Source: Burkholderiaceae bacterium
GTDB taxonomy: Bacteria; Pseudomonadota; Gammaproteobacteria; Burkholderiales; Burkholderiaceae_C
Direction: 5' to 3'
DNA: 64,000 nucleotides
NCBI GenBank assembly: GCA_023954035.1
Contig: JAMLIT010000009.1
Span: 1 to 64,000, forward strand
Below the pieces are notes generated by a model. The model saw nothing but the letters and a program-made list of their open reading frames with translations, made no database searches and had not been told where the DNA came from. The position numbers and the translations under genes are program-made. Below, in pieces: positions 1 through 64,000 of this stretch. Positions within the stretch are counted from its first letter, which is position 1. The number at the start of each line of letters is the position of its first letter.

Positions 1-98
1 TGGGCAAGGTCGAAGGCGCGGACGTCGTGGCCGGCTTTTTGCAGGTTGAGGGCCATGGGGCCGCCCATGTTGCCGAGGCCGATGAATGCGATTTGCAT
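1..98 (-). CDS. mmsB: 3-hydroxyisobutyrate dehydrogenase, N-terminal fragment
   Basis: Only the first 32 codons lie in the window; the gene runs off the left edge. The peptide opens MQIAFIGLGNMGGPMALN, the glycine-rich NAD-binding fingerprint (GLGNMGGPMA) of the 3-hydroxyisobutyrate dehydrogenase / beta-hydroxyacid dehydrogenase family. A purine-rich AGGAGAC stands just upstream of the ATG. The family oxidises 3-hydroxyisobutyrate to methylmalonate semialdehyde in valine degradation. The specific assignment rests on context: mmsA, which uses that product, and an acyl-CoA dehydrogenase lie upstream on the same strand. From this fragment alone it could be another member of the family, such as tartronate semialdehyde reductase. 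Confidence 0.75.
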   Translation of the reverse strand, partial: MQIAFIGLGNMGGPMALNLQKAGHDVRAFDLA

Positions 99-146
99 GG
101 TGTTGTCTCCTGGTGGTGGTGATAGTGGATGGAGGGATTGCTTTGC

Positions 147-200
147 TTTTGATAGCTTCTTTCGCTTATGGGATAAGCGCTAGAGGCCTAAAAAGACTGA
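147..200. repeat. AGCGCT palindromic repeat, copy 1
   Basis: Lies in the gap between the mmsB start and the TfoX-like gene. It reads GATAGCTTC, then CGCTTAT-GGG-ATAAGCG forming a stem-loop, then CTAGAGGCC and an A-rich tail. This is the forward orientation of a roughly 50-bp element found repeatedly in the window. No transposase or target-site duplication is visible. Confidence 0.75.
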
Positions 201-208
201 AATTTTGA

Positions 209-628
209 CTAAAGTCGGGCCGCCTTCTGCATCGCTTGCAGGCCGGATGCGGCGGGCGCCTTGCGCCGCCGGGGCGATGCCTTGGCCTGCGGGTTGAAGG
301 CGATGGCGCCGCCAATCCAGCGCTGCCACTGGGCGCGGGTGGCGTAGGCGTCGGGCTCCACCCAGAAGTAGCCGCGCATGCCGCCACGTGGGTCCATTTC
401 GCGCAGGCCAGGGGTTTCGGCGGTGGCTTCGTGCTCGTCGGGCGGCAGGCGCACCAGCAGGTCTTCGCGTTTGACGGCCAGGCAGAACTTGCCGTCCACC
501 ATGAAGGCGTAGCTGCCGAACAGCGTGCGTTCTTCTACCGGAATTTCCGCGCCCAGCTGCTCGGCCAGCGCGTCCCGCACGGCGGCAATCAGGTGCAGGG
601 TTTCGTCGGCCAGAGGGCGAGCGGGCAT
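209..628 (-). CDS. TfoX N-terminal domain protein
   Basis: 139 residues. The centre (RTLFGSYAFMVDGKFCLAVK, about residues 34-53) matches the TfoX/Sxy N-terminal fold, where a family-typical FG...DGKFCLAV strand pair is followed by LLVRLPPDE. A GGMRGYFWVEPD segment (about residues 83-94) and a basic Ala/Arg-rich tail follow. Stand-alone N-terminal TfoX domains are common in Betaproteobacteria and have no settled function; they should not be equated with the competence activator Sxy, which also carries a C-terminal domain. It sits in the gap between acyl-CoA dehydrogenase and mmsB on the same strand but is separated from both by repeat copies, so co-transcription is uncertain. Confidence 0.8.
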   Translation of the reverse strand: MPARPLADETLHLIAAVRDALAEQLGAEIPVEERTLFGSYAFMVDGKFCLAVKREDLLVRLPPDEHEATAETPGLREMDPRGGMRGYFWVEPDAYATRAQWQRWIGGAIAFNPQAKASPRRRKAPAASGLQAMQKAARL

Positions 629-651
629 GGCGGCAGCGGTTGGGTTTTTGA

Positions 652-705
652 CAAAAAAGGCCGCTAGCGCTTGTCGGTCATGCGCTAGCAGCTACTGAAA
701 TGCTA
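652..705. repeat. AGCGCT palindromic repeat, copy 2
   Basis: Reverse orientation: AAAAAAGGCC, then GCTAGCGC (663-670) and GCGCTAGC (682-689) as a perfect 8-bp stem, then AGCTACTGAAA. It ends in the stop codon of the acyl-CoA dehydrogenase gene, so on the minus strand it is the immediate 3' hairpin of that gene and may slow or end transcription before the TfoX-like gene. Confidence 0.8.
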
Positions 706-1869
706 GCGAATCGCATCGGGCGCGTCGCCCTCCAGCATGCGCCGCGCAATGATGACGCGCATGATTTCGTTGGTGCCTTCCAGAATCTGGTGCACGCGGG
801 CATCGCGCAGCAGGCGCTCCAGCGGGTACTCGCGGATGTAGCCGTAGCCGCCGTGCAGTTGCAGGGCTTCGTTGCAGACCATAAAGCCCGCATCGGTGGC
901 AAAGCGCTTGGCCATGGCGCAGTAGGTACTGGCGTCGGGCGCGCCGGCGTCGAGTTTGCTGGCGGCCAGGCGCACCATTTGCCGCGCGGCGACGAGTTCG
1001 GTCGCCATGTCGGCCAGCTTGAACTGCAGCGCCTGAAAGCTCGCCAGCGCTTTGCCGAACTGCTTGCGCTCCTGCATATAGCTTTGTGTCTGCGTCAACG
1101 CGCCCTGCGCGGCGCCGATCGAGCAGGTGGCGATGTTGATGCGCCCGCCGTCCAGGCCCTTCATGGCGATCTTGAAGCCTTCGCCCTCGCGGCCCAGCAG
1201 GTGGCTGGCGGGGATGCGCACGTTGTCGAAGCTGATGGTGCGCGTGGGCTGGCTGTTCCAGCCCATTTTTTCTTCCTTCTTGCCGTAGCTGATGCCGGGC
1301 GCGTCGGCTGGCACGGCGAAGGCGCTGATGCCGCGCGCGCCCGATTGCGCATCGCCCGTGCGGGCCATGAGCACCAGCACATCGGTGGCGCCAGCGCCGG
1401 AGATAAAAGCCTTGGCGCCGTTGATGCGGTAACCCGTGTCGGTTCGGTCGGCACGGGTTTTGAGCGATGCCGCGTCGGACCCGGCGCCGGGTTCGGTCAG
1501 ACAGTACGAGGCCAGTTGTTGGCCGCTGGTCAGCGGCTCGCCCCAGCGCTCGCGCACTGCGTCGGTTCCCCAGGTGCCCAGCATCCAGGTCGCCATGTTG
1601 TGGATGGTGATGAAGGCGGTGGTGGAGGGGTCAAACGCCGCCATTTCCTCGAACACCAGCGTGGCATCCAGCCGGGGCAGCGCCAGGCCACCAATCGATT
1701 CGGGCGCGTACAGCCCGCAAAAACCCAGCTCGCCGGCTTTGGCAATCGTCTCCTTGGGGAAGATGGCCTGCGCATCCCACTCGGCCGCGTGCGGCGCCAG
1801 CTCGGCCACCGCGAAGTCGCGCGCAGTCTGCGCAAAGGCGCGCTGGTCTTCGTTCAGTTCAAAGTCCAT
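703..1869 (-). CDS. Acyl-CoA dehydrogenase (probable isobutyryl-CoA dehydrogenase)
   Basis: 388 residues, the usual length for the soluble FAD-dependent acyl-CoA dehydrogenase family. The FAD/substrate signature CLTEPGAGSDAASLKTRA is present (about residues 129-146). The C-terminal helix signature QLHGGYGYIREYPLERLLRD carries the region of the catalytic acid, followed by ILEGTNEIMRVIIARR. The enzyme passes electrons to ETF. The ATG at 1869 has a GGAG box 8 bases upstream. Its place between mmsA and mmsB suggests the isobutyryl-CoA step of valine breakdown (ACAD8-like), but short-branched or methylbutyryl-CoA specificity cannot be excluded from sequence. The enoyl-CoA hydratase and 3-hydroxyisobutyryl-CoA hydrolase of the pathway are not in view. 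Confidence 0.9.
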   Translation of the reverse strand: MDFELNEDQRAFAQTARDFAVAELAPHAAEWDAQAIFPKETIAKAGELGFCGLYAPESIGGLALPRLDATLVFEEMAAFDPSTTAFITIHNMATWMLGTWGTDAVRERWGEPLTSGQQLASYCLTEPGAGSDAASLKTRADRTDTGYRINGAKAFISGAGATDVLVLMARTGDAQSGARGISAFAVPADAPGISYGKKEEKMGWNSQPTRTISFDNVRIPASHLLGREGEGFKIAMKGLDGGRINIATCSIGAAQGALTQTQSYMQERKQFGKALASFQALQFKLADMATELVAARQMVRLAASKLDAGAPDASTYCAMAKRFATDAGFMVCNEALQLHGGYGYIREYPLERLLRDARVHQILEGTNEIMRVIIARRMLEGDAPDAIR

Positions 1870-1890
1870 CAGCGGGTCTCCTCGTGTTTT

Positions 1891-1945
1891 CTGCTTTTAT
1901 TTTTGTAGCTGCCAGCGCTTACTGAATAAGCGCTAGCGGCGGTTC
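1891..1945. repeat. AGCGCT palindromic repeat, copy 3
   Basis: Forward orientation: TTGTAGCTGCC, then AGCGCTTA (1914-1921) and TAAGCGCT (1927-1934) as an 8-bp stem with a 5-base loop, then AGCGGC. It lies immediately upstream of the acyl-CoA dehydrogenase gene, between it and mmsA. Confidence 0.8.
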
Positions 1946-2009
1946 TAACTGATACGTTGCGTGCCAGGCGTCAGACAGGTAGCAGACGCTGCGCCCCATC
2001 GTTCGGCAG

Positions 2010-2056
2010 CGGGGTCAGAGCACGAGTTTCGCAGAGCGAAATCGTGATCTGACCCC
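2010..2056. repeat. REP-like long imperfect hairpin
   Basis: A 47-bp inverted repeat: CGGGGTCAGA-CACGA-TTTCGC on the left and GCGAAA-TCGTG-TCTGACCCCG on the right, with a 3-base loop (AGA at 2033-2035). Arms beginning GGGGTCAGA are typical of REP/RAYT-type extragenic palindromes in many Proteobacteria; that family link is from memory, not a search. It is unrelated to the AGCGCT element 65 bp away. On the minus strand it lies just after mmsA and could act as a transcription-end or mRNA-stabilising hairpin. Confidence 0.7.
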
Positions 2057-2108
2057 GTTGCCTGTGCCGCGCGGTGCGCAACGCTGCGGCACGTACCTGC
2101 ACCGCTCC

Positions 2109-3632
2109 TTACTTCAACGAAATCGTGGTGTTCACGCCGTGCGAAGTCGTGCTGTCATCAAACCAGCGCGCCGTGATCGTTTTGGTCTGGGTGTAGAACA
2201 TCACCACCTGCTTGCCGTAGGGGCCCAGGTCGCCCAGCTTGGACGCGCGCGAACCGGTGAACGAGAACAGCGGGACGGGCACCGGGATGGGCACGTTGAT
2301 GCCGACCTGGCCGACGTCGATGTCTTCCTGGAACTTGCGCGCCGCGGCGCCCGACTGCGTGAAGATGGCCGTGCCGTTGCCGTTGGGGTTGGCGTTGATG
2401 AACTCGATGGCTTCGTCGATGTGGTCGGCGCCCACCAGCACCAGCACGGGGCCGAACACCTCCTGGTCATAGATGGACATGCCGGGCTTGACGCCGGAGA
2501 AGATGGTCGGGCCGACGAAGTTGCCCTTCTCGTAGCCGGGCACTTGCGGTTTGCGGCCGTCGAGTTCGAGCTTGGCGCCCTCGGCAATGCCGCGCTCGAT
2601 CAGGCCTTCCACGCGCGAGAGCGCGGCGCAGGAGACCAGCGGGCCGACGTCGGTGCCGGTTTCCGTGCCGGCGTTGACCTTGAGCGTCTTGGCCTTGGCG
2701 ACCAGGTCGGGAATCCACTGCTGTGCTTCGCCCACCAGCACCGCGACCGACAAGGCCATGCAGCGCTGGCCGGCAGCGCCGAAAGCCGCCCCCGCCAGGG
2801 CGTTGAGCGTTTGTTCCTTGTTGGCGTCAGGCAGGACGATGGCGTGGTTCTTGGCGCCCATCATGCATTGCGCGCGCTTGCCGGCCAGGGTGGCGCGGTT
2901 GTAGACATGCGTGCCCACCTTGGTCGAGCCCACGAACGACACCGCCTTGATGTCTTTGTGGTCGCACAGGGCGTTGACGGCCATTTCGCCGCCGTGCACC
3001 ACGTTGAGCACGCCGGCGGGAATGCCCGCTTCCATCGCCAGCTCCACCAGGCGCATGGTGACCATGGGGTCCTGCTCGGAGGGCTTGAGCACGAAGGTGT
3101 TGCCAGTGGCGATGGCCATGGGGAACATCCACAGCGGAATCATGGCGGGGAAGTTGAATGGGGTGATGCCGGCGCAGACGCCCAGCGGCTGCAGCAGCGT
3201 GTAGGTGTCGACGCCACCGGCCACGTTGTTGGCCAGCTCACCCAGCTGCAGGTTGCCTATGCTGGCGGCGTGCTCGACCACTTCGAGTCCGCGGAACACA
3301 TCGCCTTCGGCGTCGGGCAGGGTCTTGCCTTGCTCGGCGGTAAGCAAGGCGGCCAGCTCGGCCATGTTCTCGCGGATGAGCTGCTGGTATTTGAGGAAGA
3401 TGCGGGCGCGCGCGCCGATGGCGGTCTTGCGCCAGGTCTTGAAGGCCTCCTGGGCCGATGCGACGGCCGCGTCTATTTCCTCGGCCGTGGCGAACGGCAC
3501 GCGGGCCAGCACTTCCTGCGTGGCGGGGTTGACCACGTCGCGCCACTCGGTGGTCTTGGATTCGACAAACTGGCCGCCAATGAGCAGCTTGACGGTGGGG
3601 GCCAGGGCGGCGACGGACGTGGGTGCGTTCAT
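2109..3632 (-). CDS. mmsA: CoA-acylating methylmalonate-semialdehyde dehydrogenase
   Basis: 507 residues from the ATG at 3632, chosen because GGAG stands correctly upstream and the protein then begins [20 protein letters not shown]; an in-frame ATG at 3677 would add 15 residues with no family support. The aldehyde dehydrogenase fold is complete: [27 protein letters not shown], a Rossmann SFVGSTKVG, and the catalytic cysteine in [14 protein letters not shown]. The family converts methylmalonate or malonate semialdehyde plus CoA and NAD+ to propionyl-CoA or acetyl-CoA and CO2, the last step of valine (and thymine or inositol) catabolism. It heads the minus-strand catabolic cluster and is divergent from a LysR regulator with palindromes between them. 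Confidence 0.95.
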
Positions 3633-3702
3633 GGGAAGTCTCCAGGGGTGGAAGGGTGAGGGGGGCGCACGGGCCAAACCCAGTCATGGTAGCTGTGCAG
3701 AA

Positions 3703-3749
3703 TTGTTCGCACAATAGACAATACTGCGCACGAAGTTTGCAAATTTGCA
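3703..3749. promoter_or_regulatory. mmsA / LysR divergent control region with palindromes
   Basis: The 137-bp gap between mmsA and the divergent LysR gene holds a perfect 12-bp palindrome TGCAAATTTGCA (3738-3749) and an interrupted inverted repeat TTGT-TCGC-ACAA (3703-3714). TGC-N6-GCA fits the general T-N11-A type of LysR box. The position, between the two starts, is that of a shared operator; binding by this LysR is inferred. Confidence 0.55.
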
Positions 3750-3769
3750 CAAGCGCCAGCGGGGGCACG

Positions 3770-4669
3770 ATGGACTGGGACAACTTGCGCTATTTTCTGG
3801 AACTCGCCCGCGCCGGCACGCTGGTGGGCGCGGCGCGGCGCCTGGGGGTGGACCACACCACGGTGGCGCGGCGCATTCAGGCGCTGGAAAAGCAGGTCGG
3901 CTCGCCGCTGTTCGCGCGCGAGGCCGCAGGCCACCGGCTGAGCGAAGCCGGCCGCACGCTGTTGCCGCAGGTCGAAGGCATGGAGGCGGCGTTTCTGGCG
4001 GTGGAGCACGCGGCGCCCGGCGTGCGCCAGGGCCTGCACGGCGCGGTGCGCATCGGCGCCACCGAAGGTTTTGGCAATCTGGTACTGGCGCCGCAACTGG
4101 CGCAGTTCGCGTCCGAGCACCCGGGCCTGGTGATCGATTTGCTCGCGCTGCCGCGGTTGGTGCACTTGTCCCGCCGCGAGGCGGACATCGTCATCTCGCT
4201 TGAGCGCCCGGCGCGCGGCGCGGTGCTCGTGGTCAAGCTCACCGACTACGTTCTTCAACTCTATGGCGCACCCGGCTACCTGGCGGCGCACGGAACCATC
4301 CGCACGCCAGCCGACCTGGCGGGCCACAGCTTCGTCAGCTATGTGGACGACCTGCTGTTTACCAAGGAACTGCAAATTCTGGACGAACTGCACCGGCCGG
4401 CGCATTTTTCACTGCGCAGTACCAGCGTGCTGGCCCAGTACGAGGCGGTGCGCGCCGGGGCGGGACTGGGCGTGTTGCCGGCGTTCGTGGCCGCGCAAGA
4501 CGCGACGCTGCGCGCCGTGCTTCCCGGCGCAGCGCGTTTCGTGCGCACTTTCTGGATGTCCATGCCGGAGGAAAACAAGCACGTGGCGCGCATGCAGGCC
4601 ACCTGGGAGTTCGTGCGCACTGCGGTGGCGGCACGGCAAGAGCAACTGATGCCAGATGCTATTGGATAA
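3770..4669 (+). CDS. LysR-family transcriptional regulator
   Basis: 299 residues, the standard LysR length. The ATG at 3770 is chosen because the protein then begins MDWDNLRYFLELARAGTL, the canonical LysR N-terminus, followed by the winged helix AARRLGVDHTTVARRIQALE. The rest is the periplasmic-binding-like co-inducer domain. It is divergent from mmsA, so the likely role is control of the mmsA-acyl-CoA dehydrogenase-mmsB cluster and of itself; the effector is unknown. The last codons (DAIG-stop) lie inside a repeat copy: ATGCTATT (4656-4663) and AATAGCAT (4669-4676) form a perfect hairpin across the TAA. Confidence 0.9.
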   Translation: MDWDNLRYFLELARAGTLVGAARRLGVDHTTVARRIQALEKQVGSPLFAREAAGHRLSEAGRTLLPQVEGMEAAFLAVEHAAPGVRQGLHGAVRIGATEGFGNLVLAPQLAQFASEHPGLVIDLLALPRLVHLSRREADIVISLERPARGAVLVVKLTDYVLQLYGAPGYLAAHGTIRTPADLAGHSFVSYVDDLLFTKELQILDELHRPAHFSLRSTSVLAQYEAVRAGAGLGVLPAFVAAQDATLRAVLPGAARFVRTFWMSMPEENKHVARMQATWEFVRTAVAARQEQLMPDAIG

Positions 4670-4715
4670 ATAGCATGGAACGCTTTTGCAGCAAGCGCAA
4701 GAAGCCTATTTGACT
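4655..4715. repeat. AGCGCT palindromic repeat, divergent copy 4
   Basis: Forward orientation and diverged: AAATAGCATGGAACGCTTTT, then GCAGCAAGCGC, then AAGAAGCCTATTTGACTCA. It starts inside the last LysR codons and runs into the 192-bp gap before the EF-hand gene. The rest of that gap (4716-4861) holds no gene I can support. Confidence 0.6.
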
Positions 4716-4861
4716 CATCATTTCTGAACGGGCGGGCGGCCAGCGGGAAGAATCGGCTGGCAGACCCCCGGCTTATCGGGGCATCGCGCGCGGCCGATTC
4801 GCGCACGCTTGGCTCTGCGGCGGCGCCCATCCGCTGACCGCGCGCATCTGGAGTTCACGAC

Positions 4862-5422
4862 ATGACCCCTCTCATTTCCGGGCTCGCTTCCCTGGCATCC
4901 TTGCTTTTCAATGCGTCAAAGAGCGGAGGGGGCCCAGCGGCCGCGCCGCGGCGCAACGGCGAATCGGCGGATGCCGGACCTGCGGCGCGGGTGCGCTGGA
5001 GCCCCCAGGCGCGCGCCTGGGCGAGCGACGGCGCGCTCCAGGCGCAAACACCCAGCGCGCTGACCCGCCGCGTGGGCAGGCCAGCCGAATCTGCCGGGGA
5101 AATGGACGCGCAGCCAGCCGTTTCGCGGCAGGATTTTCAGCAATTGCTTGCCGGCTTCGGCGCAACCGAGTTGCAAACCCAGCAACTAGCAATTCGCTTG
5201 GCGAGCCGCTTCGACGCCGATCAGAACGGCGCGATCTCGCAGCACGAGTTTCAGCAGGGCCTGGCGCGTGCAGCAGCCCAGCGGCCAGGCGATGTCTTTT
5301 CGCAGCAATTGCTGGACCTGATCGACGCAAAAGGAAACGCCGACGGCCAGGTCGATGCCCGGGAGCTCGCGGCGTTGGCCCGCGCGTTTGCGCGGGCAGC
5401 GCACGCCGGCCACGCGGGCTGA
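4862..5422 (+). CDS. EF-hand calcium-binding domain protein
   Basis: 186 residues, unnamed family. The first half is low-complexity Ala/Arg/Pro. The second half holds a canonical 12-residue EF loop, DADQNGAISQHE (about residues 118-129), with acidic ligands at positions 1, 3, 5 and 12 and the glycine at 6. A second, degenerate loop ends NADGQVDARE (about residues 162-171); its first ligand position is Lys or displaced. The N-terminus MTPLISGLASLASLLF is weakly hydrophobic but is not a clear signal peptide. A role in Ca2+ binding or sensing is inferred from the loop only. Transcription is convergent with the DUF3309 gene, 22 bp away. Confidence 0.7.
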   Translation: MTPLISGLASLASLLFNASKSGGGPAAAPRRNGESADAGPAARVRWSPQARAWASDGALQAQTPSALTRRVGRPAESAGEMDAQPAVSRQDFQQLLAGFGATELQTQQLAIRLASRFDADQNGAISQHEFQQGLARAAAQRPGDVFSQQLLDLIDAKGNADGQVDARELAALARAFARAAHAGHAG

Positions 5423-5444
5423 TTTCCGGCCTGCGCCGGGCCGG

Positions 5445-5603
5445 TCAAATTCTTCCCATCAAGAGCAGCACGACAAGGATGAGCACCACCAGCCCGATGC
5501 CGCCGCTGGGCCCGTAGCCCCAGGAACGGCTGTGGCCCCAGGTGGGCAAGACCCCGACCAGCAGCAGGATCAGGACGATCAGAAGAATGAGCGAGATGGA
5601 CAT
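5445..5603 (-). CDS. DUF3309 small membrane protein
   Basis: 52 residues. It has two hydrophobic stretches (about residues 2-20 and 35-50) separated by the family core THWGHSRSWGYGPSGG-type motif, here WGHSRSWGYGPSGG. The ATG at 5603 has an AAGGAAAA ribosome-binding site. This is the DUF3309 family, a very small two-helix inner-membrane protein widespread in Proteobacteria with no known function. It stands alone: convergent with the EF-hand gene and divergent from the c-di-GMP gene. Confidence 0.85.
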   Translation of the reverse strand: MSISLILLIVLILLLVGVLPTWGHSRSWGYGPSGGIGLVVLILVVLLLMGRI

Positions 5604-5828
5604 GGAATTTTCCTTTTGTGGTTGCGTCACGAGTCGCCATCGTCGTGCCGTACCGCCGAGGTCGGCGTAGGTGCAGGACTGCGCATTCGGTCGGCTGCAT
5701 CCTCGTCTGCTGCGTCTGCCCCTGCCGCACTGTGGGCGCCGTCGCTGTCGGCGAACCCTGCCTGGCCACGCGGCCGGCCTGACCAGGAGCGTGGATCGGT
5801 GCGCCCGTGGCGGTACGATCGCCGGCTC

Positions 5829-8800
5829 ATGAGCACTTTCCTGGCGAACGACCGGTCCCGGCGCTGGATGCATGCCTGCGCCGTGCTGGTGCTCGGCTGC
5901 CTGGCCGGCGCCCTGCTGTACCGCGAGCAGGACCGGCGCCTGACCAGCATCGAGCAGGCGCGGTTCGAACAACGGGCCACACAAGTGTCGCAAGCGCTGC
6001 AGCAGCGCCTGGCCAACTACACCGAGGTGGTTTTCGGCCTGCGCAGTCTGTTCGTTGCCAACCCTGCGCTGACGCGGGAGCAGTTCCAGCGCGCCGCGCA
6101 GGCTTTGGGAGCCGACGCACGCATGCCGGGGCTGGTCAACCTCTCGTTCACGCGCCGGGTCGCGCAGGGCGAGCGAGAAGCCTTTGAGCAGCAGGTGCGC
6201 GCCGACCTTGCGCTGCCAGCGGACGCACGGCCGGGTTTCAGCGTCCATCCGCTGGTACCGCGCGAGGAATACTTCGTTGCCGACTATGTCTGGCCGCTCG
6301 AGGGCAACGAGTCAATTCTGGGGCTGGACATCAGCTCTCAGCCGGCCAATCTGGCCGCCATGCGCTATGCGCGGGACACCGGCAATGTCGTCGTCTCGGG
6401 CGCGTTTGCGCTGCTGCAGACCGCAGCCGCCCAGCCTGGAATCGTCATTCGGGTGCCGGTCTTCGCCCCGGCGCCACCGCGGGGGTCCCCCACTGGCGAC
6501 TTTCTTGGCGCGGTCGCGATGACGACCAATGTCTTCGTCTTGATGCAGGCCATCGAAGCGCAGGGCGGCGAGGACATGGACATTGCGCTGTACGACCTGG
6601 GCAGGCCCGGCATGGGCCTGGACGGGGACACTGGCAAGCCGCTCTTTCGGTCTGCCGGTGGCGAGCCGCTCACCCATTTGGCCCCGGCGCAGCGCGAACT
6701 GTCGGTGCACAACCGCGTCTGGCGTCTTGATTTTCGGCCCACGGCGCGCTTTCTCAGTGCGCCCGAGACCCGCCTTCCCCTGAACAGTGCCCTGGTGGGC
6801 GCTGCGCTCGTGGTGTTGATGGGCACGGTCGTGGGATTGCTCTCGCAGCAGCGGCGCGCGGCGTTGCTGCGCGAGCAGCAATCGGTCGCCGCACTGGTCA
6901 GCAGCGAGGGCCGGTTCCTGGCGCTTTTCAACCAGGCGGCGGTCGGCGTGGCGCTGGTGGACGCCGCCAGCGGACAGCTGACGGAAGTCAACCAGCGCTT
7001 TTGCACCATTGTGGGCCGCGAACGCCCTGTGCTGCTCGGCTGCGCGCTGAGCGAGTTGTTTGCGCCGGGGCCATTGGCCGACCGCGCGAAGGCGCAGATG
7101 GAGCAATTGTTGCGCGGGCAAAGCGGTGAATTTGCCCTGGAGCTGCCCCTGGCGATGCGAATGGATCGTGCAGCCGACGGTGCGCAGCCGCAGCAGCGGT
7201 GGGTGGCGCGAACCGTTTCCGCCATGCAGCGCGAGCGCGCCGTCGGCGCAAGTACCGACGCCATCGTCGTGCTGCACGACATCACTGCCCGCCATGCCAT
7301 GGAGGAAGCCCTGCGGCGCAACGAATCGCGCCTGCGCGCCTTGCTGCAGCAGCTCCCGGTGGGCGTGCTGCTGCTGGAACGGGACGGTACCGTGGCCTTG
7401 TGCAACGAGCGCTTTACCGCGTTGACCGGCTACACCGAAGCCGACCTGCCGGACGCGCAGGCGTGGTGGCAGAAAGCCTATCCGGACGCCGAATACCGCG
7501 CCCGGCTGGAGGCGGATTGGCGCCTCGCCGCGCGCAAAGCGATGCCCGAAGGCGGAGCCATCGCCAGTGGCGAATTCACCGTGGTCGCTGCCGACCACCA
7601 GCCACGCACCGTGGAGATTGCGGGTGTCTGGGTGGGCGAGCAAATGCTGGTGACCTTTGTCGATCTCTCACAGCGCAAGGCCGCAGAGCAGGAAATCCGC
7701 ACCCTGGCTTACTACGATCTGCTCACTGCACTGCCCAACCGCCGCTTGCTTGTCAACCGCCTGGAGCAAAGTTTGAGGCACTGCAAACCGCCTTCGCACT
7801 GCGCGCTGCTGATGCTCGATCTGGACAATTTCAAGGCACTGAACGACACCCGGGGCCATGAACGCGGCGACCAGTTGCTCAAGCTGGTGGCCGAGCGATT
7901 GCTGACCTGCGTGCGCTCGGATGACACCGTGGCGCGTCCGGGCGGCGATGAATTCGCCGTATTGCTCGAAAACGTGGGCGACAGCGTCGAGGTGGCGCGC
8001 GCGCACAGCGGGGACATCGGCCAGAAGATTCTGGCTGCGCTGCGCGAACCCTATGCGCTTGACGGCGAGCCGCACCACAGCACGCTGAGCATGGGCGTGA
8101 CCGTGTTCAGCGCCAATGAGGACACCGTGGACGGATTGCTGCAGCGCGTCGATCTCGCCATGTACCAGGCCAAGGCCGCAGGCCGCGACACGCTGTGCTT
8201 CTACGACCCCAGCATGCACGCCCAGGCCAGCGAGCGCGCCGCGCTCGAGGGCGACATGCGCGCAGGGCTGGGCCAGGGCCAGTTCGAGCTGTACTTTCAG
8301 CCCCAGGTGGACCATGGCCGCATCATTGCGGCCGAGGCCTTGCTGCGCTGGCACCACCCGCAGCGCGGTTTCGTCTCGCCCGCCAGCTTCATTCCCATGG
8401 CAGAAGAAACCGGCCTGATTCTTCCGCTGGGGCAGTGGGTGCTGGAGACGGCCTGCGCGCAACTGGCGCAATGGGCCAGGGACCCTCTGCTGGCCGAATT
8501 GAGCCTGGCCGTCAATGTCAGCCCGCGCCAGTTTCGCCAGCAAGGCTTTGTGCAGAAAGTGCTCGGCACGCTGGCCAGTACGGGCGCTGCGCCGCGCCGA
8601 TTGAAGCTCGAGCTGACCGAGGGGCTTTTGCTGCAGGACGTGGACGATTCCGCGGCCCGCATGACCGAACTCAAGTCCTACGGCGTGGGTTTTTCGCTCG
8701 ACGATTTCGGCACCGGCTATTCCAGTCTGTCCTACCTCAAACGCCTGCCGCTGGACCAGCTCAAGATCGACCAGAGCTTTGTGCGCGACGTGCTGACCGA

Positions 8801-9005
8801 TCCCAATGACGCGTCCATCGTGCGCACCATTCTTGCGCTCGGCAGCAGTCTGGGGCTGCATGTAGTCGCTGAAGGCGTGGAAACCCAGGCGCAACAGGAC
8901 TTTCTGGAACGCCACCACTGCCATGCCTGGCAGGGCTATCTGCTCAGCCGGCCGGTACCCGCCGAGGAATTCGCGGCGCTGGTGCGGGCGCATGGCGCCG
9001 GATGA
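5829..9005 (+). CDS. CHASE-PAS-GGDEF-EAL cyclic-di-GMP sensor protein
   Basis: 1058 residues. The start at 5829 is chosen because the next residues lead straight into the first membrane helix (about 12-31). Order: helix 1, a periplasmic CHASE domain (about 60-290), helix 2 (about 318-341), two PAS-like regions (about 358-480 and 495-615), GGDEF, EAL. The diguanylate cyclase site is intact (RPGGDEFAVLL, GGDEF at about 705-709), with an RSDD inhibitory I-site five residues upstream. The phosphodiesterase half is also intact: EALLRW (about 836), NVSPRQF, LELTE, DDFGTGYSS, LKID and AEGVE all keep their metal or catalytic residues. It is therefore potentially bifunctional; which activity dominates cannot be read from sequence. 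No partner gene is adjacent. Confidence 0.93.
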   Translation: MSTFLANDRSRRWMHACAVLVLGCLAGALLYREQDRRLTSIEQARFEQRATQVSQALQQRLANYTEVVFGLRSLFVANPALTREQFQRAAQALGADARMPGLVNLSFTRRVAQGEREAFEQQVRADLALPADARPGFSVHPLVPREEYFVADYVWPLEGNESILGLDISSQPANLAAMRYARDTGNVVVSGAFALLQTAAAQPGIVIRVPVFAPAPPRGSPTGDFLGAVAMTTNVFVLMQAIEAQGGEDMDIALYDLGRPGMGLDGDTGKPLFRSAGGEPLTHLAPAQRELSVHNRVWRLDFRPTARFLSAPETRLPLNSALVGAALVVLMGTVVGLLSQQRRAALLREQQSVAALVSSEGRFLALFNQAAVGVALVDAASGQLTEVNQRFCTIVGRERPVLLGCALSELFAPGPLADRAKAQMEQLLRGQSGEFALELPLAMRMDRAADGAQPQQRWVARTVSAMQRERAVGASTDAIVVLHDITARHAMEEALRRNESRLRALLQQLPVGVLLLERDGTVALCNERFTALTGYTEADLPDAQAWWQKAYPDAEYRARLEADWRLAARKAMPEGGAIASGEFTVVAADHQPRTVEIAGVWVGEQMLVTFVDLSQRKAAEQEIRTLAYYDLLTALPNRRLLVNRLEQSLRHCKPPSHCALLMLDLDNFKALNDTRGHERGDQLLKLVAERLLTCVRSDDTVARPGGDEFAVLLENVGDSVEVARAHSGDIGQKILAALREPYALDGEPHHSTLSMGVTVFSANEDTVDGLLQRVDLAMYQAKAAGRDTLCFYDPSMHAQASERAALEGDMRAGLGQGQFELYFQPQVDHGRIIAAEALLRWHHPQRGFVSPASFIPMAEETGLILPLGQWVLETACAQLAQWARDPLLAELSLAVNVSPRQFRQQGFVQKVLGTLASTGAAPRRLKLELTEGLLLQDVDDSAARMTELKSYGVGFSLDDFGTGYSSLSYLKRLPLDQLKIDQSFVRDVLTDPNDASIVRTILALGSSLGLHVVAEGVETQAQQDFLERHHCHAWQGYLLSRPVPAEEFAALVRAHGAG

Positions 9006-9059
9006 CGGAGCGCAGCGACGCGCCGCTGGCCTTTGGCCATCGTGCGCACCACGCGCTCT

Positions 9060-10682
9060 TTAATGCGCCCCCGCCGCTGCACCCGCGCTGCCCGCGCCGC
9101 CAGGGCGCCGCGTCAACCAGATCAGGGCGATCAAGAGCAGAAAAAGCCCCGCGGACGCCAGAAAGACGTCGTCGGCGGCGCGGGTGAAGGCCTGCTGGTC
9201 AATCAGGCGGTTGATCTGCGCCAGTGCCTGCGACTGCGACAGACCCGCGGCCGTCAGCTGCTGCAGGGTTTGCGCGAAAACGCCCTGGCCCTGCACGAGG
9301 CCTTCGGTCAGGTGCGCGTGGTGCATGGCAGCGCGGCTGTCCCACAGCGTGGTGGTGACCGACACGCCCATGGCGCCGGCCATGATGCGCACGAAATTGC
9401 TCAGGCCTGCTGCGGCGGGGATGCGCTCGGGCGGCAGGTCGGACAGCGTGATGGTGGTCAGCGGAATGAAGAAGAAAGCCATGGCGCCGCCCTGGATCAG
9501 CGTGGGAACCAGGATGTGCCAGAAGTCGGTCTGCGTGTCGAAGTGCGACCGCATCCACAGCACCAGCGCAAACACCACAAAGGCCCCTGTGGCCATGCGG
9601 CGCGGGTCCCACTGGCCCACCTTGCGCCCCACCAGAGGGGTGAGCACGATGGCAAGAATGCCCACCGGTGCCAGCGCCATGCCGGCGTTGGTGGCGGTGT
9701 AGCCCATGAACTGCTGCAGCCACAGCGGCAGCAGCACCACATTGCCAAAAAACAGCGCGTACGCGACCGACAGCGACAACACGCCAAAGGCAAAGTTGCG
9801 TTCGCGAAACAGCTTGAGGTCCACCACCGGGTGCGCATCCGTCAGTTCCCACACCAGGAAAACCGCCAGCGCGACTGCGGCGATCACCGCCAGACCCAAA
9901 ATGAGCGGCGACGAAAACCAGTCCAGCTCCTTGCCCTTGTCGAGCATGAGCTGCAGCGCGCCCACCCAGAGCACCAGGAGCGACAGGCCCAGCGTGTCGA
10001 TCGGTAGCTTGGCACGCGGCGTTTCGCGGTCGCGGTAAATGCTCCAGGTGACCGCCGCGGCAAGCAGGCCCACGGGCACGTTGATGTAGAAGATCCACGG
10101 CCAGGAGATGTTGTCGGTGATCCAGCCGCCCAAGAGCGGCCCCACGACCGGCGCCACCAGCGTGGTTACGCCCCAGAGCGCCAGCGCCATGCCGGCGCGA
10201 GCGCGCGGGTAGCTCGCCAGCAGCAGGGTTTGCGAGAGTGGAATCATCGGCCCCGCCACCAGGCCCTGCAGCACCCGAAACACCACCAGCATTTCCAGCG
10301 ACGAGGCAAATCCGCAGAGCCACGAGGTCAGCACGAACAGCAAGATGCTCAGCGTAAACAGCCGCACCGCGCCAAAGCGCTGCGTCAGCCATCCGGTGAG
10401 CGGCACCGAGATGGCGTTCGCCACCCCAAAGCTGGTGATCACCCAGGTGCCCTGGGCCGGGCTCACGCCCACGTCGCCGGCAATGGCGGGAATGGAGACG
10501 TTGGCAATTGACGAGTCGAGCACGTTCATGAACGTGGCCAGCGAAAGCGCGAGCGTACCCAGCAGCAACGGCACGCCGTGCAGCGGCGGATGCGCCGCTT
10601 GCATCGCTTGAGGCGCGGGCGCTGCAGGGGGTGTGGGCGGCGTCCGCGGCGCGGCGTCGACAGGGGCTTGTGCAGCGGCCAT
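9060..10682 (-). CDS. emrB: DHA2-family MFS multidrug exporter, EmrB-like
   Basis: 540 residues with about 14 hydrophobic helices, typical of the DHA2 (EmrB/QacA) drug:H+ antiporters. Motif-C-like sequence in helix 5 (ALWGVTTLVAPVVGPLLGG, about residues 170-188) is the antiporter signature, and IPAIAGDVGVSPAQGTWVIT in helix 2 is typical of EmrB. An unusually long Ala/Pro-rich cytoplasmic N-terminus (about 40 residues) precedes helix 1. It is the last gene of a four-gene operon (marR, outer membrane factor, emrA, emrB) with a 6-bp gap to emrA. It would form a tripartite pump with the EmrA-like adaptor and the outer membrane factor; substrates are unknown. Confidence 0.9.
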   Translation of the reverse strand: MAAAQAPVDAAPRTPPTPPAAPAPQAMQAAHPPLHGVPLLLGTLALSLATFMNVLDSSIANVSIPAIAGDVGVSPAQGTWVITSFGVANAISVPLTGWLTQRFGAVRLFTLSILLFVLTSWLCGFASSLEMLVVFRVLQGLVAGPMIPLSQTLLLASYPRARAGMALALWGVTTLVAPVVGPLLGGWITDNISWPWIFYINVPVGLLAAAVTWSIYRDRETPRAKLPIDTLGLSLLVLWVGALQLMLDKGKELDWFSSPLILGLAVIAAVALAVFLVWELTDAHPVVDLKLFRERNFAFGVLSLSVAYALFFGNVVLLPLWLQQFMGYTATNAGMALAPVGILAIVLTPLVGRKVGQWDPRRMATGAFVVFALVLWMRSHFDTQTDFWHILVPTLIQGGAMAFFFIPLTTITLSDLPPERIPAAAGLSNFVRIMAGAMGVSVTTTLWDSRAAMHHAHLTEGLVQGQGVFAQTLQQLTAAGLSQSQALAQINRLIDQQAFTRAADDVFLASAGLFLLLIALIWLTRRPGGAGSAGAAAGAH

Positions 10683-10688
10683 GCGTTT

Positions 10689-11939
10689 TTAGTGCAGCGC
10701 TGGGCGGGGCGCGGCCGCTGCTGTGGCATGCGCGCGCGCCTTGCTGCCCAGATTGGCAGCGATGGTGCGCTGCACGGCCTCGTCGGCGGCCTGCCACTGG
10801 GTGTCGAACACGCTCGTCGTGGCAACGGGCTCGCTGCGCGGCGTGTCGGAGACGCTCTTCCCGCTCTGGTCTGCGGTGTCAACCGCCACGTCCATCGACA
10901 AGCCCACCCGCAAAGGATGTTGGGCGACCTCTTGCGGATCGAGGGCGATGCGCACCGGCACGCGCTGCACCACCTTGATCCAGTTGCCGGTGGCGTTTTG
11001 CGCGGGCAGCAGCGCAAAGGCCGCGCCGGTTCCCGCGCCCAGGCCCACGACGGTGCCGTGGAACGTCACCTTGTCGCCATACACGTCGGCTTGCAGCTCG
11101 GCGCTTTGGCCGATGCGCAGGGCTTGCAACTGGCTTTCCTTGAAGTTGGCCTCGACCCACAAGTCGCCGAGCGCCACGACGGTCATCAGCGGTGCGCCCG
11201 CCGCCACGCGCTGGCCCAATTGCACGCCGCGTTTGGCCACCTGGCCCGAGAGCGGTGCCACCAGCTCCATGCGCTGCAAAGCGAGAAACGCCTCGCGCAC
11301 GCGGGCGGCAGCGCGCAGCACACCGGGGTGTTCTTCGATACGGGTCCCGTCGGTTTGCGTCTGGCTGGCGGCGAGCTGCTCCTGCGCGGCCAGCAGTCCG
11401 GCCTGGGCGGCGGCGACTGCGCTTTGGGCCGTGTTCACCACGGCGTTGGCGTGCTGGAACTCTTCCTTGCCGACTGCGCCGCTGGCCATGAGCGGCGCAC
11501 GGCGCTTCACGTCGTCCTGCAGGCGCGCCGCTTCGGCCTGGGCCCGGGCCAGGTCGGCCTTGCGCAGGCTGATCTGCGCTTGAAGCGTCGCGTCGTTGGC
11601 AAACAGGGCGCGCACCTCGCGCACGGTTTGCGCCAGCTGGGCCTGGGCTTGGTCCAGGGCCACGCGGGCGTCGGCCGGGTCGAGCCGAACCAGCATCTGG
11701 CCGGCCTGGACATGGTCGGTGTCGTCGGCGCCAATGGCCACCACGGTGCCACCCACCTGGGGCGTGATCTGCACCACGTTGCCCGCGACATAGGCATTGT
11801 CGGTGGTTTCAAAATGACGTCCATGGACCCAGTGCCAGCCGCCCCAGCCGATGCCCACGGCGATGACGGCCAGGGCGATCAGGCTCAGGCCGCGCTTGCG
11901 TGCCGTCTTGTTTTCGTGGGGAGGGAGAGGTGCGCTCAT
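10689..11939 (-). CDS. emrA: EmrA-like membrane fusion protein (HlyD family)
   Basis: 416 residues. It has one N-terminal helix (GLSLIALAVIAVGIGWGGW, about residues 16-34), then the EmrA-type opening TTDNAYVAGNVVQITPQVGG, a split lipoyl half-motif (VQAGQMLVRLDPADA), a long Ala/Gln coiled-coil hairpin (about 100-200) and a beta-barrel region (LVAPLSGQVAKRGVQLGQRV, GDLWVEANFKE). It is the periplasmic adaptor joining the EmrB-like exporter to the outer membrane factor. It lies 48 bp after the outer membrane factor gene and 6 bp before emrB. Confidence 0.92.
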   Translation of the reverse strand: MSAPLPPHENKTARKRGLSLIALAVIAVGIGWGGWHWVHGRHFETTDNAYVAGNVVQITPQVGGTVVAIGADDTDHVQAGQMLVRLDPADARVALDQAQAQLAQTVREVRALFANDATLQAQISLRKADLARAQAEAARLQDDVKRRAPLMASGAVGKEEFQHANAVVNTAQSAVAAAQAGLLAAQEQLAASQTQTDGTRIEEHPGVLRAAARVREAFLALQRMELVAPLSGQVAKRGVQLGQRVAAGAPLMTVVALGDLWVEANFKESQLQALRIGQSAELQADVYGDKVTFHGTVVGLGAGTGAAFALLPAQNATGNWIKVVQRVPVRIALDPQEVAQHPLRVGLSMDVAVDTADQSGKSVSDTPRSEPVATTSVFDTQWQAADEAVQRTIAANLGSKARAHATAAAAPRPALH

Positions 11940-11987
11940 GGTGTGAAAATGAAAAAAAGGGTGTGCCGGGGTCAGAGGACGAAGCGC

Positions 11988-13454
11988 TCAGTGCGCGGCC
12001 ACCTGCAGCGCCAGGCTGTCGTCGCTCCAGCCGCCGCCCAGGGCGTTCATCAAGCCCAGGCGCACGTCCAGCGCGCGCGCCTGCAGTGCGAGCGCCTGGC
12101 GGCGCGCTGCCAGGACCTGTGATTCAGCGCTCAGAACGACGAGGTAGTTGCCCAGCCCGGCGGCATAGCGCTCCTGCGCGAAGCGATAGGCCTTGGCCGC
12201 TGCGGCCTCGGTTTGGCCCACCAGGGACTGCTGTTGCGCAATGGACGCTGCCGACGCCAGGCCGTCGCCCGCCTGCTTCACCGCGTCCAGAACGGCGACG
12301 TTGTACTGTGCAATGGCGGCATCCCGTTCGGCCTGACGCGCGCCCCATTGCGCCCGCAGGCGGCCCCCGTCGAAGATGGGCAGCCGCAGTGCCGGCGCAA
12401 TGCCCGCCTGACGGGAACCGGCTTCGAACAGCCGGTTCAGCCCGAGCGCGTTCAGACCGACGAAGGCCACGAGGTTGACGTTGGGATAGAACTCGCTGCG
12501 CGCCGCGCTGACGCCCTGGTGGGCGGCCTCGACGCGCCAGCGCGCCGCGACGATGTCGGGCCGACGCCCCAGCAAATCGGCGCCCAGCACTTCGGGCAGG
12601 GCCGGCAGTGCCAGCGCTGCAAGCCGCGGTGCCAGCGTGCTCAGTGCCTCCGGCGCCTGCCCGGCCAGCACTGCGATCTGGCGCCGCGCCAGGGTGGCCT
12701 GTTCGCGCAAGGCTTCCGTCTGCGCCTGGGCGTCAGGGACGGCCGCCTGGGCTTGCGTGAGTTCCACCTGGCTGTCGAGGCCCGCGCCCACGCGCTCGCG
12801 AGTGAGCCGCTCGATCGCGCGGCGCTGCACCAGCGCCTGCTCGGCGACCTCACTGTCGGCCAGCACACGGGCCAGTGCCACGTAGGCCCTTGCCAGCTGT
12901 GCGGCCAGGGTGTTGGCTGCTGCTGCCGCATCGGCCTGCGCCGCTCGCGCCTGGCCCAGCGAGGCCTCCAGCTCGGCGCGGTGCAGACCGAAGAAGTCCG
13001 GACTCCAGGCCAGCGTGGCTTGCAGGTTGGCGCTGTCAAAGACGTTGCCGGCCACGGGCGGCGGCACCAGTCCATGGGCTGTGTAGCGCTGGCGCGTTGC
13101 CTCCAGTGCCCCCTGCACTTGGGGGCCGTTCGCGGCGCGGCGGGCGTCGGCCAGTGCGGCGGCCTGGGCTGCGCGGGCACGCGCTGCGGCCAGGCTGGGC
13201 TGCTGGGCCAGGGCTTGGTCGATCAGCGCGTCCAGCTGCGCGTCGCCGAGCGCCGTCCACCAGCGGGCCTGTGGCATGCGGGCCGTTTCGCCACTGCCGT
13301 GCGCCAGGCCCACGGCCTCGGGCGCGGTTGCTGCCAAAGCCACGTGGGGCGGTCCTGGCTGGGCACAAGCGGCCAGCAGGCTGAGCACGGCGAGCGCCGA
13401 AACCGATGGCAAAAGGGAAGGGGCGCGCAGGCGCGGCCGCGGGATGGGGGGCAT
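11988..13454 (-). CDS. RND/MFS efflux outer membrane lipoprotein (NodT family)
   Basis: 488 residues. It carries a lipoprotein signal: basic N-terminus, hydrophobic core and lipobox LLAAC (Cys about residue 30). Two TolC-like repeats follow, with long Ala/Gln/Arg-rich helices and the family signature LLGRRPDIVAARWRVEAAH at the start of the second repeat, then ARSEFYPNVNL. It is the outer-membrane channel of the pump, 21 bp after marR and in the same operon as emrA and emrB. The symbols oprM or nodT would imply more specificity than the sequence supports. Confidence 0.92.
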   Translation of the reverse strand: MPPIPRPRLRAPSLLPSVSALAVLSLLAACAQPGPPHVALAATAPEAVGLAHGSGETARMPQARWWTALGDAQLDALIDQALAQQPSLAAARARAAQAAALADARRAANGPQVQGALEATRQRYTAHGLVPPPVAGNVFDSANLQATLAWSPDFFGLHRAELEASLGQARAAQADAAAAANTLAAQLARAYVALARVLADSEVAEQALVQRRAIERLTRERVGAGLDSQVELTQAQAAVPDAQAQTEALREQATLARRQIAVLAGQAPEALSTLAPRLAALALPALPEVLGADLLGRRPDIVAARWRVEAAHQGVSAARSEFYPNVNLVAFVGLNALGLNRLFEAGSRQAGIAPALRLPIFDGGRLRAQWGARQAERDAAIAQYNVAVLDAVKQAGDGLASAASIAQQQSLVGQTEAAAAKAYRFAQERYAAGLGNYLVVLSAESQVLAARRQALALQARALDVRLGLMNALGGGWSDDSLALQVAAH

Positions 13455-13475
13455 GGGAGGGAGCGGGAGAAAGTT

Positions 13476-14027
13476 TCAGGTCGAGCCGCCGGGGCGGCGC
13501 AGCGCCTCGCCGTTGTCCAGCATGCGGCGAAGCAGGCCCATCAGTTGCTGCCATTCGGCGCCGGAAAAACCGGCCAGATGGGCGTTGAGCGTGTCGGCAA
13601 GAACGGGGGTCAGCTCCTGCGCCATCGCGGCGCCAAGCGGTGTGGCACGCACATGGACCACGCGCTTGTCGCTGGTCGAGCGCTCGCGCACCACCAGTTC
13701 CTTGGCTTCCAATCGGTCGAGCAAGCGCGTGACCGTCGCCGGGTCGGCTTCGAGGTCGCGCGCCAGCGCGGCCAGCGTGGTGTCCTTGCAGCGCGAGATT
13801 TTGTACAGCGGCAGGCATTGGGCGAAGGTCAGCCCTCGGCCCTGCAACTGCGCGTCGGCCACGCTGCGAATCGAAGACAGCACGCCGCGCAGCAGGGATC
13901 CCACGCTTTCTTCGGGAGTCAGTGTGGCAGCTGTGTAAAACGGTGGGGACGGGGCCGCCGATTCAGGCAGCAGCGTTGGCTCGGAACCCGCCGGCAGCCT
14001 GGGGTCGTTTGGTAGGGGTTGCCGCAT
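13476..14027 (-). CDS. MarR-family regulator of the efflux operon
   Basis: 183 residues. The winged helix is visible: LPLYKISRCKDTTLAALARD, then the recognition helix ADPATVTRLLDRLEAKELVV and wing RERSTSDKRVVHVRATPLG. The first 40 residues are an extra Pro/Ser-rich extension. It is the first gene of the efflux operon, and its start lies 13 bp from a pair of 14-bp palindromic boxes, the classic layout of an autorepressed MarR/EmrR drug sensor. The ligand is unknown. The downstream gap to the outer membrane factor gene is 21 bp. Confidence 0.92.
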   Translation of the reverse strand: MRQPLPNDPRLPAGSEPTLLPESAAPSPPFYTAATLTPEESVGSLLRGVLSSIRSVADAQLQGRGLTFAQCLPLYKISRCKDTTLAALARDLEADPATVTRLLDRLEAKELVVRERSTSDKRVVHVRATPLGAAMAQELTPVLADTLNAHLAGFSGAEWQQLMGLLRRMLDNGEALRRPGGST

Positions 14028-14039
14028 GCCCGCAATTTA

Positions 14040-14068
14040 ATTGCCAAGACAATCATTGTCTAGACAAT
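14040..14068. promoter_or_regulatory. Tandem palindromic MarR operator
   Basis: A perfect 14-bp palindrome ATTGTCTAGACAAT (14055-14068) is preceded, after one spacer base, by ATTGCCAAGACAAT (14040-14053), the same box with two mismatches in one arm. The 15-bp centre-to-centre spacing differs from one helical turn. The boxes begin 13 bp upstream of the marR ATG, where a repressor would block the operon promoter. Size and symmetry fit MarR dimers; the binding itself is inferred. Confidence 0.75.
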
Positions 14069-14079
14069 AGTTTAAACCC

Positions 14080-14397
14080 CTAGGAAACGCGGGGACTTTC
14101 CTGCCGGGGGATGCCGGCTGATTGCGCAGGGGTGGGCTGGTAGGACGCGGTCGGTTCACTGGTCGGATCGATGGGACCGGCATCACCCGACCCGGACGCT
14201 TGGCGCAGCAGCGCCTGCCGACCCTGCGGTGTGATGGCCAGCACGCGCCCGAGCCGGCTCTGCGAGCCCGGCGTAGGCAGCATCGCCGCAACGTAGCCCG
14301 CGGCGCGCAATACCCGCAGGCGGTCGATGTCGGCATCCTCGCTCAGGGTGCAGGGCAGGGGGGTTCGTGCCAGTTCCCGCAGCAGTTCCATCGGCAT
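14080..14397 (-). CDS. Hypothetical protein, possible winged-helix fragment
   Basis: 105 residues. The ATG at 14397 has a good AAAGGAG box. The first 65 residues resemble a small winged helix: MPMELLRELARTPLP, then IDRLRVLRAAGYVAAMLP, then a wing and VLAITPQGRQALLRQA, the RVxxITxxGRxAL ending common in DNA-binding wings. The last 40 residues are Pro/Ser/Gln-rich and look disordered. I do not recognise a named family. It lies upstream of the marR operator on the same strand. Whether it shares a promoter with marR is unclear because the operator lies between them. Confidence 0.6.
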   Translation of the reverse strand: MPMELLRELARTPLPCTLSEDADIDRLRVLRAAGYVAAMLPTPGSQSRLGRVLAITPQGRQALLRQASGSGDAGPIDPTSEPTASYQPTPAQSAGIPRQESPRVS

Positions 14398-14573
14398 GGC
14401 TAGCTCCTTTCGCTCGGACTATTCTTGGGGTTGAGAGCGGCGGCATCAACAAAAGATACCTTTTGACACGGACAGCGGCCCTGTGTACACCGACACGCCC
14501 CGGAGAAAAACGCTGACAGCCAGGGCAAAAACGAGTCGCTAGCCTGCGGCTTTTGCATCCCCTGGAAACGCCC

Positions 14574-14885
14574 ATGCCGCAAGGTGACAAGTCGTCCTAC
14601 ACGGACAAACAGAAACGCAAGGCCGAGCACATCGAGTCCTCGTACGAAGAACGCGGCGTGAGCGAGAAGGAAGCCGAGCGCCGCGCCTGGGCCACGGTGA
14701 ACAAGGAGTCTGGCGGCGGCAACAAGTCCGGCTCGGGCCGCGGCACACCGGACAACCACAGCGCAGCAAGGAAAGGCGGCAAAAAGGGGGGCGAGGCTTC
14801 CGCCTCCCGCAGCGCTGCCGAGCGCTCTGCATCGGCCAGGAAGGCCGCTGCCACGCGCAAGCGCCATGCCGAAAAATCCTCGTGA
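14574..14885 (+). CDS. Small basic KGG-rich stress-type protein
   Basis: 103 residues from the ATG at 14574; an earlier alternative start in the same frame adds 7 residues without support. The N-terminal half (MPQGDKSSYTDKQKRKAEHI, then SYEERGVSEKEAERRAWATV) is a conserved small helical domain. The C-terminal half is highly basic and Ala/Ser/Lys/Gly-rich, including ARKGGKKGGE. Databases often call such proteins plasmid stabilisation protein, but nothing here supports a plasmid or toxin role. It runs into the SDR oxidoreductase gene 22 bp downstream, so the two are probably co-transcribed. A nucleic-acid-binding or stress role is conjecture from charge and neighbours. Confidence 0.65.
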   Translation: MPQGDKSSYTDKQKRKAEHIESSYEERGVSEKEAERRAWATVNKESGGGNKSGSGRGTPDNHSAARKGGKKGGEASASRSAAERSASARKAAATRKRHAEKSS

Positions 14886-14907
14886 GTTCCCACCAAGGCC
14901 CGCTCCC

Positions 14908-15912
14908 ATGAACGACGCCCACGATCGAGACCGCCCCGAAGAATCGTCGGCCGACGCCGCCGCCGAGAACGCCCGCCGCCTGCAGCAGGAGCAGGAGGCA
15001 CACGACCGCGCCAGGAATGGCAAAAAGAAGGCCGGCGCACCTGCAGCGCCGGGGCCCGGCCATCCTGAGCCCTCGCCCCCCTTGCCTGCCCAGCACCTGG
15101 CCAAGCCCGGCCGTGAGGCCGACCTGGCTCCCCCGCCCCGCTTCGAAGCCAAGGACTACCGCGGTAGCGGCAAGCTGCAGGGAATGTGCGCGCTCGTCAC
15201 CGGCGCCGATTCCGGCATTGGCCGCGCGGTCGCCGTATTGTTCGCCCGCGAAGGCGCGGACGTGGCGGTGCTGTACCTGAACGAGCACGAGGATGCCCAG
15301 GAAACGCAGCGCCACGTGCAGGCCGAAGGGCGGCGCTGCCTGCTGCTGGCGGGCGACGTGAAGGACCGCGGCTTTTGCCGCGAGGCGGTGGAGCACGTGC
15401 TCGCGCAGTTTGGTCGCCTGGACGTGCTGGTGAACAACGCAGCGTTCCAGCTGCATGCAGAGAAGCTTGAGGACCTTGCGCCTGAGCGTTGGGATGAAAC
15501 CTTCAAGACCAACATCTACGGTTATTTTCACATGGCGCAGGCTGCTTTGCCGCACCTGCCGCGCGGCGGCTGCATCGTCAACACTGGGTCAGTGACCGGC
15601 ATCAACGGCAGCGGCCACCTGCTGGACTACGCGTCCACCAAGGGCGCGATCCACGCCTTCACCCTGTCGCTGGCAAAAAACCTGGCGCCGCGGGGCATTC
15701 GCGTCAACGCCGTGGCGCCCGGCCCGGTGTGGACGCCGCTCAACCCGGCCGACAAGCCGGCCGACGAAGTGGCCGAGTTTGGCAAGGACACCGATCTGGG
15801 CCGCCCCGCGCAACCCGAGGAAATCGCGCCGGCCTACGTGTTTCTGGCCTCGCCCGTGTGTTCGAGCTACCTCACGGGCATCGTGCTGCCTATCACGGGA
15901 AGTGTCGGTTGA
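14908..15912 (+). CDS. SDR-family oxidoreductase (YghA/GsP39-like)
   Basis: 334 residues from ATG 14908 (an in-frame ATG at 14866 overlaps the previous gene and has no better ribosome-binding site). After about 80 charged and Pro/Ala-rich residues comes a classical short-chain dehydrogenase: cofactor motif VTGADSGIGRAVA, NNAA, catalytic Ser in NTGSVTGI, the YASTK catalytic pair, and PGPVWTPL. The long N-terminal segment before FEAKDYRGSGKLQGM is typical of the glucose/ribitol-dehydrogenase-like YghA group, which is often induced by general stress. Substrate and NAD(P) preference are not determinable. It follows the small basic protein gene on the same strand. Confidence 0.88.
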   Translation: MNDAHDRDRPEESSADAAAENARRLQQEQEAHDRARNGKKKAGAPAAPGPGHPEPSPPLPAQHLAKPGREADLAPPPRFEAKDYRGSGKLQGMCALVTGADSGIGRAVAVLFAREGADVAVLYLNEHEDAQETQRHVQAEGRRCLLLAGDVKDRGFCREAVEHVLAQFGRLDVLVNNAAFQLHAEKLEDLAPERWDETFKTNIYGYFHMAQAALPHLPRGGCIVNTGSVTGINGSGHLLDYASTKGAIHAFTLSLAKNLAPRGIRVNAVAPGPVWTPLNPADKPADEVAEFGKDTDLGRPAQPEEIAPAYVFLASPVCSSYLTGIVLPITGSVG

Positions 15913-15924
15913 CACTATCGTATC

Positions 15925-15975
15925 CATAGCTTCCAGCGCATACGTAGCAAGCGCTGGAGGCCCATTTCTTCCTAG
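15925..15975. repeat. AGCGCT palindromic repeat, copy 5
   Basis: Forward orientation: CCATAGCT, then TCCAGCGC (15932-15939) and GCGCTGGA (15951-15958) as a perfect 8-bp stem with an 11-base loop, then GGCCCATTTC. It lies 12 bp after the SDR stop codon, in the 257-bp gap before smc. The rest of that gap, about 15976-16169, holds no gene I can support. Confidence 0.8.
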
Positions 15976-16169
15976 ATTCTTGACTGGTACTGCGCACGGC
16001 GCGCACCGAACGGATCGCTCAGCGCGCCGGGGCCTGAAGCAGACGGCGAGCGCGCCGCGCTCGGGTAACATGGCGGCCGCGTCAGCGCGGGCCCGGCCAC
16101 CCAGGGCTTCGCCGCGCCATGACCGCGCGGGGACCCGCCCCGGCGGGTGTTTGCGCTACCGAGCGATTC

Positions 16170-19100
16170 GTGCGACTCAATTCGATCAAACTCTCCGGCT
16201 TCAAGTCGTTTGCCGAACCGACCAACTTCCTGCTGCCAGGCCAACTGGTGGGTGTGGTGGGGCCCAATGGTTGCGGCAAATCCAACATCATGGATGCCGT
16301 GCGCTGGGTGCTGGGCGAATCGAAAGCCAGCGAGTTGCGCGGCGAGTCCATGCAGGACGTGATCTTCAGCGGCACCACCACCCGCAAGCAGGCCAGCCGC
16401 GCCAGCGTCGAGCTGGTGTTCGAGAACAACGACCACCGCGCCGGCGGCCAGTGGAACCAGTACGCCGAGATCGCCGTCAAGCGCGTGCTGACGCGCGATG
16501 GCACCAGCAGCTACTACATCAACAACCAGCCGGTGCGCCGCCGCGACGTGCAGGATGTGTTCCTCGGCACCGGCCTGGGGCCGCGCGCCTACGCCATCAT
16601 TGGCCAGGGCACGATCAGCCGCATCATTGAAAGCCGCCCCGAAGAGCTGCGCCTGTTCCTCGAAGAAGCCGCAGGCGTCTCCAAATACAAGGAGCGCCGG
16701 CGCGAGACCGAAAACCGATTGCACGACACGCGTGAGAACCTCACCCGCGTCGAAGACATCCTGCGCGAGCTGGGCGGCAACCTTGAGCGCCTGGAAAAAC
16801 AGGCCGAGGTCGCCCAGCGCTACCAGGCCCTGAGCGCCCAGGCCCAGTTGCGCCAGCAGCAGCAGTGGTTTTTGAAGCGCGCCGACGCCGAGGCCGAGCA
16901 GGAGCGGGTACGGCTCGACGGCCTGCAGGCGCTCAACGACCTGGAATCGCGCACCGCCGACCTGCGCCATGTCGAGGCTGAGCTGGAAACCATCCGCCAG
17001 GCCCACTACGCTGCCGGGGACCAGGTCAACCAGGCCCAGGGCAAGCTCTACGAAGCCACGGCCGAAGTGGGCCGGCTCGAAGCCGAAATCCGCTACGTCA
17101 TCGAAGGCCGCCAGCGCGTGGAGCAGCGCCTGGTGCAGCTCGCCGCCCAGGCCGAAGAATGGACCGGGCGCAGCAGCGAGGCCCAGGCCGAGCTGGAAAA
17201 CCAGACCGGCGCCGGCGTGGACGCCGAGGAGCGCGCCGAAATGCTGGCCGCCCAGGTGGAGGAGCAGGCCGCGGTGCTGCCCGATCTGGAAGACGCCCTG
17301 CGCGCCAGCCAGCGCAGCGCCGACGAGCAGCGCGCCGCCGTGGTGCAAGTCCAGCAGCAGATCCAGGTGCTGGCGGCCGAGCAGCGCAGCCTGCAGGAAC
17401 AAAAGCGCCAGCAAGAGCAGCGTTTTGAGCGCCTGCGCAGCGACAAAAATGCCCTGGCAGCGCCCGACGAAGCCCGGTTGCAGAACTTGCAGATCCAGCT
17501 CGATGAGGCGCGCGAAGTGGCTGAAACCCAGGCCGCGCGCCTGGCCGAACTGCAGGACGCGGTGCCCCTGCTGGACGACGAGCGGCGCACGCGCCAGCAG
17601 ACGGTGAACGCCGAGAGTGCCCGTCTGGCCGAGCTCTCGGCGCGCATGCAAGCCCTGAAAGCGCTGCAGGAAAAGCTCAAGACTTCATCGAAATTGCAGC
17701 CCTGGCTGGAGCGCCAGGGGCTGGAGGGCATGGCCGGCCTGTGGAGCCGCATCCACATCGAAACCGGCTGGGAAAACGCCTTGGAGGCCGCACTGCGCGA
17801 GCGCCTTTCCGCCCTCGAAATCGGGCGGCTGGAAACGGTGCGCGGGTTTCTGGGCACGAGCGGCACCGAGGCGCCGCCCGCACGCCTGGCGTTTTTCAGT
17901 CTGCCGCCGGCCCCGCCAGCCGTGCCGGCCACCGCGCTGCCGCGCCTGGCCAGCCTGCTGCGCGTCCATGACGTGGGCCTCTCGGCCATTCTGGACGAAT
18001 GGCTGCAGGGCTGCTACACCGCCAGCAGCCTGGACGACGCGCTGGCCCTGCGCGAGCGCCTGGCGCCAGGGGAGACCCTGTACGTGCCGGGTGGCCACGC
18101 CGTCACCGCGCACAGCGTGGGCTTTTACGCCCAGGACTCCGAGCAGTCGGGCCTGCTCGCGCGCGCCCAGGAAATCGAGCACCTCGAAAAAGAGCTGCGC
18201 GCCCAGGCGCTGATCAGCGACGAAGCGCGCCTGGCCCTGGCCCGCGCCGAGAGCCAGTACCAGGACAGCGCCCAGCGCCTGGCGCAGACGCGGCGCGAAG
18301 CGGCCGAATCGCAAAGCCGGGCCCACGAGCTTCAGGTGGAGCACCTGCGCCTGGCACAGCTGGCCGAGCAGGCGCGTGCGCGCAGCGCGCAAATCGATGC
18401 CGACCTGGCGGAAGTCCAAGCGCAACTGGCCGATCTGCAGGAGCGCGCCGCCACCGCTGAAGGCCGCTTTGAAGAGCTGGACATGGAGCTGGCCGACACG
18501 CAGGAGCGCCACGCCCAACTGGGCGAGCGGGTGATCGAGGCCGAACGGCGCCTCGCGGCCTGCCGCGAGCAGCAGCGCACCCTGGAGCGCCAGGCCCAGG
18601 AGGCTGCGTTCTCCCAGCGCAGCGCTGCTGCGCGCCGGGGCGAGCTGGAGCGCACCCTGGCCACCGCGTCCAGCCAGATCGCCGCATTGGCCGACGAGCG
18701 GGAACGCGCTCGGGGTGAGCTGGAGCGCTTGTCCGACGCCGCCGCCCAGGGCGGACTGCAGCAGGTGTTGGCGCAAAAGACGGAACGCGAGCAGGCGCTG
18801 GCGGCCGAGCGCAGCCGCTACGACGAACTGACCGCGCGCCTGCGCGCCAGCGACGAGCGGCGCATGCAGATCGAGCGCGCGCTGGAGCCGCAACGCGCGC
18901 GCATCACCGAATTCCAGCTCAAGGAGCAGGCCGCGCGCCTGGGACTGGAGCAGTACAGCACGCTGCTGCAGGAGGCGAACGCCGATCTGGCGGCGCTGCG
19001 GGCCTCGGTAGACGAGGGCGGCGTGCGCCTGGCGGGCCTTCAAGGCGAGATCGACCGCCTGCAGCAGGCCATTGCGGCGCTGGGCGCGGTGAATCTTGCG

Positions 19101-19694
19101 GCGCTGGAAGAACTGGGCGCCGCGCGCGAACGCCAAGGGTTCCTGGGCGCGCAAAGCGCCGACCTGCAGGAGGCCATGAACACCCTGGAAGACGCCATTC
19201 GCAAGATCGACGGCGAGACGCGCCAACTGCTCTCGGGCACCTTTGACGCCGTGAACCAGCACTTTGGCCGCATGTTCCCCGAACTGTTCGGCGGCGGCCA
19301 TGCGCGCCTGATCGTCACCGGCGACGAAATTCTGGATTCGGGCGTTCAGGTCATGGCGCAGCCGCCGGGCAAGAAAAACCAGACCATTCATCTGCTCTCG
19401 GGCGGCGAGAAGGCGTTGACCGCCATTGCGCTGGTGTTTGCCATCTTCCAGCTCAACCCGGCGCCGTTCTGCCTGCTGGACGAAGTCGATGCGCCGCTCG
19501 ACGATGCCAACACCGAGCGCTACGCCCGCCTGGTGACCAGCATGAGCACGGACACGCAATTTCTTTTCATCAGCCACAACAAGATCGCCATGGAAATGGC
19601 CCAGCAGCTCATTGGTGTCACCATGCAGGAGCAGGGCGTTTCGCGCATCGTGGCGGTCGACATGGAGTCGGCTTTATCGATGGCTAGCACATGA
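16170..19694 (+). CDS. smc: Chromosome segregation ATPase SMC
   Basis: 1174 residues, the usual SMC length, from GTG 16170. That start gives VRLNSIKLSGFKSFAEPT, the near-invariant SMC N-terminus; an upstream ATG at 16119 would add 17 unconserved residues. Walker A is GPNGCGKSN (about residues 32-40). A long coiled coil follows, then a hinge (about 515-680, KLQPWLERQGLEGMAGLWSR to VPGGHAVTAHSVGF), a second coil, the signature LLSGGEKALTAIALVFAIF and Walker B PFCLLDEVDAPLDDAN. It organises and segregates the chromosome with ScpA/ScpB, whose genes are not in the window. It is followed by zipA and ligA, an order shared with other Betaproteobacteria. Confidence 0.97.
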   Translation: MRLNSIKLSGFKSFAEPTNFLLPGQLVGVVGPNGCGKSNIMDAVRWVLGESKASELRGESMQDVIFSGTTTRKQASRASVELVFENNDHRAGGQWNQYAEIAVKRVLTRDGTSSYYINNQPVRRRDVQDVFLGTGLGPRAYAIIGQGTISRIIESRPEELRLFLEEAAGVSKYKERRRETENRLHDTRENLTRVEDILRELGGNLERLEKQAEVAQRYQALSAQAQLRQQQQWFLKRADAEAEQERVRLDGLQALNDLESRTADLRHVEAELETIRQAHYAAGDQVNQAQGKLYEATAEVGRLEAEIRYVIEGRQRVEQRLVQLAAQAEEWTGRSSEAQAELENQTGAGVDAEERAEMLAAQVEEQAAVLPDLEDALRASQRSADEQRAAVVQVQQQIQVLAAEQRSLQEQKRQQEQRFERLRSDKNALAAPDEARLQNLQIQLDEAREVAETQAARLAELQDAVPLLDDERRTRQQTVNAESARLAELSARMQALKALQEKLKTSSKLQPWLERQGLEGMAGLWSRIHIETGWENALEAALRERLSALEIGRLETVRGFLGTSGTEAPPARLAFFSLPPAPPAVPATALPRLASLLRVHDVGLSAILDEWLQGCYTASSLDDALALRERLAPGETLYVPGGHAVTAHSVGFYAQDSEQSGLLARAQEIEHLEKELRAQALISDEARLALARAESQYQDSAQRLAQTRREAAESQSRAHELQVEHLRLAQLAEQARARSAQIDADLAEVQAQLADLQERAATAEGRFEELDMELADTQERHAQLGERVIEAERRLAACREQQRTLERQAQEAAFSQRSAAARRGELERTLATASSQIAALADERERARGELERLSDAAAQGGLQQVLAQKTEREQALAAERSRYDELTARLRASDERRMQIERALEPQRARITEFQLKEQAARLGLEQYSTLLQEANADLAALRASVDEGGVRLAGLQGEIDRLQQAIAALGAVNLAALEELGAARERQGFLGAQSADLQEAMNTLEDAIRKIDGETRQLLSGTFDAVNQHFGRMFPELFGGGHARLIVTGDEILDSGVQVMAQPPGKKNQTIHLLSGGEKALTAIALVFAIFQLNPAPFCLLDEVDAPLDDANTERYARLVTSMSTDTQFLFISHNKIAMEMAQQLIGVTMQEQGVSRIVAVDMESALSMAST

Positions 19695-19790
19695 CGCCCC
19701 CTGCGTCGCTTCGCGCCTTCCCCCTGAGAGGGATGCCTCCAGTGGCCTGGCGGCCCGGTGGCCCGGCGCGCCAGTTTCACGGTGGCGCTG
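19695..19790. repeat. C-rich family repeat, short copy (smc-zipA gap)
   Basis: Begins directly after the smc stop: GCCCCCTGCGTCGCTTCGCG, a run of CCTTCCCCCTGAGAGGG, then GGCGGCCCGGTGGCCC. It is the shorter of two related GC-rich blocks that flank zipA; the second starts at 21003. No coding potential is apparent. Confidence 0.5.
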
Positions 19791-19904
19791 GCCAAGAGCA
19801 ACGGCGCCCGCCGCAGTCGCTGTCGCGGATGTCTCACAATCGCAGCGGACAGAATTGAGCTTTGAGCCTGGCGACCTATTTTTCGCAAGCCGAGAACTTT
19901 TTTT

Positions 19905-21002
19905 ATGAGCACCCTGCAAATCAGTTTGGCCGTCATCGGCGCCGTGCTGCTCGCCCTCATCGTGGCCTACAACGCCTGGACCAACCACAAGAACGCGCCG
20001 CGCCGGGCCGAGCGCAGCGACGCGCCGCGCCAGGAGCCGGCGCTCGATGGCGCCAGGCCGCTGCCCGACCTGGCGGATGCGCAAGGGCAGGCGCCCCCCG
20101 AGGACGGCGATGGCGATTTCGCCGCTACCATGCCGGACGATGGAGCACTGGCGCTGCCGCCCATGCACGGCAGCGAACGCCGACTGGCGCTGGATGCGCT
20201 GATCGACGCCATTGCGCCCTTGTCGCTCGACCATCTGGTCTCGGGCGAAGCCGCGCTTGCTGCCCTTCCGCCCACGCGCCGCGCGGGCAGCAAGCCCTTT
20301 GCCATCGAAGGGCTGAACGAAACCAGCGGCCACTGGGAGACGCCCGCGCCCGGCCAGCGCTACCGCGCCTTCCAGGCCGGCGTGCAACTGGCCAACCGAA
20401 CCGGAGCACTGAACGAAATCGAGTTCTCCGAATTTGTCGCCAAGACCCAGGCCTTTGCCGACGCCGTGGGCGCCGCGCCTGACTTTCCGGACATGCTGCA
20501 CGAGGTGGCGCGAGCGCGCGAACTCGACCAGTTCGCCAGCGACCACGACGCCCAGCTCGCGTTTGCCGTGCGCGCCAGGCAAGCGGCCTGGAGCCCGGGC
20601 TACGTGCACCAGAATGCCGCCCGCGCCGGCTTCGTCGCCGGCGCTTTGCCCGGCCGCATGGTGCTGCCGGCCGTGGGCGAGGGTGGTGGCACCGTACTCA
20701 CCCTGGCCTTTGACACCCAGGCGGCCTTGTCGGACGATCCGGAACAATCGGCCGTGCGCGAGCTGCTGCTCAGCCTGGACGTGGCGCAGGTAGACCGCAG
20801 CGAGCAGGCGTTTTCCCGCCTGCGCGAAGCCGCGCGCCTGTTGTGCGACAGCATGGACGCGGTGCTTTGCGACCAGAACGGCGTGCCCCTGCCGGCCATG
20901 GCCATGGACCCGATCGCTGCCGATCTGGAGTTGCTCTACGACCAGCTCGATGGACGCGACCTCTCGGCCGGCTCGCCGCAGGCACGGCGGGTATTTAGCT
21001 AG
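19905..21002 (+). CDS. zipA: Cell division protein ZipA-like, FtsZ anchor
   Basis: 365 residues. It has an N-terminal helix (LQISLAVIGAVLLALIVAYN, residues 4-23) with no cleavage site, a charged Pro/Asp-rich linker (about 30-100), then a globular C-terminal domain (about 225-350) of the ZipA FtsZ-binding type. The topology (N-terminal anchor, long linker, cytoplasmic globule) and position between smc and ligA match betaproteobacterial ZipA. It would tether FtsZ to the membrane in the divisome. Sequence identity in this family is low, so context carries part of the call. It is flanked on both sides by GC-rich repeat blocks. Confidence 0.85.
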   Translation: MSTLQISLAVIGAVLLALIVAYNAWTNHKNAPRRAERSDAPRQEPALDGARPLPDLADAQGQAPPEDGDGDFAATMPDDGALALPPMHGSERRLALDALIDAIAPLSLDHLVSGEAALAALPPTRRAGSKPFAIEGLNETSGHWETPAPGQRYRAFQAGVQLANRTGALNEIEFSEFVAKTQAFADAVGAAPDFPDMLHEVARARELDQFASDHDAQLAFAVRARQAAWSPGYVHQNAARAGFVAGALPGRMVLPAVGEGGGTVLTLAFDTQAALSDDPEQSAVRELLLSLDVAQVDRSEQAFSRLREAARLLCDSMDAVLCDQNGVPLPAMAMDPIAADLELLYDQLDGRDLSAGSPQARRVFS

Positions 21003-24280
<3,278 letters not shown>

Positions 24281-24336
24281 TTCCGCTCATTTTTTGCGCT
24301 GCGCGCCATCCCTGGTTCTTGCTAGCGGTGCGCGCC

Positions 24337-24385
24337 CCACCAGGGCCGCCGCGCAAGGGCCTGCGCCGCCCCGCCGCCCTGGTGG
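24337..24385. other. Inverted repeat between convergent genes
   Basis: CCACCAGGGC (24337-24346) and GCCCTGGTGG (24376-24385) form a perfect 10-bp stem with a 29-base GC-rich loop. It lies in the 172-bp gap between the patatin gene and the convergent NUDIX gene. There is no T-run, so a transcription terminator is possible but not demonstrated. Confidence 0.4.
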
Positions 24386-24452
24386 TCAGCCCCTTGCCGC
24401 AGGCGCGGTTCGTGCGTTCTGTCCACGCACGTGCAAGGGGTGGTCCGCGGCT

Positions 24453-25004
24453 TCAATCGATGTCCACGCAATGCACGCCGAACTGGCCGCTGCGACGGTC
24501 CGCGAAAAAACGCACCAGCGTTTCCTTGACCGTGCGAAACGCCAGCTCGTCCCAGGGCAGCTCGTGCTCGGCAAAAAAACGCGCTTCCAGCGTCTCATAG
24601 CCGGGGTTGAGCGCTTCGGACAGCAATTGGGCCTGGTAGAACAGATGGACCTGGCCGACGCGCGGCACGTTGAGGACCGAAAACAGCGGGCCCAGCGCAA
24701 TGTGCGCGCCGGCTTCTTCGTCGGTTTCGCGCTCTGCGCCTTGGGCGGTGGTTTCGCCCAGTTCCATGAAACCTGCGGGCAGCGTCCATTTGCCGCGGCG
24801 CGGTTCGATGGCGCGCAGGCACAGCAGCACCCGGCCGTCAGGCAGCACGGGGATGGTGCCCACCACGTTCAGCGGATTCTCGTAGTGCACACAGCCGCAG
24901 CTGGGGCACACGGCGCGCTGGCGCGTGTCGCCGTCGTCGGGCAGGCGGTAAACCACGGCGGCGCCGCAGTCGCGACAGTGACGGATGGGGCGGTGCAAGC
25001 TCAT
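24453..25004 (-). CDS. NUDIX hydrolase with N-terminal zinc ribbon
   Basis: 183 residues. The N-terminus has a four-cysteine ribbon, CRDCG (about residues 10-14) and CPSCGCVH (about 33-40). The Nudix box follows with the G-x5-E pattern in GFMELGE and the catalytic helix RETDEEAGA (about 78-100). The ribbon-plus-Nudix layout resembles the NudC/NADH-pyrophosphatase group and related small ADP-ribose or NADH hydrolases. The protein is shorter than NudC and lacks its QPWPFPxS-type motif, so the substrate is open. It is convergent with the patatin gene and followed upstream by a repeat copy and the FAH-family gene. Confidence 0.88.
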   Translation of the reverse strand: MSLHRPIRHCRDCGAAVVYRLPDDGDTRQRAVCPSCGCVHYENPLNVVGTIPVLPDGRVLLCLRAIEPRRGKWTLPAGFMELGETTAQGAERETDEEAGAHIALGPLFSVLNVPRVGQVHLFYQAQLLSEALNPGYETLEARFFAEHELPWDELAFRTVKETLVRFFADRRSGQFGVHCVDID

Positions 25005-25011
25005 GCGATGA

Positions 25012-25070
25012 AAGGCCTAACAGGGTGCTAGCGCTTGTTCCACGTGCGCTCGCAGCTATTGAAATGAGAG
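25012..25070. repeat. AGCGCT palindromic repeat, copy 7
   Basis: Reverse orientation: AAAGGCCTAA, then GCTAGCGCTTGTTCCACGTG, then CGCTCGCAGCTATTGAAATG. It matches copy 2 closely. It fills the gap between the start of the NUDIX gene and the end of the FAH-family gene. Confidence 0.75.
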
Positions 25071-25074
25071 TAGG

Positions 25075-25770
25075 TCAGACGATCCGCAGGCGCAGCGGCG
25101 CCAGGCCGTCGACGCCGCCCTCGAGGAGGTCGCCGGGCCGCACTGCGCCCACGCCAGCCGGGGTGCCGGTGTAGATGAGGTCGCCCGGCACGAGCTGCCA
25201 GGCCCTGGAGAGATGCTCGATCACTTCGCCGACGCTCCAGATCAACTGCGCCACGTGGCTGCGCTGGCGCTCTTCGCCATTGACCTTGAGCCAGATGGCG
25301 GCCCGGGCCACATCGAGCGCCTGCCCTGCCGGGGTGATGGGCGTGATGGGCGCGCTGGCGTCGAAACCCTTGCCAATGCACCAGGGGCGGCCCTGCTTTT
25401 TCATCTCGCCCTGCAGGTCGCGGCGGGTCATGTCCAGGCCCACGGCGTAGCCGAAGATGTGCTTGGGAGCATCGGCCGCAGCGATGTTGCCTCCGCCCTC
25501 GCCGATGGCGACCACCAGTTCGACCTCGTGGTGCAGGTCCTGCGTCAGGCTGGGGTAGGGCAGGAGCGCCGGCTCGTCGGTGGCCGCCAGAACCAGCGCA
25601 TCGGCAGGTTTCAGGAAGAAAAACGGCGGCTCGCGGCCGGTGAACCCCATCTCCCTGGCGTGGTCCTCGTAGTTGCGGCCCACGCAGTAGATGCGGTGCA
25701 CGGGAAAGCGGGACTCGGTGCCCAGCACCGGAACACTGGTGACGGGCGGTGGCGGAAATACGTAGTTCAT
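25075..25770 (-). CDS. Fumarylacetoacetate hydrolase family protein
   Basis: 231 residues, the short single-domain FAH form. Conserved entry CVGRNYEDHAREMG, metal ligands in HHEVELVVAIG (two Glu) and Asp in GLDMTRRDLQ, and the end motif PGDLIYTGTPAGVGAV are all present. Members hydrolyse or decarboxylate beta-diketo acids; close relatives include fumarylpyruvate hydrolases of gentisate pathways, acylpyruvases and oxaloacetate decarboxylases. No aromatic-degradation genes are adjacent, so the substrate is not assigned. It is divergent from pgeF, with 62 bp between starts. Confidence 0.9.
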   Translation of the reverse strand: MNYVFPPPPVTSVPVLGTESRFPVHRIYCVGRNYEDHAREMGFTGREPPFFFLKPADALVLAATDEPALLPYPSLTQDLHHEVELVVAIGEGGGNIAAADAPKHIFGYAVGLDMTRRDLQGEMKKQGRPWCIGKGFDASAPITPITPAGQALDVARAAIWLKVNGEERQRSHVAQLIWSVGEVIEHLSRAWQLVPGDLIYTGTPAGVGAVRPGDLLEGGVDGLAPLRLRIV

Positions 25771-25832
25771 GGAAGGCCTTTTGCACGGCCGGCCTGGGGG
25801 CGGCGCTAGCGTGCGTCGCTACACTCGCGCCC

Positions 25833-26699
25833 ATGCCGCAAAACCCCCATTGTTACCGCGCGGCGGCGCTTTCGCTGTCTGAGGGCGATTGCTTGCGTCC
25901 CGACTGGCCTGCCCCCGCCAAGGTTCACGCCTTGTGCAGCACGCGCACCGGTGGCGTCAGCCGCGCTGCATTTGCCAGCATGAACCTGGGCGACCACGTG
26001 GGCGATGCACCCGAAGCGGTACAAACCAATCGCCAGCGCCTGCAAGCCACTCTGGCCCAGGTGACCCCGGGCGCGCGGCCCGTCTTCCTGCAGCAGGTCC
26101 ATGGGACGCAGGTGGTGGAACTGGTTCCCGACCTGGCCGATGGCGTTTGCGCCGACGCTGCGCTGACGGCTCACACCGGCCTGGCCTGCACCGTCATGGT
26201 CGCCGACTGCCTGCCGGTGCTGATCACCGACCGCGCGGGCCGCGCCGTCGCAGCCGCGCACGCCGGCTGGCGCGGGCTGCTCGGCGGGGTGCTGGAGGCG
26301 GTTTTAGCGCGTTTTTGCCCTCTAGCGCTCATGGATAAAGCGTCAGACGCTATCGGTTCAAGAGCGCCGCTGGATCCGGCCGAGGTCCTCGTGTGGCTCG
26401 GCCCCTGCATTGGCCCGCAGGCTTTTGAAGTCGGTGCCGAGGTGCGTGCGGCCTTCTGCGCTACCGACCCGCAAGCTGCAGCCTGCTTTGTGCCCCAGGC
26501 CGGGAATCGATTTCTGGCCGACCTGCCCGGGCTGGCGCGCCAGCGGCTTGCGGCATTGGGCGTGCAGTCGGTGTTCGGCAACGACGGCAGCGATGCCTGG
26601 TGCACCGTGGCCCAGTCCTCACGTTTCTTCTCGCACCGGCTGGCCGGTGGACGCGCCGGGGGCACCGGGCGCATGGCCGCCTGCATCTGGATCGGCTGA
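25833..26699 (+). CDS. pgeF: Peptidoglycan editing factor / purine nucleoside phosphorylase (laccase-domain, YfiH family)
   Basis: 288 residues from ATG 25833, longer than most members (about 240-250). Signature residues are present: STRTGGVS near the start, HGTQVVEL, the Cys-containing CTVMVADCLPVLI, the His of AAAHAGWRGL, and WLGPCIGPQAFEVG. Family members have been described as multicopper-like oxidases, as purine nucleoside phosphorylases/adenosine deaminases and as PgeF, which removes misincorporated amino acids from peptidoglycan. Residues about 160-177, between GVLEAVLARF and the conserved VLVWLGP, are encoded by an in-frame AGCGCT repeat and account for much of the extra length. The 3' end overlaps the convergent membrane protein gene by 81 bp. 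Confidence 0.9.
   Translation: MPQNPHCYRAAALSLSEGDCLRPDWPAPAKVHALCSTRTGGVSRAAFASMNLGDHVGDAPEAVQTNRQRLQATLAQVTPGARPVFLQQVHGTQVVELVPDLADGVCADAALTAHTGLACTVMVADCLPVLITDRAGRAVAAAHAGWRGLLGGVLEAVLARFCPLALMDKASDAIGSRAPLDPAEVLVWLGPCIGPQAFEVGAEVRAAFCATDPQAAACFVPQAGNRFLADLPGLARQRLAALGVQSVFGNDGSDAWCTVAQSSRFFSHRLAGGRAGGTGRMAACIWIG
26311..26362. repeat. AGCGCT palindromic repeat inside pgeF (copy 8)
   Basis: Reverse orientation: TTTTTGCCCTCTAGCGCTCA, then TGGATAAAGCGTC, then AGACGCTATCGGTTCAAGA. Read in frame it encodes CPLALMDKASDAIGSR, falling between two conserved blocks of the protein rather than in either of them. Confidence 0.8.
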
Positions 26700-26948
26700 A
26701 GCGCTGTCCCGTGGCGGCGCCACTGCGGCGCTTTCCATCTCGGCGGCCCGTTCCTGCATCTCGCGCGCAGCGTGCATCCTGCGCTTGCGGCCCGGCGTGC
26801 CCAGGATGTACACCAGGATCGAAAGCGGCAGCAGCCCGTAGAGAACGAAAGTGAGCACCGCACCCAGGACGCTGCCCGTGGGGCTGCTGGCCTCGGCAAC
26901 GGCCATCAGCACGGTCACGTACAACCACGCAATCACAACCAAGTACAT
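26619..26948 (-). CDS. Small two-helix membrane protein, hypothetical
   Basis: 109 residues. Two predicted helices: MYLVVIAWLYVTVLMAVAEA (1-20) and SVLGAVLTFVLYGLLPLSIL (about 26-45), followed by a basic RKRRMHAAREMQER amphipathic stretch and an Ala/Pro-rich disordered tail. I recognise the pattern as a conserved Burkholderiales hypothetical without assigned function. The last 27 codons overlap the end of pgeF on the other strand, so the disordered tail is the antisense of pgeF's conserved C-terminus. This suggests the tail extended by stop-codon loss. Confidence 0.65.
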   Translation of the reverse strand: MYLVVIAWLYVTVLMAVAEASSPTGSVLGAVLTFVLYGLLPLSILVYILGTPGRKRRMHAAREMQERAAEMESAAVAPPRDSASADPDAGGHAPGAPGASTGQPVREET

Positions 26949-27050
26949 TCAAACTCCCGAGTCAGCCAGGCGAGGGCCAGAGAGCGGTACGATAGCAGTG
27001 GCGCCAGCATTGCGGCGCGCCCGCCGCAAGCGCCCCCATGAGGAGACAGC

Positions 27051-28757
27051 ATGAGTTCCGATTCGCTTTGGGTCCAAAGCGCCCAGCAGTTCCAGCAGGT
27101 TTTTGGCGAGAGCTGGCAGCGCGCGCTGCAGGCCTTTCAGCAGATCGAGTTGCCTGCCCTGGCCGGGACGGACGCGGCCCCTGCGATCCGCCTGGCACCC
27201 GACAAGCTGCAGACTTTGCAAAAACAGTACGTGGAGGAAGCGGCCAAACTCTGGGCCGAGGGCCTGCTGGCGCAGCAGCCGCCGTCGGACAAGCGTTTTG
27301 CCGGCGAAGGCTGGTCCAGCAATCCGGTGGCGGCGTTCTCGGCTGCGGCCTACCTGCTCAATGCCCGAACGCTGATGGGGCTGACCGACGCCATCGAGGG
27401 CGACGAGAAAACCCGTGCCCAGGTGCGCTTTGGTGTCGAGCAATGGATTGCCGCCATGGCACCCAGCAACTTTCTCGCCTTCAATGCCGAAGCCCAGCGC
27501 AAGGCCATCGAGACGCGCGGAGAGAGCATTGCCAAAGGCATGGCCAACCTGATGCACGACATGCGCCAGGGCCATGTGTCCATGACCGACGAGAGCCTGT
27601 TTGAAGTGGGCCGCAATGTGGCGACCACCGAGGGCGCCGTGGTCTACGAGAACGCGCTGTTCCAGCTCATCGAATACAAGCCGCTGACGGACAAGGTCTT
27701 CGAGCGGCCGTTCCTGCTGGTGCCGCCGTGCATCAACAAGTTCTACATTCTCGATCTGCAGCCCGAGAACTCGCTCATCCGTTACAGCGTGGCCCAGGGC
27801 CACCACACCTTCGTCGTGAGCTGGCGCAACCCCGACCAGTCACTGGCCGACAAGACCTGGGACGACTACGTCGAGCACGGGGCCATGCAGGCGATTGCGG
27901 TGGTCCGCGAAATCACCGGCGCGAGCCAGATCAATGCACTGGGCTTTTGCGTGGGAGGCACGATCCTGAGCAACGCGCTGGCGGTGTACGCCGCGCGCGG
28001 CGAAGAACCAGTCACCAGCGCCACCTTCCTCACCACGCTGATCGACTTCACCGACACCGGCATTCTGGACGTTTTCATCAGCGAGGCTTCCGTGCGCATG
28101 CGCGAGCTGCAAATGGGTCAGGGCGGCTTGATGAAGGGCAAGGACCTGGCGTGCACCTTCAGCTTCCTGCGCCCGAACGATCTGGTGTGGAACTACGTGG
28201 TCGGCAACTACCTTAAGGGCGAAACACCGCCGCCGTTTGACCTGTTGTACTGGAACAGCGACAGCACCAATCTGCCCGGCCCGTTCTATGCCTGGTATTT
28301 GCGCAACACCTACCTGGAGAACAACATGGTCCAGCCCGGCAAGCTGACCGTGTGCGGCGAAAAGCTCGACCTGCGCAAGGTCAAGCTCCCGGTCTACATC
28401 TACGGCTCGCGCGAAGACCACATCGTGCCCATCACGGCGGCCTATGCCAGCACCCAGGTCCTGCCGGGCAAAAAGCGCTTTGTCATGGGGGCTTCGGGCC
28501 ACATCGCCGGTGTCATCAATCCGCCGTCAGCCAACAAACGCATGCACTGGGTTCGCGAGGATGGCAAATTCCCCGCCTCGCTGGACGCCTGGCTCGAAGG
28601 CGCGACCGAGCACAAGGGCAGTTGGTGGCCCGATTGGTCCGATTGGCTGGCGGGCCACGCCGGCAGACAGGTCGCGGCGCCCAAGCGCTATGGCAAGGGC
28701 GCGAAGTTCAAAGTCATCGAGCCGGCCCCTGGCCGCTACGTCAAGCAGAAAGCCTGA
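27051..28757 (+). CDS. phaC: Class I polyhydroxyalkanoate synthase
   Basis: 568 residues, near the 589 of the Cupriavidus enzyme. The lipase-box cysteine lies in GFCVGG (Cys about 300), the aspartate in YGSREDHIVPI and the histidine in GASGHIAGVINPP, so the catalytic triad is complete. Preceded by GAGGAGACAGC before the ATG, a strong ribosome-binding site. It polymerises (R)-3-hydroxybutyryl-CoA into PHB at the granule surface. It heads a phaC-phaA-phaB operon as in Cupriavidus necator, with phaA 27 bp downstream. The matching depolymerase phaZ is 12 kb away at 40995. Confidence 0.97.
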   Translation: MSSDSLWVQSAQQFQQVFGESWQRALQAFQQIELPALAGTDAAPAIRLAPDKLQTLQKQYVEEAAKLWAEGLLAQQPPSDKRFAGEGWSSNPVAAFSAAAYLLNARTLMGLTDAIEGDEKTRAQVRFGVEQWIAAMAPSNFLAFNAEAQRKAIETRGESIAKGMANLMHDMRQGHVSMTDESLFEVGRNVATTEGAVVYENALFQLIEYKPLTDKVFERPFLLVPPCINKFYILDLQPENSLIRYSVAQGHHTFVVSWRNPDQSLADKTWDDYVEHGAMQAIAVVREITGASQINALGFCVGGTILSNALAVYAARGEEPVTSATFLTTLIDFTDTGILDVFISEASVRMRELQMGQGGLMKGKDLACTFSFLRPNDLVWNYVVGNYLKGETPPPFDLLYWNSDSTNLPGPFYAWYLRNTYLENNMVQPGKLTVCGEKLDLRKVKLPVYIYGSREDHIVPITAAYASTQVLPGKKRFVMGASGHIAGVINPPSANKRMHWVREDGKFPASLDAWLEGATEHKGSWWPDWSDWLAGHAGRQVAAPKRYGKGAKFKVIEPAPGRYVKQKA

Positions 28758-28784
28758 ATCCGTTTTTCAATAGAGGACAACACC

Positions 28785-29963
28785 ATGGAAGACATCGTCA
28801 TCGTTTCCGCCGCCCGCACCGCCGTGGGCAAGTTCGGCGGCGCGCTCGCCAAAACGCCGGCCACCGAACTGGGCAGCATCGTCATCAAGGAGGCCATTGC
28901 CCGCGCCGGCGTCGGTCTGGACCAGATTGGCGAGGTCATCATGGGCCAGGTGCTCACTGCCGGCGTCGGCCAGAACCCGGCGCGCCAGGCCATGATGAAG
29001 GCGGGCGTGGCCAGGGAGACGCCTGCGCTCACCATCAACGCCGTCTGCGGCTCCGGGCTCAAGTCCGTAATGCTGGCGGCCCAGGCCATCGCCACGGGCG
29101 ACAGCGAAATCGTCGTGGCCGGTGGCCAGGAAAACATGAGCTTCTCGCCCCACGTGCTGAACGGCTCGCGCGATGGCCAACGCATGGGCGATTGGAAGAT
29201 GGTCGACAGCATGATCGTCGATGGGCTGTGGGATGTGTACAACCAGTACCACATGGGTATTACGGCGGAGAACGTCGCCAAGCAATATGGCATCACGCGC
29301 GAAATGCAGGATGCGCTCGCCCTCGCCAGCCAGCAAAAGGCGGCAGCGGCCCAGGACGCAGGCCGTTTCGTGGATGAAATCGTCAGCGTCAGCATTCCTC
29401 AGCGCAAGGGCGATCCTGTGGTGTTCAACGCCGACGAATACCTCAACCGCAAGAGCAACGCCGAAGCGCTCGCCGGTCTGCGTCCGGCGTTTGACAAGGG
29501 TGGCAGTGTCACGGCGGGCAACGCTTCGGGCATCAACGACGGCGCGGCCGCGGTGGTGGTGATGAGCGCCAAGAAGGCGGCTGCGCTCGGCCTCAAGCCC
29601 CTGGCGCGCATAGCCGCCTACGGCACCAGCGGGCTGGACCCTGCCATCATGGGCATGGGCCCGGTGTCTGCCACCCGCAAGGCCCTGCAGCGGGCGGGAT
29701 GGACCGCCGGCGACATCGACCTGTTCGAGCTGAACGAAGCCTTTGGTGCCCAGGCCTGTGCGGTCAACAAGGAGCTTGCCATCGACCCGTCCAAGGTGAA
29801 CGTCAATGGCGGCGCCATTGCCATTGGCCACCCCATTGGCGCCTCAGGCTGTCGCATCCTCGTCACCCTGCTGCACGAAATGCAGCGCCGCGATGCCAAA
29901 AAAGGCCTGGCGGCGCTGTGTATCGGCGGTGGCATGGGCGTGGCCATGGCGCTGGAGCGCTGA
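28785..29963 (+). CDS. phaA: Acetyl-CoA acetyltransferase (beta-ketothiolase)
   Basis: 392 residues, the standard thiolase length. The nucleophilic cysteine is in [13 protein letters not shown] (about residue 88), the general base histidine in [12 protein letters not shown] (about 348) and the second cysteine in [14 protein letters not shown] (about 378). It condenses two acetyl-CoA to acetoacetyl-CoA, the first step of PHB synthesis. A GAGGAC box precedes the ATG. It lies 27 bp after phaC and 121 bp before phaB. The phaA-phaB gap holds no other gene. Confidence 0.97.
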
Positions 29964-30084
29964 GCGGCGGCGCCACGTTCTGCAACAAAATCGCGCCCGC
30001 CTTGGTGTTTACCTTCAGGGCTTGGGCGCCAAACGCCGCTAGAGTCGAATCCATCGGCCATGCATTCAACAAGGGGAGATCACA

Positions 30085-30822
30085 ATGGGTCAAAAAGTAG
30101 CGTACGTCACGGGCGGCATGGGTGGAATCGGAACAGCCATCTGCCAGCGCCTGCACAAGGACGGGTTCAAGGTCATTGCCGGATGCGGCCCGACGCGCGA
30201 CCATGAAAAATGGATTGGCGAGCAAAAAGAGCTGGGCTACACCTTCTATGCCTCGGTGGGCAACGTCGGTGACTGGGATTCCACGGTCGAGGCTTTCTCC
30301 AAGACCAAGGCCGAGCACGGAAGCATCGACGTGCTGGTCAACAACGCCGGCATCACCCGCGACCGCATGTTCATCAAGATGTCGCGCGAAGACTGGGACG
30401 CCGTCATCGAGACCAACCTCAACAGCATGTTCAACGTCACCAAGCAGGTGGTCGCCGACATGGTGGAAAAGGGCTGGGGCCGCATTGTCAACATCAGCAG
30501 CGTCAACGGGGAGAAGGGCCAGGCCGGCCAGACCAACTATTCGGCCGCCAAGGCCGGAATGCACGGGTTTTCAATGGCCCTGGCGCAGGAGCTGGCCACC
30601 AAGGGCGTGACGGTGAACACCGTGAGCCCGGGCTACATCGGTACCGACATGGTCAAGGCCATCCGCCCCGACGTGCTGGAAAAAATCGTTGCCACCGTCC
30701 CCGTCAAGCGCCTGGGCGAGCCCAGCGAAATCGCCTCCATCATTGCCTGGCTGGCATCCGACGAAGGTGGCTATGCCACCGGCGCCGACTTCTCGGTCAA
30801 TGGCGGTCTGCACATGGGCTGA
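30085..30822 (+). CDS. phaB: NADPH-dependent acetoacetyl-CoA reductase
   Basis: 245 residues. A short-chain dehydrogenase with cofactor loop VTGGMGGIGTAIC, NNAG, catalytic Ser in NISSVNGEKGQ, and Tyr/Lys in NYSAAKAG. The VNGEKGQAGQTNYSAAKAG stretch is characteristic of PhaB and separates it from FabG. It reduces acetoacetyl-CoA to (R)-3-hydroxybutyryl-CoA for PhaC. The ATG has an AAGGGGAGA ribosome-binding site. It ends the pha operon and is followed 27 bp later by a strong hairpin terminator. Confidence 0.96.
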   Translation: MGQKVAYVTGGMGGIGTAICQRLHKDGFKVIAGCGPTRDHEKWIGEQKELGYTFYASVGNVGDWDSTVEAFSKTKAEHGSIDVLVNNAGITRDRMFIKMSREDWDAVIETNLNSMFNVTKQVVADMVEKGWGRIVNISSVNGEKGQAGQTNYSAAKAGMHGFSMALAQELATKGVTVNTVSPGYIGTDMVKAIRPDVLEKIVATVPVKRLGEPSEIASIIAWLASDEGGYATGADFSVNGGLHMG

Positions 30823-30849
30823 ACTTGCGAGGGCCCATCGGGCCCAGCA

Positions 30850-30884
30850 AAAAACCCCGCTCAGCAGCGCTCAGCGGGGTTTTT
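30850..30884 (+). terminator. Intrinsic terminator of the phaCAB operon
   Basis: AAAAACCCCGCT (30850-30861) pairs with AGCGGGGTTTTT (30873-30884) in a perfect 12-bp stem with an 11-base loop, followed by more T-rich sequence. The A-run/T-run symmetry means it could also work in the opposite direction. Confidence 0.92.
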
Positions 30885-30918
30885 CTTGTCTGAAAGCTCC
30901 AGCGAGGCTGGGAGAGAA

Positions 30919-30996
30919 TCAGAATCGAGCCGGTGCGCGTTTGCGATCGCGCTCGTCTTCGGGCCATGCGCAGAGAACAAAAGGGGTGTTGGTCAT
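30919..30996 (-). CDS. Candidate 25-residue small protein
   Basis: In the 384-bp gap between phaB and the ABC-F gene, the minus strand carries ATG at 30996 with an AGGAG box (31011-31007) 10 bases upstream. The peptide begins MTNTPFVLCAWPEDERDRKR and stops after 25 residues. It has one Cys and Trp in a hydrophobic head and a strongly charged, basic second half. It ends against the phaCAB terminator, which would also serve it. No family is recognised. Expression is unproven and no convincing -35/-10 pair was found. Confidence 0.4.
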   Translation of the reverse strand: MTNTPFVLCAWPEDERDRKRAPARF

Positions 30997-31116
30997 GCTG
31001 GGGTAACTCCTGAGATGGAGCTACAACGGCGGCTGAGGGGGCAGGGTTGACACGCGGTGCAGATAAAAATGCAACTAGGTAATAACCCGGTAAGCAAATG
31101 ATCAGTCGCTACGTTT

Positions 31117-31160
31117 TAGATAGCTAAAAAACTAATCCAGATAAGCGCTAGATCGAAAAA
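31117..31160. repeat. AGCGCT palindromic repeat, degenerate copy 9
   Basis: Forward orientation: TAGATAGCTAAAAAACTAAT, then CCAGATAAGCGCTAGATCG. One stem arm is degenerate. It lies in the same 384-bp gap, next to the ABC-F stop codon. Between the small ORF and this repeat (about 31012-31116) no further gene is supported. Confidence 0.5.
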
Positions 31161-31206
31161 ACCCTGCAATTTGCATTCTCCGGGCATTCCGGTCTGCAGC
31201 CCCCGC

Positions 31207-33249
31207 TTACGCGGCCTGCGCCGCAGCCTCCAGCGCTGCCGAAAGTTCCAGCCAACGCTCTTCCAGCCGCTGGGTTTCTTCGACCGCCGCCTTGAGCCGG
31301 CGGCCGCATTCGGCGATGTCGGCGGGTGCCAGGTGGGTAGAGAGTTTGGCCTCCATCTCGGTGCGCTCCTGGGCCAGCTGCGGCAGACGCTGGTCGATGC
31401 GTTCCAACTCCTGCCGCAGCGGCCGCAAGGCCTGGGCCTGCTGCGCGCGAGCCTGCGCGGCGTGGCGGCGCTGCTCGCGCGCGTCCGGTGAGGGTGCAGA
31501 AGGTGCAGCCCACTTTTCTGACGATTTTTTGCCTCCAGCGCTTGCTGCGCTTACGGAAGCAGCTACACTTTGAATAGCAGACGGGGTGGCTTCCTCTGCC
31601 GGCGCTTGCGCCTCACTGCGGGCCAGTTCGCGCTGGCGCCTGGCTTCGTCGAGCAGGTAGCGCTGGTAGTCGTCCAGATCGCCGTCGAACGGTCCCACCG
31701 CCCCGCGCCCCACCATCCAGAACTCGTCGCACACGGCGCGCAGCAGGGCGCGGTCGTGGCTGACCAGCATGACGGTGCCTTCGAACTCGTTGAGCGCCAT
31801 GGACAGCGCCTCGCGCGTGGCCAAGTCGAGGTGGTTGGTGGGCTCGTCCAGCAGCAGCAGGTTGGGGCGCTGCCAGACGATCATGGCCAGCACCAGGCGA
31901 GCCTTTTCGCCGCCGCTCATGCTGCCCACGCTCTGCTTGACCATGTCGCCGCTGAAGTTGAAGCTGCCCAGGTAGCTGCGCAAATCCTGCTCCCGGCTGG
32001 GCTCGCGGCTGTTCGGGCCAAGCTCGCGGGCCAGGCGGATCATGTGCTCGAGCGGGTTCTCCTGCGGGCGCAGCACGTCGAGTTCCTGCTGGGCGAAGTA
32101 GCCGATCTGCAGGCCCTTGCCTTCGGTGATGGTGCCCGCCAGCGGAGCCATGGTGCGGGCAATGGTCTTGACCAGGGTGGATTTGCCCTGGCCATTGGCG
32201 CCCAGGATGCCGATGCGCTGGCCGGCCAGCACGCTGCGGCTGACGTTGTGCAGAATGGTTGTTTCCACACCGTCCTCGCCCAGGTAGCCGAACGAGGCGT
32301 CGCTGATGGCCAGCATGGGGTTGGGCAGGTTGGTCGGTTCCTTGAATTCAAAGGTGAATTCGGCGTCGGCCAGCACCGGGGCGATCTTTTCCATGCGCTC
32401 CAAGGCCTTGACCCGGCTTTGTGCCTGCTTGGCCTTGCTGGCCTTGGCCTTGAAGCGAGCGATGAACTTTTGCAGGTGGGCGATCTTGTCCTGCTGCTTG
32501 GCAAAGCTCGCCTGCTGCAGTTCGAGCTGCTCGGCACGCAGGTCCTCGAACTTGCTGTAGTTGCCGCCATAGCGCGTGAGCTGGGCTTGGTCGATGTGCA
32601 GGGTGACGTCGGTCACGGCGTCGAGGAATTCGCGGTCGTGGCTGATGACGATCATCGTGCCCTCGTAGCGCTTGAGCCAGGCTTCCAGCCAGACGAGCGC
32701 GTCCAAATCGAGGTGGTTGGTGGGTTCGTCCAGCAGCAGCAGGTCGCTGGGGCACATCAGCGCGCGGGCCAGTTGCAGGCGCATGCGCCAACCCCCGGAG
32801 AAGCTGCTCACGGGTTTGTCCAGCTCCGGCACCTTGAACCCCAGGCCCAGAATCAGCGCCTGGGCGCGTGGCACGGCGTCGTGGGCGCCGGCGTCGTGCA
32901 GGTCGGTGTAGGCGTGGGCAATGGCCATGCCGTCGTCCTGCGCTTCGGCCTGGGCGAGCTGGGCTTGCACTTCCATGAGCCGGGTGTCGCCGGCGACGAC
33001 GAAATCCGTCGCGGGCTGGTCGGTTTCCGGCATGTCTTGCGCCACTTGGGACATGCGCCACTGGGGCGGGATGAAGAAGTCACCACCGTCCTCGTGCAGA
33101 CCGCCGTTGAACAGGGCGAACAGACTGGACTTGCCAGCGCCATTGCGGCCGACCAGGCCGACGTGTTCTCCGGGATTGATGGTGGTGTTGACGCGGTCGA
33201 GCAGCACTTTGGCGCCGCGGCGAAGAATGACGTTTTTGAGAGTGATCAT
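31207..33249 (-). CDS. ABC-F family ATPase, YheS-like
   Basis: 680 residues from ATG 33249; upstream in-frame codons lie inside prmB and are not family sequence. Two ABC domains: Walker A GRNGAGKSS with signature FSGGWRMRLQLARAL and LLLLDEPTNHLDLDALVW, then GANGQGKSTLVKT with SGGEKARLVLAMI and LLLLDEPTNHLDLATREA. Between them is the ABC-F linker (KQDKI to RVKALERMEKI), and after them a C-terminal coiled coil (about 605-680). There are no membrane segments, as expected for ribosome-associated ABC-F translation factors. The closest pattern I recognise is E. coli YheS. The linker before the C-terminal coil (about residues 558-576) contains an in-frame repeat copy. Confidence 0.92.
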   Translation of the reverse strand: MITLKNVILRRGAKVLLDRVNTTINPGEHVGLVGRNGAGKSSLFALFNGGLHEDGGDFFIPPQWRMSQVAQDMPETDQPATDFVVAGDTRLMEVQAQLAQAEAQDDGMAIAHAYTDLHDAGAHDAVPRAQALILGLGFKVPELDKPVSSFSGGWRMRLQLARALMCPSDLLLLDEPTNHLDLDALVWLEAWLKRYEGTMIVISHDREFLDAVTDVTLHIDQAQLTRYGGNYSKFEDLRAEQLELQQASFAKQQDKIAHLQKFIARFKAKASKAKQAQSRVKALERMEKIAPVLADAEFTFEFKEPTNLPNPMLAISDASFGYLGEDGVETTILHNVSRSVLAGQRIGILGANGQGKSTLVKTIARTMAPLAGTITEGKGLQIGYFAQQELDVLRPQENPLEHMIRLARELGPNSREPSREQDLRSYLGSFNFSGDMVKQSVGSMSGGEKARLVLAMIVWQRPNLLLLDEPTNHLDLATREALSMALNEFEGTVMLVSHDRALLRAVCDEFWMVGRGAVGPFDGDLDDYQRYLLDEARRQRELARSEAQAPAEEATPSAIQSVAASVSAASAGGKKSSEKWAAPSAPSPDAREQRRHAAQARAQQAQALRPLRQELERIDQRLPQLAQERTEMEAKLSTHLAPADIAECGRRLKAAVEETQRLEERWLELSAALEAAAQAA
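31522..31577. repeat. AGCGCT palindromic repeat inside the ABC-F gene (copy 10)
   Basis: On the plus strand: TTTTTTGCCTCCAGCGCTTG, then CTGCGCTTACGGAAGCAGCT, then ACACTTTGAATAGC. In the gene's sense it encodes SVAASVSAASAGGKK in the low-complexity linker before the C-terminal coiled coil. Unlike the other four coding copies it is in forward orientation relative to its gene. Confidence 0.75.
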
Positions 33250-33382
33250 GAAATGGAAAACTTTGGGGCGATTATCCCGCCTGCGTCCGGCCTGGCCGAA
33301 TGCGGGGGAACAGCCTTCGAAAAGATGTGCGAGGCGCCACCCGCGCACGGACGGGGCGCCGGGCGACGTAGATCCGCCGCAG

Positions 33383-34309
33383 CTAACGCAGGCCGGCGCT
33401 GTTGCGCAGGGCGGCCTGAGTAATGAGCAGCACCTGGTCGGCGCCGGCGCTGGTCCCTTGCCAATACACCGGCAGCGCGGGGAAGGCCGCTTCGAAATGC
33501 TGGCGCTCGTTGCCGATCTCCAGCAGCAGGACGCCGTCTTCCGAGAGCTTCTCCGGCAGCTCGCGCAGCAGGCGGCGAATGAAATCCATGCCGTCGCTGC
33601 CGCCGGCCAGTGCCAGGGCGGGCTCGGCGCGGTATTCCGGGGGCAACGTCTGCATGCTTGCCTCATTCACGTAAGGCGGGTTGCAGAGCACCAGGTCCCA
33701 GGGTCCCGGCAGGGCCGCCAGGCCGTCGGATTCCACCAGCGCAATCCGCGCCTGCATGCCGTGCCGGTCGACATTGATACGGGCCACGGCCAGCGCGTCG
33801 GCGGAAATGTCGGCGCCGGTGACCGCCACCTCGGGCCAGGCCATCGCGGCGAGCACGGCCAGGCTGCCGTTGCCGGTGCACAGATCAAGCACCTGGCGTG
33901 TGCTGTCGCTGAGGAAGGGGTCGATGCTGCCATCGGCAATCAGTTCGGCAATCAGGCTGCGCGGAACGATGCTGCGCTCGTCCACATAGAAGGGCACGCC
34001 TTGCAGCCAGGCCTCATGCGTGAGGTAGGCTGCGGGTTGGCGCGTGGCAATGCGTGCTTCAAAAAGTGTAGCTATCTGCGCAATATCTGCCTGCGCTAGA
34101 GGCCAATTTTCCTTTGAATCTGGCGCGTCCCCCAGTGGCGTATCGAGCGGCAGGCCCAGGCGCCAGAGCACCAGCCAGGCGGCTTCGTCGCGGGCATTGG
34201 TGGTGCCGTGGCCGAAGGACACGCCGGCCGCTTCGAGCAGGGCGGCACCCCAGGCGACCAGCGCCCCCAGCGTGGTGCCGGCGCGCGGCGGCAGCGTGGG
34301 CCCCCTCAT
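33383..34309 (-). CDS. prmB: Ribosomal protein L3 N5-glutamine methyltransferase
   Basis: 308 residues. PrmB-type features are present: N-terminal helical domain with [18 protein letters not shown], the linker [21 protein letters not shown]-binding [15 protein letters not shown] and catalytic NPPYVN (about residues 215-220). It methylates the glutamine of a GGQ-like site in ribosomal protein L3 using SAM. PrmC (release-factor specific) is the alternative, but FYVDER/VPRS is PrmB-typical. Its ATG overlaps the dapE stop (ATGA), so it is the last gene of the dapC-dapD-pilU-dapE-prmB string. Residues about 66-84 are encoded by a repeat copy. Confidence 0.92.
34058..34112. repeat. AGCGCT palindromic repeat inside prmB (copy 11)
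   Basis: On the plus strand: TTCAAAAAGTGTAGCTATCT, then GCGCAATATCTGCCTGCGC, then TAGAGGCCAATTTTCC. In prmB sense it is in reverse orientation and encodes [17 protein letters not shown], forming a helix-like stretch just before the conserved PAAYLT segment. Confidence 0.75.
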
Positions 34310-35511
34310 GGCTGGGTGGCCGCGAGGGTGTTCAAGTGCTCCAGCGTGCGGCGGTAGATGTTCTTGAGCGGCTCGACGTCGGCCAGCGCAATGTGCTCGT
34401 CAATTTTGTGGATGCTGGCGTTCGGCGGGCCGACTTCGACCACCTGCGGGCACAGCGTGGCGATGAAGCGCCCGTCGCTGGTGCCGCCGGTGGTGGAGAG
34501 TTCGGTCGTCAGCCCCGTCTCGTCGGCAATCGCGCGCTCGACCGCGTCCACCAGTTCGCCCGGCGTGGTCAGGAACGGCTGGCCACCCAGCGTCCATTGC
34601 AGCTCGTACTCCAGCTCGTGGCGGTCGAGCACGGCATGCACGCGCTGCTTGAGGTTTTCGGCGCTCGATTCGGTGCAAAAGCGGAAGTTGAAGTCCACCA
34701 CCACTTCACCGGGGATGACGTTGCTCGCGCCGGTGCCGCCGTGGATGTTGCTCATCTGCCAGCTGGTGGGCGGGAAAAACGCATTGCCTTCGTCCCAGCG
34801 CATGGCGGCCAGTTCGGTCAGCGCCGGTACCGCCTGGTGGATCGGGTTGCGCGCCAGGTGCGGGTAGGCGATGTGGCCCTGGATGCCGCGCACCACCAGT
34901 CTGCCGCTGAGCGTGCCGCGGCGGCCGTTCTTGATCATGTCGCCGGTGCGCGCGACCGACGTGGGCTCACCGACGATGCACCAGGCGAGCTGTTCACCAC
35001 GCGCGCGCAATTGCTCGACCACGACCTTGGTGCCATCGACGGACGGGCCTTCCTCGTCGCTGGTGAGCAGCAGGGCGATGCCGATGGCCGGCGCCGGCGT
35101 GCCGGCAAGAAACTCTTCTACCGCCACCACAAAGGCCGCAATCGAGGTTTTCATGTCGCTCGCGCCACGGCCATAGAGCTTGCCGCCCCGCCGGGTGGGC
35201 ACGAAAGGGTCGCTGCCCCACTGCGCGAGCGGCCCGGTGGGCACGACGTCGGTATGGCCGGCAAATACGATGGTTTTGCTGGCTGCCAGTGCACGTCCTT
35301 CCTGCGCTGCAGGCCGTTTTGACCATAAATTCTGCACGCGGAAACTGGCCGGTCCGCTGTCCATGCGCTCGCATGCAAATCCCAGGGGCGCCAGGCGTTC
35401 GGCGAGCAATTCCAGGCAGCCCGCGTCGTCGGGCGTCACGGAGGGACGGGCGATGAGTTGCTCGGCAAGAGCCAGAGTGGACGAAGATTTCGAGTGCGAG
35501 CGGGCGTTCAA
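34306..35511 (-). CDS. dapE: Succinyl-diaminopimelate desuccinylase
   Basis: 401 residues from TTG 35511. No ATG exists before the conserved [14 protein letters not shown]; the TTG overlaps the pilU stop as TTGA and has AAAGG upstream, so coupled initiation is likely. Zinc ligands of the M20 family are visible: [11 protein letters not shown], the bridging Asp and catalytic Glu in GRGASDMKT and [11 protein letters not shown], and the C-terminal His region. It removes succinate from N-succinyl-LL-diaminopimelate in lysine and peptidoglycan precursor synthesis. It works with dapD and dapC upstream in the same string. Confidence 0.95.
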
Positions 35512-36677
35512 TCACTGCCTTTCACGTCGAGCACGATCTCGGTGAACGAAGGTTCCTCGTCCTGGGCCTGCGCCTCGCGGGCTTGCTGCGACGCCTGCGC
35601 CGCTTTGCCGGCAATGGAAAAATCGTTTTGCAGCCGCCACATGAGGTTGGTCGGCGAATCGGCGTAGGCCAGGCCTTCCTTGCGATCGATGCGCTTTTGC
35701 AAAATCAGCCTGGCCAGGTCTTCCTCGAAAGTCTGGGACCCCTCGGCCATGGATTTTTCCATCGCGTCCTTGACGCCGGAGAAGTCGCCGTTCTCGATGA
35801 GTTCGGCTACCAGTTTGGTGTTGAGCATGACTTCGGCCGCCGGCACGCGCTCGCCCGACACGGTGCGCACCAGGCGCTGCGAAACGATGGAGCGCAGCGC
35901 GGATGCCAGATCACCCAGCATGGTTTCGCGCACTTCCACCGGATAGAAACTCAGGATCCGGTTGAGTGCCTGGTAGCTGTTGTTGGCGTGCAAGGTGGCC
36001 AGGCACAAATGGCCCGACTGCGCGTAGGCAATCGCGGCGGACATGGTCTCCCGGTCGCGGATTTCGCCGATCAAAATCACGTCGGGCGCCTGGCGCAGGG
36101 CGTTCTTGAGCGCGACCTGGAGCGATTGGGTGTCCGAGCCGACTTCGCGCTGGTTGATGATGGATTTCTTGTTCTTGAACTGGTATTCGACCGGGTCTTC
36201 GATCGTCAGAATGTGTCCGGTCTGCAGGCCGTTGCGCCGATCGATCATGGCTGCCAGCGTGGTGCTCTTGCCGGAACCGGTCGCGCCGACCAGCAGGACC
36301 AGTCCGCGCTTTTCCAGGATCAGATCGCCCAGGATCGAGGGCAGATTCAAACTGTCGAGTTCCGGCACTTGTTGGCTGATGAAGCGGATCACCACCGCAT
36401 AGCTGCCGCGCTGGCGCATGCCGCTGACGCGAAAGCGCCCCACACCCGACAGTGGCACGCCCATGTTGAGTTCGCCGGTTTCCTCCAGCTCCTCGATACG
36501 GTCGGGCGGGACGACTTCAGAGAGCAGGTTGCGCGGCGCCTCGGGCGGCAGGATCTGGTTGTTGATCGGCACGCATTCGCCGTTGATCTTGATCAGCGCC
36601 GGTGCGTTGGCCGACAGATAGACGTCCGAAGCCTTTTTTTCGGCCATCAGGCGCAGGATGCGTTCCATCGTGCTCAT
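35508..36677 (-). CDS. pilU: PilT/PilU-family type IV pilus retraction ATPase
   Basis: 389 residues from ATG 36677, which has the ideal box GGAGGAGACACGC; an upstream in-frame start adds 5 residues. Secretion-ATPase motifs are complete: N-terminal [20 protein letters not shown], Walker [11 protein letters not shown], Asp box [10 protein letters not shown], Walker [15 protein letters not shown], His box [12 protein letters not shown]. The C-terminal [14 protein letters not shown] is PilU-like rather than PilT-like. It drives pilus retraction at the cytoplasmic face. It sits between dapD (40 bp) and dapE (overlap), far from any pilus gene in the window. It could be a third PilT/PilU paralogue rather than the main one. 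Confidence 0.88.
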
Positions 36678-36717
36678 GCGTGTCTCCTCCATATAGAGCG
36701 CGGGGGCTCATGCTCCA

Positions 36718-37542
36718 TCAGTCGCGCAGCAAATCGTTGATGCTTGTCTTGGCGCGGGTTTGTGCATCCACGCGTTTGACGATGATGGCCGCATACAGGC
36801 TGTAGCGCCCGCCGTCTTTGGGCAGGTTGCCGCTGACAACCACCGACCCCGCAGGAATGCGGCCGTAGCTCGTCTCCCCCGTCGTGCGGTCGTAAATAGG
36901 CGTGCTCTGGCTGATGTAGACGCCCATGCTGATGACCGAGTTTTCCTCGACGATCACGCCCTCGACGACTTCGGAGCGGGCGCCGATGAAGCAGTTGTCC
37001 TCAATGATGGTCGGGTTGGCCTGCAAGGGCTCGAGCACGCCTCCCAGGCCGACACCCCCCGAGAGGTGCACGTTCTTGCCGACCTGCGCGCACGAGCCCA
37101 CGCAGGCCCAGGTGTCGACCATGGTGTTTTCATCAACGTAGGCGCCAATGTTGACGTAGGAAGGCATGAGGACGGCCCCCTTGGCAATGAAGCTGCCGCG
37201 CCGTGCGACCGCCGGCGGAACGACCCGCACGCCCGTGGCCGCCATGTCGGCGGGAGACAGGTGCGAGAACTTGGTCTGCACCTTGTCGAAAAAGGCCAGG
37301 TCGCCCGCGCGCATGATCTCGTTGTCCTTCAGGCGAAAAGACAGCAGCACGGCCTTCTTGATCCATTGGTGCACCGTCCACTGGCCGATGCCCTCGCGCG
37401 TGGCCACGCGCAGATGGCCGGTGTTGAGTTCCGAGATCACGTGCTCGACGGCGTCCTGCACCTCTTTGGGTGCGCTGGCGGGCGAGAGGCTGGCGCGGTC
37501 TTCCCACGCGGTGTTGATGAGACTCTGGAGTTGCTGCGTCAT
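36718..37542 (-). CDS. dapD: Tetrahydrodipicolinate N-succinyltransferase
   Basis: 274 residues from ATG 37542, exactly the E. coli DapD length. The left-handed beta-helix hexapeptide repeats are visible ([60 protein letters not shown]). It transfers succinyl from succinyl-CoA to tetrahydrodipicolinate in the lysine/DAP pathway. It overlaps the dapC stop (ATGA) upstream and is 40 bp from pilU downstream. Confidence 0.97.
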
Positions 37543-38756
37543 GAAGTTGATTTGGAGGAAAGCGATTGGACGAATTGCACGATGCGCTGCGCGGCTTGCA
37601 CACATTCGCTGGTGGGCGCCACCAGCGCCATGCGAATGCGCTGCGCACCCGGATTGGCGCCCTGCGCCTCGCGCGCGAGATAGCTTCCCGGGAGGACCGT
37701 CACATTGTATTGAGCTTGCAGCGCGCGGGCGAATTCGGTGTCCGACAGGCCCAGCGCGTCCGGGATCCGCGCCCACAGATAAAAACCCGCGTCGGGCAAG
37801 GCCACATCCAGTATGGACGCCAGCAGCGGCGTCACGGCTTCGAACTTCTCGCGGTACATCTGGCGGTTCTCCACCACATGGTCTTCGTCGCTCCAGGCGG
37901 CAATGCTGGCCGCCTGTACCGGCGGCGACATGGCACCGCCGTGGTAGGTGCGATACAGCAAAAAGTCCTTGATCAAGGCCGCATCGCCGGCCACGAAACC
38001 GCTGCGCAAGCCGGGCACGTTGCTGCGTTTGGACAGGCTGGTAAAGGCCAGGAGATTGCGAAAACCGCTGCGCCCGAGCTGCGCCGCGGCTTGCAGGCTG
38101 CCCAGTGGGGGCTCGCCCTGAAAGTAAATTTCGCTATAGCACTCGTCCGAGGCAATCACAAAGCCATGGGCATCCGACAGCGCAAACAGCTTTTTCCATT
38201 CGCTCAGCGGCATCACCGCACCCGTGGGGTTGCCCGGCGAGCACACATAGAGCAGCTGGGTGCGCTGCCAGACCTCGGGGGGCACGCTGTCCCAGTCGAC
38301 GGCAAAATTGCGTGCCGGGTCGCTGGGCGCATACCAGGGGGTGGCTCCGGCGAGCAGGGCCGCGCCTTCATAAATCTGATAGAAGGGATTGGGGCACACC
38401 ACGACCGGCTCTGGGCAACTGACGTCGACCACGGTTTGCGCGATGGCAAACAAGGCTTCGCGCGAGCCATTGACGGGCAGCACCTGCGTCATCGGGTCGA
38501 GCTGCAGCTGGTAGCGCGTGCAAAGCCAGCGGACAAAGGCCTTTCGCAGCTCAGGTTCTCCCGCAGTTGCGGGATAGCGGGATAAACCTGTCAGATTACT
38601 GACAAGAAACTGTGTAATAAACGGCGGCGTGGGATGGCGTGGCTCACCAATGCCCAGACTGATGGGGGACAGGTGCTCAGGCGCAACCACCCCCGAAAAA
38701 AGTTGACGCAGCCGCTCGAATGGATACGGTTGCAGTCGTTGCAACAGGGGATTCAT
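37539..38756 (-). CDS. dapC: Succinyldiaminopimelate transaminase
   Basis: 405 residues, aminotransferase class I/II fold. Conserved landmarks: [34 protein letters not shown]-binding [29 protein letters not shown], and the Schiff-base lysine in [14 protein letters not shown]. It makes N-succinyl-LL-diaminopimelate from the keto acid with glutamate. It is the first gene of the dapC-dapD-pilU-dapE-prmB string and is divergent from the chemoreceptor gene, with about 90 bp between starts. Confidence 0.94.
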
Positions 38757-38847
38757 GGGACGGGATTATCCGTGAAGCTTGCACCTGAGTGCTGGATTGG
38801 GCGAGATCGGGAAGTCTTTCGCGATTGAGAATACTGGGAGGGCTGAC

Positions 38848-40359
38848 ATGTTTTTCACGACGATTTTGCAACCTGGGCAGTGGGTGTTGGCGCGCCTGCG
38901 TGTGTCGGTGCAAATGGCATTGATCGGGGCGCTGGCCATTGCAGCCATGCTTGTCTTTCCCGTCCTCTCAGAGGCAGGGGTATCCGGGCCAGTGCAGTGG
39001 ACCGCAGTGGGCGCGCTGGCCCTGCTGCTGATTTACCTGCTCGCTGTGGTCAGCCAGGGTCTGTCGGTAGACATGGCTTGCCTCGCACGGGCGATGGAGC
39101 AGACCACCGGGGGCGATCTGCGGGCCCGAACTGCCAAGCCCGGCAGCGCCGAGATGGCAAGATTGGCGCGGCTCCTTGACGGGATGGTGGTTACGCTTTC
39201 GGCCATGGTGGCCGACGTTCGAAGCAATTCGGCACTGGTGTCGCATGCTGGCGAGGTGCTCGTCACGGCCAACCGGGCGCTTGCGGATCGCACCGAGCAG
39301 CAGGCCGCCAGCCTGGAACAAACTGCTGCCAGTGTCGAAGAGCTTTCGGGTACGGTGCAAAACAACGCCGAGACCGCCAAAGGTGCGGACGCGCGTGCCA
39401 GCCAGGTCAGCCAGGCTGCAGAGCAGGGCGCGCAGGCCATGGCCCGCGCGGTCGAGTCGGTCGAGGCGATTCAGCAGGGAGCGCGGCGCATGAACGAAAT
39501 CATCGGCGTGATCGACGGCATAGCATTCCAAACCAACATCCTTGCGCTCAATGCCGCGGTGGAAGCTGCTCGCGCTGGCGAGCAGGGACGGGGTTTTGCC
39601 GTGGTCGCGTCCGAGGTGCGCACGTTGGCGGGTCGCTCCGGCGAAGCCGCACGCGAGATACGCCAATTGATCGGTGCGTCCGTTCAGCAGGTCGAGTCGA
39701 GCGCGGGGTTGATTCGCACAGCGGGCCAGAGCATTGCCGGGATGGCATCGGGTATACGTTCTGTGGCGCTCACCATGTCCGAGATTGCGACTACGGGGGC
39801 CGAACAAAGCACCGGGCTGGCCGAAATCACCACGGCCGTGCAACAGCTGGACCAGATCACGCAGCAAAACGCCCAAATGGTCGAGCAGGCGGTGGCACAG
39901 TCGATGGCCTTGGGCGAGCGTGCGAGCACCTTGGCCAAGGCGGTGTCCCGGTTCCAGCTGCAGCAGGGGACCGCCGAGGAAGCGCGGGCACTGGTCGAGG
40001 GCGCGGTCGCCATGGGCCGGGGCCTGTCGCGTGAGCAGTTTCTGCGGACCCTGACCGACAAGAATCAGCCCTGGCACGACCGCGACATGTATGTGTTCGC
40101 GCTGGACCGCGAGGGACGCTACCTGGCCTTTGGAGGCAACAGTGCCAAGGTCGGAACCAGGGTGCAGGATGTGCCCGGCGTGGACGGCGACCGCTTGACC
40201 GCCGATATCGTGGCGCAGGCTGAGACTGCCCCGGGCTGGGTCGAGTACGACTACGTCAATCCCACTTCAGGCAAAGTGCAGACCAAGATGTCCTACGTTT
40301 GCATGGTCGGAGACTTGTACGTGGGCTGCGGCGTATACAAAGCCCTTGTCGGGGTCTAA
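38848..40359 (+). CDS. Methyl-accepting chemotaxis protein with C-terminal Cache-like domain
   Basis: 503 residues from ATG 38848, chosen for its GGGAGGG box. Two helices (about 22-42 and 50-71) are separated by only about 8 residues, so there is no periplasmic sensor domain. The cytoplasmic signalling hairpin is intact: [20 protein letters not shown] and [20 protein letters not shown]. Instead of ending there, the protein continues about 127 residues (377-503) into a globular domain with [32 protein letters not shown] and WVEYDYVNP, patterns of a Cache domain. This would place the sensor in the cytoplasm behind the signalling tip. It is divergent from dapC. Confidence 0.9.
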
Positions 40360-40381
40360 TGCGCCGCGCTGAGCCAGGCAA

Positions 40382-40990
40382 CTAAGAGGGCGAACGCCGG
40401 GCTCTGGCACGTGCCAAAGCCGCCTCAATGGTCGATTGCTTGTCGGCTCCTGCCGATGCCAAATCCCCGGCTCTGTCGGCTTCGTCCGCCCGCGCCAGCC
40501 GGGATTGCCTCGCCGCGTAACGCGCCTGCGCGTCCGCGGCCTGAGCCAATGACCAGGCTGCCCAGCCTGTCGCTTGGCCACTTGCGTTTTCCATGGCGAT
40601 ACAGTCCACGGGACACGCAGGAACGCACAGGGCGCAACCCGTGCAATGCTCCGGCACCACGGTGTGCATGAACTTGTTGGCGCCAACAATCGTATCGGTC
40701 GGGCAAGCGGCCAGGCACAGCGTGCAGCCAATGCACCAATCCTCGTCGATCACCGCCACGCCGCGCGGTTCCTCGACTCCCACTTCCGGGTCCAGGATGG
40801 GAAGTGGATGGCCGGTGATGGTCGCCAGACGCGCAATGCCCTCGGCGCCGCCCGGCGGGCAGCGATTGATGTCGGCTTCTCCTTGCGCCATGGCATGCGC
40901 GTAGGCCGCGCAATCGGGGTAGCCGCAGCGCGTGCACTGCGTTTGCGGCAAGGCAGCGGCCAGGCGCGCCGCCAGGCTTGCTGTCGCCAT
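40382..40990 (-). CDS. rnfB: RnfB/RsxB-type iron-sulfur electron transfer protein
   Basis: 202 residues from ATG 40990. The order is an Fe-S domain ([13 protein letters not shown] about residues 18-30, with the later C of NRCPPGG), then two ferredoxin clusters, [14 protein letters not shown] and [14 protein letters not shown] (about 85-130), then an Ala/Arg-rich tail. The N-terminal transmembrane anchor of true RnfB is absent: the protein starts directly with [18 protein letters not shown]. No other rnf gene is near. It probably acts as a soluble multi-cluster electron carrier. It follows phaZ by only 4 bp, so the two are co-transcribed. Confidence 0.85.
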
Positions 40991-40994
40991 GAGA

Positions 40995-42632
40995 TCAAGC
41001 CTTGGTACGGGACGCCGGCCGCGTGTCGGTGGGCGGAGGGGCCGCTGTGACCGCGGTGGCTTTCTCTCGTGCGTCGGGTGCGGCGGCCGGCGCGGCCGCA
41101 CCCGTCGGCGCGCCGGGGGCGTCGGCCGAAGTCACCCACCGGGTAACGGGCGCAGCGGCTTGGCCCGGCTGAGGCCTGGCCGCAGGGACTGAGGTTGCGC
41201 CGGCGGAAGCCTTCTTGCCGACGGCAAGAGCGGGGGCTGGCTTTGCCTTGGGCAGCCTGACGCCCTTTTTCGCTGCGGCTTGCACCGACTGGGGCTGGGC
41301 CTGAGGGCGGCGGGCGGGCTCTGGCGTCGCGACTGGAGCAAGCGCCTGCGCGGGGCTCCCCTCTGCGCTGCGTTGGTGCTCTGCAATGAAGTCCCGCACC
41401 CTGGGATACACCGACTCGCGCCAACGGCGACCGCTGAAGATGCCATAGTGCCCGGCACCTTTGACTTCCATGTGGCGCTGTTCCTTGCCAGGCAGCCCCG
41501 AGCACAATGCATGCGCCGCCCGCGTCTGACCGCAGCCGGAGATGTCGTCGAGTTCACCTTCCACCGTCAACAAGGCGCCTGCACGTATGTCCTGCGGACG
41601 TACGCGTTCCAGGGTCCCGTCAGGCGCACGCACGTCCCAGGTGCCGTTGACCAGCTTGTATTTCTGAAAAACTGTTTCGATGGTTTCCAGGTAATAGTCG
41701 GCGTCCATGTCCAGGACGGCGTTGTATTCGTCGTAAAAGGCGCGATGCGCGTCGGTGCTGGTGTCGTCGCCTTTGACCAGGTTCTTGAAGTAGTCGTAAT
41801 GGTTGCCGGCGTGACGGTCGGGGTTCATGGCGACGAAGCCCGTGTGTTGCAGGAAGCCTGGGTAGACCCGCCGGCCCTTGCCGGGAAAACTCGCTGGGAC
41901 CCGGTAAATGACGTTGTTTTCAAACCATTCGTAGCTCCGCTTGGCGGCCAGATCGTTCACGGCCGTCGGCGAACTGCGGGCGTCGATCGGGCCGCCCATC
42001 ATGGTCATCGACAGGGGCACTTTTTCCCCGCGTGTCGCCATGAGCGAGACGGCAGCCAGTACCGGAACGGTGGGCTGACACACGCTCATGACGTGGCAGT
42101 TGCCGTATTTCTGCTGCAAGTGCCGTATGAAATCTTCAATGTAGTTGACGTAGTCGTCCAGATGGAAACTGCCTTCGCTCAATGGCACGAGGCGGGCGTT
42201 TTTCCAGTCGGTAATGTAGACCTTGTGACCCTGCAGCATGCTGCGCACGGTATCTCGCAGCAGCGTCGCGTAGTGACCCGAAAGCGGCGCCACGATCAAG
42301 ACCACGGGTTGATTCTTGAGCGCCGTCAGCGTGTCGGGGTCATCCGAGAAACGCTTGAACCGACGCAGTTCGCAAAATGGCATGTTCAGTTCAACACGCT
42401 CGTGGATCGCCACTTCCACGCCTTCGACCTCGACCGTGTTGATGCCGAACTCCGGCTTCTCATAGTCCTTGGCCAAGCGATACATGAGGTCGAATGCAGC
42501 GGACATGCGCTGCCCAAAAGCCGTTTTTTGGAGGGGAAGATGGGGGTTGCTGTAGAGCTTGGAGGTTGCCAGGGCGTAATCGGCAAAGGGCTCCATGAAG
42601 GAGCGCTGGGTTTCGTAGATCTGATAAAGCAT
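40995..42632 (-). CDS. phaZ: Intracellular polyhydroxybutyrate depolymerase with extended tail
   Basis: 545 residues from ATG 42632. The core (about 1-418) matches PhaZ1 of Cupriavidus (419 residues): [20 protein letters not shown] at the start, the catalytic cysteine in [11 protein letters not shown] (about 185), [20 protein letters not shown], and [19 protein letters not shown] at the end. It degrades granule PHB. The last about 127 residues (419-545) are an Ala/Pro/Lys-rich, low-complexity extension with KK and KPAP blocks, absent from the short form. Such basic tails occur in phasin-like and nucleoid-associated proteins. It leads a two-gene unit with rnfB, and its promoter carries a TTGCAGTGCAA palindrome. 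Confidence 0.92.
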
Positions 42633-42648
42633 CGGAATTCCATCTATG

Positions 42649-42663
42649 TTGCAGTGCAATATA
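42649..42663 (-). promoter_or_regulatory. phaZ promoter -10 with overlapping palindrome
   Basis: On the minus strand a TATATT -10 box (42663-42658) is followed directly by the 11-bp palindrome TTGCA-G-TGCAA (42649-42659 on the plus strand), 17 bp before the phaZ ATG. No good -35 is visible (best is TCGGCA with 18-bp spacing). TGCA-containing palindromes overlapping start sites are known targets of the PHB regulator PhaR; binding here is a guess from sequence shape. Confidence 0.4.
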
Positions 42664-42814
42664 CCAGCGTTTGCCAGCGTCTGCCGACCGTAGAACTACG
42701 CAGAATGAGTCGCTCATGGGACAGTGGGGCTGAGACCGGGTGGCGTTTGCAAGCGCCATTGCGCTCCCCAATATAGAGCCCCCAGTCCTATGAAACCGGG
42801 GCATAAGCGCGCTG

Positions 42815-43879
42815 TTAAACCGGCTTTTCTCGGACTAGCTGGCCCTGAATCCATCCGTCGAATCGGGTCCGGGCCATTTTGCGCAGGGCCGGGCCAAACG
42901 TTTCCCGGTCCCCAAGGTACAAGCAGTGGCGCATCACCGTGTAGGGGTTGAAAGATCCTGCGCCTTCGTGTTCCTCGAGCCACTGCCGGTAGCGCTTGAC
43001 GGTGCCAATGTGGCTGCGCACCAAGTGGTTGAAGCGGGAGCGCGTGATCTTTGGGGCCCAGCCATGGATGTCCTCGACGAAGCCATCGACCTTGTGCGGT
43101 TCGAACGGGAAATCTTTGAAAAAATGCGTGGCGATTTTCAGGAATGTGAAAGCATTGAGTTGGCTGTTCGCCACATCGCGCGGCGCAGGCTGCGCGTTGC
43201 TGCCGGGTTCCAATTCGCTTTCGTCCGGCGCTTCGCGCAGTTCGAGTTCGGTTTCGTCGCGTATCTGACGGAACTCACGATCGGCCAGTTCAAACAGGGC
43301 CGCGAGCACGTTGATGCGTCGTTTGAGCGGTCCGGGAATCGCCTTCTTGTATTTGATTTTGTGGTCCAGCACGGCCCAGGAGTCCTGGATGACGGTGCGA
43401 ATCTGCAGCTCAAAAGACAGTCCCTGCGTGTGCACCAACCCCGCGCCCGTTGGTTGTACCGGGCGCAGGTCCAGATGCAGTCCCTTGTAGCCAAACGATG
43501 CTTCGGTGCTCTCCACCGCAGCGACCTTGTCCGTCATCTCGATCACATCGAAGTGCGCACGCACCAGGCCCGCAACCTTTTCCAACTCGTCTTCGTACAA
43601 ACACACCACGCGTACGCCAATGAGGTCGCTCAAGTAGTGTTCAATCGCATACGGCGCGCCACTTTCCTCCAGCGCAGTGCGGTACTTGCGGGAGAATTTT
43701 CGCAAGGACTCCTGGGCGTCCTTGACCCGCCATTCCAATTTACAGCCCGGGACCGACTGCGCCAGGATGTCGGTCAACTGCGCGGTATAGGCGGCAGCGG
43801 CACTGCACCACTGGGCCTCATGCTGGGCGTGAAAATCCAGAAAACGCCGGCGTTCGTGCTCAAAGTCAAATGTGGGCAT
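42815..43879 (-). CDS. Stand-alone RelA/SpoT-domain (p)ppGpp synthetase-like protein
   Basis: 354 residues from ATG 43879. The RelA/SpoT synthetase domain (about 50-200) is visible: KDAQESLRKFSRKYRTAL, the core LIGVRVVCLYEDELEKV, SFGYKGLHLDLRP (the Y/H motif) and FELQIRTVIQDSWAVLDHKI. There is no hydrolase HD domain and no TGS/ACT regulatory region, so this is a small alarmone synthetase-like protein, though with a longer C-terminal extension (about 200-354) than SAS enzymes such as RelQ/YjbM. It lies 14 bp after dusA. Whether it makes (p)ppGpp or (p)ppApp-type nucleotides cannot be read from sequence. Confidence 0.85.
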   Translation of the reverse strand: MPTFDFEHERRRFLDFHAQHEAQWCSAAAAYTAQLTDILAQSVPGCKLEWRVKDAQESLRKFSRKYRTALEESGAPYAIEHYLSDLIGVRVVCLYEDELEKVAGLVRAHFDVIEMTDKVAAVESTEASFGYKGLHLDLRPVQPTGAGLVHTQGLSFELQIRTVIQDSWAVLDHKIKYKKAIPGPLKRRINVLAALFELADREFRQIRDETELELREAPDESELEPGSNAQPAPRDVANSQLNAFTFLKIATHFFKDFPFEPHKVDGFVEDIHGWAPKITRSRFNHLVRSHIGTVKRYRQWLEEHEGAGSFNPYTVMRHCLYLGDRETFGPALRKMARTRFDGWIQGQLVREKPV

Positions 43880-43893
43880 AGGCGGCAGAAAAC

Positions 43894-44955
43894 TCAGACG
43901 GCAAGCGCCGCGTCCGGTTCGGCCATGGCCTGAGCGGCACGCGCCCGTGCCATGACCGCCGCGGGTGGCAAGTCCTTGAGCCGGTGATTGCTCCAGACCT
44001 GGCGCCACAGACGCGCGCCGCGCAATCCGTGCTGCAGGCCCAGCATGTGGCGGGCAATGGCCGGCCACGGCGTGCCGTAGTGCTGGTATTCGCGAATCAT
44101 GTAAGTCACCATGGCTTCCTCGATCGCCTCGCGCTCGACGCGCTGTGGCGCGGCGCCAAAATAGAGCGCGTCCCAGCGTGAGAGCCACCAGGGGCGGTGG
44201 TAGGCTTCGCGGCCAATCATTGCACCATCGACACGGTCGAGTTGCTCCGCAATGGCTTGATCGCTCGTCAGCCCGCCATTGGTGACGAAGGTCAGCGAGG
44301 GAAAATCCATCTTGAGCTGCTGCACCACCTCATAGCGCAGCGGCGGAATCTCGCGGTTCTGTTTGGGCGACAAACCTTCGAGCCAGGCATTGCGGGCGTG
44401 GACGACGAATACTTCACAACCCGCGTCCGCTACCCTGCCAACGAAATCACGCACAAAGGCGTAACTCTCAACCCGGCCGATCCCCACGCGGTGTTTGACC
44501 GTCACCGGAACATGTACCGCATCGCGCATGGCTTTCACGCAATCGGCGACAAGGCCCGGCTCCTTCATCAGACCGGCACCAAAAGCGCCGCGCTGCACAC
44601 GCTCGCTCGGGCAGCCGCAGTTGAGATTAATTTCCCGGTAGCCCCATTGCTCGCCCAGTCGCGCGGCGCGCGCAAGGTCGCCCGGCTCGCAGCCGCCCAA
44701 CTGCAGAGCGACGGCTTGCTCTTCCTCATTAAAACGCAGATGGCGATCGGTCCCGCCATGCAGCACCGCACCCGCGTTGACCATCTCGGTATACAAAAGC
44801 GTATGCCGGGTGAGGAGCCGATGGAAGTAACGGCAGTGCCGATCGGTCCAATCCATCATTGGGGCGACGGACAGGCGCCATGGGCTGAAGGTTGGTCTAT
44901 TGAAGAGATGCTGCACGTTCAAAAGGGCGAGTAAGCGCCTTGGCGGAATTCTCAC
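43894..44955 (-). CDS. dusA: tRNA-dihydrouridine(20/20a) synthase
   Basis: 353 residues. FMN enzyme motifs match DusA: SVAPMMDWTDRHCRYFHRLL, LYTEMVNAGAVLHG, the catalytic cysteine in INLNCGCPSERVQ (about residue 113), VKHRVGIG, HARNAWLEGLSPKQNREIPP and GAMIGREAYHRPW. The start is GTG 44955 without a clear ribosome-binding site; the protein could start later, but no ATG lies between it and SVAPMM. It reduces uridines 20/20a in the tRNA D-loop. It leads a two-gene unit with the RelA/SpoT-like gene. Confidence 0.92.
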   Translation of the reverse strand: MRIPPRRLLALLNVQHLFNRPTFSPWRLSVAPMMDWTDRHCRYFHRLLTRHTLLYTEMVNAGAVLHGGTDRHLRFNEEEQAVALQLGGCEPGDLARAARLGEQWGYREINLNCGCPSERVQRGAFGAGLMKEPGLVADCVKAMRDAVHVPVTVKHRVGIGRVESYAFVRDFVGRVADAGCEVFVVHARNAWLEGLSPKQNREIPPLRYEVVQQLKMDFPSLTFVTNGGLTSDQAIAEQLDRVDGAMIGREAYHRPWWLSRWDALYFGAAPQRVEREAIEEAMVTYMIREYQHYGTPWPAIARHMLGLQHGLRGARLWRQVWSNHRLKDLPPAAVMARARAAQAMAEPDAALAV

Positions 44956-45018
44956 ACGAATGCGCCCAGTCGGCCCGCGCGCTTCGGCGCGCGTTCGGGG
45001 GAGGTGATGTCGACAGGC

Positions 45019-45024
45019 TAAAAT
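45019..45024 (+). promoter_or_regulatory. Candidate -10 of the thrS leader transcript
   Basis: TAAAAT lies 42 bp upstream of the leader ORF start. No convincing -35 sits at 16-18 bp; the best is TTCGGG at 44994 with 19-bp spacing. If used, the transcript would begin near 45031 and reach the terminator after about 150 nt. Confidence 0.45.
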
Positions 45025-45065
45025 AAGAACGTGAATCCACCAGCAAGCAAGAAAAACTTTTGGTT

Positions 45066-45107
45066 ATGACACCGCGAACTACGTGGGAGAGATTGACTGG
45101 CCTCTAA
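45066..45107 (+). CDS. Threonine-rich leader peptide of thrS (predicted)
   Basis: ATG 45066 opens a 13-codon [16 protein letters not shown], ending TAA at 45105. Four of 13 codons are threonine (ACA, ACT, ACG, ACT). The Thr codon ACT at 45096-45098 and the stop fall in a 6-bp hairpin, CTGGCC (45097-45102)/GGCCAG (45108-45113), with the stop codon in its loop. An intrinsic terminator follows 46 bp later and thrS begins 54 bp beyond it. This is the arrangement of a ribosome-stalling attenuator sensing Thr-tRNA charging. The upstream ribosome-binding site is weak. Confidence 0.6.
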
Positions 45108-45153
45108 GGCCAGAGGTTCGCGCCTGCTCGGTAGTTCTCACCCCTGCCACAAG

Positions 45154-45181
45154 AAAGCGCGTATCGATTCCGCGCTTTTTT
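45154..45181 (+). terminator. Intrinsic terminator/attenuator upstream of thrS
   Basis: AAAGCGCG (45154-45161) pairs with CGCGCTTT (45171-45178) in an 8-bp stem with a 9-base loop, followed by TTT, a G and TTTT. An alternative partner for its 5' arm exists upstream: CGCGC at 45119-45123 is complementary to GCGCG at 45157-45161, allowing an antiterminator. Confidence 0.8.
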
Positions 45182-45234
45182 GTTTTCTGAGGAAGCGCCG
45201 CGCGGTGGGTACACACGATTTGACAAGGATTCCC

Positions 45235-47154
45235 ATGATTCACATCACCCTTCCTGACGGTTCCCGACGCGAGTTCTCGGGGCCTGTCACGGTGGCCGAG
45301 GTTGCGGCCTCGATTGGCTCTGGTCTGGCCAAGGCAGCGCTTGCCGGAAAGGTGGGCGGCAAGGTCGTCGATACAAGTCACCGAATCGAAGAGGACAGTG
45401 TGCTGGCCATCGTCACTGCCAAGGATGACGAAGGCCTGGAGGTGATTCGCCACTCGACCGCGCACTTGCTCGCCTATGCGGTCAAAGAGCTGTTCCCCGA
45501 GGCGCAGGTCACAATTGGCCCGGTCATCGAAAACGGCTTCTATTACGACTTCGCTTACAAAAGGCCATTCACACCAGAGGACCTCGAAGCCATTGAAAAG
45601 CGCATGGCGCAACTGGCTGCGAGAGACGAACCGGTCGTGCGGCGTGTACTGCCGCGCGATGAGGCGGTCGCGTATTTCAAGAGTCTGGGCGAACACTACA
45701 AGGCCGAGATCATTTCGAGCATTCCCAGCAACGAAGACGTCAGCCTATACCGCGAAGGGGGCTTTGAAGACCTGTGCCGCGGGCCGCACGTGCCCAGCAC
45801 CGGCAAGCTCAAGCATTTCAAACTGATGAAAGTCGCTGGGGCCTATTGGCGCGGCGATCATCGCAACGAGATGCTGCAACGCATCTACGGTACCGCTTGG
45901 GCAAGCAAGGAGGAACTGCAGCACTACCTCACCATGCTCGAGGAAGCCGAAAAACGGGATCACCGCAAACTGGGCCGGGAGCTGGACTTGTTCCATCTCG
46001 ACGAACATTCGCCCGGCACCGTGTTCTGGCACCCCAAGGGTTGGACCGTGTGGCAGGAGGTCGAGCAGTACATGCGTCGCGTGTACCAGGACAATGGCTA
46101 CCAGGAAGTCAAGGGGCCGCAGATTCTGGACGCCTCGCTTTGGGAAAAAACCGGTCACTGGGACAAATACCGCGAAAACATGTTCACGACGGAATCGGAA
46201 AAGCGCGAGTACGCACTCAAGCCGATGAACTGCCCGGGCCACATCCTCATCTACAAGCAAGGCATCAAGAGCTATCGGGATCTGCCGCTGCGATTGGGCG
46301 AGTTTGGCCAATGCCACCGCAATGAGCCCAGCGGCGGACTGCACGGCATCATGCGTGTACGCGCTTTCACCCAGGACGACGGGCACATCTTCTGCACCGA
46401 AGACCAGATACTGGAAGAATGCGCGGCGTTTACCAAGCTGCTGCAGCGCGTCTACCGCGACTTCGGGTTTGAGGAAGTGATCTACAAGGTCGCCACCCGT
46501 CCCGAGGCGCGAATCGGCTCGGATGAGTACTGGGATCGCACCGAGAGCGCTTTGATGGAGAGCCTGCGCCAGACCGGTTGCGAATTCGAGATCGCAAAAG
46601 GCGAGGGCGCGTTCTATGCGCCCAAGATCGAGTACACGCTCAAGGACGCGTTGGGCCGACAGTGGCAGTGCGGCACCATCCAGATCGACCCCAACATGCC
46701 GGAACGGCTTGGCGCCGAGTATGTCGACGAAGCGGGCGTGCGCCGCACCCCGATCATGCTGCACCGGGCGATTGTCGGAAGTCTGGAGCGATTCATCGGT
46801 ATTCTGATTGAGCAGCATGCCGGCGCGCTCCCGGTCTGGCTTGCGCCGGTCCAGGCTGCGATCCTCAACATCACCGATGCGCAGGCCGACTACTGTCGCG
46901 AAATTGCTGAAAAACTGGCTCAGGCGGTGCCCCACCATCCTTTGCGCGTGGCGCTGGACTTAAGAAACGAGAAGATTACGTATAAAATACGTGAGCATTC
47001 GTTGCAAAAGCTGCCCTTCATTCTGGTTGCTGGCGAGAAGGAGCGAGCAGCCGGAGCGGTTGCAGTGCGTGCCCGAGGCAACCAAGACCTTGGGATGATG
47101 CCGGTCGAAGAGTTCATTCAACGCATCACGCGCGCCATTGCCGACAAAGCTTGA
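45235..47154 (+). CDS. thrS: Threonyl-tRNA synthetase
   Basis: 639 residues from ATG 45235 with an AAGGA box; an in-frame upstream start (45205) adds 10 unconserved residues. Domains: TGS (about 1-62, [20 protein letters not shown]), the ThrRS second additional/editing domain with [12 protein letters not shown], then the class II catalytic core with [12 protein letters not shown] (zinc Cys), [36 protein letters not shown], and an anticodon-binding domain (about 535-639). It charges tRNA-Thr and edits Ser-tRNA. It leads the thrS-infC-rpmI-rplT-pheS-pheT-ihfA string and is preceded by the Thr-rich leader and terminator. Confidence 0.97.
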
Positions 47155-47242
47155 TCAGCCGTCATTGCTTGGCTACACCGTTCGGTGAAGCCGTGGCGCG
47201 TTGGCCCCAAGTGGAGGGCGTCCTAATTAAGAGGTGAGAACC

Positions 47243-47845
47243 ATAGCTACTGAATTTCGTGATCGTCGCCACCGTGAAGAGCGCAAGCACCGCCTGAACC
47301 GTGAAATCATGGCCCCCGAAGTCCGCTTGTCGGGGCCGGACAATGAGCCCTTAGGGGTCGTCAGCCTGATGGATGCGTTGCGCATGGCGGGCGAGCTCGA
47401 TGTGGATCTGGTGGAAATTTCCGCCACCGCCAACCCGCCCGTGTGCCGTTTGATGGACTATGGCAAGTTCAAGTACATCGAGCAAAAGCGCGCCGCGGAG
47501 GCCAAGGCCAAGCAGACGGTCATAGAGATCAAGGAAGTTAAGTTCCGTCCCGGCACGGACGACGGTGACTACAACATCAAGTTGCGCAATATCCGGCGTT
47601 TCTTGGCCGAGGGCGACAAGTGCAAGATCACGCTGCGTTTTCGCGGCCGTGAGATCACGCACCAGGATCTGGGCTTGGCACTCTTGAACCGATTGCGCGA
47701 CGATCTCGGCGATACGATTTTGGTCGAGCAGTTTCCCCGTCTGGAAGGGCGGCAGATGATCATGATGATCGCGCCGGCCCGCAAAAAGACGGCAGCGGCA
47801 CGCTCAGCGGAAGCGACTTCCGGTGCGGATGCCAATGCGTCCTGA
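47243..47845 (+). CDS. infC: Translation initiation factor IF-3 (AUA start)
   Basis: 200 residues if read from ATA 47243 (initiator Met). No ATG is available before the conserved [24 protein letters not shown] at 47231-47234 is 8 bases from ATA, ideal spacing, whereas a GTG at 47234 overlaps that box and cannot use it. IF-3 motifs: [49 protein letters not shown] and [16 protein letters not shown]. Rare AUU-type start codons let IF-3 repress its own synthesis, so AUA here probably keeps that autoregulation. A small hairpin (47171-47192) lies between thrS and infC. The C-terminus has an extra Ala/Ser-rich tail. Confidence 0.88.
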
Positions 47846-47869
47846 GACGCCGGTGTGGAGGAATGGGGT

Positions 47870-47994
47870 TGCTCAGGCACGCGGTGCCTGAGCACTTGCA
47901 CAGGAACACCGTTTTCGGTGTTCCAGCGTCGGCTGAAATGCCGGCAACAAAGAAGTGTCTCGGGGCCAGCAAGTTTGCAAGCTGTTTTGCAAAC
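47870..47994 (+). promoter_or_regulatory. Three-hairpin region between infC and rpmI
   Basis: In the 180-bp infC-rpmI gap lie three perfect stems: TGCTCAGGCAC/GTGCCTGAGCA (47870-47894, 3-base loop), GGAACACCG/CGGTGTTCC (47903-47924, TTTT loop) and GTTTGCAA/TTGCAAAC (47973-47994, 6-base loop). None is followed by a T-run, so they are not obvious terminators. In other bacteria ribosomal protein L20 represses rpmI-rplT by binding structured mRNA here; that role is inferred. Confidence 0.55.
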
Positions 47995-48025
47995 GCCTCA
48001 CGAGCACAAACTAAGGAGCATTTTC

Positions 48026-48229
48026 ATGCCCAAGATGAAGTCCAAGAGCAGCGCCAAGAAGCGCTTTCGCGTTCGCCCGGGTGGCACTGTCAAGCGCGGC
48101 CACGCCTTCAAGCGTCACATCCTGACCAAGAAGACCACCAAGAACAAGCGCCACTTGCGTGGCATCACGGCTGTCCATGAGACCAATATGGCCTCCATGG
48201 CACAGATGCTGCCCTTCGCTGGCCTGTAA
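48026..48229 (+). CDS. rpmI: 50S ribosomal protein L35
   Basis: 67 residues, the standard size. [20 protein letters not shown] and the basic run [20 protein letters not shown] are diagnostic. An AAGGAG box precedes the ATG. It lies between the three-hairpin region and rplT in the canonical infC-rpmI-rplT order. Confidence 0.97.
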
Positions 48230-48255
48230 TCAACGGACGAACAAGGAGTACTCCC

Positions 48256-48615
48256 ATGCCTCGCGTCAAACGTGGTGTCACGGCTCACGCCCGTCACAAA
48301 AAAGTTCTGGCCCTTGCCAAGGGTTTCCGCGGCCGCCGCGGCAATGTTTTCCGGATCGCCAAACAGGCGGTCATGAAGGCTGGGCAATATGCCTACCGTG
48401 ATCGCCGTGCCAAGAAGCGCGTCTTCCGCCGCCTCTGGATTGCCCGTATCAATGCCGGCGCGCGTGAACTGGGTCTGACCTACAGCCAGTTCGTGAGTGG
48501 CCTGAAAAAGGCATCCATCGAGATCGACCGCAAGATGCTGGCCGATCTGGCGGTGCACGACAAAGCGGCTTTCGGCAGCATCGTCGAACAGGTGAAGGCC
48601 AAGCTGGCCGCTTGA
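48256..48615 (+). CDS. rplT: 50S ribosomal protein L20
   Basis: 119 residues, exactly the family length. [40 protein letters not shown] and [20 protein letters not shown] identify it. It organises 23S rRNA early in 50S assembly, and in E. coli and Bacillus it represses its own operon. It starts 26 bp after rpmI and is followed by a repeat copy that forms a terminator. Confidence 0.98.
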
Positions 48616-48630
48616 GCGAATCGCCAACAG

Positions 48631-48683
48631 CTATTTTATTGATAGCTTTTAGCGCAATTACAGCAAGGGCTAGGGCTTGAAAA
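48631..48683. repeat. AGCGCT palindromic repeat, copy 12 (rplT-pheS)
   Basis: Forward orientation: TATTGATAGCTTTTAGCGCA, then ATTACAGCAAGGGCTAGGGC, then TTGAAAA. One arm has mutated from AGCGCT to GGGCTAG, and that arm now forms the 5' side of the terminator at 48665. Confidence 0.75.
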
Positions 48684-48703
48684 GGCACTAGCCCTTGTTT
48701 TTT
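48665..48703 (+). terminator. Intrinsic terminator or attenuator before pheS
   Basis: AAGGGCTAG (48665-48673) pairs with CTAGCCCTT (48688-48696), a perfect 9-bp stem with a 14-base loop, followed by G and six T. It lies 12 bp before the pheS ATG, so it would either separate rplT from pheST or be conditional. The 5' arm comes from the repeat copy. Confidence 0.82.
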
Positions 48704-48714
48704 GAAGAAACCAT

Positions 48715-49767
48715 ATGAACGACCTGGATTCCTTGGTTGAGACTGCCCGGCAGGCGTTTGCGCAAAGCACAGCGCCCGCCGAACTCGAAAATGCGAAAGC
48801 CCGCTTTTTGGGCAAATCCGGGCGCATGACCGAACTCATGAAGGGCATGGCGCAGCTCTCGCCGGAGGAGAAAAAATCGCGCGGTGCGGCCATCAACCTC
48901 GCCAAGCAGGCTATCGAGGCCGCCTTGACGGCGCGACGCCAAGCCCTCTCAGAGGCCGAGTTGGAACGGCAACTGCAGGCCGAAGCGCTGGACGTCAGCC
49001 TCCCCGGACGTCAGCGGGGGCAGGGCGGTTTGCACCCAGTCTCCTTGACACTCGAGCGCATCGAGGGCCTCTTCGGCTCCATGGGATTTGAGGTGGCGGA
49101 CGGGCCCGAGATTGAAACCGACTGGTTCAACTTTACTGCGCTCAATACGCCACAGGACCATCCGGCGCGCTCCATGCACGACACCTTCTACATCGAAGGC
49201 GGCGATGAACAAGCGCCCCACCTGCTGCGCACCCACACCAGCCCGATGCAGATTCGGCATGCGATCGCCCATGTCAAGCGCCACCGCGCCGCACTGGACG
49301 CTGGCCAGGCGATCCCGGAAATTCGGGTCATCGCTCCCGGACGGACGTACCGTGTGGACAGTGATGCCACCCACTCACCCATGTTTCATCAATGCGAGGG
49401 CCTGTGGATTGGGGAGAACGTCAGTTTCAAAGATCTGAAGTACGTCTTTACCGCCTTTTGCCGCCGCTTTTTTGAGACCGACGAACTGGTGTTGCGTTTT
49501 CGTCCCAGCTTTTTCCCGTTCACCGAGCCCAGTGCCGAAATCGACATCCAGTTCCAGCAAGGCCCACTGGCGGGACGCTGGCTGGAAGTGGCGGGTTCCG
49601 GCCAGGTGCATCCGAATGTGGTGCGCAACATGGGGCTTGACCCGGAGCGCTTCATCGGATTTGCCTTTGGCATGGGGTTCGATCGTTTGACCATGTTGCG
49701 CTATGGCGTCAGCGATCTGCGTTTGTTTTTTGACGGAGACATCCGATTTCTATCGCAATTCCAATAG
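48715..49767 (+). CDS. pheS: Phenylalanyl-tRNA synthetase alpha subunit
   Basis: 350 residues, usual for bacterial PheS. N-terminal coiled coil (about 1-85), then class II motifs: [76 protein letters not shown] and [17 protein letters not shown]. It forms the alpha2beta2 enzyme with PheT, encoded 72 bp downstream. Its ATG is directly after the terminator hairpin, with a weak GAAGAAA box. Confidence 0.97.
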
Positions 49768-49839
49768 GGCAATGCGGAGGCCCTGAAGTCTGGGGGCTTG
49801 TTCCGCAAGGCCAGCTTGTGACGTACGAACATTTTTCCT

Positions 49840-52284
49840 ATGCAATTTCCTGAATCCTGGCTGCGCGAATTCTGCAATCCGCCGTTGAGTTCCGCTGAGC
49901 TGGCGGACACCTTGACCATGGCGGGGCTGGAAGTCGAAGCGATGGAGCCTGTCGCTCCGCCCTTTGAAGGCGTGGTGGTGGGCGAAATCCGCTCGGCAGT
50001 ACAGCACCCCGATGCCGATCGCCTGCGCATATGCCAGGTGGACGTGGGCCAGCCCGAGTGGCTGAACATCGTTTGCGGTGCGCCCAATGCCCGCCCAGGC
50101 ATCAAGGTGCCCTGCGCACTGGTGGGCGCGCGGCTCCCGGCGGCAGACAACGCAGAGGCTTTCGTCATTCGCATCGGAAAGCTGCGTGGCGTGGACAGCC
50201 ACGGCATGCTGTGCTCGGCCAAAGAACTCAAGCTTTCCGATGACCACGGCGGCTTGCTGGAGCTGCCGGACAATGCCCCGCTGGGAGCAGACGTTCGCCA
50301 AGTGCTGTCGCTCGACGATACGCTGTTCACGCTCAAGCTCACGCCCAATCTGGCGCACTGCCTGAGCGTGTATGGCGTCGCTCGCGAGCTGGCCGCGCTG
50401 ACCGGTGCAAGACTCGATACGCCAGTCTTTCCAGCTGCGGCAGTGGACATCGAGGACACGCTCCCGGTTCAGATCAGCGCGCCGGATCTGTGCGGGCGGT
50501 TTTCTGGTCGCATCGTTCGCGGCTTGAACCCGGGTGCGACTACGCCGCCCTGGATGGTCGAGCGCCTGGCGCGCTGTGGCCAGCGAAGCGTTTCGCCCCT
50601 GGTGGACATTTCGAACTACGTGATGTTCGAGTTCGGCCGACCCTCCCACATCTTTGATCTGGACAAGATCCACGGCGGTCTCGACGTGCGCTGGGCGGGG
50701 GCCGGCGAGTCGCTCACGCTGCTGAGCGGCGCCACCGTTGCGCTGGATGCCGACGTGGGCGTGATCGCCGACGAAACGCAGGTGGAGTCGCTGGCGGGCA
50801 TCATGGGCGGCTTGGCAACGGCGGTGTCCGACGAAACGAGGAACATTTACATCGAAGCCGCGTTTTGGTGGCCGCAGGCGGTGGCGGGCCGATCGCGCCG
50901 CTTGCGGTTTTCCACGGAGGCGGGACACCGTTTCGAGCGCGGCGTCGATCCGGAGCACACCGTGGAGCACATCGAACGCATTACCCAGTTGGTGCTCGAC
51001 ATTTGCGGCACGTCCGACTCGGTGTGCGGGCCGGTGGACGACCAAAAGCCGAGCATGCCCGAGCGCCATCCTGTGCGTTTGCGCATCGCACGTGCTGCCA
51101 AGGTAATCGGCATGCCTGTCTCACAAGCGCAATGCGTGCAAGTCCTCGAGCGTTTGGGTCTGCAAGTTGCGCAATCCGACGGGGAGCTGACAGTTCGCCC
51201 CCCAGCCTACCGTTTTGATCTGGCGCACGAGGAAGATTTGATCGAAGAGGTCGCGCGCATCGTCGGTTACGGCCAGCTGCCTGATACGCCTCCGCTCGCA
51301 CCGGTCACGCCTATTCTGCGGGCTGAGCGCAAGCGCAGCCCGTTTGCCTTGCGGCGCCAGCTTGCCGTGCTGGGCTATCAGGAGACGATCAACTTCAGCT
51401 TTGTCGACGCCGATTGGGAACGCGAACTCGCAGGTGTCCGCGACCCCATCCGCCTGTTGAACCCGATTTCTAGCCAAATGAGCGTTATGCGCTCGTCCCT
51501 ACTGGGTTCTTTGCTACAAGTTTTGAAATTCAACGTGGATAGACGTGCAGAGCGCGTGCGCGTTTTTGAGCTCGGCCGCGTGTTTTTACGCGACGCTGCA
51601 GTGGCCGAATCCGATACCACGGTGGCGGGCTACCGCCAACCCCAGCGTGTTGCAGGCCTTGCTTATGGGCCAGCCGACCGTGTGCAATGGGGTCTCGCTG
51701 GCCGCAACGTAGACTTTTATGACGCCAAAGGGGACGTCGAGGCCTTGCTGGCGCCGCGCAAGCCGGCTTTCGAGAGAGCGGAGCATCCCGCGATGCATCC
51801 GGGGCGCTGCGCGCAGATCTTGCTCGATGGCCGTCCTGTCGGTTGTGTCGGCGAGTTGCATCCCAAATGGCGGCAGTCCTGGGGGCTTGCCCAGGCCCCC
51901 GTACTTTTTGAGTTGGAGCTCGATGCGGTTCTGACCAAGCCCTTGCCTGAGTTCGCGCCCGTCGCGCGGCATCAGGCTGTGGAGCGCGATATTGCGGTGG
52001 TCGTGGGCGAAGACGTCACGCACGGCCAGTTGATGCAGTCGATCGCTTTGGCATTGGACGCCGCGATGCTGCGTGATGCGATTTTGTTTGATGTTTATCG
52101 TCCGAAATCCCTCAAGCGCGACGAGCCGTCTGGCGCCGTCGGCCTCGCACAGGGGGAAAAGAGCATGGCGATTCGCTTGGTGCTTGGAGGCGACACGACG
52201 CTTACGGAAGCTCAGATCGACGCGGCTGTCGCCTCTGTGGTCGAGCAATTGGCACTGCGTCACGGCGCGCGCCTGCGGGTCTAG
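49840..52284 (+). CDS. pheT: Phenylalanyl-tRNA synthetase beta subunit
   Basis: 814 residues, typical length. It has the EMAP-II-like tRNA-binding domain near the N-terminus ([40 protein letters not shown]), the B3/B4 editing domain, B5, and the catalytic-like core with [20 protein letters not shown]. The C-terminal FDX-ACB anticodon-binding domain (about 720-814) ends RHGARLRV. It pairs with PheS. It follows pheS by 72 bp and is 10 bp before ihfA. Confidence 0.97.
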
Positions 52285-52294
52285 GAGAGGAACG

Positions 52295-52615
52295 ATGCAA
52301 CGCGTGGAATTCACCGTCGATAGTCTGGAAACCCCTGCCTTGACCAAGGCGCAGCTTGCCGACCTGTTGTTCGATCAGATTGGCCTGAACAAGCGCGAGT
52401 CCAAGGACATGGTCGATGCATTCTTTGACCTGATTGCGCGCAGCCTGGTCGATGGCGACGACGTCAAGCTGTCCGGTTTTGGCAACTTCCAGATTCGCAC
52501 CAAGGCGCCACGACCTGGGCGCAATCCCCGCACCGGTGAGGCCATACCGATCGGCGAGCGCCGCGTGGTGACATTTCACGCGAGCAGCAAGCTCAAGGAA
52601 CAGATTCAGGGCTAG
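52295..52615 (+). CDS. ihfA: Integration host factor alpha subunit
   Basis: 106 residues from ATG 52295 with a GGAGAGG box. The HU/IHF fold and the DNA-intercalating arm are visible: [60 protein letters not shown]. It heterodimerises with IhfB and bends DNA at specific sites. Its place after pheT is the same as in E. coli. Confidence 0.96.
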
Positions 52616-52724
52616 CTCTTGGAGAAGGCGTTGTTCGTTTTGTAACACCTGATGGCACAAAGCACGCGTCTGCTGTAGGCTTGAAGGTTTGTTGCATCTC
52701 TGCGCGCTGCCGCGCATTGTTCCC

Positions 52725-53138
52725 ATGGGCCTCGTGCTTCCTTCGATACCAGCCAAGCGCTATTTCACCATTGGGGAAGTAGCGGACCTGTGTGCGGTCA
52801 AGCCGCACGTGCTGCGTTACTGGGAGCAAGAATTCACCCAACTGCGACCCATCAAACGCAGGGGCAACCGCCGCTATTACCAGCACCATGAGGTGTTGAT
52901 GATCCGGCGCATTCGTGACCTGCTCTACGACCAGGGTTTTACGATCAGTGGCGCGCGCAACCAATTGCAGGAGGTATCGCCAGGCAGCATCCGGCACGCG
53001 GAGATTCCAGGCCATGACGGGGAGGCTTGCGACCTCGACGCGTCCGGCCTGGAAGCGCCCGGCATTGAGTTGCCAGACATGGAAGCCGTGCGGCGTGAGC
53101 TGTTCGAAATCCGTGGCCTGCTTCAGGCTGCGGTGTGA
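52725..53138 (+). CDS. MerR-family transcriptional regulator
   Basis: 137 residues from ATG 52725; a TTG at 52689 would add 12 residues. The MerR winged helix is at the N-terminus: KRYFTIGEVADLCAVKPHVL, RYWEQEFTQLRPIKRRGNRR and YYQHHEVLMIRRIRDLLYDQ. The remainder is a short acidic coil with no cysteine metal ligands, so this is not a metal sensor. Betaproteobacteria conserve this gene after ihfA, but its regulon is unknown. A -10 for the tRNA-Pro gene starts 9 bp after its stop. Confidence 0.88.
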   Translation: MGLVLPSIPAKRYFTIGEVADLCAVKPHVLRYWEQEFTQLRPIKRRGNRRYYQHHEVLMIRRIRDLLYDQGFTISGARNQLQEVSPGSIRHAEIPGHDGEACDLDASGLEAPGIELPDMEAVRRELFEIRGLLQAAV

Positions 53139-53146
53139 TTTGGACC

Positions 53147-53152
53147 TATAAT
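53147..53152 (+). promoter_or_regulatory. -10 box of tRNA-Pro
   Basis: A perfect TATAAT lies 11 bp upstream of the mature tRNA 5' end, which puts initiation almost at the tRNA. The -35 region falls in the last codons of the merR gene and has no clear TTGACA match. Confidence 0.7.
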
Positions 53153-53163
53153 CCGAGGCTTGT

Positions 53164-53240
53164 CGGCGTGTGGCGCAGCCTGGTAGCGCACTTGCATGGG
53201 GTGCAAGGGGTCGAAGGTTCGAATCCTTTCACGCCGACCA
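53164..53240 (+). tRNA. tRNA-Pro (anticodon GGG)
   Basis: 77 nt with encoded CCA. Acceptor CGGCGTG pairs with CACGCCG; D-loop contains AGCCTGGTAGCGC; anticodon stem CTTGC/GCAAG encloses loop ATGGGGT, giving anticodon GGG; T-arm contains GGTTCGAATCC. It closely matches E. coli tRNA-Pro outside the anticodon stem. It reads CCC and CCU codons. Confidence 0.97.
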
Positions 53241-53257
53241 TTTGTTCGAATAGAGAC

Positions 53258-53291
53258 ACGGGTTACAACAGCCATGTTGTAACCCGTTTTT
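53258..53291 (+). terminator. Intrinsic terminator after tRNA-Pro
   Basis: ACGGGTTACAACA (53258-53270) pairs with TGTTGTAACCCGT (53275-53287), a perfect 13-bp stem with a GCCA loop, followed by a T-run. It ends the thrS-to-tRNA block and insulates the acetyltransferase gene. Confidence 0.93.
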
Positions 53292-53346
53292 CATTTCTGC
53301 CGCCCCTGCCTGCATCCATCGGCCCAGGGGCATGAGGAGTCCGCCC

Positions 53347-56034
53347 ATGGACAAACATTATCTGACGCCGCTTTTTTCTCCTGAAACCATAGTCGTCTTC
53401 GCCGGCAGCGAAGAGCGCGAAGCCAGCCAGACCGTGCAGGGCCAGGCGCTGCGCGATGCCGTTCGGTCCCAGCGTTTCACGGGCAAACTGGTTTTTGTCG
53501 ACATCGAAACCAAGGGGACCTTGGCCGATCTGGCGCAGGCGAGGGCGGATCTGGCCATCATTGCGCTGCCTGCTTCAGACGTGGCTGCGGCGCTTGAGCT
53601 CGCGGGTCGCATGGCATGCCGTGCCGCGCTCGTCATCTCCAGCGGCATCGGTCCGGAAGCGGCCTTGCAATTGGCCAAGTTGGCACAACGCGAAGGCGTG
53701 CATCTTTTGGGGCCCAATACCTCGGGCTTTCAGCGTCCCGCGCTTGGGCTCAACGCCAGTATCGCCGGGGCGCTCGCTCGCCCGGGTTCGCTGGCGCTCG
53801 TGTCGCAGTCCGGGGCGCTGACGGCTTCGATCCTGGACTGGGCAGACAAAAATGCCGTAGGCTTTTCGTCGGTGATCTCGCTCGGTCCCAACACCGCGGT
53901 CGACATCTCGCAGGTGCTCGACTATTTGGCCAGCGATCCGCAGACGCACAGCATCGTGGTCTACCTGGAAGGTATTTCCAACGCCCGCAGTTTCATGAGC
54001 GCATTGCGCTCCGCTGCCAATGCGAAGCCGGTGGTGATGCTCAAGTCCGGCCGAAAGCCGGCGGGCAATGCGGCCGCGCAGACGCACAGCGGCGCCATCG
54101 TCGGCAGCGATGATGTGTTCGATGCCGCGCTGGCGCGGGCTGGCGCGGTGCGGGTTCGCTCCTTCGTCGAACTGTTCTCGGCGGCCAAGTGTCTGGCCTC
54201 GCGCTATCGACCCGTCGGTCGGCGCCTGGCGGTGGTGACCAATGGTGGTGGGCCTGGCGTGCTGGCAGCCGACTGGATCAATGAAATTTTTCTCGATCTT
54301 GGTCGTTTGTCGCAGGAATCGGTGGCCACACTGCAGCCGCAGCTACCGCCGCTGGCATCCTTGATTGATCTGATTGATCTGTCAGAAGAAGCGGGCCCGG
54401 AACACTTTCGCATCGCCGTGGAAACGGCAAGCCGCGATCGTCAGGTCGATGGCGTTTTGGCCATCTACTCGCCAAAAGCCGGAATTGATGCGACGCAAGT
54501 TGCCCGTGCGCTGGCCGACGTAAAGCGCAAGATGAGCAAGCCGCTGCTCTCTTGCTGGATGGGCGACACTTCTGTGGTGCCAGCGCGCGCGGTCCTGCTC
54601 GAAGCGAGCATTCCCAGTTTTCGCACGCCCGAGGCGGCCGTGGGAGCCTTTGGAAATATCGCGTCGTTCTATCAAAACCAACAGCTTTTGCTGCAAACCC
54701 CACCGCCGCTCTCGAACCTGGCAAAACCGGACATCGAGGGCGCTCGCCTGGTGATCGAGGGCGTGCTGGCCGAGCGGCGCAAGGTGCTGACCGAGATGGA
54801 ATCGAAGACGCTGCTTGCTGCGTTTCACATCCCCGTGACCAACACCATTCTTGCGCGCAGTCCCACCGAGGCGATGATGATTGCGACGCAGCTGGGGTTT
54901 CCTGTTGCGTTGAAGATCGATTCGCCCGACGTCAGCCACAAGTCCGACGTGCAGGGCGTAGCGCTCAACATCATGAGCGGCGCCAGCGCGCGCGACACCT
55001 ACACGGACATGGTCCAGCGGGTCGCAAAGCTGCTGCCGCAGGCCCGCATCAATGGCGTGACCGTGCAAAAGATGGCCCGAGCAAGGCGTGGACGTGAAAT
55101 TTGCATTGGTCTGGTGACCGACGATCCCTTCGGTCCCGTCATCACCTTTGGCGCCGGTGGCACCATGATCGAACTGATCAACGATCGGGCGATGGAGCTG
55201 CCTCCGTTGAATTTGTTCCTGGCCAGGCGGCTCATCGAACGCGCGCGTGTTGCGGAAACCCTGGACGTCTGGCGCGGAGCCGGGGCGGTGGACCGCAATG
55301 CGCTGGAACAGGTGCTGCTGCGTGTCTCCGAAATGGTCTGTGAACTGCCGCAGCTGCGCGAAATGGACATCAACCCCCTGATCGTCGACGAAGAAGGTGT
55401 CGTGGCGGTGGACGCCCGGATCGTGGTTGAACATGCGCCCAGCCAGGGTTCCGGCGCTGCGCAATACGGTCATTTGGCGATTCTGCCGTACCCGGCCCGG
55501 TTCCGTCAGGTGTGGCCGCTCAGCGGCGGCGGGGAATACACGGTGCGTCCGGTGCGCCCGGACGACGCGCAAATGCTACAGGCCCTGGTGCAAAGCCTGT
55601 CACCGCAAAGCCGCTATTTCCGCTTCATTTCGTCCATGGCGCAGCTGCCGCCCAGCATGTTGGCACGGTTCACACTGATCGACTATGACCGCGAGATGGC
55701 TCTGGTGGCTATCCTGAAGGACCGCGCGCCAGGCGCGGACGGCGAGGTCGTCGAATCCGAGCGCATCGTCGGCGTGTCGCGCTACATCACCAATCCGGAC
55801 CGCAGCAGTTGCGAGTTCGCCTTGGTCGTCGCCGACGATTTCACCGGGCGTGGTCTGGGGTCGCGCCTGATGCTGAGCATCATGGAGGTGGCGCGCGAGC
55901 GGGGCCTCAGCGAGATCGAGGGACTGGTGCTGGCCAACAATCCCGGCATGCTCAAACTGATGCGCAGCCTGGGTTTCACCGTCAAGGCCTACCCGGAAGA
56001 CCCCGACTTCAAGCTCGTGACGCACCCGCTTTGA
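53347..56034 (+). CDS. Pat-type protein acetyltransferase (ACD-like + GNAT)
   Basis: 895 residues from ATG 53347, chosen because AGGAG is 7 bases upstream; ATG 53332 has its purines too close. Order: CoA-binding domain (LLGPNTSGFQ), succinyl-CoA-ligase-like domain with the phospho-His region AQTHSGAIVGSDD, an ATP-grasp region (VALKIDSPDVSHKSDVQGVA about 520-540), and a C-terminal GNAT domain (about 745-890; acetyl-CoA motif GRGLGSRL). This is the Pka/PatZ/Pat architecture, in which the GNAT domain acetylates enzymes such as acetyl-CoA synthetase and the ACD-like part is usually inactive for catalysis. It stands alone after the tRNA terminator and is convergent with putA. Confidence 0.9.
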   Translation: MDKHYLTPLFSPETIVVFAGSEEREASQTVQGQALRDAVRSQRFTGKLVFVDIETKGTLADLAQARADLAIIALPASDVAAALELAGRMACRAALVISSGIGPEAALQLAKLAQREGVHLLGPNTSGFQRPALGLNASIAGALARPGSLALVSQSGALTASILDWADKNAVGFSSVISLGPNTAVDISQVLDYLASDPQTHSIVVYLEGISNARSFMSALRSAANAKPVVMLKSGRKPAGNAAAQTHSGAIVGSDDVFDAALARAGAVRVRSFVELFSAAKCLASRYRPVGRRLAVVTNGGGPGVLAADWINEIFLDLGRLSQESVATLQPQLPPLASLIDLIDLSEEAGPEHFRIAVETASRDRQVDGVLAIYSPKAGIDATQVARALADVKRKMSKPLLSCWMGDTSVVPARAVLLEASIPSFRTPEAAVGAFGNIASFYQNQQLLLQTPPPLSNLAKPDIEGARLVIEGVLAERRKVLTEMESKTLLAAFHIPVTNTILARSPTEAMMIATQLGFPVALKIDSPDVSHKSDVQGVALNIMSGASARDTYTDMVQRVAKLLPQARINGVTVQKMARARRGREICIGLVTDDPFGPVITFGAGGTMIELINDRAMELPPLNLFLARRLIERARVAETLDVWRGAGAVDRNALEQVLLRVSEMVCELPQLREMDINPLIVDEEGVVAVDARIVVEHAPSQGSGAAQYGHLAILPYPARFRQVWPLSGGGEYTVRPVRPDDAQMLQALVQSLSPQSRYFRFISSMAQLPPSMLARFTLIDYDREMALVAILKDRAPGADGEVVESERIVGVSRYITNPDRSSCEFALVVADDFTGRGLGSRLMLSIMEVARERGLSEIEGLVLANNPGMLKLMRSLGFTVKAYPEDPDFKLVTHPL

Positions 56035-56047
56035 GCGCGGGGCCGAG

Positions 56048-59000
56048 TCAGCCAATCGTCATCAGGCTGGCGTTGCCGCCGGCAGCGGCAGTATTGACGC
56101 TCAGTGAGCGCTCCAACACCAGCCGATCCAGGTCAAAGTCCCGTTCGCCCGGCGCCAGGCTTTGCAGGCCGACGATGGGCCCCGGGCGCAGCGCCAGGGC
56201 CTCGCAGCTCGTTTGGACCTGTTCCGCCGTGCCGTGCTGAAGCATGGCGCCAAGCTCTGGCACCTGCAACAGACCGGAGGCAAGCACTCGGATGCGCTGC
56301 TGCACGGCGGCGGGCAGTTGCGCGCAGAGACGTTGCGCACGTTCGCCTTCCCAAAGTGCCGTGGAATTCACCGCCAGCACGGCGGCCAGCTGGACAAGCA
56401 AGTCGTCCTCACTGGCTGCCAGGCAGCCGACGTAGGCCCGCGCAAGCACGGTGTACACGTTGCGCTCGCCAGTGGGTCCGGACAGAGTGTGTGAGACGCC
56501 GACCGGCGACTGGGCAGCAAGGCGGCTGCAGGCCTCGGCCAGGGCGCCGCGCCCCTCGTCCATCGCCCAGGCTTGCAGCGCTTTCAATGCGGCGTCGGGT
56601 TCCGCAATTGCAGGCTCAGCCGGGCTTAGCGCCTTGCGCAGGTTGGCAGGCGCGTGCGCGCAGAGCCGGCGCAGATACAGGGGTCCGCCGGCCTTGGGAC
56701 CTGTGCCAGAGAGCCCTTCGCCGCCAAACGGCTGCACGCCGACCACCGCACCCACCATGTTGCGGTTGACGTAGGCATTGCCCGCGCGCGCGCGCGCCAG
56801 CACCTGGGCGATGGTTTCGTCGATGCGGGTGTGCACGCCCAGCGTCAGGCCATAGCCTGTCGCGTTGATGTCGTCGAGCAGCTTGGGCAGGGCGGTGCGT
56901 GCAAAGCGCAGCACGTGCAGGACGGGGCCGAAGACCTCGCGCTCAAGCTGGTCCATGCGCTCGATTTCAATCAAGGTGGGCGCCACGAAAGTGCCTGGAC
57001 CGGCGAGCGCGGCGTCATGGGCCTGGAAGATGTCGTTTCCGCGGCCTCGCATCGTCTCGATGTGGCCCAGGATGCCGGCCTGGGCTTCGACGTCGATCAC
57101 CGGCCCCACGTCCGTGGCCAGACGGGCAGGGTTGCCCAGCTGCAGTTCCCTCATGGCGCCGCGCAGCATCGGCAAGACGTGGTCTGCAGCGTCCTCCTGG
57201 ATGCATAGCACGCGCAGCGCCGAGCAGCGCTGGCCGGCGCTGTCAAACGCTGAAGCGACGATATCCACCACCGCCTGTTCTGCGAGCGCCGATGAATCGA
57301 CGATCATCGCGTTTTGGCCGCCGGTTTCAGCTATCAAGGTCACGGGCTTGCCGTGGGCGTCCAAGCGGCCCGACAAGCTGCGCTGTATCGCCCTTGCCAC
57401 CTGCGTTGAACCCGTGAATACCACGCCCATCACCCGCGCGTCGGCCACCAGTGCCGCGCCTACCGTTTCACCCTGACCAGGGAGCAGTTGCAGCGCGGCG
57501 CGCGGCACACCCGCCTGCCACAAAAGGCGCACGGCGTGGGCCGCAATCAATGGCGTCTGCTCGGCTGGCTTGGCCAGAACGCGGTTGCCCGCCGCCAAAG
57601 CCGCTGACAGCTGACCGACGAAGATGGCAAGTGGAAAATTCCAGGGGCTGATGCACACCACGGTGCCCAGCGCCGGCGATGGCGTGGCGGTCAGGGTGGC
57701 GCTCGCCTGCTGCGCGTAATAGCGCAGAAAGTCGATCGCTTCGCGCACTTCGGCAATGGCGTTGGCCGCGCTTTTGCCCGCTTCGCGAATCAGCAGCGCG
57801 ATCAGGTTGGGCATCTGATCCTGCAGCAGATCGGCGGCCCGAAGCAGGGCCTGGGCGCGTTCTGCCGGCGCGGTTTCGGTCCAGGCCAGGCCGTCGCTGC
57901 ATGCCAGCGCCAGGGCATGCTCCACGTCTCGCAAGTCGGCCTGTTCGACTTCGCCCACACGCTCCTGGCTGTCCGCCGGGTTGAAGATCGGCTGCGCTGC
58001 GCGCGGCGCAGCGGTGCAAGCGAGCATCGGACCCGCATGCCAGCGCTCTTGGCGCGACGCCTGCAGGGCCTGGTCGATGTCGGTCAGCGCAGGCTCGCTG
58101 GCGAGATCGAGACCGGCCGAGTTGCGCCGCAGATCGCCGTACAGCGCCAGAGGGTGTGCGATGCGGGGATGCGGGAGAGCAGCCGCGCCTTCAAGTGCCG
58201 ATGCCGCGTCAACGAGTTCCACAGGGTCGCGCACCAGATCGTCCAGCGCAATGCTTTCGTCGGCAATGCGGTTCACGAACGAAGTGTTGGCGCCGTTTTC
58301 CAACAGACGGCGCACCAGGTAGGCCAGCAGGGTTTCGTGCGTGCCTACGGGAGCGTACACGCGGCAGGGGCGCCCCAGGCCTCCATCTGCGACTGGACGC
58401 ACCACCTGCTCATACAGGGGCTCGCCCATGCCGTGCAGGCACTGAAACTCGTACTGCCCAGGGTCGTACCTGGCCGGATCGGCGATTTCGTAGATGGCCG
58501 CCAGCGTGTGCGCGTTGTGCGTGGCGAACTGCGGATACACCGCATCAGGCGCCGCCAACAACTTGCGCGCGCAGGCAATGTAGGAAACGTCGGTATGCGC
58601 TTTGCGCGTGTAGACCGGGAAGTCGCTCAATCCGTCGACCTGGGCGCGCTTGACTTCGCTGTCCCAGTAGGCGCCTTTCACCAGCCGAACCATCAGGCGA
58701 CGGCGGCTGCGCTGCGCCAGAGCAATGACTTCGTCGATGACTGCGGGGCAGCGCTTCTGGTAGGCCTGGATCACAAAGCCCAGGCCGTTCCAGCCGGCCA
58801 GCGCTTGCTCGTGGCAAAGGCGTGCTAGCAGTTCCAGGGAAAGCTCCAGACGGTCGCTCTCCTCCGCATCGATGTTCAGGCCGATGTCGTACTGGCGCGC
58901 GAGCATGGCCAGGGACAGCAGTGTCGGATACAGCTCGCCATGGACGCGAGCGCTTTGCGCCCGCGCATAGCGTGGGTGCAGCGCGGACAGCTTGATCGAG

Positions 59001-59764
59001 ATGCCCGGCCCGGCGTAAATGCCGCGGCCGCCCGCGGCGCGGCCGATGGCGTGGATGGCCGCTTCGTAGGACTGCAGGTAGCGCGCTGCGTCGCGCTGCG
59101 TCAGCGCTGCTTCGCCCAGCATGTCGTAGGAGAAACGAAAACCTGCCGCTTCGCGCGCGCGCGCATTGGAGAGTGCCTGGGCGATGGTTTCGCCGGTGAC
59201 GAACTGCTCGCCCATCATGCGCATGGCCATGTCCACGCTTTTGCGAATGAGCGGCTCGCCACCCTTGGCCGTCAGGCGCGTCAGCAGGGACGACAGCGAT
59301 TTTTCGCTGTGCGTGGCGACCAGCTTGCCTGTCAGCAGCAAGCCCCAGGTCGCGGCGTTGACGAACAGCGAAGGGCTCTTACCCAGGTGCGCTTCCCACT
59401 GGCCGTTGCCGATCTTGTCCCGAATCAGCGCGTCGCGCGTGGCTTTGTCGGGGATGCGCAGAAGCGCTTCGGCCAGACACATCAGGGCCACGCCTTCCTG
59501 CGAAGACAGCGAAAACTCCTGCAGCAGGCTTTGCACCAGACCCGCACGCCCGGCGCCGCTCTTTCGATGGCGCAAGGCGCCCGCCAGGCGGCGCGCCAGG
59601 CCGTGGATGCGCTGGGCCGTGGCGGCGTCGCTGCGGGCCAGGGCGAGCAGCGGCTCCAGAGCCACCGGCTCTGGGGCGCGGCACAAGCGCTGCAATGCCC
59701 CTCGCTCAAGCGTACCCTGAAAGGCGCTGGGGGCAAAAACAAGCGAGTCTGGCGAGGTGGACAT
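56048..59764 (-). CDS. putA: Bifunctional proline dehydrogenase / P5C dehydrogenase, no RHH domain
   Basis: 1238 residues from ATG 59764. N-terminal helical region, then the proline dehydrogenase barrel with GPGISIKLSALHPRYARAQS, NIDAEESDRLELSLE, RLVKGAYWDSEVKRAQVDGL and QFATHNAHTLAAIYEIA. Then aldehyde dehydrogenase with ISPWNFPLAIFVGQLSAALA, GSTQVARAIQ, Glu in IAETGGQNAMIVDSS and Cys in FDSAGQRCSALRV. A C-terminal ALDH-like extra domain follows (about 1090-1238). The ribbon-helix-helix repressor domain of trifunctional PutA is absent, so regulation is likely by the divergent Lrp-type gene. It oxidises proline to glutamate, giving electrons to quinone and NADH. Confidence 0.95.
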   Translation of the reverse strand: MSTSPDSLVFAPSAFQGTLERGALQRLCRAPEPVALEPLLALARSDAATAQRIHGLARRLAGALRHRKSGAGRAGLVQSLLQEFSLSSQEGVALMCLAEALLRIPDKATRDALIRDKIGNGQWEAHLGKSPSLFVNAATWGLLLTGKLVATHSEKSLSSLLTRLTAKGGEPLIRKSVDMAMRMMGEQFVTGETIAQALSNARAREAAGFRFSYDMLGEAALTQRDAARYLQSYEAAIHAIGRAAGGRGIYAGPGISIKLSALHPRYARAQSARVHGELYPTLLSLAMLARQYDIGLNIDAEESDRLELSLELLARLCHEQALAGWNGLGFVIQAYQKRCPAVIDEVIALAQRSRRRLMVRLVKGAYWDSEVKRAQVDGLSDFPVYTRKAHTDVSYIACARKLLAAPDAVYPQFATHNAHTLAAIYEIADPARYDPGQYEFQCLHGMGEPLYEQVVRPVADGGLGRPCRVYAPVGTHETLLAYLVRRLLENGANTSFVNRIADESIALDDLVRDPVELVDAASALEGAAALPHPRIAHPLALYGDLRRNSAGLDLASEPALTDIDQALQASRQERWHAGPMLACTAAPRAAQPIFNPADSQERVGEVEQADLRDVEHALALACSDGLAWTETAPAERAQALLRAADLLQDQMPNLIALLIREAGKSAANAIAEVREAIDFLRYYAQQASATLTATPSPALGTVVCISPWNFPLAIFVGQLSAALAAGNRVLAKPAEQTPLIAAHAVRLLWQAGVPRAALQLLPGQGETVGAALVADARVMGVVFTGSTQVARAIQRSLSGRLDAHGKPVTLIAETGGQNAMIVDSSALAEQAVVDIVASAFDSAGQRCSALRVLCIQEDAADHVLPMLRGAMRELQLGNPARLATDVGPVIDVEAQAGILGHIETMRGRGNDIFQAHDAALAGPGTFVAPTLIEIERMDQLEREVFGPVLHVLRFARTALPKLLDDINATGYGLTLGVHTRIDETIAQVLARARAGNAYVNRNMVGAVVGVQPFGGEGLSGTGPKAGGPLYLRRLCAHAPANLRKALSPAEPAIAEPDAALKALQAWAMDEGRGALAEACSRLAAQSPVGVSHTLSGPTGERNVYTVLARAYVGCLAASEDDLLVQLAAVLAVNSTALWEGERAQRLCAQLPAAVQQRIRVLASGLLQVPELGAMLQHGTAEQVQTSCEALALRPGPIVGLQSLAPGERDFDLDRLVLERSLSVNTAAAGGNASLMTIG

Positions 59765-59829
59765 GGTGGCGGGAGGAGTGGGGGGCGATGGCGCATCATG
59801 CGGGAACAGGTGAAGAATTAAAATCTGAA

Positions 59830-59870
59830 AATCCAATGCAATTCAGTACAAAATCCAAAGATGAATCCAA
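59830..59870 (+). promoter_or_regulatory. AATCCAA direct repeats in the putA-lrp control region
   Basis: Three copies of AATCCAA lie at 59830, 59852 and 59864. The first two are 22 bp apart (two helical turns); the third is inside the regulator's first codons. The surrounding 59812-59890 segment is strikingly AT-rich in a high-GC genome, as is usual for Lrp-type operators. The direct-repeat count is seen; binding is inferred. Confidence 0.45.
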
Positions 59871-60337
59871 TTACATTAAATATCGACAGAATTGATCAAA
59901 AAATCCTCTCGATCCTGCAGGAAGACGGGCGCATTTCGAACCTGAAGCTCTCCGAATTGGTGGGTCTGTCGCCTACGGCGGTGCTCGGGCGCGTGCAAAG
60001 GCTCTCGCGCGAGGGCTATGTCTTGGGCTACGAGGCGCGACTTAACCCTTTGAAGCTTGGCGCCGGCATGCTGGTGTTCGTGGAGGTGTTGCTCGATCGG
60101 ACCACACCCAATGTGTTTGAGCAGTTCAATGCTGCGGTGCAAGTGCGGCCGGAAATCATGGAGTGCCACATGGTGGCGGGCGGGTTCGACTACTTGCTCA
60201 AGACGCGAACGGCCGACATGAATGCGTACCGCGCTTTTGCTGGCGCGGTCCTGTGGCAATTGCCGGGCGTGCGTGAGACCCGCACCTACGCGGTGATGGA
60301 AGAGGTCAAACACTCCACCCGCCTGCCGTTGCCTTGA
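59861..60337 (+). CDS. Lrp/AsnC-family regulator, probable putA regulator
   Basis: 158 residues. HTH: DRIDQKILSILQEDGRISNL, KLSELVGLSPTAVLGRVQRL; RAM domain: VFVEVLLDRTTPNVFEQFNA, ECHMVAGGFDYLLKTRT and VRETRTYAVMEEVKHSTRLP. The last motif fits the Lrp subgroup near putA that activates proline use (PutR/BkdR-like). It is divergent from putA across a 96-bp AT-rich gap. Its first 10 codons are unusually AT-rich because they lie in the operator region. Confidence 0.92.
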   Translation: MNPITLNIDRIDQKILSILQEDGRISNLKLSELVGLSPTAVLGRVQRLSREGYVLGYEARLNPLKLGAGMLVFVEVLLDRTTPNVFEQFNAAVQVRPEIMECHMVAGGFDYLLKTRTADMNAYRAFAGAVLWQLPGVRETRTYAVMEEVKHSTRLPLP

Positions 60338-60400
60338 ACGGATGGCTGGCAGAACATGCTTGCATAATGGCTGGCAACGCAACACGCTGAGGAGACTCCC

Positions 60401-60706
60401 ATGCATTTGCTACGGTCAGCGGCCGTCCTGTTGGCGGCCACCGCGTTCGGTCAGGCGGCCCAGGCGGCTTGTTATCTCGTCTACGCGCCGGATGGCACCG
60501 TGGTGTACCGCTCGGTGCAGTCGCCGGTGGATCTGTCCAAACCACTGCATCTGACGATGCCGCAGGCAGCTCCCGGCGGGCGTCTGGTCTTCTCGCTGGA
60601 CAACAACGGCTGCGAGCTGGAAGTGCACAAGCTCGACACGCTGCACAGTCTGTCCCAATCGGCGACTCGCCCGGGATCGCCCGCGCGCAAAGCGCGGGGC
60701 GCCTGA
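60401..60706 (+). CDS. Small exported hypothetical protein
   Basis: 101 residues with an ideal GAGGAG box. A signal peptide is clear: MHLLRSAAVLLAATAFGQAA followed by QA|AC (cleavage after about residue 22). The mature part begins CYLVYAPDGTVVYRSVQSPV, then PLHLTMPQAAPGGRLVFSLD and two further regions with one additional Cys (NNGCELEV); the tail is Arg/Pro-rich. Two cysteines could form a disulfide. I do not recognise the family. It lies 63 bp after the Lrp gene and 49 bp before rlmD. Confidence 0.7.
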   Translation: MHLLRSAAVLLAATAFGQAAQAACYLVYAPDGTVVYRSVQSPVDLSKPLHLTMPQAAPGGRLVFSLDNNGCELEVHKLDTLHSLSQSATRPGSPARKARGA

Positions 60707-60755
60707 GCGGTTCGCACCTGGTTTTCCTCCCTGGCCGGCCTGAGACAATCGGGCC

Positions 60756-62186
60756 ATGAGTGACAAGACTGACATCGCGCCTGCAGCGGCGCCCGACTGG
60801 CTGAGCGTCGAGTCGTTGAACCTGGACGCCCAAGGCGTTGCCAGGCGGCCCGACGGGAAGGTGGTGTTCATTGACGGCGCGCTGCCGTTCGAGCAGGTCA
60901 GTGCCAGCGCCTACAGAAGCAAGAACAACTGGGAACAAGCCCATTTGACGGCGATTCATGCCGAATCGTCGCAGCGTGTGCGGCCTGGCTGCCCGCATTT
61001 TGGCCTGCACGCAGGCGCTTGCGGAGGCTGCAAGATGCAGCACCTGCATTCTGCTGCCCAGGTTGCTGTCAAGCAGCGGGTGCTGGAAGACAACCTTTGG
61101 CATCTGGGCAAGGTCAAGCCGGAAACGGTGCTCAGGCCCATCGAGGGCCCTGCCTGGGGCTACCGCTACCGTGCGCGGCTTTCGGTGCGCTACGTGGCAA
61201 AGAAGGGCGAGGTGCTGATCGGCTTTCACGAGCGCAAAAGCCGCTACGTGGCCGACATGCGCGTCTGCCCGGTGTTGCCCGAGCATGTGAGCCGCATGCT
61301 GCTGCCGCTGCGCGTGCTGATCGCCAGCCTGGACGCGCGCGACACCTGTCCGCAGATCGAACTGGCCTGCGGCGACGCGGTCACGGCCTTGGTGCTGCGC
61401 CATCTGGAGCCACTCTCGAGCGACGACGTGGATCGCCTGCGCCGTTTTTCTGCACAGCGCGGCGTGCAGTGGTGGCTGCAATCCAAGGGTCCCGACACCG
61501 TGCGTCTCCTTGATCCGGGCGGCCCGACGCTTTCCTATGCGTTGCCTGAATTTGGCGTCACCATGCCGTTCAAGCCCACCGATTTCACGCAGGTGAACCC
61601 GCACATCAACCGCGTGCTCGTGGCGCGCGCGCTGCGACTGCTGGACGTGCAGCGGGACGAGCGTGTGATCGACTGGTTTTGCGGTCTGGGCAACTTCAGC
61701 CTGCCGCTGGCGACCCAGGCGCGCGAGGTGCTGGGCATCGAGGGCAGCGAAGTGCTGGTGGCGCGTGCGCAGCAAAATTATGAGTCAAATAGTGCTCTAG
61801 CGCTTGATGGAAAAGCATTTTCAGCTACTCAATTTGTAGCAAGAAACCTGTTTGAGATGACACCCGAAATGCTGGTGCAGGACGGAATCGCCGAGAAGTG
61901 GTTGGTCGACCCCCCGCGCGAGGGGGCGTTTGCGCTCGCCAAGGCGCTCGCCGACCTCGAGCAGGCGCGCATTGGCGCCCAGGGAGCGCCTCCCTTGCCT
62001 GCGGGCGCGCAAACATGGCGGCCACCGCGACGCATCGTCTACGTCAGCTGCAACCCGGCTACCCTGGCCCGCGACGCCGGCTTGATGGTGCATCTGGCTG
62101 GCTACCGCTGTATTGCGGCGGGCATGGTCAACATGTTTCCCCATACGGCGCACGTGGAGAGCATGGCGGTGTTCGAGCGCCCCTGA
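60756..62186 (+). CDS. rlmD: 23S rRNA (uracil-1939-C5)-methyltransferase
   Basis: 476 residues; E. coli RlmD is 433. TRAM domain at the N-terminus ([20 protein letters not shown]), iron-sulfur cysteines in [18 protein letters not shown] and [13 protein letters not shown]-binding [16 protein letters not shown], and the catalytic cysteine in [16 protein letters not shown]. It methylates U1939 of 23S rRNA. Residues about 344-362, just after the SAM-binding region (VLVARAQQN), are encoded by an AT-rich, in-frame repeat copy and contribute to the extra length. Confidence 0.94.
61785..61840. repeat. AGCGCT palindromic repeat inside rlmD (copy 13)
   Basis: Reverse orientation: TCAAATAGTGCTCTAGCGCT, then TGATGGAAAAGCATTTTCAG, then CTACTCAATTTGTAG. 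It encodes [18 protein letters not shown]. It has lost one stem arm (AAGCATTTTC in place of AAGCGC) but keeps both ends. Confidence 0.7.
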
Positions 62187-62200
62187 ACCTCGGTCCTGCG

Positions 62201-62563
62201 CTACTTCTTGACCGCAGTGCCTGCGTCGCTGGCGGGCGCCGACGCTTCTTCCGCATCGCTCCCGGCCGCAGAGCCATTGGCAGGAATGCCGTCGATCTTG
62301 TTCTCGCGCATGTATCCGTCCATGTCCTTCCAGCCGGCGAAAATGGCCGCCTTGGACGCTTTCGGGTTGTTCGCGTAGCAGTCTTCAATGCCGCGCATCG
62401 CATAGCGGCAGGCGCCACCAATGGCCTTGGCTTCTTCTTCGCGTTGGGCAATGCGCGGATCGGGGCCCAGGCCCGGAATGTCGCAGGCGCCCAGCAGCGC
62501 CGGCGCGGTCAGCGCGAGGACAACGCGCAAGCGAGGCAGAGAAATCGATCGCATGCTGTTCAT
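62201..62563 (-). CDS. Small lipoprotein, hypothetical
   Basis: 120 residues from ATG 62563 (an ATG 9 bases later is also possible). A lipoprotein signal ends in lipobox LLGAC (Cys about residue 27). The mature part contains REEEAKAIGGACRYAMRGIE and DCYANNPKASKAAIFAGWKD, a helical region with two more cysteines that could pair, then MDGYMRENKIDGIPA and an Ala/Ser/Asp-rich disordered tail. I recognise the pattern as a conserved Burkholderiales lipoprotein of unknown function. It is convergent with rlmD. Confidence 0.75.
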   Translation of the reverse strand: MNSMRSISLPRLRVVLALTAPALLGACDIPGLGPDPRIAQREEEAKAIGGACRYAMRGIEDCYANNPKASKAAIFAGWKDMDGYMRENKIDGIPANGSAAGSDAEEASAPASDAGTAVKK

Positions 62564-62597
62564 ATCGGCGCCAGGGCGCATTGCTTGAGCTTCAGAC

Positions 62598-62630
62598 GCA
62601 ACAAAGGCCCCGCACAGGGGCCTTTGTTGC
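62598..62630 (-). terminator. Hairpin terminator after the BAX-inhibitor-1 gene
   Basis: GCAACAAAGGCCCC (62598-62611) and GGGGCCTTTGTTGC (62617-62630) form a perfect 14-bp stem with a 5-base loop between the BAX-inhibitor-1 stop and the lipoprotein start, both on the minus strand. The T-run after it is poor, but stem strength is high. Confidence 0.75.
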
Positions 62631-62648
62631 GCGGTGTCGACAGGCGAC

Positions 62649-63350
62649 TCAATCGCTGTCGCCACCCATGATACCGAGGAGCATGAGCAGGCTCTGAAAA
62701 ACGTTGAACATGTCCAGATACAGAGCCAGCGTGGCGCTGATGTAGTTGGTTTCGCCGCCGTCCAGAATGCGCTTCAGGTCGTACAGCATGTAGGCGCTGA
62801 ACACCCCAATGGCTGCCACCGAAATTGCCATCATGCCTGCCGTGGAGCCGACAAACACGTTGATGATGGCGCCGACCACAATCACCATGGCACCGACGAA
62901 AAGCCACTTGCCCATGCCGGACAGGTCGCGCTTGATCACCGTAGCCAAACTGGCCATGACGAAAAACACGCCCGCCGTGCCGGCAAACGCCGTCATGATC
63001 AGTTCGCTGCCGTTGGAAAAGCCCAGCACCATGCCAATCAGCCGAGAGAGCATCAGGCCCATGAAGAGGGTGAAGCCCAGCAGCACCGGCACGCCGGCAG
63101 CGGAATTCTTGGTTTTCTCGATGGCGTACATGAACCCGAAGGCGCCGCCGAGGAAGACGATGAGCCCCAGGCCGCCAGTAAGCGACTGGGTTATTCCGGT
63201 GGCGACGCCGATCCAGGCGCCAAGCACGGTGGGCAGCAGGCTCAGGGCAAGCAGCCAATAGGTGTTGCGCAGCACCTTGTGGCGCTGCTCCTGCGATACG
63301 CCGTAGCCGTAGCCCGCAGAGGAGGGGAAGGGGGTGACCCGATCGTTCAT
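62649..63350 (-). CDS. BAX inhibitor-1 family membrane protein (YccA/YbhL-like)
   Basis: 233 residues with seven predicted helices after a short cytoplasmic N-terminus (MNDRVTPFPSSAGYGYG). Family features: VLRNTYWLLALSLLPTVLGA in helix 1, MYAIEKTKNS between helices, and C-terminal SAYMLYDLKRILDGGETNYI with the two aspartates that in BI-1 relatives form the pH-sensitive calcium-leak latch. YccA-type members also modulate FtsH. It has a GGAG box. No functional partner is adjacent. Confidence 0.92.
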   Translation of the reverse strand: MNDRVTPFPSSAGYGYGVSQEQRHKVLRNTYWLLALSLLPTVLGAWIGVATGITQSLTGGLGLIVFLGGAFGFMYAIEKTKNSAAGVPVLLGFTLFMGLMLSRLIGMVLGFSNGSELIMTAFAGTAGVFFVMASLATVIKRDLSGMGKWLFVGAMVIVVGAIINVFVGSTAGMMAISVAAIGVFSAYMLYDLKRILDGGETNYISATLALYLDMFNVFQSLLMLLGIMGGDSD

Positions 63351-63570
63351 TGCTGTATCTCCAGAGTGGCCCGCACGGTGCGGGTGATTGGGATTCTAGT
63401 TGGTGGCCTGCGAGTCCATTGCAAGACCACGCGGCCGACAGACGCACTGGCCCTGTCCAGGTCATGATTCTTTCGACCTGCGTTTGGTTCCCCCGCGACG
63501 CCAGCGCCGCTATGCTCGAATGCTTCTGGCCGGGCAGTCCGCCGGGCCCAGCACACGATGGGACGCTTGC

Positions 63571-63975
63571 ATGAAGACCACCACTGAACTCGAACTCGCG
63601 GACATCCGCAAGATTGCCGCCGCCGCAGAAGCCGAAGCCATGGCCCATGGCTGGGCGGTAACGATCGCCATTGTCGATGCCGGCGGCCACCTGCTGTGGC
63701 TGCAGCGGCTTGATGGCGCAGCGCCCGTGTCCGCGCACATCGCGCCCGCCAAGGCCCGCACCGCGGCCCTGGGGCGGCGCGATAGCAAAACCTACGAAGA
63801 CATGGTCAACGGCGGGCGCATGTCGTTTTTAAGCGCGCCGGGGGTCGAGGCCTTGCTCGAAGGCGGCGTTCCCATCTTGCACGGCGGCCAGTGCCTGGGT
63901 GCCGTCGGCGTGAGCGGGGTGAAATCCAGCGAAGACGTGCAGATTGCCCGGGCGGGGATTGCTGCGCTGAACTGA
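63571..63975 (+). CDS. GlcG/HbpS-family (heme-binding DUF336) protein
   Basis: 134 residues from ATG 63571; upstream in-frame starts add unconserved Arg/Pro-rich residues. The GlcG/HbpS fold is visible: KIAAAAEAEAMAHGWAVTIA, VDAGGHLLWLQRLDGAAPVS, KARTAALGRRDSKTYEDMV, GGVPILHGGQCLGAVGVSGV. Members bind heme or cobalamin-type ligands or stabilise glycolate oxidase, but many have no known role. It is the last complete gene; 25 bp follow to the window edge without a gene. Confidence 0.88.
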   Translation: MKTTTELELADIRKIAAAAEAEAMAHGWAVTIAIVDAGGHLLWLQRLDGAAPVSAHIAPAKARTAALGRRDSKTYEDMVNGGRMSFLSAPGVEALLEGGVPILHGGQCLGAVGVSGVKSSEDVQIARAGIAALN

Positions 63976-64000
63976 ACGGTGCCTGGACAACCGGGACCAA

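Follow-up and report, generated by a model that had tools for sequence, protein, structure and literature searches.

A predicted threonine attenuator in front of thrS in a Burkholderiaceae bacterium and its relatives

Results

A candidate threonine leader in front of thrS

The thrS gene in the window (the whole stretch of 64,000 nucleotides that was analyzed) is very likely preceded by a ribosome-mediated transcription attenuator, which would answer the charging of Thr-tRNA and set the transcription of thrS and perhaps that of its operon. A threonine attenuator had been proposed at this place in an earlier note on the same DNA, and the interpretation is supported: the leader is conserved in relatives, and the proposal survived this attempt at refutation. 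As the earlier note had described, a TAAAAT box, a 13-codon frame with four Thr codons, and a terminator with a T-run followed by thrS can all be read in the window, and CGCGC can pair with the 5' arm of the terminator (Table 1).

The leader frame reads ATG ACA CCG CGA ACT ACG TGG GAG AGA TTG ACT GGC CTC TAA. Among 1000 dinucleotide shuffles of the 220 nt 5' of thrS, 6 had an ATG frame that equaled or exceeded the leader in Thr codons within ten codons. On comparative grounds the Thr-rich leader frame is no chance ORF, the family comparison being far stronger evidence for this than the shuffle test. A simple consensus scan of the window gave no promoter before the thrS leader, and no -35 box is evident by eye upstream of TAAAAT; a TANNAT-type box lies 46-67 nt 5' of the leader ATG in 45 of the 56 close leaders. 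The Shine-Dalgarno sequence of the window, AGAAAAA, is weaker than the AGAAAGG of the family. Relatives carry AGAAAGG or GGAAAGG; of 53 non-redundant close leaders, 51 have [AG]GAAAGG, which can pair with CCUUUCU at the 3' end of 16S rRNA, within 30 nt 5' of the leader start.

The hairpin at the end of the frame (P2) had been described as a 6-bp stem holding the last Thr codon and the stop codon. The stop codon indeed lies in and beside the loop, but the fold has 7 bp and takes in only the last two bases of that Thr codon (45096-45098). The terminator stem (45149-45161/45171-45183) has 13 bp and a folding energy of -16.8 to -17.3 kcal/mol and runs into TTTTTTGTTTT. It is absent from the output of the simple consensus scan because its loop is 9 nt and the scan permits 3-8. 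With a purpose-made finder, which had no shuffle control, a terminator-like hairpin with a T-run was seen in 177 of 182 non-redundant leaders. Two refinements of the pairing scheme came from the comparison. The antiterminator, CGCGC with GCGCG, has only 5 bp in the window, whereas in relatives the pairing of GTTCGCGC with GCGCGGAC extends to as many as 8 bp; and a third arm, absent from the earlier note, is formed by CGCGAAC in codons 3-5, which can pair with GTTCGCG (P1).

Table 1. Features of the thrS leader and operon in the window.
Feature	Position	Strand	Basis
-10-like box TAAAAT	45019-45024	+	read directly
Shine-Dalgarno-like AGAAAAA of the leader frame	45050-45056	+	read directly
Leader peptide frame, 13 codons, Thr at codons 2, 5, 6, 11	45066-45107	+	read directly, family comparison
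P1 (anti-antiterminator) 5' arm CGCGAACT, inside codons 3-5	45073-45080	+	
Stop-codon hairpin P2, arms 45097-45103 / 45107-45113	45097-45113	+	fold, covariation
P1 3' arm GGTTCGCG, overlapping the antiterminator arm	45115-45122	+	
Antiterminator 5' arm CGCGC (GTTCGCGC in many relatives)	45119-45123	+	
Intrinsic terminator; its GCGCG (45157-45161) is the antiterminator partner	45149-45186	+	read directly, fold
thrS, threonyl-tRNA synthetase, first gene of the operon	45235-47154	+	Pfam TGS, tRNA_SAD, tRNA-synt_2b, HGTP_anticodon
infC, rpmI, rplT, pheS, pheT, ihfA	47243-52615	+	Pfam; starts partly inferred, ihfA named by place

The operon behind the leader

The gene order thrS-infC-rpmI-rplT-pheST-ihfA given earlier agrees with the Pfam matches, ihfA (a bacterial DNA-binding protein by Pfam) being named by its place, and the ATG of thrS agrees with the aligned starts of relatives. 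Pfam also identifies a MerR-type regulator, and a divergent Dus upstream. Judged by this gene order, it is possible that leader control reaches infC and pheST. The source assembly comprises 3.3 Mb in 76 contigs and is 89% complete.

Several further observations were made in the operon. There is no ATG where the start of infC is expected; an AUA 4 nt 3' of AGAGGTGAG looks like the start, with an in-frame GTG at 47234 as the alternative, and the infC start of E. coli is reportedly likewise non-canonical. Between rplT and pheS (48664-48703) a terminator-like hairpin, CAAGGGCTAG/CTAGCCCTTG, is followed by TTTTTT, which suggests further control within the operon; no clear Phe-rich frame was seen there by eye. 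Lastly, the palindrome GCTAT-N7-ATAGC occurs twice in the window (4658-4674 and 48630-48646) where 0.04 occurrences are expected, and similar pieces were noticed by eye just 5' of the thrS terminator in some relatives (L027, L051). A small repeat carrying this palindrome may have entered these spacers.

The leader is conserved before thrS in most sampled genomes of the GTDB family

We read 60 thrS 5' regions: that of the window, those of genomes from its genus, and those of some of the family genomes with the most similar ThrRS. In 56 of the 60, which give the leaders of the close set, GGTTATGACACCGCGAAC or a close variant was present, always opening a short frame that begins MT[P/A]RT. The earlier note had named conservation of the Thr codons and of the CGCGC/GCGCG pairing as a check, and both comparisons were run. 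Thr at codons 2 and 5 was found in 56/56 close leaders; Thr at codons 6 and 11 was not kept throughout, and the two relatives with the most similar ThrRS (L003, L004) have Thr only at codons 2 and 5. CGCGC/GCGCG is nearly invariant, but this proves little alone because the motif sits in two other pairings as well.

In the other four regions the leader is gone and the terminator is kept. These loci, three of them from the genus of the window (L018, L019, L060) and one other (L057), lack the leader frame, the stop hairpin, and the antiterminator arm, and they appear to be natural losses of the leader. In the three of the genus the loss is apparently one deletion, the TAAAAT box being followed by the terminator after about 20-25 nt.

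A covariance model (R1) built from 43 leaders, used with a cutoff of E 1e-6, matched 231 of 299 family genomes; among the 266 with a completeness of 90% or more and a contamination of 5% or less, it matched 211. The 299 genomes are a sample of the family, and the search filters lose weak matches. Within the genome of the window the next best match had an E of 0.5, and over the order 105 of 399 genomes matched at E up to 0.01, many of them weakly. Named genomes were also scanned for GAAAGG-N(6-12)-GTTATGACACCGCG, which returned at least 118 stretches. For 117 of the stretches listed, thrS lies downstream: tblastn found it in the orientation of the leader in 115 (77 among the first 80 and all of the 38 others), and in two (L250, L257) its start is readable. 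The remaining stretch (L260) ends 43 nt 3' of the leader ATG. In the 77 from the first 80 listed stretches, the distance from the leader ATG to thrS was 120-306 nt, with a median of 159. Record titles among the first 80 include Variovorax, Acidovorax, Comamonas, Rhodoferax, Roseateles, and Leptothrix, as well as Massilia, Janthinobacterium, Duganella, Herbaspirillum, Undibacterium, and Cupriavidus. One record titled uncultured Alphaproteobacteria (L210) has a typical MTPRT leader 5' of thrS and is probably a mislabelled or mixed bin. The leaders share descent, so that counts of them are not independent.

The sequence comparison shows conservation of the frame, its Thr codons and rare codons, the stop hairpin, the terminator, and the target gene.

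Threonine is kept as an amino acid

To examine the leader past codon 5, we used 125 non-redundant leaders with 108 distinct peptides, drawn from the close set together with the first 80 scan stretches and chosen regardless of their sequence beyond that codon. ACN occupied 249 of 750 positions at codons 6-11 in frame and 4/750 and 18/750 in the other two frames, that is, 33% in frame against 1-2% out of frame. Codon 6 was Thr in 105 of the 125. When a further 29 leaders were included, which came from elsewhere and some of which had been selected for their Thr content, the counts were 288/920 in frame against 7 and 20, and codon 6 was Thr in 120 of the 154 leaders (ACA 40, ACG 35, ACC 30, ACT 15). 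The spread of codon 6 over all four Thr codons indicates conservation of the amino acid rather than of the bases. Because the leaders share descent, no probability is attached to these counts.

This pattern bears on the explanation that the leader is a binding site for ThrRS, mimicking tRNA-Thr as in E. coli thrS, with the frame incidental. The GGTTATGACACCGCGAAC stretch is conserved beyond what pairing alone needs, as such a site might be. However, the conservation follows the reading frame, as both the synonymous codons at position 6 and the excess of in-frame ACN show, and distant families lose GGTTATGACACCG yet keep a Thr-rich frame. No shared anticodon-like loop was seen by eye in the leaders, and the terminator that follows the leader also speaks against a ThrRS site, which we regard as highly unlikely. 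That the frame instead encodes a small functional protein is scarcely credible: its MTPRT start is nearly invariant within the family at the protein and DNA levels, but past residue 5 both sequence and length vary, Thr content excepted, and several other families have no MTP.

One candidate for a Thr-anticodon mimic, GGU just 5' of the leader ATG, was considered and rejected, since any of U, C, A, and G can stand on its 5' side and a U would follow it, where the anticodon of tRNA-Thr is followed by A.

Thr-rich leaders and tRNA-Val genes in other families

To survey the order independently of the leader, we took one genome per family (two for one family), chosen regardless of leader, and read 50 of 51 loci. 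An ATG frame with at least two Thr within ten codons at a shuffle p of no more than 0.05 was present in 10 of the 50, one of them before a second thrS copy. In a second set of the order, which is biased as its 39 genomes were chosen from R1 matches, 21 of the 30 loci read passed this leader test. Among loci from other orders of the class, 27 in number and many of them likewise with short spacers, none passed the same test at p up to 0.05. The Thr leader thus appears to be common in the order and patchy among its families, and outside the order it was unseen in this small sample.

The leaders of other Burkholderiales families differ from that of the window, and they often stand behind tRNA-Val(GAC). 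Examples are MQLNRTTTTS, MFKRTTTTRISR, MFRTTTTTGK, MQRTSTKTITYLG, MSFRTRMTTDA, and MTLRTCTKH. Before a second ThrRS gene in one genome (G352, locus L141), a frame ending VTTTTTTSTAT is accompanied by strong hairpins with no T-run; this is perhaps another threonine leader of a different type.

By a sequence motif, tRNA-Val(GAC) stands 5' of thrS in many loci: within the order, the family excluded, 52 of 80 have it, and in other orders 20 of 27. ARAGORN confirmed tRNA-Val(gac) in 10 of the 12 loci tried, the two without it being the locus of the window (L001) and one of its genus (L015). Among the one-per-family loci with tRNA-Val upstream, 15 of 34 have a spacer of less than 100 nt, which leaves little room. 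The terminator could be read as that of an upstream transcript, originally tRNA-Val, with the thrS promoter after it and the frame a relic of no regulatory role. The frequency of tRNA-Val before thrS is in keeping with this, as are the leaderless loci, of which three retain both the -10-like box and the terminator and the fourth (L057) the terminator. Still, there is no tRNA gene upstream in the window or in the one close relative tried, the -10-like box stands 5' of the leader, and a relic would not retain Thr codons and rare codons. We consider a terminator of this origin with a relic frame very improbable.

Rare codons at the early threonine

Attenuators are known to use rare codons at their regulatory positions. 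In 37 listed leaders from outside the family, the early Thr is preceded by Arg, Leu, or Pro. Wherever that residue is Arg its codon is CGA, in 31/31 leaders outside the family (18 families) and in 53/53 close leaders. The pair CGA-ACU/G is thus seen in 31 of the 37, the other six having CTG, CCG, or CCA before Thr. The Thr codon that follows is ACT in 32/37 leaders outside the family and 48/53 of the close set, and otherwise ACG. For comparison, CGA makes up 6% of Arg codons in the genes of the window and 4% in the thrS pieces of the outside-family loci; among Thr codons, ACT has a share of 6% in the window genes and 12% in the thrS pieces, and ACA 6% in both.

Predicted folds of the leader, and a switch that would depend on the order of folding

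We examined the predicted structures in an alignment of 43 leaders. In the terminating fold (P1, P2, and the terminator) 92.7% of cells were paired, against 28-50% in slid versions. P2 covaries, 5 of its 6 pairs having changed on both sides. No pair of P1 has done so, because its 5' arm is almost invariant, and one P1 pair is broken in 9 of the 43 rows. In the antiterminator fold 89.6% were paired (91.6% for its own helix), with thin covariation: both partners had changed in 2 of the 8 pairs, and one pair was broken in 18 of the 43 rows. Several leaders swap GTTCGCGC for forms such as GTCCGCGC, which keep the antiterminator and weaken P1. Outside the family, a motif able to pair with CGAAC was found 3' in 18 of 37 leaders where 9.1 are expected, a number reached in 2 of 500 shuffle sets, and with one leader per family in 8 of 19 against 4.1 expected (11 of 500 shuffle sets). 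In the leaders of one family (f8), CTAGTCG was seen by eye to pair with CGGCTAG of the terminator, the stop codon lying inside that arm.

The duplexes were also compared with shuffled sequences. Those of the antiterminator were on average 2-3 kcal/mol stronger than shuffles and reached p of no more than 0.05 in 23%, 37%, and 23% of leaders of the close, scan, and order sets, respectively; for P1 the corresponding figures were 26%, 13%, and 17%. In the window itself neither the antiterminator nor the P1 duplex stood above shuffles (p 0.22 and 0.26). An antiterminator and an anti-antiterminator are only moderately supported across the leaders, and in the window alone they are not beyond chance.

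To model the switch at equilibrium, we let the 5' arm of the terminator but not its 3' arm be made and scored the upstream pairing of the 5' arm. For a ribosome stalled at Thr, a ribosome at the stop codon, and free RNA, in this order, the values were 0.69, 0.65, 0.66 (close set), 0.66, 0.60, 0.66 (scan set), and 0.63, 0.55, 0.56 (order set). No clear switch among the three ribosome states emerged from this model, and in the close set they were not separated. The order set is the exception, in that 17 of its 53 leaders scored more than 0.1 higher when stalled than when free and 5 did the opposite. As pairing of the 5' arm in the close set is about equal in the three states at equilibrium, a switch would have to come from the order in which the RNA folds.

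A version of the model that stops short of the terminator separated the states in part: sequestration of the antiterminator arm in the stalled, stop, and free states was 0.46, 0.52, and 0.74 in the close set, 0.47, 0.28, and 0.60 in the scan set, and 0.51, 0.29, and 0.63 in the order set. In the latter two sets sequestration was lowest for a ribosome at the stop codon, partly because ribosome-blocked bases count as free. Leaders in which the arm was more sequestered free than stalled by more than 0.3 outnumbered the reverse by 24:0 of 53 in the close set, 12:1 of 68 in the scan set, and 8:0 of 53 in the order set. Two leaders with Thr runs (L108, L170) differed clearly between the stalled and free states in the equilibrium model.

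Proposed mechanism

An attenuation mechanism is likely as to its kind, and the details given here are proposed. We infer the transcription start, translation, stalling, the order of the pairings, and the response to threonine from the features above. RNA polymerase would start about 35 nt 5' of the short Thr-containing frame, which would be translated. When Thr-tRNA is charged, the ribosome would pass the Thr codons and leave at the stop codon; CGCGAAC could then pair with GTTCGCG and tie up the antiterminator arm, so that the terminator would halt transcription. When Thr-tRNA is uncharged, the ribosome would stall at the Thr codons flanking CGA and cover CGCGAAC. The stop hairpin would then form, leaving GTTCGCGC free for the terminator 5' arm GCGCGGAC, and transcription would read through into thrS. 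The predicted outcome is that more ThrRS is made when charged threonine tRNA runs short. In other families the arm sequences differ and some antiterminator arms overlap the stop codon, so that the timing may differ.

A more speculative reading, which we hold to be possible but doubtful, makes CGA-ACU/G, which recurs in 18 families besides that of the window within differing peptides, a cassette dedicated to pausing. Through slow decoding at CGA the ribosome would be held precisely where the antiterminator is uncovered, and the leader would read general translation speed along with Thr-tRNA charging. The attenuator itself would have originated in the tRNA-Val/thrS spacer and made use of the terminator of the tRNA. 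If this were true, the cassette would tune thrS and, via the operon, IF3, L35, L20, PheRS, and IHF.

Discussion

The his, trp, thr, and pheST attenuators work like the mechanism proposed here for thrS. A close likeness in Rfam is Thr_leader (RF00506; thrL of gammaproteobacteria), which also combines a Thr-rich frame, alternative hairpins, and a terminator before the first gene, but which controls thrABC biosynthesis and not thrS. Its best match in the window scored 17.7 bits (E 0.59) against a gathering score of 55. No Rfam family covers the thrS leader: none of the leader families reached its gathering score in the window or in 7 relatives, and in 9 relatives at E up to 1 the four matches were far below their gathering scores and none was a leader family. 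The attenuator of E. coli pheST, with the leader peptide PheM, is a precedent for a synthetase operon under a leader rich in the cognate amino acid; the residue is Phe there and Thr here, and pheST lies further downstream in the cluster of the window. The T-box of synthetase genes in Firmicutes likewise senses uncharged tRNA and controls a terminator, but it reads the tRNA directly through a large RNA, and no T-box was among the Rfam matches of the window leader.

In E. coli, ThrRS recognizes a tRNA-Thr-like element of its own mRNA (PMC8058203) and blocks translation. The same gene is concerned here, with ribosome stalling and transcription termination predicted instead. The accessible text of a 2010 survey of premature terminators names threonyl-tRNA synthetase once, for the autoregulation in E. 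coli, and thrS is absent from its main text (PMC2965389). A 2013 survey of regulons of Rfam motifs raises the possibility that gammaproteobacteria were the origin of the amino acid attenuators (PMC3766115). No thrS leader peptide of betaproteobacteria was found in the full texts searched (among them the available parts of PMC2965389, PMC2330054, PMC3766115, and PMC8058203), a body of text that leaves most subscription papers and the supplements outside and does not establish absence from print. What the comparison well supports is a predicted mechanism of an ordinary kind at an unexpected gene, widespread and not described in the literature searched.

Translational autoregulation through a tRNA-like operator has its classic example in the thrS gene of E. 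coli, and much of the order appears to use a different device. The thrS leader would be a further RNA family without annotation, present in hundreds of genomes, and would explain short unannotated frames before thrS, and its natural variants and natural losses are available as testable material. It is also a case in which an attenuator may have grown out of the spacer behind a tRNA gene.
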